Below, in pieces: positions 1 through 27,558 of a stretch of DNA of 27,558 nt; the first letter of the stretch is position 1, and the number at the start of each line of letters is the position of its first letter. Origin of the DNA: a virus; IMG/VR virus record IMGVR_UViG_3300032893_002691, positions 1 to 27,558 of that record; one strand, written 5' to 3'. The translations under genes and the position numbers were made by a program. A model generated the notes under the pieces. The model saw only the letters and a program-made list of their open reading frames with translations. It was not told where the DNA came from and searched no databases.

Positions 1-3000
1 TGGCGTTGTAGAACTCTTCAAGCGCCGGTCCCGCGTGATACCAGAAGAATCCCTGGCGGTAGTAGTTGCTGAGCGCCCTGCCGCTGTTCGTGTCTCGCGC
101 GAGGTCCACGAAGTCACTCACGCGCATGTGCCGGCTGATGAAGTCCACGTTCTTGGGCGTATTGTTCCCGTACAGCTCCCGCATCATTTCCTGCGCGCCG
201 TTCTCGGAGGTTGCGTACTTGTTGACCCACGCCGGGTCACCCGCAAGCTTCTTCTGCAAGCGCGGCATCCAGGAGACCTCGAAGTTCGGGCTGGTAAGGC
301 CAAGGTTAGCGTACACTCCCGTCGTCGGCGTACGACCCAGGAAGTCCCGCATCGCTTCGGCTTTGCGCACAAACGCCTTGGCTGCGGCGGAAGACGTATC
401 CTGCCCGAAGAGGTCCTTGAGGATGCGGGTCTTCACGTCCTCCCGGTTCGCTTCCATGTACTCCATGAACCTTGCCGATTCATTGTCGCTCATCTGCCCA
501 AGGATCTTCGCCGTCGCGTTTTGCGTGAGCATATCCTGGTGCTCGAACTGCTTCACGTTGGTACGCAGATCCGCGAATGCCTTGTTCACATGCGGCATCT
601 TGTAGCGGTCCGCGAGGCTCTTGATCCTGCTGGGAGCTGGCTGCAGGTAGTTTGCCACCACTTCCTTGGCGTAGGTGAGCCAGCGCGACACGGGATTCAG
701 GATCGGCGACGTGGGGATGGCCAAGTTCTTCGGCGCCATGGCGCTGTCCATCGCAGGCTCATCGTACGGCCCAAGCAGGTTAGGCGCCCACTCCGCGTCA
801 GGTACGGTGGCGAGGACCTTGCGGACTTCCTCGCGCGTGGCGACGACGTGCCTGCCCTCGGGGCCGCTGATCACATAGTTACCGTCCTCACGGTACAGCG
901 CAAACCCTTTATCCTCCGCGTCGATGATCAGGTTATGGATGTCGTATACCTCTCCACGCAGGAACTTGAACGCCGCGCGCGCGCTCTTGTACGTGCGGTG
1001 AATGCCCAACTCCTTCATGTCCACGATGTACTGCGAGGACACCTTGCTTCGCGAAACGGTGCCCTCTTTCTGCCGAAGGACAACCTGCTGCACATCATGC
1101 GCACTCATATCGGCGAACTTGGCCGCGAAGGCATACGCCTTCTGCAGGCTTGCCGACACCGCCCCCGCCTGGTAGTTGAAGTCCACACCGTTGTCCGTCA
1201 CTTCGATGCTGTCAGGACCAAACTTGCCGTCGATCTTGTCCGGGCGCAGGCCGAGCGTTTTCATGAGCGCTACATGATCATCAAAGCGCTGTCCGCCGAG
1301 GACCTTTCCGTTTCGGTCTTCGACCCACACCTGGCCCTTGGCTTGCTTCAGGTCGTAGCCCTTGAGCGCCAAGTCATGCCGCAGCGCGGGCACCGTGACG
1401 TTTTGCACCAAGAACTCGTCGATGACCTGCGGCAGGGTGCCGATGAACGCATCCTTGTTCGGCATGGAAAGCTGGAACGTGCCGTCGGCCAAGCCGCCTC
1501 CGCTCACGGGTGTCAGGCCCGTACCCGGTACCTTCCGCGTAGCGTCCAACAGCCAGGAAAGCTGCATCTTGGGGTCCGCCCCCGGAGTCGGAGCCTTGAA
1601 GACGTTTTGCGCAACCGCCCCCGCGGACGGGTTCTCCGCCCCCGGCGGCCGCTTCACCATCATCTCACCCTTGATGGCGCGCTTCATACGGTCGAGCAAT
1701 ACGCTCTTCATCTGCGGAGAAAGTTCAGGCATGGGACCGCGGGCCACGATGCGTCCCGTATTCGGGTCACGCACCGGGAAGCCCGTTGCAGCCCGCTTTT
1801 CCATACCGGCAAACTGCCTGCCTGCTTCCTGCCCCGCATGGTATTCCTTCGCAGCCTCGTTAAGCGCGTTGTTGTAGTTCTTCAGGAACGCCTGCTGCTC
1901 AAGCACTCCGTTCACGTTTCGCGGTACGGCCACCGTCGTGGTCCCGGCGTTGTAGCGTATGCTCACCGATAGGTCACCCGGTTCCCGTTCCACACGAGCC
2001 ACGCGCACACGGTCTGTAGGGATGTTGAGCTCCGCGAAGCTGGTCTTCGTGAGCAATTCGATATCCCCTGCCTGCAGCTCACCGAGGGTTTTCTGCGCGA
2101 GGAACTGCTCCATGACCTTGGGCTCAAGGATGCCCGGGAACTGCTGCTTGACCATCTGGCTGATGCGAACGTCGCCCGCAAGCTTGTTGACCGCGCGCAC
2201 ATCCACGCCCTCTTCGTTGACGGAGCCCTTGCGCGTGAAGGACGGAAAGTAATACCTGCCCGTCTTCGGGTCCATGAAGTCAGACACATGCTTGGCCTGC
2301 TCTCGCGGATAGAGCAGGGTCACGGAGCCGTCCGCATGCTCGACGGCATCGGCGCCGCTTTGCAGCGCGTACGTGTGCGCAAGGTCAAGTGGATCTACAG
2401 GCGAGCCGAGCTTCTGCTTGACGACGGCTGCGGCCTGCTGGAGACGCACAAACTGCTGCTCAGGTATAGGGTGGCTGTAGACGCCGACGGCATTCACGTC
2501 CGACTGCGCTCCCGGCTTCACGCGAAGCGGATTGTCCGTGTCCAGGAACACTCCGCGCCTGCCAATGGTCCGCAACTGCTCGGGGTCAACGGCCTGCGTG
2601 AAGGCCACCGTCTTCACCCCCGGGGTGCCTTCAAGCATTTGGTGTTCACCCGCAGAGATCGCCGCACGTGAGTACATGGGTGTCACACTCTCATCGCCAG
2701 CGTCCAGTGTCTTCTGCAAGCCCTTGAGGTTCTCGTGCACGACGGCGATGTCACTGCTCTGCGCGCCGGGCCTGTTCGCGAACTCATCCAGGCCCTTCTT
2801 GTCGAAGAGGGCCGAGGCCAGGGAGCGTTTCGCTTCACCCAGGGCCTTGTACGCGGCGGTGTACGCCGGCGATGCCTCGGCGGACCTCGGAGGTTCCTGA
2901 AGCGGCAGCACATTCCGCTGCGGAGACAACCTGTCCACCAGGTCCTTCTTCGCCGCAACGTTCTTCACCTCTTGGGCGACGCGGGCGTCGGCCGAATCCA

Positions 3001-4390
3001 TGGCGACGCCGTAGCGCCTCGCGCCTTCCTTGAGGGCCTCGGTAAGGGTGACCTTGTCCAAGGGCCTCGGCTGTGCACCCCGCTGCGGATTCTGCACGGT
3101 GGCAATCTGGCCGCCGGCATCGGGTACCTCGCGCATGCGGAACGTTCCGTCACCGTTTGCCACCATGTTCACATCCAGGCCGCGGTTTCCAAGCGGTCCG
3201 ACCTTGAGCTGCGCCTGAAGGCGAGCAACTGGATCTACTTGCAACGCCTGCGGACCAAGCTTCTGCTTCGCCTGCTCAATGTTCTCCCGCGCAAGCACCG
3301 CGTCCTTGACACCATCCGGCGCTGCCACGAAGTCCGGGTCCGTGGACTTCAACTGCCGCGTGGCATACATCTCTTCCGCGCGCGTGGTGGCATCCTGTTT
3401 GAGGAGGCGTGGATACCGTCCGCTCACGGTCTCGGCCATGGCCCTTGCGCGTGTCACCGCCCGCGTGATCTGTGCGCCGCCCTCGAAGGCGCCGATTGCC
3501 GCACCTCCCACTCCCCAACCCAGCGCCACACCCGTGATGCCCTGCGCATCGCTCACGGAAGCGGGGTCTACGAGGGCCGCCCGCGCAAGGCCGAAGCCTG
3601 CGCTGCTTGCAAAGTCCGCGGCTACCTTGGCACCAACCGTCGCCAGTGCCGGGGCCATGCCCTTGGCGCCAGCTGCCGCCAGCGCTCCTCCGATGCCCTT
3701 CTCCGCCACCGCCCCGAGCTTTCCGAGGTTCGCCGCACCTCCCGTGGCAAGCGACGGCCCCGCGATGTCCGCCGTGGTCCCGATGAAGTCGCCGAGGGCC
3801 GCCATGAGATCCGGCGATCCTGCCAGGTTCACGAGCGGAACGTACTTTAGCAACGTGTTATTCACCACGTTGCGCACCCCCTCGGGCAACGCCACCCCTT
3901 GCTTGGCGCCAAGGTACTCGGCGAGCTTGCTGGCATCCGGGTCTCCCTGCAGCACCTTCGTCTGCAGGTTGTCCAGCGGCTTGATCCACGGCGCAGGGAT
4001 CTTGCTGTTGGCCACGGTAAGCCAGTTGGTGGCCTTCCCGGTGATCGACTTGCTGTACGCTACCGCTTCGCGGAGCGCGGCGGAGGCCGCGGGGTCGTTT
4101 TCCAAACGCTTTTGCTCATCAAGGAAGGACTTGTCGCGGTACGCCGGCGGAGCGGAGGCCACGGTGCTCATGAGCTTTCCCTGGGTGTCGGCGTCCAGCG
4201 CCTGGAACTCCGGGAACTTGGAAAGCACAAGCTGCCGAACTGCTACCTGATCCCCGTAGCCCAGCGCGAGAAACTTAGGGTTATCGTTGAGCGAGGCAAG
4301 TTTCTGACCCATGGTCGGAGGCGCTGCCGGCGCAGTATCTGCCCGTGCGGCCTGCTGGCCCAGGGAAGAGACTTCATCTACGTCAGGCAT
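1..4390 (-). CDS. Giant internal virion / ejection-type protein, 3' end outside window
   Basis: This frame stays open from an ATG at 4390 to the window edge, giving at least 1,463 codons with no stop; the C-terminus is missing. GAGGCGATC lies just before the ATG. The N-terminal ~150 residues are helical and charged. A long Gly/Ala-rich, weakly hydrophobic stretch follows at about residues 170-260, then long mixed helical regions with no motif I can name. I see no lysozyme, transglycosylase or polymerase signature in the visible part. It is the last of four proteins after the nozzle-like gene, the place where short-tailed phages encode internal virion proteins that leave the head and form a channel in the host envelope (T7 gp14-16, P22 gp7/16/20). 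That role is inferred from position, size and the Gly/Ala stretch. A giant polyvalent protein with enzymatic domains further downstream remains possible. Confidence 0.75.
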   Translation of the reverse strand, partial: MPDVDEVSSLGQQAARADTAPAAPPTMGQKLASLNDNPKFLALGYGDQVAVRQLVLSKFPEFQALDADTQGKLMSTVASAPPAYRDKSFLDEQKRLENDPAASAALREAVAYSKSITGKATNWLTVANSKIPAPWIKPLDNLQTKVLQGDPDASKLAEYLGAKQGVALPEGVRNVVNNTLLKYVPLVNLAGSPDLMAALGDFIGTTADIAGPSLATGGAANLGKLGAVAEKGIGGALAAAGAKGMAPALATVGAKVAADFASSAGFGLARAALVDPASVSDAQGITGVALGWGVGGAAIGAFEGGAQITRAVTRARAMAETVSGRYPRLLKQDATTRAEEMYATRQLKSTDPDFVAAPDGVKDAVLARENIEQAKQKLGPQALQVDPVARLQAQLKVGPLGNRGLDVNMVANGDGTFRMREVPDAGGQIATVQNPQRGAQPRPLDKVTLTEALKEGARRYGVAMDSADARVAQEVKNVAAKKDLVDRLSPQRNVLPLQEPPRSAEASPAYTAAYKALGEAKRSLASALFDKKGLDEFANRPGAQSSDIAVVHENLKGLQKTLDAGDESVTPMYSRAAISAGEHQMLEGTPGVKTVAFTQAVDPEQLRTIGRRGVFLDTDNPLRVKPGAQSDVNAVGVYSHPIPEQQFVRLQQAAAVVKQKLGSPVDPLDLAHTYALQSGADAVEHADGSVTLLYPREQAKHVSDFMDPKTGRYYFPSFTRKGSVNEEGVDVRAVNKLAGDVRISQMVKQQFPGILEPKVMEQFLAQKTLGELQAGDIELLTKTSFAELNIPTDRVRVARVEREPGDLSVSIRYNAGTTTVAVPRNVNGVLEQQAFLKNYNNALNEAAKEYHAGQEAGRQFAGMEKRAATGFPVRDPNTGRIVARGPMPELSPQMKSVLLDRMKRAIKGEMMVKRPPGAENPSAGAVAQNVFKAPTPGADPKMQLSWLLDATRKVPGTGLTPVSGGGLADGTFQLSMPNKDAFIGTLPQVIDEFLVQNVTVPALRHDLALKGYDLKQAKGQVWVEDRNGKVLGGQRFDDHVALMKTLGLRPDKIDGKFGPDSIEVTDNGVDFNYQAGAVSASLQKAYAFAAKFADMSAHDVQQVVLRQKEGTVSRSKVSSQYIVDMKELGIHRTYKSARAAFKFLRGEVYDIHNLIIDAEDKGFALYREDGNYVISGPEGRHVVATREEVRKVLATVPDAEWAPNLLGPYDEPAMDSAMAPKNLAIPTSPILNPVSRWLTYAKEVVANYLQPAPSRIKSLADRYKMPHVNKAFADLRTNVKQFEHQDMLTQNATAKILGQMSDNESARFMEYMEANREDVKTRILKDLFGQDTSSAAAKAFVRKAEAMRDFLGRTPTTGVYANLGLTSPNFEVSWMPRLQKKLAGDPAWVNKYATSENGAQEMMRELYGNNTPKNVDFISRHMRVSDFVDLARDTNSGRALSNYYRQGFFWYHAGPALEEFYNA

Positions 4391-4399
4391 GATCGCCTC

Positions 4400-4768
4400 C
4401 TAATTCAGATTCAGCTCAAGTTTCAGCCGACTGTAAAGCCTTGCCGCGGGCGTCCCGGTCGCAAACTGGCTTGGGTCCGTCTTGTAAAGGTGATCCATGA
4501 TGTCATACGCGGACTGATACCCGCCGCTCAGGAACCGATTCATGCTCTGCTTGTACAGGTCCGCGAAGGACGCCTTGGGGTCCCAGTTATCCGCGGGATT
4601 CGGGTAGTTCTGCCCCGTTCCGGGTGGAGGAGTATACCCCTTGCCTTGCACGAGCGTGACACCCGCCGAAGGATTTCCCGTCGCATTTGGCTGACCATAC
4701 GGAGACGTCGCTGGTGCCCCTCCACCTTGTTTGTTAACCAAGTCCCAGAAACCACCGCTCATCGGCAT
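4400..4768 (-). CDS. Small Pro/Gly-rich virion protein candidate
   Basis: This 122-residue protein starts 1 nt after the upstream stop codon. A second ATG lies two codons in (4762), so the exact start is uncertain. The N-terminal half is Gly/Pro/Asn/Gln-rich and probably disordered. The C-terminal half (about residues 65-122) is predicted helical, with Tyr, Leu and Arg pairs, and ends in LELNLN. I do not recognise the family. Its place between two large probable internal virion proteins, with almost no spacing, suggests it is a minor virion component or an assembly partner of the giant protein downstream. No membrane segment or signal peptide is seen. Confidence 0.8.
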   Translation of the reverse strand: MPMSGGFWDLVNKQGGGAPATSPYGQPNATGNPSAGVTLVQGKGYTPPPGTGQNYPNPADNWDPKASFADLYKQSMNRFLSGGYQSAYDIMDHLYKTDPSQFATGTPAARLYSRLKLELNLN

Positions 4769-4769
4769 G

Positions 4770-6458
4770 TTACTGCCCCAGTTCCTTCAGGATGTCATCC
4801 GCCATGCGCTGCTGCTCGGGGGTGAAGCCGGTGGGAACCTGTGCGCGCTGCACGGCGCCGCTTCCTGCCCGTGTCTGCCCCGCTGCGCCCACGCCTGCCG
4901 CAGGACCGCTTGGCACCGGCGGCTCAGTGACGCCTTCGCGCGTAACGGTACCGGTCTGAGAGCCAGTGCCTTGCATGGCCGCGGTGATCGCGTTGGAGAA
5001 ACCTCCCACGAGTCCCCCATCCTTGCTCATCACGTACGCCGGCACATCCGAGAACTGCGGGGCTTCCTTGGGGTTTCCGCCAAGGCTTACGTGCATGGTG
5101 GTGACCACCCGGTTTGCCTGGCGGTAGTAGCTGTTGGCCTGCTCAACAAGGCTGTTCAGGTGCGCAACATCGGCGACGGTTGCCTTTGCACCCTTCGCCG
5201 TCACCACCGCATACATCTTGTTCGCTTCGTCCTCACGGTCCTGCGCGGAGGCGAGCAACTTCGTAAGCACCGCGTTGTTCGTCTGATACGCTGCCGACGC
5301 AAGCTTCGCGTTCACCTGCGCGGTACTTGCTGCCATTAGCGCCTGAAGCGTCAGGGCTTTCTCATAAGTGATCCCGGTCTTGTTCTTCTCGCGAAGCGTC
5401 TCCAGGTTGATCGTAAGCTCATCATTCTGCAAGCCCATGTTCTTGCGGTCCTCGATGGTCTTGTCGAGTGCGGCCTGGTAGGCTTCCATGTGCTTGGGGT
5501 CGGTGTCCTTGTAGTACTCGCTGGGGTTCGCCGCCATGTAGCGGGTAAGGAAGGGAATACCGTTCGGGTCCAGTTCGTTGCGGAGGTAGTTCGCCGCTGC
5601 ACTTGGTCCCGCTTCCTTGGCGATCACGCTTGCCTGCGCCCTTGCATCCGCCTTGGTTTGGTCAGCGAGATCCTCGGGTGGCTCGGTAGCGGCCCCTGCA
5701 GGCGCTTCGGGCTCGGGCGCGTTGCCAAGAGCTTGCTGCATGAAGCCGGGGTACGGATTGCTGCTGGTACCGGAAGGCATGGGAGTAGGTGCAGACGCAG
5801 GCGCGGCGGCCACACCCGTCACGTTTCCCGCCCCCGGGATGTTCGCCTGGCCAAGCGTCGGCGTAGGCACCACCGGTGCCACCTGCATCGGCGTTCCGCT
5901 TGGCGATACCACGCCCTGCGTAGGTGCACCTTGCTGCGGACCCGTGCCAAGCAGCTTGTCACTGGCTGCAGGAGCGTTTGTACCCGTTGCTTCCTGCCCG
6001 GCTTGCTCTACTTGCAACCAAGACGGAGGTGTTTCACCTGTCTCCGCATACGCATCCTGAAGTTTTTTGGTAGCGTAGACACCCATTATACCCTGGTGGA
6101 TCTGGTCGGCCGTGTACGGGTTGTTCGCAAGCTGGCTCACGATGCTGGGGATGATGTTCTTGTCCACGCCCGCTTTTCCGTAGAGGTCCGCGATGAGTGC
6201 CTGGCCTTCGGGGGTCTTGGCAACCTCCGCGAGACTTCCCGTCGCGGAGTTCTTCACCAACGTATCCAGCACGGCCTGCTCATTCTTCAGGTCCGCCGCC
6301 TGCTGTTCCGCATCCGCTTTCTGCTTGGCTGCCTCGGAACTCTGCTTCTGTGTGGCGATGCTCTTGAACATCTCGGCCATGCCCAGCATGGTCTTATTAA
6401 AGTCATCCGAGCTTTGCTGTGAAAGCTGCGCGGGCGTAGGCCCTACAAACTCTGCCAT
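4770..6458 (-). CDS. Internal virion protein candidate, helical with Pro-rich linker
   Basis: The protein has 562 residues. The start was set at the ATG at 6458 (protein begins MAEFVGPTP), because TAGGAGAAGC lies at SD distance and overlaps the upstream stop; the frame is open 62 codons further up, but that extension lies over the neighbouring gene. Residues ~1-140 are helical and Gln/Ala/Lys-rich with coiled-coil character. Residues ~150-290 are a low-complexity Pro/Gly/Ala/Thr linker. The rest is mostly helical again, with a Gly/Pro/Gln-rich C-terminal tail. No enzymatic motif is visible. Length, composition and position between a Gly/Gln-rich small protein and a giant protein match the ejection-protein cluster of podoviruses. 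The specific role is inferred. Confidence 0.85.
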   Translation of the reverse strand: MAEFVGPTPAQLSQQSSDDFNKTMLGMAEMFKSIATQKQSSEAAKQKADAEQQAADLKNEQAVLDTLVKNSATGSLAEVAKTPEGQALIADLYGKAGVDKNIIPSIVSQLANNPYTADQIHQGIMGVYATKKLQDAYAETGETPPSWLQVEQAGQEATGTNAPAASDKLLGTGPQQGAPTQGVVSPSGTPMQVAPVVPTPTLGQANIPGAGNVTGVAAAPASAPTPMPSGTSSNPYPGFMQQALGNAPEPEAPAGAATEPPEDLADQTKADARAQASVIAKEAGPSAAANYLRNELDPNGIPFLTRYMAANPSEYYKDTDPKHMEAYQAALDKTIEDRKNMGLQNDELTINLETLREKNKTGITYEKALTLQALMAASTAQVNAKLASAAYQTNNAVLTKLLASAQDREDEANKMYAVVTAKGAKATVADVAHLNSLVEQANSYYRQANRVVTTMHVSLGGNPKEAPQFSDVPAYVMSKDGGLVGGFSNAITAAMQGTGSQTGTVTREGVTEPPVPSGPAAGVGAAGQTRAGSGAVQRAQVPTGFTPEQQRMADDILKELGQ

Positions 6459-6468
6459 TATGCTTCTC

Positions 6469-7143
6469 CTACCACAGGCCAGCGAAGATCTTGCCAAGAC
6501 CACCCGCGTTCGCGATGCTTGCAAGGCCCGTTCCCGCCGAGCCCACGTTGCCCAGCAACTGCTGCAGTCCCTGCCACAGGCCTTGGTCGGAGGAAATAAG
6601 CGGGTTCCCGTAAGTTCCAAGAGACTGCCCAAGGGTTCCGGCAAGGCTCCCCTGCTGGCCCGCGGCCTGCAAGCCCGCGAGCAACTGCTGTATGTTTCCC
6701 TGCTGCAGTCCGCTCATGGAACCACTAAGCAAGCTGTTCAACAACTGGTTTTGCTGCGAGCTTCCCTGAGACATCGCCTGGAACATCGGCTGCGCAAACG
6801 CCTTGCTTGCCTCTTGTGCTGCCCCGCCAGAGTAGATGCTGCCGAGGCCCGCGAACTGCCCGGCGACATCCTGCATGGCGTTCTGACCCACGGCTTGCGC
6901 CTGTTTCATGAGCGCGTCTTGGCCCGTTTGCGAACCTTGCGCGAGCGCCCCAAGTCCGCCGGCGTTCTGCATGAACTGTGCAAGGAAGTTGGTGGGATTG
7001 TAGGCGTTGAGTGACGCTTGCTGCAGGCTGTTCATGGAACCCGCAGCGTTTCCATACTGCCCCTTCAGCATCTGCAGGATCTGGTCCGTGTAGGGGTTCT
7101 TGTTGCTCGTTCCGCCAAACAACATGCTCATGATGTCGCTCAT
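6469..7143 (-). CDS. Gly/Gln/Ala-rich internal virion protein candidate
   Basis: This 224-residue protein is exceptionally rich in Gly, Gln, Ala, Ser and Leu, with repeated GL-, QQ- and AG-containing stretches and almost no charge after residue 30. The composition is typical of small podoviral DNA-ejection proteins (P22 gp7-like or T7 gp14-like), which are amphipathic and insert in the host envelope. The ATG at 7143 has AAGGGGGCGG upstream; another ATG is four codons in. It is the first gene after the nozzle-like gene (gap 9 nt). A chaperone or tail-tip role cannot be excluded. No catalytic motif is present. Confidence 0.82.
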   Translation of the reverse strand: MSDIMSMLFGGTSNKNPYTDQILQMLKGQYGNAAGSMNSLQQASLNAYNPTNFLAQFMQNAGGLGALAQGSQTGQDALMKQAQAVGQNAMQDVAGQFAGLGSIYSGGAAQEASKAFAQPMFQAMSQGSSQQNQLLNSLLSGSMSGLQQGNIQQLLAGLQAAGQQGSLAGTLGQSLGTYGNPLISSDQGLWQGLQQLLGNVGSAGTGLASIANAGGLGKIFAGLW

Positions 7144-7152
7144 ACCGCCCCC

Positions 7153-9018
7153 TTACTCATTTCCTGCGTACCGGATGCGCTTGCCGCGATCACTGAAGCT
7201 TACCGTGAAGCTCTCCACGGCATACTGCTCCACCACGGTGTTTCCGCGCAGGCGGAACATCGCCACGTCGTTGGTGTAGCGGAATTGCGCCTGGCCCTCG
7301 TCATAGCCGCTCTTGACTGTCAAGCCACGCGACGTGAGCGTGGTCCACGTCGTGCCACCATCCTTGCTTCCTTCTATGGTAAAGATCAAGTCCGTGCTCA
7401 CCACGCGATCCAGCTTCACGCGGAACTCGAGCCAAGTCTTCAGGTTGCCCGGAAGTTCTTCCTTGCGGCTTCCAGTGATCATGGTAACGGCAATGGGCAC
7501 GCTGCCAAGATCATTCTTCGCGTTTTGCTCGTAGTACAGGACTTTGCTCGTGTAGCCGGCGTACACCGGCGGCGCGTATCCCGTCCCCTGGCTGATCTGG
7601 TCCCAGGAGGCGTATACACCCATGCCGGTGTTCCAGGTGTAAGGTGCCACGGTGAGCACACTATCCCACGTGGTGGAAAGCACAAGCGCCTTCCTGCTCA
7701 GGAAGGAAAGCGTAGTCACCTCATCAATGCTCCAGGCTTTCGCGATGTAGTCGTAGGACAAGATCTTGCTGAAGCTCCCCGAGCTGTCAGGGATGGCGAA
7801 TAGGATACGGGTGTTGATAGGGTCAGGGACCGCGTAGCATGCCCAGCGGTTGCTCTGGTAGCGTACGTAGTCCCGGGCGATAGGTGTTCCAATCCGTTCC
7901 AGTTGCAGGTTCGCGCCGAGGTAGTAGATGTCATCATCGCCGATGAAGAAATGCCCGTCCAGCCACGCACACACGCCCTTCATGCCGGCAAGGCCCACGC
8001 CGCCGGTGTCCAGGCGAAGGAAGCTGTACGGCAGCGTATTTCCGCTGTAGTTCGTCGGCTGGCCGATGTAGACCGCATCGTCAAAGTAGGCGACAAGAAG
8101 CTGGCCGAGCGTCAGGATGCGCTTGCACGCACCGGGCAGATACGGCTCATCCACGTACTGGCTTTGCGCCACGCCAAAGTTGGTCTTATCGAGTACCTGG
8201 CTCCAGAGGATGCGCTGCTTGTTTACGCTCGTAGGGTTGTACGGACCCGGTGTCCCGATGTTCCCGCACCACACGCGGTCCTTGTGCGTGGTCACGCACG
8301 TCGGCACGAAGTTGCAGCTTGTGCCGGCGGAGAACACCGCGAAGGTATCCGCATTCGCATCGTATTGCCGCAAACGTCGAGAACCGTCGCTAAAGAGGAT
8401 CTTTCCGCCGGGGATGAGCGCGTAGTCAACCAACGTCGGGTTACTCGCCGCGAACGCTCTCCGTATCACGAAACTCTTGCCGGTCAGGGTGTAGCCCAGC
8501 GCTCCACCCTTGACCGTCACCAAGTTGCTTGCAAGCGTCTTGATTTCACGGCGAACGGAAAGCAATCCGCTCGACCAGTAAAACTCGTCGCCTGCCTTGA
8601 TGTCCTTCGTTTGGACATTCAACGCCCCTCCGTTAAACGTCACCGTAGATGACGTGCTTGCACCCGTGCCCACGGTGCTTGCGAAAGTGTCGTAGGTACC
8701 CGTCATGCTGGTGGCACCCAGCCTGTAGATAAACTTCTGGTCAAAGACCAACACTTTCAGCGTGGCCCCGGCCCAGATCGTCACGACGTCCTGCAGCGGT
8801 GGGTAGTTGCAGACGCCCGAGCTTGCCGCCACGAGCCCCGGCCTGCGCACCAGCCCTCCCTTGCTGCACATGTAGTTGCCAAGGTAAGTAAACGCCCCCT
8901 TGGGCAGTTGCGTCGCCGGCACATGCCGCATCATCCCCTTGTCCAGCGGCCACTCCACGACGGTCTGCGGCGACTTCGGGATGATGTAGTCCTGCATCTG
9001 GGGCGTTACGCGAGCCAT
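7153..9018 (-). CDS. Tail nozzle / DNA-stabilisation-type beta-propeller protein
   Basis: The protein has 621 residues; the ATG at 9018 (MARVTPQMQD) is preferred over 9057 because it directly follows the upstream stop with AAGGA nearby, although spacing is short. It is rich in Trp, Tyr, Gly and beta-strand sequence. The N-terminus carries a LGNYMCSKGGLVRRPGL stretch, of the kind found in P22 gp10-like and related podoviral nozzle proteins. This is followed by repeated blades with D-R-V-W-C, R-I-L-W-S-Q and YLG-type turns and a C-terminal beta-sandwich-like region (about residues 500-621). Such proteins cap the connector and form the tail nozzle. The family call is from sequence appearance and position between adhesin/lysis genes and ejection proteins. 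A different beta-propeller virion protein is the main alternative. Confidence 0.7.
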   Translation of the reverse strand: MARVTPQMQDYIIPKSPQTVVEWPLDKGMMRHVPATQLPKGAFTYLGNYMCSKGGLVRRPGLVAASSGVCNYPPLQDVVTIWAGATLKVLVFDQKFIYRLGATSMTGTYDTFASTVGTGASTSSTVTFNGGALNVQTKDIKAGDEFYWSSGLLSVRREIKTLASNLVTVKGGALGYTLTGKSFVIRRAFAASNPTLVDYALIPGGKILFSDGSRRLRQYDANADTFAVFSAGTSCNFVPTCVTTHKDRVWCGNIGTPGPYNPTSVNKQRILWSQVLDKTNFGVAQSQYVDEPYLPGACKRILTLGQLLVAYFDDAVYIGQPTNYSGNTLPYSFLRLDTGGVGLAGMKGVCAWLDGHFFIGDDDIYYLGANLQLERIGTPIARDYVRYQSNRWACYAVPDPINTRILFAIPDSSGSFSKILSYDYIAKAWSIDEVTTLSFLSRKALVLSTTWDSVLTVAPYTWNTGMGVYASWDQISQGTGYAPPVYAGYTSKVLYYEQNAKNDLGSVPIAVTMITGSRKEELPGNLKTWLEFRVKLDRVVSTDLIFTIEGSKDGGTTWTTLTSRGLTVKSGYDEGQAQFRYTNDVAMFRLRGNTVVEQYAVESFTVSFSDRGKRIRYAGNE

Positions 9019-9022
9019 GTCC

Positions 9023-9340
9023 TTACTGCGCTCCCACCGCCTGCTGGGCAATACCAATCACCGCGTTGTACGCAATTCCATGCGAGAGCGCGTTGGCCAC
9101 CCTCCGCTTCAGGTGCGCATCCTTTCCCGCCTGGTCCCCGCCCTCTTCCTGACCCACGACCAGGTAGAAGGCGATCAGCGCCGAGATGCCAAGCCTTACC
9201 CAGCCGTAGGCTTTCAAGGAAATGCCCCCGCTGCTCACCAACTGCGGCGCGAACTGCGCGATGAAGATGCCCGCGAGGGTTGCGGCATAGACGGCGAAGC
9301 CCGTGCCCAACCCCCGCACTGCAGCCAGGAACCCTTTCAC
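9023..9340 (-). CDS. Small membrane protein, second holin-like candidate
   Basis: This 105-residue product most likely starts at a GTG (9340-9338) that overlaps the stop of the upstream holin-like gene as GTGA. The same frame is open further up to 9493, but that part is Arg-rich and antisense in character and lies over the upstream gene, so I left it out. Two hydrophobic segments are seen: about residues 12-35 (GFAVYAATLAGIFIAQF) and 50-66 (RLGISALIAFYLVVG). A charged loop with EEGGDQAGKD and a mildly hydrophobic C-terminal helix follow. The tight coupling to the preceding membrane protein suggests a two-component holin or holin/antiholin pair. A virion membrane-interacting protein is an alternative. 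Confidence 0.65.
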   Translation of the reverse strand: MKGFLAAVRGLGTGFAVYAATLAGIFIAQFAPQLVSSGGISLKAYGWVRLGISALIAFYLVVGQEEGGDQAGKDAHLKRRVANALSHGIAYNAVIGIAQQAVGAQ

Positions 9341-9516
9341 GAAGCCGGTCCCGCGGGCGGTTCCCAGGGCCTTCCAAGCACGATACCTGCCACCGCGGCC
9401 ACGATGGCCACCACCTGTCCATACCACGCGACGCCGCCTACCAGCGCCATGACGCCTTCGGCAATCGCCGCGGCCCCCGTCAGGAACCACCACACCGCTT
9501 TCTGAGTCTGGGACAT
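9337..9516 (-). CDS. Holin candidate, two transmembrane helices
   Basis: A 59-residue protein starts at the ATG at 9516, overlapping the upstream stop by one base (TGATG). It has a textbook ribosome site, GGAGGT, six bases upstream. It begins MSQTQKAVWWFLTG. Two hydrophobic helices, about residues 8-29 and 33-47, are separated by a short WYGQ turn, and a short Pro-rich tail (GRPWEPPAG) ends the protein. Small size, two helices and location directly after a candidate peptidoglycan-acting gene fit a class II holin, which opens the inner membrane at lysis. The call rests on topology and context; holins have little conserved sequence. Confidence 0.65.
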   Translation of the reverse strand: MSQTQKAVWWFLTGAAAIAEGVMALVGGVAWYGQVVAIVAAVAGIVLGRPWEPPAGPAS

Positions 9517-9974
9517 CAGGTCACCTCCATATGCACCAACCCTTCCTGCTTCAATCGCTCAACGAGCCAAAGCAGGTCCGGGACATTCACGATACGCAGG
9601 CAGCCAAAGGTGTACTCGATAGCACTGTGATGCAGCCCATAGCCGTAGTCCATCACGGTCCTTCCCGCAGGATACTGGTACAGGCCATGCTCGTCCAGCG
9701 TCCACTCCTCGACAAGCTGGCATGCATTCGTCGGGATGAAGTACGGCGCGGTGTACATGCTCGTGCGCGCAAGCGGGGTGTACACGCTCCATACGCCAAC
9801 GGGAAACGCCTTTGGCTTGTACGGAACCCCGTCGCTTCCGTCCTCGTTGGTGGTCCGCACCACGTGCTCCGCGGGCGTCTGCGTCACGGGCTCATACACC
9901 TTATTGCTGACAAGAAGCTCTCGCTCAAAGGCGTACAGGACCGCATCTCCTTGCTTCCAGCGAAGTTCACTCAT
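9516..9974 (-). CDS. L,D-transpeptidase-like fold protein, candidate lysis or wall-acting enzyme
   Basis: The protein has 152 residues. The start is set at the ATG at 9974 (MSELRWKQGD), which overlaps the upstream stop as TGATG; the 60-codon upstream extension lies over the neighbouring gene and was dropped. Residues 57-66 (FPVGVWSVYT) and 114-128 contain L-H-H at 114-116 followed by T-F-G-C-L-R-I at 122-128. This resembles the P-x-G ... H ... [ST]-x-G-C-x-R signature of YkuD-type L,D-transpeptidases and related DUF2778/DUF5675 proteins, in which the Cys (C125 here) is the nucleophile. The His-to-Cys spacing is shorter than in classical YkuD. Lying directly before two membrane proteins, it could be a murein-acting lysis protein. 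Function is inferred; a non-catalytic structural role is possible. Confidence 0.7.
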   Translation of the reverse strand: MSELRWKQGDAVLYAFERELLVSNKVYEPVTQTPAEHVVRTTNEDGSDGVPYKPKAFPVGVWSVYTPLARTSMYTAPYFIPTNACQLVEEWTLDEHGLYQYPAGRTVMDYGYGLHHSAIEYTFGCLRIVNVPDLLWLVERLKQEGLVHMEVT

Positions 9975-10237
9975 CACTTCGCTGCCTTCTTGCTCACCGC
10001 ACTGTTCGTCAGCAAGTCGTTCAGTTCCTGGATGCTGTCCTGAGTGCTTCCGTTGCACTTTCCTTCCTTCTGGTTCTTCAGCACGCACATCACCGCGCGC
10101 AGCAGCGCAGGCAGGATGGCCTCGATCCGGTCCAACCTCTTGGGCGTATGCCACATCCGCGCAAGGGCCGAGACCAGGAACACGATCAAGCCCGTGATGA
10201 CTGCGCTGCCAACTCCGATCGCTATTCCTTCAAACAT
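9974..10237 (-). CDS. Small membrane protein with one N-terminal helix, holin-like
   Basis: The 87-residue product starts at the ATG at 10237; a GTG directly before it is too close to the AAGGAGG to be favoured. Residues ~3-27 form one strongly hydrophobic helix (GIAIGVGSAVITGLIVFLVS). A basic segment (MWHTPKRLDR), an amphipathic helix and a Lys-rich hydrophilic tail ending KKAAK follow. The single helix plus charged cytoplasmic tail is compatible with a class III holin or an accessory lysis protein. Its stop overlaps the start of the transpeptidase-like gene, so the two are probably translated together. I do not recognise a specific family. Confidence 0.72.
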   Translation of the reverse strand: MFEGIAIGVGSAVITGLIVFLVSALARMWHTPKRLDRIEAILPALLRAVMCVLKNQKEGKCNGSTQDSIQELNDLLTNSAVSKKAAK

Positions 10238-10249
10238 CACGCCTCCTTC

Positions 10250-10570
10250 TTAGTTCCCTGCTGCTTTCCACGCTGCTTTCCACGCCTGGATGAACGATGC
10301 CCCGAAGGCCGTCGCATTCGCCGGCACCGCCACGAGGTTATTGATCGCTTGAAGGGTCATCTGGGCAAGCGTCTGTTGGGCAACCACCGCAGGGTCCGGG
10401 GTCTGTGCCGCGGGGGGAACATAAGGACTTGCGCTTCCTCCTTGAGACAGCCACGCGCTGACCTCTGCCATGAGCGGATCACTTGCAAGGACATTGTACG
10501 GAAGCCCATTGTACACCACCACGTACGATCCGTCAGGCAGCAAGAGAACCGGCTTCGTGAAGTCGATCAT
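10250..10570 (-). CDS. Hypothetical protein after tail-fibre gene, possible fibre accessory
   Basis: This 106-residue protein starts at the ATG at 10570, sharing ATGA with the stop of the tail-fibre-like gene, with GGAGGATCGC upstream. The N-terminal ~35 residues look like a beta-hairpin (LLLPDGSYVVVYNGLPYNVL). A Pro-rich linker (YVPPAAQTPDP) and a helical C-terminus ending FIQAWKAAWKAAGN follow. I do not recognise the family. The 4-base overlap with a fibre gene suggests a fibre chaperone or a co-assembled fibre subunit, but that is context only. Confidence 0.75.
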   Translation of the reverse strand: MIDFTKPVLLLPDGSYVVVYNGLPYNVLASDPLMAEVSAWLSQGGSASPYVPPAAQTPDPAVVAQQTLAQMTLQAINNLVAVPANATAFGASFIQAWKAAWKAAGN

Positions 10571-11163
10571 GCGATCCTCCAGACGACCGCTTGGGGGGCG
10601 TACCCTGCCACTGCTGCATATATCTGTGTTCCGCCAGCAGCGACTCCCGCAAAGAAAGTTCCCTGAAGGTTATTACTCGAACTCTGGTTTCCCAGAACCA
10701 GATATGCCCATGTACCACCCGCCGGGAGACTAAGGGCTGCCCCTGTGCCGGCAGATATAGGCTCCCAATAGCCCACTCCCGATGACCCTTGCGGAAGTGG
10801 GGCGACCTTTCCATACTGCGGCTGGTAGGAAAGCGAGTTGTACGCGGTACTCCCGTCCCCGATCTTGAAGTACTTTGTGTCGGTCTCGTAGCCGATCTGG
10901 CCGGAGAGCAGCACCGGGTTCGCCGAGGCCAGGGCCGCGGCGGTCCCGCTGATGGCATTCGTGAGGCCGGTGCCGGTGCCGGTGAACGTTCCCGCCTGCG
11001 TCCACGGGCTGTTGAGGGTGAGTACCGGCGCCGCTGCACTCTCGGGGTCAAAGGAAAAAGCCTCGAAGGGAAACAAACCCTGGGAGGTGTCACGGGTAAG
11101 GATGCTTGCGGGGCGTATGGGAGCAGGAGGCGAGGAGCCGCCACCACCTTGTATGTCACTCAT
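10567..11163 (-). CDS. Tail-fibre-like adhesin with Mtd-N-like motif
   Basis: The product has 198 residues; the ATG at 11163 shares ATGA with the upstream stop, and no clear Shine-Dalgarno is seen, so it probably depends on translational coupling. A 33-codon extension upstream lies over the neighbour and was rejected. Residues 1-20 are Gly/Pro-rich. At about 87-111 lies QIGYETDTKYFKIGDG followed by AYNSL, the pattern of the N-terminal domain found in phage receptor-binding proteins such as the Bordetella phage major tropism determinant (G-x-I-G-x-x-x-D-T-x-x-x-K-I-G-D-G). The C-terminal ~80 residues are beta-rich with a jelly-roll-like or C1q-like look (AYLVLG, GTFFAG, VVWRIA). It probably forms part of the host-binding fibre. 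Confidence 0.78.
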   Translation of the reverse strand: MSDIQGGGGSSPPAPIRPASILTRDTSQGLFPFEAFSFDPESAAAPVLTLNSPWTQAGTFTGTGTGLTNAISGTAAALASANPVLLSGQIGYETDTKYFKIGDGSTAYNSLSYQPQYGKVAPLPQGSSGVGYWEPISAGTGAALSLPAGGTWAYLVLGNQSSSNNLQGTFFAGVAAGGTQIYAAVAGYAPQAVVWRIA

Positions 11164-11897
11164 GGCGTGTACCAGATGGTGATGAAGCCACGGTTGTAGC
11201 TCGTCGCATCCCAGTCCGTGGAAGCAAGCCCGGCTCCAAGCATGTTTACATACGTAAGCCAATCCCCCGCGGTGTTTTGTGCAAGCACTACATTGGTCGC
11301 GGTAAGCCCCACGCCCAGCCCCCAGTGTGTCGCCGGGTTCGTGTAACCCCTTCCCATGGGGGCGCGGTAGTTGTCACCGTCGGACCGCAACACCGCATCC
11401 ACACCGATGATCTTGGAAAGCGTGAGGCCATGCGCGACGGACACACTCGCCGACGAGCCCATGTTCCAGTCGCCGATGTTGATGACTTTGCAGAACATGG
11501 TCGTGGACGCACCACCGAGGCTACGAACCGCCTCCGCCGCCACGCTCACCCACGTAGAGTTGCTTGTGCGTACCTTCAGCGGCGTCGTGTTGCTCTGGCA
11601 GTAGAGCCGCCCCACGTCATCGGAGTCCAGCGCGTTTCCGTCGGGCTTGGTGGTAGGCGCCGAGGACTGGTGGTAGACGCGGCCCGCGCCCTGGCGGAGG
11701 TTTCCTTCCTGGCCGGCAGAGGAGCCGCCCACCAACGCGAAATACCCTTCACGGCTAAGCCGCTCCGCGAGCGCAACCTTGAGTTCACGTATGCGGTCAT
11801 CGCCTTGGCGGGGGTCGGCCGAGCCCGCCGGGCTTGCGTTGAAACCCGTCGCGGAACTTGTTCCTCCACTCCAGGTCACCGTGGGTGTAAAGGCCAT
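11160..11897 (-). CDS. Tail-fibre / head-fibre-like structural protein
   Basis: The protein has 245 residues. The ATG at 11897 overlaps the adaptor stop as TAATG, with GGAGGTGCTGTA upstream. Residues ~28-45 contain DPRQGDDRIRELKVALAER, a motif frequent near the N-terminus of phage fibre proteins, where a short helix precedes a trimeric shaft. The middle carries short beta segments (GRLYCQSNTTPLKV, STWVSVAAEAV). The C-terminal domain (about 130-245) is beta-rich and ends in GFITIWYTP, like the terminal strand of a fibre head domain. It is encoded together with the following fibre-like gene, so the two may form one adhesin. Receptor specificity is unknown. Confidence 0.78.
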   Translation of the reverse strand: MAFTPTVTWSGGTSSATGFNASPAGSADPRQGDDRIRELKVALAERLSREGYFALVGGSSAGQEGNLRQGAGRVYHQSSAPTTKPDGNALDSDDVGRLYCQSNTTPLKVRTSNSTWVSVAAEAVRSLGGASTTMFCKVINIGDWNMGSSASVSVAHGLTLSKIIGVDAVLRSDGDNYRAPMGRGYTNPATHWGLGVGLTATNVVLAQNTAGDWLTYVNMLGAGLASTDWDATSYNRGFITIWYTP

Positions 11898-12814
11898 TAC
11901 AGCACCTCCAAGTGAGAGTCCTCGCGCTCGTAGGTGAGTTCGATATCTTGCTTGAGCGAGGACATAAGCTCATCCAGGTCACGCTTCGCCGCGTAGGCTC
12001 CACCGAACTCCTGGTTACGCACCAGCCCGATCCACCTTGCGTAATGCCAGATGGCTTCGTGAAACTGCTCGGGGATCAGGGGCACGTCGGTGGCCGCTGA
12101 GAGGTCATCCGGCATTACCGCGGCCTCGATTCGGTAGGTGCGCACCGTGCTCACCGGCATGTCGAAGTAGATCGCATTTCCCCGCGGGAAGTAGCTCATG
12201 GGTATGCTGGCCGTGAGCAGGTACATGGAGAAGTTCTCGTCCCGCGCGGACGGCCTCAGGTCCCACGGCATCTGTAGGTCGGTGACCTTTTGCACGGCAC
12301 GGATCTTCTTGACGGGAGAGAGCACAATGTTCTCCGCGGCCGTCGCATCCGTGCTCTCGACGAACTTGTAGAACCTCTTGTAGAGCTTGTAGTCGCTCGT
12401 GGCATCCGGCGTCGTGGTCCAGTTCTGGTGCACGGTGATGGTCCCGCTCGTGGCCACCGAGTCTATGATCAGCCGCTTCTGGCCGCTTCCAGTCCCCGCG
12501 GAGATCTCCACCACCCAGTCCACGTAGCGGTCGTCGGGCGTCGCCCCGACAAGGCCGCTGAGGACCGCAGTGTTCGCCGTCGCCGACGTCACATCCCCGG
12601 TGAGCACCACCGTGCTCAGGAAGAGCACCTGCTCGAGGACCGGAAAGCGGATCTGCTCTCCGCTTGGAAAGCGCCAGGCGCAAATGCGCTTGTACGCGCG
12701 GTTGATCCAGGCGCGGAGCTTAAGCTCCTGCGCGGAGCCGTAGGTACGGTAGTCGATGTCATCCAGGTCGCCAAGGGCTTCGTAGACATTCTGTTCCAGG
12801 TCGGTGAGCGTCAT
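11897..12814 (-). CDS. Head-to-tail adaptor protein candidate
   Basis: The product has 305 residues. The ATG at 12814 (MTLTDLEQNV) has GGAG seven bases upstream; a longer frame to 12997 overlies the repeat-protein gene and was dropped. The N-terminus (~1-45) is helical with RAWINRAYKRIC, followed by a beta-barrel-like middle with EISAGTGSGQKRLI and FYKFVES, and a helical C-terminus (~245-305) with EQFHEAIWHYARW and AKRDLDELMSSLKQDIE. Helix, beta domain, then C-terminal helical hairpin is the layout of phage connector adaptors (SU10-type, P22 gp4-type), which bind below the portal. The exact family was not tested. It sits unusually far from the portal, behind the spike and small virion genes. 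Confidence 0.7.
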   Translation of the reverse strand: MTLTDLEQNVYEALGDLDDIDYRTYGSAQELKLRAWINRAYKRICAWRFPSGEQIRFPVLEQVLFLSTVVLTGDVTSATANTAVLSGLVGATPDDRYVDWVVEISAGTGSGQKRLIIDSVATSGTITVHQNWTTTPDATSDYKLYKRFYKFVESTDATAAENIVLSPVKKIRAVQKVTDLQMPWDLRPSARDENFSMYLLTASIPMSYFPRGNAIYFDMPVSTVRTYRIEAAVMPDDLSAATDVPLIPEQFHEAIWHYARWIGLVRNQEFGGAYAAKRDLDELMSSLKQDIELTYEREDSHLEVL

Positions 12815-12815
12815 G

Positions 12816-13361
12816 TCACGGCTCCAATCTGAGGTGGATCTTCCACCAGTTCGCCTGGGATGCAGGAGGCTCGGGGCTGGTGATCGTAGGGTGGTCAAGA
12901 AGCGGCCCCACCGCGAACCCCGCGCCTGCCAGCACATGAAGCTGCTTGAGGACAGCATGGTCCGTCGCCGGCGTCGTTGCAAGCCCACTGGCGGCAAGGG
13001 AGTAGTTTACCGTCTGCGTCACCGTGGGCGTACCGAGCATAGGCGTGGTAGCCACTCCCACGCACACCAAGGCCTGGATCTGAGTGAGCACGATGTGCGC
13101 AAGCACGGGCGTCGCCGCAAGCGCACTGCAACCTATGGCGTGATTCTGGGACAGCGTACCATGCCCCAGCGCGGGCGACGCCAGCAGCACGTTTCCCGCA
13201 AGCGCGTGGTTCTGGCTTACGGCACCGTGGTCCAGCGCCGGCGTCGTGCTCATCCCGTTCGCGGTAAACGAATAGTTTGTGCCGTCGCCCGCCGTGGGGT
13301 CGCGGAGCACAACGTTGTTCGGTGTCGCCGACCCCTGGCGAAGGTAGATGAGCAGGCTCAT
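12816..13361 (-). CDS. Repeat-containing virion protein
   Basis: The product has 181 residues and starts at the ATG at 13361, which shares ATGA with the upstream stop. About residues 30-163 consist of six degenerate repeats, with a conserved T/S-P near the middle: prolines at 41, 63, 85, 107, 131 and 153, i.e. steps of 22, 22, 22, 24 and 22. A consensus reads roughly HALAGxxLATTPxLxHxxLxQ. Similar short repeats occur in virion-associated proteins of many phages and prophages. The last ~18 residues (NWWKIHLRLEP) look like a separate C-terminal strand. Such repeats probably fold as a beta-rich array. The role is unknown; a fibre or decoration component is likely from context. Confidence 0.78.
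   Translation of the reverse strand: MSLLIYLRQGSATPNNVVLRDPTAGDGTNYSFTANGMSTTPALDHGAVSQNHALAGNVLLASPALGHGTLSQNHAIGCSALAATPVLAHIVLTQIQALVCVGVATTPMLGTPTVTQTVNYSLAASGLATTPATDHAVLKQLHVLAGAGFAVGPLLDHPTITSPEPPASQANWWKIHLRLEP
12873..13274 (-). repeat. Six ~22-codon tandem degenerate repeats
   Basis: In-frame repeats of about 66 bp inside the 181-residue protein gene. Each copy has a hydrophobic A-G-x-x-L start, a T/S-T/S-P centre and an x-x-L-x-Q-N/x-H end. They are recognisable at protein level; DNA copies have diverged, with partial matches such as repeated forms of CTGGGACAGC/CTGGCTTACG around 13147-13220. Confidence 0.7.
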
Positions 13362-13702
13362 GCCGGCACCAGCGTGTTCACCGTGGTCCCGGCCTTGTCT
13401 GGGGAGCCTGGCAGGTAGGCGACGCAGTAAAACGGACCGGCGTTGGGTCCGATCAGAAAGGTAAAGTTTCCGCTGACGTCGGAGGTGGTGAGCGCGGCAA
13501 GGACGTCGTTACTGGTATAGAACAGGTGCACTACGCAGCTTCCCAGCGCCGATCCCGTTCCGTCTACCGTCTGACCTGAGAGAGCCCACATGTGTGTATC
13601 AAACATGAGCGGGGAGCGGCGCGTTCCCTTGAGGTCGAGCTTCGCCATCCCATGGACCATGAGCGGCGAACGACCTCTGGGAAACTGCGCCTGGCTTGGC
13701 AT
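13358..13702 (-). CDS. Small virion protein with carboxypeptidase-regulatory-like beta-sandwich
   Basis: This 114-residue product starts at the ATG at 13702, overlapping the upstream stop as TGATG, with GGAGG ten bases upstream. The N-terminal ~35 residues are basic (FPRGRSPL, GTRRSPLM). Residues ~40-105 read as a compact beta-sandwich: SGQTVDGTGS, VVHLFYTSND, TSDVSGNFTF, YCVAYLPGSPDKAG. The S-D-x-x-G-x-F and x-Y-x-V-A-Y pattern is typical of carboxypeptidase-regulatory-like/Ig-like domains found on phage tails and capsids. It is probably a decoration or tail-associated protein. The family assignment is by pattern only. Confidence 0.75.
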   Translation of the reverse strand: MPSQAQFPRGRSPLMVHGMAKLDLKGTRRSPLMFDTHMWALSGQTVDGTGSALGSCVVHLFYTSNDVLAALTTSDVSGNFTFLIGPNAGPFYCVAYLPGSPDKAGTTVNTLVPA

Positions 13703-14262
13703 CAGGTGAGATCCTCCACGTAATACTCAAACACCTGCACGCCGTTTCCGCTGTTGCTCGTCTGGATGCCCACCCAGAAGTCGAAGATGTTGGCGATGGT
13801 GGAGTCAAAGCCGGTACCCACCGCCGGTGCCGTCGCCGGTACCATGATGCTGGAACCATAGGTTCCATCCGCAACCGCACCCGAGGTGAACATGATCCCG
13901 TTGAGCACGCCGACGCCAAGGAACTTCGCCGAGGTGCCTGAGCCCACACTGTCCACGCGAAGATCCACGACAAGCTTCGCGGGGATGCCCGTGTGCGCCG
14001 TGGTCGTGGTGGCAATCGCCCCGCTCGTCCATGCCACGATGCTTCCAATCATGCACTGGAAGGTGAACTGGCACTGGGCCGTCACAAGGTTCGAGATGCC
14101 CATGACCGCGGTGACGCGAAGTTGCTTTCCCGGGTAGAGGTAGTTTGGCGGCAGGGTCACCAATGCCTGCGGGTTGATGACGCTCTTCGCCGTGGTGTAG
14201 GTGGCAAGCGACGAGCCTGCGGCAATCTGGTTGGCGATGATCTGTGACCAGGTCTGTATCAT
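13702..14262 (-). CDS. Beta-rich virion protein, family not recognised
   Basis: The protein has 186 residues with an AAGGAGAAAGCACC ribosome site before the ATG at 14262. After a short helix (WSQIIANQIAAG) the sequence is almost wholly beta-like: LRVTAVMGI, CQFTFQCMIG, AKLVVDLRVDSV, and a closing IANIFDFWVGIQTS and VQVFEYYVEDLT. Aromatic and Gly/Thr-rich alternation suggests a jelly-roll or beta-sandwich, as in minor capsid, decoration or tail-attachment proteins. No catalytic motif is seen. Neighbours are all small structural proteins, so a virion location is the reasonable inference. Confidence 0.78.
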   Translation of the reverse strand: MIQTWSQIIANQIAAGSSLATYTTAKSVINPQALVTLPPNYLYPGKQLRVTAVMGISNLVTAQCQFTFQCMIGSIVAWTSGAIATTTTAHTGIPAKLVVDLRVDSVGSGTSAKFLGVGVLNGIMFTSGAVADGTYGSSIMVPATAPAVGTGFDSTIANIFDFWVGIQTSNSGNGVQVFEYYVEDLT

Positions 14263-14274
14263 GGTGCTTTCTCC

Positions 14275-14643
14275 TTACGTGGCGTCCGGTACGCCGATGT
14301 CAAACGCCGTCACGGAAAACGTATTTCCGCTGGTCACGGCCTGCGACGCGGAAAGCGAACTGGCCGCGTACAGCGTCGCCGAGCCGTCCGTGATGGCCCA
14401 GTAGCCGGCGGTGGCCGTTCCTGTTACGCTTCCGCCACTGATCGCGTTCACCGTGACCTTCCTGCCATTCGGCGAGCGGTCCGCAGGGCCGGTGTACGCA
14501 ATGCTCGTCTTGTTGCCGAGGGTATAGGTGGACGTTGCCTCGGTATAGTTCGCAGGCTCGGACGAGCAGATGTCCAAGCGCGAGCCATTCGTCTTGATGA
14601 CGTTGAGAAGTGCATCGTACGCAGCGTCGGCCATGAACGGCAT
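14275..14643 (-). CDS. Small beta-rich virion protein, function unknown
   Basis: The protein has 122 residues. The ATG at 14643 has GGAG seven to nine bases upstream; a second ATG at 14634 (MADAAYDALL) is a reasonable alternative. A helix (DAAYDALLNVIKTN) is followed by LDICSSEPANYTEA and a beta-rich body with NGRKVTVNAI, GYWAITDGSATLYAASSL and FSVTAFDIG. I have the impression that sequences with this ICSxEP-x-Y-x-E-A opening and WAITDGSxxLYAA core recur next to structural genes in phages of GC-rich hosts, but I cannot name the family. A small virion protein is the likely identity. Confidence 0.76.
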   Translation of the reverse strand: MPFMADAAYDALLNVIKTNGSRLDICSSEPANYTEATSTYTLGNKTSIAYTGPADRSPNGRKVTVNAISGGSVTGTATAGYWAITDGSATLYAASSLSASQAVTSGNTFSVTAFDIGVPDAT

Positions 14644-14654
14644 TTAGCTACTCC

Positions 14655-14984
14655 TCACAACGTCTTGGCCCACTCGATGGCATCCGTTCGGTTGTCCTTG
14701 AAGCCCATGCGCGTCCACTTCCCATCCTGGAAGCGGTACACGTACCACACCCACTCGCCCTTCCAGTCCAGGTATTCCATGGGTGCGCCAAGGTGTATGT
14801 CCGCGCCTGCTGCATCCCGCATCCGCTCCCGGTAATGGCTTGCGGTCTGTGGATGCTCCAGGAACTCCTTGGTGGCCACGGTGGTTTTCCTCGCCGGTCC
14901 ACGCTCCACCCTTGCTCTCTTGCTCACCTGCACGAGGGCGGAAGTCGTGTCCCTGCCGCTGGCGAAGAACCCCAAGAAGCCCAT
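14655..14984 (-). CDS. Hypothetical protein, small basic/aromatic
   Basis: This 109-residue product starts at the ATG at 14984; AGGAG lies ten bases upstream inside the end of the preceding small gene. The first half is basic (SKRARVERGPARKT, HYRERMRD). The second half is Trp-rich: EYLDWKGEWVWYVYRFQDG, WTRMGFKDN and AIEWAKTL, suggesting a small alpha/beta fold. I do not recognise it. Gene order places it among small virion or assembly genes. No zinc-binding or membrane features are seen. Confidence 0.72.
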   Translation of the reverse strand: MGFLGFFASGRDTTSALVQVSKRARVERGPARKTTVATKEFLEHPQTASHYRERMRDAAGADIHLGAPMEYLDWKGEWVWYVYRFQDGKWTRMGFKDNRTDAIEWAKTL

Positions 14985-14987
14985 GCG

Positions 14988-15155
14988 CTACGCGCTCCTC
15001 TTGTACGGCTTGTGCTTTCGCACCGGCATGGACGAGTACGCCTTGCCCTTGCGAGCCTTGCCCTTCGCATCGGCCATGCTCATCTTACCCTGCTCGGCAA
15101 GCACAAAGAACTTCTTCTGCTGTTCCTTGCTTACCGCCTTCTTGTACGGAGGCAT
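14988..15155 (-). CDS. Very small Lys-rich protein (55 aa)
   Basis: The ATG at 15155 follows GAGGTGAGCGT; the reading frame ends in TAG at 14988. The product begins MPPYKKAVSKEQQKKFFVLA and ends KHKPYKRSA; more than one residue in four is Lys or Arg. A short helix (SKEQQKKFFVLAEQGK) is followed by a basic, probably flexible tail. It lies 3 nt before the next gene and 4 nt after the previous one, which argues that it is translated. It could be a nucleic-acid-binding or virion-packaged basic protein. Function is not known. Confidence 0.65.
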   Translation of the reverse strand: MPPYKKAVSKEQQKKFFVLAEQGKMSMADAKGKARKGKAYSSMPVRKHKPYKRSA

Positions 15156-15159
15156 ACGC

Positions 15160-15297
15160 TCACCTCGGCTTCTTGCCGCTGCTCTCCGCGTGCGTGACCT
15201 GCTTCACGGGGACGCTGTAGGTCTTCGTGGGCCGGTGCGCACCCTGGATGGTGGCCGAGCTTACCTTTGGCACCGGCGTACACTCGAAGTTTTTCAT
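15160..15297 (-). CDS. Very small basic protein (45 aa)
   Basis: The ATG at 15297 shares ATGA with the stop of the preceding gene and has AAGGGGCAGAC upstream. The product starts MKNFECTPVPKVSSATIQGA and ends SSGKKPR. It has no membrane segment and one Cys. Its place in a run of four tiny basic genes with overlaps or gaps of 3-4 nt supports a real coding role. The function is unknown. Confidence 0.55.
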   Translation of the reverse strand: MKNFECTPVPKVSSATIQGAHRPTKTYSVPVKQVTHAESSGKKPR

Positions 15298-15545
15298 GTC
15301 TGCCCCTTTTTCCTCTGCACGCTGACCTTGTACGTGGGGTTGTTTCCCTTGATGCTGCCGGATGCCTTTCCGATGCCCGTGGAAGACGGCGTTGTGCCCA
15401 GCTTCTTCGGAGGTCCGTCGGAGCTGCCACCCTTGTAATCCACGAACCCGCGCCGCGACTGCGGCCCGTTCGGCTGCTTGTTCAGGTTTCCGCTCATGCC
15501 GTCGGTTGCACGGAAGCTGCCCGAAAACTTATCCCGCTTGTCCAT
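15294..15545 (-). CDS. Small basic low-complexity protein (83 aa)
   Basis: The ATG at 15545 follows AAGGGGAAGTAGCAG. The product is Gly/Ser/Lys/Pro-rich and lacks hydrophobic core segments (DKFSGSFRATDG, SDGPPKKLGTTP, KVSVQRKKGQT), so it is probably disordered. It shares ATGA with the next small gene. It may be a packaged, nucleic-acid-binding or assembly-linked protein like its neighbours; nothing in the sequence defines a function. Confidence 0.68.
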   Translation of the reverse strand: MDKRDKFSGSFRATDGMSGNLNKQPNGPQSRRGFVDYKGGSSDGPPKKLGTTPSSTGIGKASGSIKGNNPTYKVSVQRKKGQT

Positions 15546-15548
15546 CTG

Positions 15549-15743
15549 CTACTTCCCCTTCCTGCCGCGGATCTTCGCGGCTGTTCGCGCCAGATTCGCC
15601 TGGCGCTTGGTCTTGGTGGAGGCCGTTTTGCTTTTCGCCTCTTTCTTGGCAAACGCCTGCGTGCTCATGCCCGCCGCCTTCGCCTTTGCCTTGAACTGGC
15701 CATGGGCATTCGCGAACGCCTTGGCCATCCATTTCTTTGCCAT
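15549..15743 (-). CDS. Small Lys/Ala-rich basic helical protein (64 aa)
   Basis: The ATG at 15743 follows GGTAGAGGA. The product is almost entirely Lys, Ala, Arg, Gln and Thr (AKAFANAHGQFKAKAKAAG, SKTASTKTKRQANLA, KIRGRKGK). It is strongly basic and predicted helical, like histone-tail or DNA-condensing peptides. It directly follows the tailspike gene (gap 4 nt). DNA binding or packaging into the virion is a reasonable inference from charge. No family was recognised. Confidence 0.68.
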   Translation of the reverse strand: MAKKWMAKAFANAHGQFKAKAKAAGMSTQAFAKKEAKSKTASTKTKRQANLARTAAKIRGRKGK

Positions 15744-15747
15744 TCCT

Positions 15748-18111
15748 CTACCTCCTACACAGCACTACACTCATGTTGCTCATCACCGTTGCTTTCATCT
15801 GCCGTACTACCATGGCCCCCGCTCCCAGGGGCATGGGCCAAAACGTATTCAGTCCCACTCTGGTTCCCAGCGTCGTCAAGGGAATCACATCCACATACGC
15901 AAGCACTGTACCAGAATAGTACGCCGCCTGCAACTGAATGTTTCCCACCACCCCCGTGCTCTTCCTCACGATGATTCCCGCAAGGCAGAGGACATCAAGG
16001 ACTGGCGGATATACACCCCCGGATATCGAAAGGGTAGCGAAGTTTGGTAATACGGCAACATCCTCGTACGCTCCCATGTCGGGATTGGCGAAGGAGGCAA
16101 CCAGACCTACATTTCCATTCCTTCCAAAGTTACCCTTTCGAACGGGCGGGCAAAGGCCAAGGGCGGGACTTGAAGCCGCCCCCGCTCTGATTGCCGGAGA
16201 TCCTTTCTGGAGGGTGAAATCTCCAGAAGCAGGACTTGTAAAGAGAGGATTGCTACTGATCGAGTGTGCATCCAACCCACTTCCACTTTGCCATGCAGAA
16301 AGCGTAGTATCCTTAGATTGCCCGTACCGTTGCCATTGCGGACTGGCAACCGAATAGAAAGTGTTGTTATCGGACGCGGCAATCTGCGCTGCAGCTACGT
16401 GAAAGTCAATGAATATCTGATCAGCACCAGCGGGTCCGTCAACGGCACCGAGAGAATAGAAAATGTTGTTTTTCAACTCCGAGATGCAGGGCGTAACCGC
16501 ATCGTGATAGTTCGTCATGTAGATCATGGACTGGAAGTAGCCATAAAATACATTATTCCAAATCCTTGTATTTATAACATGCAGATCGCCCACATTATCG
16601 TCTCCAAGAGTTATCCCAATGTAGGCTTTCAGTCCAGGATCATAGGTGGGGTGATAGAAAATGTTTCCGTAGATTTGCTGACCATCGCAAACATCATTAT
16701 TAATTGCCGCCCACCTAACCTGCTCAAACCAGTTGTAGCGGATGATGCACCCGGTGAATCTCTGGCTGGTGCCGTTCATTTGGACACCATTGGCTGATGG
16801 GGTGCCCTGCCCTATCATGTCAAAGATGTTGTACTCAACCACGTTGTTGTTGGATGCAAGGCCGCCGGCCCCCTGGAAGAAGTAGATACCGTGGTCATTC
16901 TGGGTGTCGTGGAAGTAGTTGTGAGCTACGGTCCAACCGCTTCCGCAACCTCCAAGAAGTGCAGCACCAGTAGAGCCAGCAGCTATGGTGTGCAATTCGC
17001 AGTTCAGTACCTGACAATAGTTGCAAGTGTCAAAGTTGAGAAGATGAACATCGTTAAGGCCATTATACAATTCAAGATTGCTGAAGATGACGTAGTTCGC
17101 ATAGCTTAGGTAAATTGCCTTTCTCGCGGCTTCACCATTGAGGACCGTAGCCCCATCACCCTTTATCGTGATGGGTGAACCGGATACACCACCCCGTAGA
17201 ACTTTGAGTACTTCGGTGGTTGTGCTTTTGAATTGACCACCGGCACTCAAGAGAACGAGCGTATCCCCGGGACCGATTGTGGTATCTGCCTGTCCCCTTG
17301 CTCCTGCCCAAGTGGCGGCGGCCTGAAGATTGCTGATCCCCCACGCATGAGCGGCAGTCCCATCCTTTGGTGCGCTACCGTCTCCACCAATCGCGGCATA
17401 GTAGGTTTCGTAGACCGGAGTCAATGACCCGTCGAGTCCATATGCTATGATGTCGTTGATTTCTGTCTCTGACAAAATCCTACTGAAGATTGCAACCTCG
17501 TCCACATTTCCGTTCATGTAATACGTGCTCAGGTCGCGGCCTATGTAGAAAGGTTGCGCCGGAAGTTTCAGCGTCCCCGTGAAAGCAACACCATTCTTAC
17601 AGATCCCATCTATGTACATGTAGATCATCAATCCTGCGGAATCAAAGATGCCACAAATGTGATGCCAAGAACCGTCAAACGGAACATGATAAATAGCCGT
17701 TGCGTCATATTCCGTATCCGACGAGTTCCAGACCGAGAACTCTAAACTCCCATTTGTCCCGACGTCGATTCCCCAGGATCGAAAGGTAGAGGAACCCGTC
17801 ATTCCCATAATGCCAGCGTCACCGGCCGGAGTGCTAGGAAAGCGTACCCATGCCATAGCCGTAAATGATCCGGCTGCAACGCCTGGGAAATTAGCCGTCA
17901 AGTTTGCGTAGGCGCATTGAAGCCTTTGAGAGCTCGCACGAGTAAAAGAAGCACTCTGCGCCCCTCGCTTGTAGTTGGTTGAATCCTCGGTCGGATATGA
18001 GCCGGCATCGTCATCAACATGATTGGTACCCGTTCCGCTCTGGTCAAAGGCGAGGTGCTCAAACATGTAGTAGGCGACCATGTTCGGATCAAGCGTATAG
18101 TTGGCTGACAT
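15748..18111 (-). CDS. Tailspike / adhesin: LamG-like domain, right-handed beta-helix, duplicated C-terminal domain
   Basis: The protein has 787 residues. Residues ~1-235 form a LamG/concanavalin-like domain (AMAWVRFPST, GSWHHICGIFDSAG, YIGRDLST, GNVDEVAIFSRILSETEI). Residues ~240-690 look like a right-handed beta-helix with N/D-turn ladders (VIFSNLELYNG, VEYNIFDMIG, IYGNIFYHP) and the closing SNPLF...GDFTLQKGSPA typical of polysaccharide-acting beta-helix proteins. Residues 710-787 match the neighbouring 122-residue protein. Beta-helix spikes bind or cleave capsular polysaccharide or LPS; catalytic residues cannot be assigned here. The gene is less GC-rich than its neighbours, suggesting exchange. 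The ATG at 18111 directly follows a TAG stop, with only a weak GGTGG upstream. Its location in the head region could mean a head-attached spike. Confidence 0.85.
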   Translation of the reverse strand: MSANYTLDPNMVAYYMFEHLAFDQSGTGTNHVDDDAGSYPTEDSTNYKRGAQSASFTRASSQRLQCAYANLTANFPGVAAGSFTAMAWVRFPSTPAGDAGIMGMTGSSTFRSWGIDVGTNGSLEFSVWNSSDTEYDATAIYHVPFDGSWHHICGIFDSAGLMIYMYIDGICKNGVAFTGTLKLPAQPFYIGRDLSTYYMNGNVDEVAIFSRILSETEINDIIAYGLDGSLTPVYETYYAAIGGDGSAPKDGTAAHAWGISNLQAAATWAGARGQADTTIGPGDTLVLLSAGGQFKSTTTEVLKVLRGGVSGSPITIKGDGATVLNGEAARKAIYLSYANYVIFSNLELYNGLNDVHLLNFDTCNYCQVLNCELHTIAAGSTGAALLGGCGSGWTVAHNYFHDTQNDHGIYFFQGAGGLASNNNVVEYNIFDMIGQGTPSANGVQMNGTSQRFTGCIIRYNWFEQVRWAAINNDVCDGQQIYGNIFYHPTYDPGLKAYIGITLGDDNVGDLHVINTRIWNNVFYGYFQSMIYMTNYHDAVTPCISELKNNIFYSLGAVDGPAGADQIFIDFHVAAAQIAASDNNTFYSVASPQWQRYGQSKDTTLSAWQSGSGLDAHSISSNPLFTSPASGDFTLQKGSPAIRAGAASSPALGLCPPVRKGNFGRNGNVGLVASFANPDMGAYEDVAVLPNFATLSISGGVYPPVLDVLCLAGIIVRKSTGVVGNIQLQAAYYSGTVLAYVDVIPLTTLGTRVGLNTFWPMPLGAGAMVVRQMKATVMSNMSVVLCRR
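15751..15984 (-). repeat. 78-codon duplication shared with 18195-18428
   Basis: The last 78 codons of the spike align without gaps to the last 78 codons of the neighbouring small protein (18195-18428). A hand count gives 49 identical residues of 78. Shared stretches include GIIVRKSTGV, LAYVD, RQ-x-KAT and SNMS. DNA is also similar, e.g. both carry CACCCCCGTGCTCTT and ACGATGATTCC on the plus strand. Confidence 0.9.
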
Positions 18112-18189
18112 CTACTGCCACCCTCTCAGCGCCCACTTGCACCAGTGGCGCCTCTGCTTCTTGTTCAGGACGTCCACCCGTGCAGACAT
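18112..18189 (-). CDS. Possible 25-codon micro-gene between small capsid-associated gene and spike
   Basis: An ATG at 18189 lies two bases after the stop of the upstream gene, with an AGGA motif partly overlapping. The frame of 25 codons ends in TAG immediately before the spike ATG (TAGATG). The peptide is basic and Trp-rich: MSARVDVLNKKQRRHWCKWA then LRGWQ. Perfect stop/start abutment on both sides, and a weak Shine-Dalgarno for the spike itself, suggest it is either a real small protein or a translated leader that couples spike translation to upstream ribosomes. Short length makes chance possible. Confidence 0.4.
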   Translation of the reverse strand: MSARVDVLNKKQRRHWCKWALRGWQ

Positions 18190-18191
18190 TC

Positions 18192-18560
18192 CTATCTCTT
18201 CAGCAGCACAATGCTCATGTTGCTGAGGAGTGTCGCCTTGATCTGCCGGGGGCTCATGAACCCTGCGCCCTCAGGGAAGTGCCAGAGGTCAATGCCGCCC
18301 GTGGCCGTTGCCAGCGTGGTAGACGGAATGAAGTCCACATAGGCAAGCGTGGTCCCGGACAGATACCCCGCCTGGATACGAATCTTCCCAATCACCCCCG
18401 TGCTCTTTCGCACGATGATTCCGCCGAGGTTAAGGCCCGCGTAGTCCGTCGGGGCCACGCCAAGACCGCCCACGCCCCCCTGCAGCTTGGCCGTCGCGGG
18501 AAACACATCGTTGGTCGCCGTGAGTGCCACGTAGTTCGTTGTAGAACCAGTAACGGCCAT
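18192..18560 (-). CDS. Small virion protein, paralogous to spike C-terminus
   Basis: This 122-residue protein has an excellent AAAGGAGGCC ribosome site before the ATG at 18560. Residues 1-44 are Thr/Gly-rich beta (NYVALTATND, AKLQGGVGGLG). Residues 45-122 match the spike C-terminal domain without gaps. The fold looks beta-sandwich-like with conserved GIIVRKSTG and SNMSIVLLKR. Being encoded three genes after the capsid gene, it may decorate the head or form an attachment point; the shared domain suggests common binding or trimerisation. No enzymatic motif is seen. Confidence 0.8.
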   Translation of the reverse strand: MAVTGSTTNYVALTATNDVFPATAKLQGGVGGLGVAPTDYAGLNLGGIIVRKSTGVIGKIRIQAGYLSGTTLAYVDFIPSTTLATATGGIDLWHFPEGAGFMSPRQIKATLLSNMSIVLLKR

Positions 18561-18572
18561 GCTTGGCCTCCT

Positions 18573-18845
18573 TTAGAAGTCTTCCTGGCGCGTAGAGTTG
18601 CTCATGGAACCTTTCCACACGGTGTCACGCTCGCGCCGCTGCAGCTGGTAGATGTCCGTATGGCATCCGCACGGCACTCCAAACACCCTGCCCTTGTAGA
18701 ACTTCACCTGGTCGCGGCGGTATTCCATGTGGCACTGACTGCAGACAAAGTACCGCTGCTGGTAGATGCCCGGCTTGGTGCCATGGCTTCCCACCGGGTA
18801 CGTGGTGCCGCCGTAGACGTAGGTGCTCTGGACATAGCCTGGCAT
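18573..18845 (-). CDS. Small zinc-ribbon-like protein
   Basis: The product has 90 residues. C35-S-Q-C38 and C59-G-C61-H62 form a four-ligand zinc site (CxxC ... CxC/H) in a Tyr-rich short protein. Zinc ribbons of this kind are often encoded beside capsid genes of tailed phages and may act in assembly or DNA binding. The N-terminus (YVQSTYVYGGTTYP) is beta-like; the C-terminus is basic. The ATG at 18845 has no Shine-Dalgarno in the preceding 30 bases; the only AGGAG lies beyond a hairpin (described separately). Function is unproven. Confidence 0.75.
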   Translation of the reverse strand: MPGYVQSTYVYGGTTYPVGSHGTKPGIYQQRYFVCSQCHMEYRRDQVKFYKGRVFGVPCGCHTDIYQLQRRERDTVWKGSMSNSTRQEDF

Positions 18846-18851
18846 TTACGC

Positions 18852-18878
18852 GGAGGGCAGGTTGTTAGCCTGCCCCCC
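18852..18878 (-). promoter_or_regulatory. Hairpin between Shine-Dalgarno and start codon of the zinc-ribbon gene
   Basis: On the minus strand GGGGGGCAGG (18878-18869), loop CTAACAA, CCTGCCCTCC (18861-18852) forms a ten-pair stem with one G-U pair. AGGAG (18885-18881) overlaps the upstream TAG stop and lies 35 nt from the ATG at 18845. If the hairpin folds, the unpaired spacing becomes 8 nt (CA plus GCGTAA). This resembles the phage T4 gene 38 arrangement. No U-run follows, so it is not a typical terminator. Confidence 0.6.
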
Positions 18879-18883
18879 TGCTC

Positions 18884-19216
18884 CTATGCGTCCGGCTGGT
18901 CCCAGCTCACGATGAACAGGCAGTTGGTGAACGAGGAAGTGTGGGTAACCTTTCCGTTACCCAAGGTGCACGACCCGGTGTAGTCCACCTGCGTGGTGCT
19001 TGCCCCCGTCCACACGATGCCGCTGCTCGTTCCCTTCTTCGCCCACCGCATGAACTGCAGCAGGATCGAGTTAGTGTTGATCCCCACCACGGTGGTGCTC
19101 TTATTTCCCGCCTTCACCACCTGAATCTGATGCGAGTGCCCACTGGAGAAGTGAGCACCCCGCACCTGGCCGCCGTAGGAGGCAGCGGCCTTGAGAACTT
19201 TTCCGCTCGCTGCCAT
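18884..19216 (-). CDS. Small beta-rich protein after major capsid gene
   Basis: This 110-residue product has an ideal AGGAGGTAAGCC before the ATG at 19216 and starts 10 nt after the capsid gene. The sequence is beta-rich (HSHQIQVVKAGN, TTVVGINTNSILLQFM, GIVWTGASTTQVDYTG, CLFIVSWDQPDA). It may be a head decoration protein or capsid cement; the family was not recognised. No zinc, membrane or catalytic signature is apparent. Confidence 0.75.
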   Translation of the reverse strand: MAASGKVLKAAASYGGQVRGAHFSSGHSHQIQVVKAGNKSTTVVGINTNSILLQFMRWAKKGTSSGIVWTGASTTQVDYTGSCTLGNGKVTHTSSFTNCLFIVSWDQPDA

Positions 19217-19226
19217 GGCTTACCTC

Positions 19227-20132
19227 CTATGCTCCCTGGTTTCCGAACACGCCCACCCAGTCGAAGAAGTCGCAGGTGAGCCGCCCGGTGATCTTGAACA
19301 GCGCGTTTCCGGTGTTGAAGTCATCGGAGCTTTCCACCGCGACCTGCTTCCTCCAGATGAAGCGGAGATCATGCGTTTCCCCGATCAGGAACCATGCCGT
19401 CGTGGACGTCAGGTAGTGGCACACCATGTACTGCAGGTCCTCGCCCTGCAGCGGGTTGACGTCGTTGTCGGTGACCTGCGTGCGCAGTTCGCTGAGCAGG
19501 AGCCGCTTGGCCATCCACTTCAGCTGCCACGGGATGACGAGCAGTTTCGGCTTCACCTTGATCGGGATGCCACGCTCGTTGGTCAGCGCCTCGAAGGTGT
19601 TGATCGCTGCCGTGAGTGCCGTCTCCGAGAGCGCCGCGGCCGTCGTGGTGTTGATCCCGTTCGTGCCGTAGTCGATGCGGGGATGCGCCGTGGAGAACAG
19701 GGCAACGGCGTCCAGGCCGACACGGGTCGTCGTTACGAATCCCGAGTTCAGCAAGTCCCAGAACTTCACTTCCTTGGTGTACGCTGCGCTCTTCGCCAGC
19801 TGCACCGGAATCTGCTTGATGATGTCCTGGCGGTCGTCGTCGTAGAGCACCTGCGTGACCTGCACACCCAGGCCGATGGGCGTGAAGTACACCGTCTTCT
19901 CCAGGCCCTGCTTGTAGATGTTCCAGTCCACCGCCTGCCCTTCAGGCATATCCGCCATCGCACCGAAGGTCGCGATCTGGCCTTCACGGAGGTAGTTTCC
20001 GTCGGCGGTGCCGAAGTTCGCCACCTTGTCATGCTCGCTGTCCTGGCGCTCGTAATGGTCAAAGAACACGTGCGTGAAGTCCCTGATGATCGCCTGACTC
20101 AGGGCACCCGATACACCAATTCCACCTGCCAT
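19227..20132 (-). CDS. Major capsid protein, HK97 fold (Mu gpT-like type)
   Basis: The protein has 301 residues, with AAGGAGGCACAAG before the ATG at 20132. The N-terminal arm is helical (SQAIIRDFTHVFFDHYERQ). The body shows features of HK97-fold capsid proteins: VALFSTAHP followed by a Asn/Thr-rich loop, ALSETALTAAINTFEAL (spine-type helix), GIPIKVKPKLLVIPWQLKWMAKRLL and NPLQGEDLQYMV, then WFLIGETHDLRFIWRK and GRLTCDFFDWVGVFG at the C-terminus. This layout is shared with Mu gpT-type capsid proteins. It is encoded behind scaffold and a decoration-like protein, as expected. No protease domain is fused and no maturation protease is seen nearby. Confidence 0.9.
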   Translation of the reverse strand: MAGGIGVSGALSQAIIRDFTHVFFDHYERQDSEHDKVANFGTADGNYLREGQIATFGAMADMPEGQAVDWNIYKQGLEKTVYFTPIGLGVQVTQVLYDDDRQDIIKQIPVQLAKSAAYTKEVKFWDLLNSGFVTTTRVGLDAVALFSTAHPRIDYGTNGINTTTAAALSETALTAAINTFEALTNERGIPIKVKPKLLVIPWQLKWMAKRLLLSELRTQVTDNDVNPLQGEDLQYMVCHYLTSTTAWFLIGETHDLRFIWRKQVAVESSDDFNTGNALFKITGRLTCDFFDWVGVFGNQGA

Positions 20133-20147
20133 CTTGTGCCTCCTTCG

Positions 20148-20672
20148 TTAGGTGATCTGGCCGACCCACTGGGAGTGCTTCACGATGTACAGCAGCTCCG
20201 CGTAGGTAGAGAATGCGCTGAAGCCGGCGACGCCTCCAGCGCCCTTGGGACCGTAGCCGCCCACGATGCCCACGATCTGAAGCTGGGAAAGCGTGGGTGC
20301 ACCGGGGTTGCCGGCGTACGCCGCCGTGCCGCTTGCCCAGATGCCCGCCGTGCGTCCCACGTATCCCTTGGTCACGTTCAGCGTGCTTCCGCTGCAGGCC
20401 CGGAAGATCACATCCATCCGTGCCGGCACGATCTTCATGGGGTAGCTGGTCGCAGCCTTGGCCGTGATCGGCTCGACCGCGAACCCGTAGATGTACCCCG
20501 CCTTGGTGCTGACCGCGGTCGGCTTCACGGCGAGGCCCGTGGTGCTCAGGCGCACCGGGTCTCCTACCGAGAAGCTCAAGTTACTCGTGGTCCACACCGT
20601 TTCCAGCGGGACGCTTGCACCGTCCAGTGCGCGGTGCAGCACGAACCCGTACTTGGAAAGAGTGTTTGCCAT
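20148..20672 (-). CDS. Head decoration-like protein
   Basis: The 174-residue product begins MANTLSKYGFVLHRALDGAS and has GGAGGAGCGAG before the ATG at 20672. It is beta-rich and Gly/Ala/Thr-rich: FSVGDPVRLSTTGLAVKP, GYIYGFAVEPITA, YPMKIVPARMDVIFRACSG, LQIVGIVGGYGPKG. The pattern (short N-terminal strand, V-G-D-P-V-x-L, then G-F-A-V) resembles capsid decoration or cement proteins encoded directly before major capsid genes. The role is inferred from position and composition; a stem-loop lies just upstream of its ribosome site. Confidence 0.75.
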   Translation of the reverse strand: MANTLSKYGFVLHRALDGASVPLETVWTTSNLSFSVGDPVRLSTTGLAVKPTAVSTKAGYIYGFAVEPITAKAATSYPMKIVPARMDVIFRACSGSTLNVTKGYVGRTAGIWASGTAAYAGNPGAPTLSQLQIVGIVGGYGPKGAGGVAGFSAFSTYAELLYIVKHSQWVGQIT

Positions 20673-20684
20673 TCTCGCTCCTCC

Positions 20685-20703
20685 GAGCAGGCTTCCCCTG
20701 CTC
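20685..20703 (-). promoter_or_regulatory. 7-bp stem-loop before the ribosome site of the decoration-like gene
   Basis: On the minus strand GAGCAGG, loop GGAAG, CCTGCTC is perfectly complementary; it ends just before GGAGGAGCGAG of the gene starting at 20672. It lies in an 83-nt gap (20673-20755), the longest inside the late operon, which also holds a weaker CGGC-GTT-GCCG stem. No U-run follows, so a processing or mRNA-stability element is more likely than termination. Confidence 0.5.
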
Positions 20704-20755
20704 CCTTACGCAGGAGGAGCTTTCGGCAACGCCGCCTCTCTCCTTGCGCTCTTCG

Positions 20756-21487
20756 CTATTCCTTCAAGAATGCGCGGTCCACGTCACTGGGGCCGACACG
20801 GACCTTTTCCACGGTGAGGTCCTCGTCCGTCTCAGGCATCACCGGCACCTTGCCGCGTCCCACGCGGTCGATGCCCTCTTCGAACTGCTCCCGGGCTCCG
20901 CGTACCTTCTGCCGGCTCAGGGCAGCGACTGCCTTCTCATGCTCCAGGTGCTTGGCGAAGTCCACCTTCATGAGCAGAAGCTCGTCACGGCCTTGCAGGT
21001 CCTTGGTCAGGTAGTAGCCGGAAGCGTTGGAAGAAATGCCCACATCCACGGGGTCCTCTTCGCTCACTTCCTTGTAGCCCAGCTGCTTGAAGCCGGATGC
21101 GTTCGTGCAGAACTGCCAGGAGAGCCAGTTGCGCTTGAGGAACTCTATGCCCTCGCGTCCGCGGGGCTTGAAGGTCAGGCGAGCTTCCTCGTGGCCCACG
21201 AGCGGATCTACGATCTTTTCGACGCTCGGCTTTTCCCTGCCTGGCTTGCTCATGGCCTTATGCTCACCGAAGGCCACCCAGTACCGCTTCGCATTCTCAT
21301 GTGAAAGAGCTTCGCAGATGCTGTCTGGCAGCACCTTGAAAGCAGGCCCGTTGGCAAACGTCAGCGTGGCCCCTTCCTTCTCGTAACGTAGCACTTCGGC
21401 CTCGGTGGTGTCCTTGTTGATGATGTAGCTTGGGGCAACTTTCGCCGCTTCCGGGGTGGTTTCGCTGCTTACCGTCTTCTTTGCCAT
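20756..21487 (-). CDS. Hypothetical head-region protein between scaffold and decoration genes
   Basis: The protein has 243 residues and AGGAATAAAGCG before the ATG at 21487. The N-terminal ~30 residues are Thr/Ser/Ala-rich and flexible; residues 30-100 are mixed alpha/beta (AEVLRYEKEGATLTF, YWVAFGEHKAM). Residues 110-175 contain a Trp/Gly/Tyr-rich section (IEFLKRNWLSWQF, SSNASGYYLTKD), and the C-terminal ~70 residues are charged and helical. No known motif was recognised. Position suggests an assembly factor or minor head protein. The coding sequence has normal neighbours and spacing, so the gene itself is secure. Confidence 0.82.
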   Translation of the reverse strand: MAKKTVSSETTPEAAKVAPSYIINKDTTEAEVLRYEKEGATLTFANGPAFKVLPDSICEALSHENAKRYWVAFGEHKAMSKPGREKPSVEKIVDPLVGHEEARLTFKPRGREGIEFLKRNWLSWQFCTNASGFKQLGYKEVSEEDPVDVGISSNASGYYLTKDLQGRDELLLMKVDFAKHLEHEKAVAALSRQKVRGAREQFEEGIDRVGRGKVPVMPETDEDLTVEKVRVGPSDVDRAFLKE

Positions 21488-21510
21488 CGCTTTATTCCTT
21501 TCCTAACACT

Positions 21511-22305
21511 TCAGGAGGAAGCCTTGCGGCTTTCCTTAAGCTCCAGGTAATCCTTCGTCGTCATGCCCAGGCGCTTGATGCGCGCGGCTTCCGCCGACGT
21601 GATGTACACCTTCTTCTTCGGCGCACTGCCTGGATGCGCCGCTGCCCCCTCCATGAGCACCGCAGGCTTGGCAGGTGCCGCGCGCCGTGTCTCGGGCGCC
21701 GTCGCGTTCCGCTTCTGCTCGCGTTCCTCCATGATCTCATCAAGATGATTTGACTTAACGAACAAATATGCCTTCCTCAATTCCTTCGGATCTTTCTGTT
21801 GCACCGGGTGGAGCTTAGCGAGTTCCGCCCGCACTTCTTTCTCGTAGCGCGTGAAGATCTCACCCTCCTTGGCGTCGTTTCGCAGCCGCCACTCGGCATT
21901 TTCGAACGCGGCCTCCATCTGCGAGACGATCAGCGGCCCAAGCTCATCGCGCACGAGCTTCCTGGCCTGGCGATCAATGGCCTTCTTCAGGGCTTCGCGT
22001 GGCTGCTTGTCGAACATGCCCTCTTCCACGCCCTTCCAGAAGGCTTCCTCGTCATCGGTGGAGGCGGGTGGCGTTGCAGGTACACCGGCGTTGCTCAGCT
22101 TCTCCTGCAGGAACGCAAACCCATCCTTGATGGCAACGCTGGTGTCGCCGCGGGCGCGAAGCGCTTCGTTTTCCTTCCGCAGCTTTTCCAGCTCGGGGTC
22201 GGGTGCAGGCGCGACCTGCTCTTCCTTCTCCTCGGGCAGCTTATCCACCACCACCACTTCCTCGTCCTCGGCCTGCTCTTCTACGGCCTGCTCCTCGTCA
22301 CTCAT
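21511..22305 (-). CDS. Scaffolding protein candidate
   Basis: The product has 264 residues; the ATG at 22305 shares ATGA with the stop of the preceding gene, with AGGAGAGCGC upstream. The first 45 residues are extremely acidic (EEQAVEEQAEDEE, LPEEKEEQVAP), followed by a coiled-coil (PELEKLRKENEALRAR), a helical middle with EAFWKGVEEGMFDK and basic/helical C-terminal half ending KDYLELKESRKASS. Acidic N-terminus, coiled coil and basic C-terminus in a gene between portal and capsid are the hallmarks of scaffolding proteins, whose C-terminus binds the capsid protein and which leave before DNA packaging. The call is by composition and position. Confidence 0.8.
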   Translation of the reverse strand: MSDEEQAVEEQAEDEEVVVVDKLPEEKEEQVAPAPDPELEKLRKENEALRARGDTSVAIKDGFAFLQEKLSNAGVPATPPASTDDEEAFWKGVEEGMFDKQPREALKKAIDRQARKLVRDELGPLIVSQMEAAFENAEWRLRNDAKEGEIFTRYEKEVRAELAKLHPVQQKDPKELRKAYLFVKSNHLDEIMEEREQKRNATAPETRRAAPAKPAVLMEGAAAHPGSAPKKKVYITSAEAARIKRLGMTTKDYLELKESRKASS

Positions 22306-22619
22306 GCGCTCTCCTCTTCTTCAGCGGTATAGTACTCAAGGATCTCCTTGATCTCCGCGAAGCACTTGATCTTTCCTTGCAGCACCCTGATCTCCTCCAT
22401 GCTCTTCCGCACGTCCTGCAACTCATCCCGATATGACAGGAGGAGTAGCGACCATCGGGCCTGTAGAACCTGGAAACCCTCCGAGTGGAGCAATGCTTGT
22501 ACCTGTCGCCGCTCCTCCAGGAATTGCTCCCGGGCCTGCCGCTCCTGTTCCTGGAGCAGGAACACTTCCTTGTCCAAGTCCGGGCTGCTGCTGTCCAATA
22601 CCTGCTTGCGGGATGCCAT
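22302..22619 (-). CDS. Coiled-coil protein overlapping the portal 3' end
   Basis: The product has 105 residues. The ATG at 22619 has AGGAGGT seven bases upstream, located inside the portal reading frame; the gene overlaps the portal's last 197 nt in another frame. The sequence is helical and charged (FLLQEQERQAREQFLEERRQ, YRDELQDVRKSMEEIRVLQG, KEILEYY). Similar short helical proteins lie between portal and scaffold in other short-tailed phages; the function is unknown, possibly in portal incorporation or scaffold nucleation. The strong ribosome site and ATGA link to the scaffold gene argue that it is real. Confidence 0.78.
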   Translation of the reverse strand: MASRKQVLDSSSPDLDKEVFLLQEQERQAREQFLEERRQVQALLHSEGFQVLQARWSLLLLSYRDELQDVRKSMEEIRVLQGKIKCFAEIKEILEYYTAEEEESA

Positions 22620-24444
22620 TCTGCATACCTCCTATCTGTCCTTCCATGGCATTCATGAGTGCCAGAATCATCTCCTGCTTTTTGTAGTCAGGGACGTACT
22701 TCCTCGTGTTTTTCTCCGCGAAGAACCGCAGGATCTCCTCCATCTGCCGGCAGAAGCCGACGTAGACGGAAAGCAAGTACTTATACATGTCCGGCATCGC
22801 GGCCATCATCTGCTGCCCCATGGGGCCGAAGAGCTGCTGCGCCAGGGGAAACGTCTTCTGGAAGAAGAGGGCGTAGAGCTGCGTGAGGGTGAGCAAGTTT
22901 TGCCGCTCTCCTTCGAAGGTTTCCTCGGCGTCGCTTGTATTTACGCTGAAGCGCAACCGCACAGGCACCTCGGAGATATCGATGCTCAACGCCTGCTCGA
23001 GCAGCGCGATGTCGTCGTCACTGAGGCGCTGGATGTTTCGCTCTTTGGCCAGCACCAGCTCCTTGTTGAGGATGAGCTGGTAAAGCACCAGCTCTCCTAC
23101 GCGGGCGTAGCTGGCCTTTCGCGTTTTCATAATGGCACCGAAGACGCCCCCGCTCTGCTGCAAACGCTGATTCTGCAGGCCCGGGCTGTCCCTGGTCTTC
23201 ACCGTGCTGTCCGCGAACCCTCCCATCGCCTCAGGTGCAGCCGTCGCCTTCTGTGAGTACATGATGGCAAGCTGTTCACTCTGGAAGGAGATCATCGTCG
23301 GCTCGGGGAACTTTACCTGGCTCCAGTCCTTCTGGGGATCGTCCAGGAACCAGATCTTTCCGGGGTAGGTCTTCTCTCCGCTGCGGATACCCGAAGACTT
23401 CTTCAGCGCTAGCATCGGCGCGATGCTGGTGTGCATCGCGTCCAGGCGGTAGTTATGCGTGGAGTCCACTTCGTCTTGCATGTACTCGGAAAGCTGGGCG
23501 ACACCCATGCCTTCCAGGCGAAACGGCTTGAGCAGGTGGATAAACGGCTCGAACGGACGCTTGCCGAGAGGGTTGTAGTCTTCGCGGAGGACGGTTTTGC
23601 TTTCGCGGTGAATCGTCAGGATGCAGTCCCGGAACACTCCGTCAAAGTCCCAGAACATGTAAACCTCAAAGATGTCCCACATCTCGGACGGCAACTGGCT
23701 TGCCTCCGCGCGCATGTCCGCTCGTTGCTCATTCACCTCCGGCTCCGCGCGGTACCAATGCTCCAGGCCATCCACGGCTTCCTTGTCATACAGTCCCTGC
23801 TCGGCAAGCTGCTGAATCTCGGGCCAGGTGTGATGCACGCGGTGCGCAAACCACGGGGCGGTCTGGGGGTTACGGTATGCTTCCCGGTACCAGACGTCTT
23901 CCAGGGCAATGGGCACCAGCTCCGGCCCATCGTGCTGCGTGATGGTGATGTCCTGAGGGAAGCCCGTGGCGGGGTCCGTGCGCCGCGCAGTGTAGGAAAG
24001 CCTCGTGTAAGGTACCTTCACGAAGACCACACCCATGCTGTTTGCTTCGTAGTTCAGCGTGGGGTCCACGTTGGCCTTGTCCAGGTCCGCGGGGGACTTC
24101 GCGAGAAGGTCGAAGTAGCGCGTGAGCATATCCGCGATGTTCACATCGGTCTCATCGCGGTCCCGCATGGCCCCCACATGCCAGAACGGGTCCACGTCGA
24201 AGGTGTTCATAGAGGCGCCGTAGAGGGTGTTGTGGTTGCCGACCGAGAGCGGCACGGCCACGTTGGCCGACTTCGGGAACGGATAGTCTTTCTGCGTGTG
24301 CTCAGGGAAACCCTCGCGCTGCCTCCTCCACTTATCCCACTTCGTGAGCTTCTTCGCCCGCTCCTGCTCCGCGTAGGAAAGCTCGTCTACGATGTAGCCG
24401 ACGGCCTTGTCCCGCTGCTCCTGCTCGTCAAAGATCTGCGGCAT
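22423..24444 (-). CDS. Portal protein
   Basis: The protein has 673 residues; AGGAGGAAGAAAG precedes the ATG at 24444. The N-terminal ~60 residues are charged and helical (ELSYAEQERAKKLTKWDKW). The central part has portal-type features: PLSVGNHNTLYGASMN, DPFWHVGAMRDR, an aromatic LEDVWYREAYRNPQTAPWF section, QDEVDSTHNYRLDAMHTS, and a long helix with QLAIMYSQKATAAPEAMGG and KTRKASYARVGELVLYQL that would line the channel wall. The last ~70 residues form a Gly/Pro/Ala-rich tail that overlaps the next gene. The portal dodecamer forms the DNA entry vertex and binds TerL, encoded directly upstream. The P22-like or other subtype was not resolved. Confidence 0.88.
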   Translation of the reverse strand: MPQIFDEQEQRDKAVGYIVDELSYAEQERAKKLTKWDKWRRQREGFPEHTQKDYPFPKSANVAVPLSVGNHNTLYGASMNTFDVDPFWHVGAMRDRDETDVNIADMLTRYFDLLAKSPADLDKANVDPTLNYEANSMGVVFVKVPYTRLSYTARRTDPATGFPQDITITQHDGPELVPIALEDVWYREAYRNPQTAPWFAHRVHHTWPEIQQLAEQGLYDKEAVDGLEHWYRAEPEVNEQRADMRAEASQLPSEMWDIFEVYMFWDFDGVFRDCILTIHRESKTVLREDYNPLGKRPFEPFIHLLKPFRLEGMGVAQLSEYMQDEVDSTHNYRLDAMHTSIAPMLALKKSSGIRSGEKTYPGKIWFLDDPQKDWSQVKFPEPTMISFQSEQLAIMYSQKATAAPEAMGGFADSTVKTRDSPGLQNQRLQQSGGVFGAIMKTRKASYARVGELVLYQLILNKELVLAKERNIQRLSDDDIALLEQALSIDISEVPVRLRFSVNTSDAEETFEGERQNLLTLTQLYALFFQKTFPLAQQLFGPMGQQMMAAMPDMYKYLLSVYVGFCRQMEEILRFFAEKNTRKYVPDYKKQEMILALMNAMEGQIGGMQNGIPQAGIGQQQPGLGQGSVPAPGTGAAGPGAIPGGAATGTSIAPLGGFPGSTGPMVATPPVISG

Positions 24445-24455
24445 CTTTCTTCCTC

Positions 24456-26228
24456 CTAATATCCTGTCGTCGCATTCCTGCCCGCCTGTTCAAACTCCGC
24501 GTCCTGCTCCACGGAGAAGGCTTCTTCGGCCGCGTCCATGGGGCGGCGTAGCCCCGCGATGAGCTTTGCGCACATGTCCAGGAAGTCCTGTTTGTACTTG
24601 GCCTGCGGGAAGATCCGCTGCTCATCGGTGAAGTTCCGCCAGGCTTCGTTATCGCAGGCGTAGACTTTTCCCTTGGCCAAGGGCGTTCCCACGATGTTCC
24701 TGATGCGTGCCACCTTCTCACCTGTTTCAGGCACAAGGTTGAAGAAGATGTATTGCCCTCGGTCGTAGGCTTCCTTATCGAGGATTGGTTTCAGCACTTT
24801 CTGTTGCGCATTCCCTTCCACGATAAACTCCCGTACATGCCCGGCGAACTTCGCAGCTCCCGAGAAGATGTAGTCAAAGGTCTCCGCAATGGAGTAGAAG
24901 CCACGCTTTCCATAAAGAAGAAAAACTTCCCCGTCCGCGTTCATGGCGCCCACGCCGATGGCGGTGCGGGAAGTTTTCGATGAGATCCCTTTATCGGTGA
25001 AGGCGGGGTCTATGGCGCCGATGCAGTCCATGCGGTCCAGGCGATAGCGGGTTTTTTCCGTAGCATCCCCGAAGTTCTCCTCTTGCTTGTACACATACCA
25101 CCGCTGTTCATCCACATCCCAGTCCAGCCAGCCGCGCTTGATCTTCATGTCGGAAAACTCTGCCAGGCCGGTCTTCAGCGGACGGTTCATGCTCTGGGTC
25201 ATCGCGGACCAGTAGTCGTCTTCCTTTTGCTTGTCGAGGGACGCCTCCGTGAGAACTTCCGGGTTCACGGCGACACCATCCTCGACGCCAAGCCTGTTGT
25301 ACACCGTCCATTCGCCGCCGGGCTTCTCGACAAACTCTTCCAGCGTGTAGCCAAGGAAGAGCTTGCAGTCATCGCAGACGATGGCGCTGGGATCGTCGAG
25401 AGACCAGCGCGTGGCACTCATCAATACCCTGCTGCGTTTCTTGCTCCTCAGCAACGCATTCCTGTTCGTCTTGAACCACTGGACCTTCTTCTCCATGTCC
25501 ATATTTCCCATGTGCTCGGCGTCGATGTCCTCGAGGCCAACAAGGTCATCGATAAGGATGAGGTCATAGTGCTTGCCTTCACCGGCGCCGCCTGCGCCGA
25601 TAGCGGTGACATTTGCCTCGGTGCGGTAGCGGCTTCGGTTAGGAAGCACCATTACCTTCTCGTTCCATAGCGGAGCGGTGGGAGATTGCTTGTAAGCTGG
25701 ATAAAGATCAGCGAACAAGTTATTGCTGTCAAAGGTGCGCATGATGTTCCGCTTGAAGTCCACGGCGTTGTCCAGGACGGCGTTGGCGATGAGGATGGTG
25801 ATGTTCGGATTCCGCAACAGCTCCCACGTCGCTCCGCCATGCGTCATGATGGTGGACTTCAGGAAGCCACGCGGAACAAAGCAGGCCGCGTGCGCTCCGG
25901 GATTCATGCAGTAATCGCTCTGGCGAAAGTTGCACATTTCCAAATGCAGGTCTTCGTTGATTTCGTTATAGGGTCCAGCCGAGCCAGCAATGTACTTCAA
26001 GAAGAAGAAGAGCGACACGTATCCCAGCTCCGCCAGCAAGCTCACGAAGTTTTCGTTCGTCGGATAGTTGCCACCAGAGACTTCACGTACCAACTGCTTG
26101 ACCATCGTGATAGCGTTCTTCTGGTTCTCCTTGTTGAAGCTTGGCGCCTTCGGATGCCGCCGGAAGAAGAACTCTCCGGGGGCCGACACCGGCCGACGGC
26201 CTTCGTTCACCGCGACACCTTCTCCCAT
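24456..26228 (-). CDS. terL: Terminase large subunit (packaging ATPase and nuclease)
   Basis: The protein has 590 residues. Walker A-type VPRGFLKST (118-126), Walker B LILIDD (223-228), and the coupling motif SATRW (271-275) define the ATPase domain. The nuclease domain starts near residue 400, with AIDPAF (acidic D407), the later VEGNAQQK, and YACDNEAW. TerL powers DNA entry through the portal and cuts concatemers. The Walker B ends in DD rather than DE, a pattern also found in some terminases. The start is taken as ATG 26228, overlapping the preceding small gene by 22 nt; no strong Shine-Dalgarno is seen there, so a later start is possible. The portal follows after 11 nt. Confidence 0.93.
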   Translation of the reverse strand: MGEGVAVNEGRRPVSAPGEFFFRRHPKAPSFNKENQKNAITMVKQLVREVSGGNYPTNENFVSLLAELGYVSLFFFLKYIAGSAGPYNEINEDLHLEMCNFRQSDYCMNPGAHAACFVPRGFLKSTIMTHGGATWELLRNPNITILIANAVLDNAVDFKRNIMRTFDSNNLFADLYPAYKQSPTAPLWNEKVMVLPNRSRYRTEANVTAIGAGGAGEGKHYDLILIDDLVGLEDIDAEHMGNMDMEKKVQWFKTNRNALLRSKKRSRVLMSATRWSLDDPSAIVCDDCKLFLGYTLEEFVEKPGGEWTVYNRLGVEDGVAVNPEVLTEASLDKQKEDDYWSAMTQSMNRPLKTGLAEFSDMKIKRGWLDWDVDEQRWYVYKQEENFGDATEKTRYRLDRMDCIGAIDPAFTDKGISSKTSRTAIGVGAMNADGEVFLLYGKRGFYSIAETFDYIFSGAAKFAGHVREFIVEGNAQQKVLKPILDKEAYDRGQYIFFNLVPETGEKVARIRNIVGTPLAKGKVYACDNEAWRNFTDEQRIFPQAKYKQDFLDMCAKLIAGLRRPMDAAEEAFSVEQDAEFEQAGRNATTGY

Positions 26229-26359
26229 CCGTCGCGGGTGAACTGGCTCGAGGAGCCTGCACCTTCATAAGAGCCTACCGGCGGAACAAAGGTGAAGACG
26301 CTGGTTTCCTTCTTGCTTGTGATCTTCTTGCCTTTTCCGCCGGCAGGTTTTTGCTTCAT
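26207..26359 (-). CDS. Small basic protein before terL (50 aa)
   Basis: The ATG at 26359 shares ATGA with the preceding stop, and AAGGAG lies 11 bases upstream. The product begins with a Lys/Gly-rich stretch (KQKPAGGKGKKITSKKE) and continues with FTFVPPVGSYEGAG. The gene overlaps the terL start by 22 nt, so the two are probably coupled. It may be a small packaging accessory or DNA-binding protein; nothing defines a function. The 22-codon upstream extension of the frame was left out because it overlies the neighbour. Confidence 0.6.
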   Translation of the reverse strand: MKQKPAGGKGKKITSKKETSVFTFVPPVGSYEGAGSSSQFTRDGWEKVSR

Positions 26360-26736
26360 GTAAGGGCGAACTCCTTGCGCCGAGCGCGATGCTCTCGGGA
26401 ACGCTCCCGTGCGCACTCCTGGCACTTTCCTCGGGAGTTCCTCATGCTCTTCGGATGTCCATTCCTGCAGGTGGTCGCGTAGCGTCCCAGCCAGGGGCCG
26501 TAGCCGAAGATCACTTCCGCCGCGGCATCCCCGAAGACTTCCGCGTAGCAGCGCTTATGAAGGCCGCTATACTCGGAGAACAGACGCGGAAGCGGCATGA
26601 TGTCGCTTCGCAGGCCCTGGTGGTTGCGGGGACGGCCTTTGATGGCGGCGACACGCGAGATCTCAACCGAAGAAAAGCCCATCTCGATGAGGAAGCGCTC
26701 GTCGGGCTCCTGGCCGGTTAGCCTGCCTGCGTTCAT
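26356..26736 (-). CDS. Zinc-binding small protein, possible packaging-linked DNA-binding protein
   Basis: The protein has 126 residues and starts at the ATG at 26736 in an ATGA overlap with the preceding gene; AGGA lies about nine bases upstream. The N-terminal part (~12-45) includes ERFLIEMGFSSVEISRVAAI, which could be a helix-turn-helix. The C-terminal part has C90-x3-H94 ... C105-x2-C108 in TCRNGHPKSMRN / RGKCQECARERS, a zinc-finger pattern that also occurs in HNH-like and small phage DNA-binding proteins, followed by a basic helix. HNH catalytic residues are not clear. As it sits between a TerS-like candidate and terL, a packaging or DNA-recognition role is likely but inferred. Confidence 0.75.
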   Translation of the reverse strand: MNAGRLTGQEPDERFLIEMGFSSVEISRVAAIKGRPRNHQGLRSDIMPLPRLFSEYSGLHKRCYAEVFGDAAAEVIFGYGPWLGRYATTCRNGHPKSMRNSRGKCQECARERSREHRARRKEFALT

Positions 26737-27101
26737 ACCAGCGCGTCCTGCTCGAGCAGCTCGGGCGGGATGTCATCGGAGGCGGAGGCCGGCGTCACAT
26801 CGCGAATAGCCTTCGCAAGGCGCTTCTCGGCGCCGGCGACGCCAGCGACCTTCGCCATGCCGGCGATGGCAGCGATGACAGCGGCGCCGACAAGCTTCGC
26901 GGAAGTGTCGCCGGATTCCTTTCGCGGTGTGATGCCGTTTATGCTGAGGATCTTCTCGGCCGCGGAAAGGGACACATTATCGTCCTTGTCGCCAGAGCGC
27001 ATGATGGTGACCATGCGGCGCGCGGCTTCTGGGGCGGCGGCATGGAGCACTTCTCGCGCGGAGGCGAGGTCCTTGGCAGAAGGCTTTCTAACGTCATCCA
27101 C
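26733..27101 (-). CDS. Terminase small subunit candidate / first late-operon gene
   Basis: The product has about 122 residues if it starts at the GTG at 27101 (VDDVRKPSAKDLAS). A TTG at 27137 would add 12 residues, and no ATG is available early. Residues ~5-65 are helical (ASAREVLHAAAPEAARRM, SLSAAEKILSINGITP), a pattern often present in small proteins encoded just before terminases. Residues 70-100 are Ala/Gly-rich (AKLVGAAVIAAIAGMAKVAG), with a basic/acidic C-terminus. TerS recognises phage DNA and delivers it to TerL; here the call is by position only. No Shine-Dalgarno precedes the GTG, and a promoter candidate would make the message leaderless. Confidence 0.65.
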   Translation of the reverse strand: MDDVRKPSAKDLASAREVLHAAAPEAARRMVTIMRSGDKDDNVSLSAAEKILSINGITPRKESGDTSAKLVGAAVIAAIAGMAKVAGVAGAEKRLAKAIRDVTPASASDDIPPELLEQDALV

Positions 27102-27107
27102 GAGAAG

Positions 27108-27137
27108 AAGATAGCATGAGCGCGGGCCGACGCTCAA
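27108..27137 (-). promoter_or_regulatory. Sigma70-like promoter candidate for the late operon
   Basis: On the minus strand TTGAGC (27137-27132) and TATCTT (27113-27108) are 18 bp apart, each with four of six consensus bases. Upstream is an A/T-rich stretch (27170-27186, A-runs on the plus strand) resembling an UP element. A start about seven bases after the -10 would fall on the GTG at 27101. Confidence 0.4.
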
Positions 27138-27149
27138 GCAAGCCGATGT

Positions 27150-27233
27150 CCGTTTCTAACGCGCGAAGGGAAAAAAGTGAAAAATTGCTCAGGTGGTGCG
27201 GGGGCCATTCACCCGTTTCGCATCGGCCGTTTC
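27150..27233. promoter_or_regulatory. Divergent intergenic region with three CCGTTTC repeats
   Basis: The region 27102-27303 contains no convincing gene. CCGTTTC occurs at 27150-27156, 27213-27219 and 27227-27233; the last two are 14 bp apart. A 7-bp inverted repeat GCCGATG/CATCGGC also lies at 27143-27149 and 27221-27227. The position between opposite operons suggests regulator-binding sites; this is inference. Confidence 0.4.
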
Positions 27234-27303
27234 CAGGAGGGGTAGCCGGCAAACGTCGTTCGCGCCCGGCTCGTGCTACGCTGAGTGCATGGAGGGTACA
27301 CGC

Positions 27304-27510
27304 ATGATAAAGACCGAAGCTCAGCTAAAGGCGTACTACAGGAACAGGCCGATCCCGGTGGACAGCCTGTTCCGCATCATGGACGGGGCGAGGGCGCTGC
27401 GGGATCGCTCGCTGGACACCACGCGTCGCCGGCGTCTGGCAATCATCATCGACCGCGCGGCCGCGACGGTGGCGGACTACTACGCGCTCACGGAAGAGGG
27501 GGCGGATTGA
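27304..27510 (+). CDS. Small helical Arg-rich protein, first plus-strand gene
   Basis: The product has 68 residues, starting at ATG 27304 with GGAGGG seven bases upstream; an in-frame ATG at 27289 would add MEGTR and would be leaderless-like. The sequence is helical: TEAQLKAYYRNRP, DSLFRIMDGARALRDRS, TTRRRRLAIIIDRAAATVADYY, with an acidic end (EEGAD). No motif or family is recognised. It is transcribed away from the structural operon and is probably part of an early, replication or regulatory module outside the window. Stop and next start overlap as TGATG. Confidence 0.7.
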   Translation: MIKTEAQLKAYYRNRPIPVDSLFRIMDGARALRDRSLDTTRRRRLAIIIDRAAATVADYYALTEEGAD

Positions 27511-27558
27511 TGGACCACGAGCAAACATTCCATGATAACAAGGCCGATGCACTGGCGC
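27510..27558 (+). CDS. Partial plus-strand gene, 5' end only
   Basis: An ATG at 27510 overlaps the preceding stop (TGATG), with GAGGGGGCGG upstream. Only 16 codons are visible (MDHEQTFHDNKADALA), still open at the window edge. The function cannot be judged. Confidence 0.6.
   Translation, partial: MDHEQTFHDNKADALA

Follow-up and report, generated by a model that had tools for sequence, protein, structure and literature searches.

A phage spike that ends in the domain of a neighbouring small protein: a possible C-terminal virion-docking module

The window analysed here is the whole of an IMG/VR virus record (IMGVR_UViG_3300032893_002691; 27,558 bases), for which no annotated kin were found. 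It encodes on the minus strand, like all the genes located below by window positions, a 787-residue spike (positions 15748–18111), delineated from its open frame, a Laminin_G_3 match and relatives of its modules in two other viral contigs (L065 and L066), and a small protein of 122 residues (18192–18560), the open frame of which is transcribed directly upstream of the spike. Both genes sit between the gene for the major capsid protein (19227–20132; PHROG major head matches, 70% identical to that of relative L015), which forms the upstream border of this slot, and that for an SU10-type adaptor (11897–12997; PF24175, 35.1 bits with a cut-off of 27), which is conserved in relatives and forms the downstream border of the variable region. 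The capsid gene is followed directly by a 110-residue gene (18884–19216), a probable relative of the ∼100-residue gene found there in relatives (weak pairwise similarity to the L015 and L048 genes), and then by a gene for a 90-residue Cys-rich, zinc-ribbon-like protein (18573–18845), which its matches in relatives show to be conserved beside the slot. Searches of Pfam, PHROG and NCBIfam with the 122-residue protein gave no matches, and among solved structures neither the spike nor the domain that it shares with the small protein had a sequence match. The position of the small gene makes it plausible that its product is a virion protein.

The last 78 residues of the spike and of the small protein align without a gap with 49 identities (cores at 15751–15984 and 18195–18428), exactly the hand count given in a preliminary description of this DNA. 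A BLASTP comparison widens the match to 53 of 89 residues (97.8 bits, E = 4 × 10−29), corresponding to residues 699–787 of the spike (15751–16017) and residues 34–122 of the small protein (18195–18461). The similarity that had been visible in the DNA is equally real: 157 of 237 positions are identical (66%; blastn E = 2 × 10−18), with 59, 60 and 38 matches, each out of 79, at the three codon positions, and the identical codon is used at 29 of the 50 sites where the meaning is the same (stop included). A repeat finder reported no direct repeat larger than this pair anywhere in the window (15863–15985 and 18307–18429, 74%), and a profile built from the two copies found no third copy in the whole record. 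The longest exact run between the copies is 15 bp, and the Nei–Gojobori method gives a dN of 0.33, a dS of 1.06 and a dN/dS of ∼0.31. The modest DNA identity, the short longest match and this dN/dS ratio indicate that the duplication is old and that both copies have been kept under purifying selection. Survival of the pair by chance, as a neutral relic of duplication and fusion without a common function, would agree with the finding that a free and a fused copy occur together in one genome only in the window among the sampled relatives; the dN/dS ratio maintained over an old divergence and the intact frame make this extremely unlikely.

The preliminary description had also proposed that the shared ends are a recombination site by which spikes could be swapped as cassettes, and the arrangement has the look of such arms, in that two successive genes share direct repeats at their 3′ ends and the intervening body is foreign in composition. 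However, given the 66% DNA identity, the 15 bp longest run and the dS of ∼1.06, homologous recombination between the present-day copies is improbable; long near-identical ends are absent, no relative with the same ends was found and, as the repeats are direct, recombination between them would excise the spike. We therefore consider repeats serving as swapping arms to be very unlikely. Related spikes with unrelated bodies but the same last 78 residues, which had been suggested as a check, were not found by motif scans of 2.9 million viral contigs or ∼85,000 bacterial and archaeal genomes, scans of a kind that reaches only fairly close relatives. No extra copies of the domain were found in annotated phages or plasmids, and when the genomes were scanned a second time, with the capsid pair, no relatives came up. 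The idea of exchangeable bodies is supported in another form, since the same body does occur elsewhere, as two separate proteins that lack the last 78 residues.

The first of these modules, spike residues 1–232 (17416–18111), is a lectin that is complete from residue 1. Residues 73–219 match Laminin_G_3 (PF13385) with 86.5 bits against a gathering score of 27.6, and a scan of viral contigs with the whole spike identified L065, a contig otherwise unrelated to the window, in which residues 1–236 of a free-standing 254-residue lectin (L065:6811–7575) align with residues 1–232 of the spike (phmmer E = 4 × 10−42, BLASTP 39% identity). The second module, residues 233–689 (16045–17415), is assigned as a right-handed β-helix from its homologues in L065 and L066. 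Residues 415–689 match an adjacent but separate 627-residue β-helix protein (L065:4927–6810; BLASTP E = 3.6 × 10−8) that stops at the equivalent of spike residue 689; a second relative, of 608 residues, in L066 carries the same terminal motif, NPDMGAYE, and its gene has a Cys-rich and an adaptor-like gene as neighbours. Pfam Beta_helix matches these homologues but not the spike itself, which has a weak match with tail spike PHROG 7458 (E = 1 × 10−4). The module ends in a motif (residues 632–683) resembling NF041518 (`choice-of-anchor Q'), which scores 13.8 bits in the spike, below the curated cut-off of 25, and among the homologues exceeds it in L066 (35) and L056 (31) and falls just under it in L065 (24.3). 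The name of this model reflects its usual location ahead of varied C-terminal anchors. All of the module homologues in L065 and L066 are without the 78-residue domain. Shortly after its lectin gene, L065 also encodes an 809-residue repeat protein similar in style to a 181-residue protein of the window (12816–13361) that is built of degenerate ∼26-residue repeats (LSQNHA...ATPVL).

In composition the spike body stands apart, as had been noted before, and its codon usage is foreign: its GC3 is 0.53–0.55, with 0.68 in the 78-residue domain of the spike (Fisher p = 0.02 for domain versus body), 0.77 in the small gene and 0.65–0.86 across the 30 remaining gene models that were examined. Standard tailspikes (T7gp17-like and others) carry an N-terminal adapter (PMC12692247). 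The spike resembles these in its lectin/β-helix body of a polysaccharide-directed type but differs in lacking an adapter and in lying beside the capsid gene instead of in the tail block. No N-terminal anchor family of PHROG, Pfam or NCBIfam was recognized in it, no particle-binding domain precedes the body as it would in an N-terminally anchored tailspike, and since residue 1 of the spike already aligns with residue 1 of the lectin the usual anchor has no place left at the N-terminus. Because lectin and β-helix are complete elsewhere without it and no N-terminal anchor was recognized, the shared domain is an add-on to finished adhesin modules, and the spike reads as a lectin, a β-helix and a local end domain.

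Relatives of the window were collected through alignments of the large terminase subunit (TerL) and the capsid protein, single-sequence scans with either protein having found none. The conserved gene order is TerL, portal, scaffold, one or more further genes, capsid, ∼100-residue gene, Cys-rich gene, variable slot and adaptor. About ten relatives encode in the slot region a protein of 80–100 residues belonging to one detectable family (L045, L047, L050, L052, L054, L017, L048 and the C-terminus of an L030 protein), with L017 carrying two free copies in tandem. Adhesin-like genes also occur in and around the slot: a polysaccharide-lyase-like gene in L015 (sub-threshold in Pfam), a LamG gene in L030 and β-helices in L056 and L066. 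Laminin_G_3 is present in just two of 23 related records. The nearest relative (L015/L045, capsid protein 70% identical) has neither the 122-residue protein nor the spike, and vir526, the closest annotated record, holds only the Cys-rich protein in its slot. Unrelated C-terminal domains in related phages had been named beforehand as something that would speak against a shared anchor, and this applies in part, in that the nearest relative is without both proteins and has other genes in their place. The Cys-rich protein (CxxC...CxC) is found in the capsid–adaptor interval of most relatives (L015, L017, L018, L021, L028, L030, L046, L048, L053, L054, L057, L066 and vir526); we know of no function for it. 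In L025, two tandem gene duplications flank the capsid gene, with products of 149 and 147 residues before it (10774–11679) and of 134 and 132 residues after it (12608–13421).

An independent parallel to the spike is a 324-residue protein of L030 (IMG/VR contig 3300035192_000045), in which Laminin_G_3 at residues 12–155 (E = 2.8 × 10−11) is followed by a slot domain at residues 233–324. As in the window, a lectin precedes a slot domain at the C-terminus, and the gene of this related virus occupies the corresponding slot; unlike in the window, there is no β-helix, no free copy of the domain was found in the record and the domain shows no detectable sequence homology to that of the window. The tandem pair of L017 and the L030 fusion show that slot domains in this group of viruses are both duplicated and fused to lectins. 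The 122-residue protein lies where the slot family does, between the capsid and Cys-rich genes and the adaptor. However, homology between the window domain and this family was not detected by profile searches, by hhalign, whose score did not stand out from those of shuffled sequences (130 of 300), or by shuffle-controlled alignment (glocal z < 2). An N-terminal likeness, NYVALTATNDVFP versus NFATLSISGGVYP, was dropped because it did not exceed chance (664 of 5000 shuffles). The link between the window and its relatives therefore rests on position, size class and common architecture and not on sequence, which is the main weakness of this analysis.

An AlphaFold2 model of the window protein from a two-row alignment was unusable (pLDDT 37). 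A confident model of the L047 slot protein is a seven-stranded β-sandwich (pLDDT 89) that most resembles nucleoplasmin cores and, to a lesser extent, CBM6, CBM32 and discoidin folds (VIA Z 5–7.5, which may reflect merely a common arrangement), and a Foldseek search with a relative's slot domain gave no match below an E of 0.001 in the PDB or BFVD. These resemblances, together with a spike that otherwise consists of a lectin and a β-helix, could indicate that the shared domain is itself a carbohydrate-binding (CBM- or discoidin-like) module, free in the small protein and placed at the distal end of the spike. The tailspike LKA1gp49 likewise has a β-helix followed by a C-terminal domain, a discoidin-like β-sandwich (PMC5701251), although there it belongs to the catalytic domain. 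The fold result, however, was obtained for the family of the relatives and not for the domain in the window, and intermediate Z scores are common. A glycan-binding end would moreover leave the spike without any anchor, and a free soluble lectin expressed from the capsid slot would need another route onto the particle. A glycan-binding end domain is the chief rival to docking, but we regard it as rather unlikely. For LKA1gp49 we know of no small paralogue.

C-terminal trimerization and chaperone domains are common in tailspikes, and the shared domain occupies the extreme C-terminus of the spike. The domain could accordingly trimerize or fold the spike, with the small protein as a free helper paralogue, another of the possibilities raised in the preliminary description. 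In this case the small gene would be expected downstream, as is typical of fibre chaperones, whereas it lies in the structural slot with a strong ribosome-binding site (AAGGAGG). In addition, the homologous adhesin modules of L065 do without the domain and L030 fuses a different slot domain at the same place, so that a role in trimerization or folding is improbable.

The reading that we prefer, to which we give an even chance, is that the shared domain is a C-terminal virion-docking module, that the small protein is an accessory component of the particle and that the spike is mounted on the same kind of site with its lectin outward. The shared attachment point of the preliminary description is thus the best supported of its three ideas, through the complete start of the lectin, the stop of the β-helix, the sharing with a slot gene and the L030 fusion, and the shared anchor is favoured but unproven. 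We infer the binding of the domain to the particle, the location of its site and the use of this site by both proteins, and we assign docking from gene position and from the presence of the domain in the small slot protein. In such a scheme the domain of 78–99 residues would dock onto the virion and the 122-residue gene would encode a small accessory protein, most likely of a decoration type and located at the capsid or close to it. The ancestral version of this gene would have been duplicated and one copy joined behind an imported lectin and β-helix adhesin, and the resulting spike would be held by its C-terminus at a site of the kind that the small protein occupies on its own, its lectin end facing outward. 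This suggests that the virus built its spike by fusing ready-made binding modules onto its own small particle protein. The ribosome-binding site of the spike is weaker than that of the small gene, a difference that would agree with bare copies being numerous and spikes less so. The spike ATG directly follows the TAG stop of a 25-codon frame (MSARVDVLNKKQRRHWCKWALRGWQ; 18110–18187), which is in frame with it and could be a coupled leader or subject to occasional readthrough. Docking is further favoured by the purifying selection on both copies, by the foreign GC3 of the body with an intermediate value in the domain, by the conserved gene order around the slot and by a separate candidate for a conventional tail fibre in the tail region (10567–11262), with an Mtd_N-type domain at residues 106–139 and many tail-fibre PHROG matches.

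Two known systems offer partial precedents. In Hoc and Hoc-like capsid fibres of T4, accessory proteins located outside the tail, variable N-terminal adhesive domains precede one conserved C-terminal mounting domain (PMC10385173). The spike shares this layout, with a lectin and β-helix of foreign composition as its variable adhesive part, a likeness of layout only, with no sequence relation claimed; it differs in the nature of these modules and in that the end domain also stands alone as a separate neighbouring gene. The second is SU10 gp10, numbered between capsid protein gp9 and adaptor gp11, which is predicted to be a β-sandwich like the epsilon15 minor capsid protein and the base of the phi29 head fibre and for which no density was seen in SU10 virions (PMC9509320). 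Like gp10, the 122-residue protein is small and encoded between capsid and adaptor genes, the window adaptor matching SU10_adaptor; this likeness is positional, no sequence relation having been found.

More broadly, a small standalone virion protein could be a universal plug in uncultured short-tailed phages, with adhesins of any origin being mounted through fusion to a C-terminal plug, bare and spike-bearing plugs occupying the same sites on one particle and L030 and the window representing independent cases with diverged plugs; we put this forward tentatively, as a possibility that is more doubtful than not. Tailspike engineering and annotation generally presume an N-terminal anchor. If the docking interpretation is correct, some phages mount large adhesins C-terminally through a domain that they encode on its own as a small protein as well, providing a natural example of the grafting of an adhesin onto a particle and a sequence-only rule for recognizing spikes in the capsid region, namely an end domain that equals a neighbouring small gene. 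It would also offer a functional hypothesis for the unnamed small genes that many environmental phages carry in their capsid–adaptor interval.

Two further features of these genomes were observed. In the window, a 1463-residue open frame that reaches the window end (2–4390) has no PHROG match and is possibly an internal or ejection protein of the virion. In the region from capsid or adaptor to tail of several relatives (L046:13660–15003 and 16465–17481, L021:9034–11333 and L048:2969–5213), genes resembling those for radical-SAM enzymes, glycosyltransferases and methyltransferases were recognized by eye.
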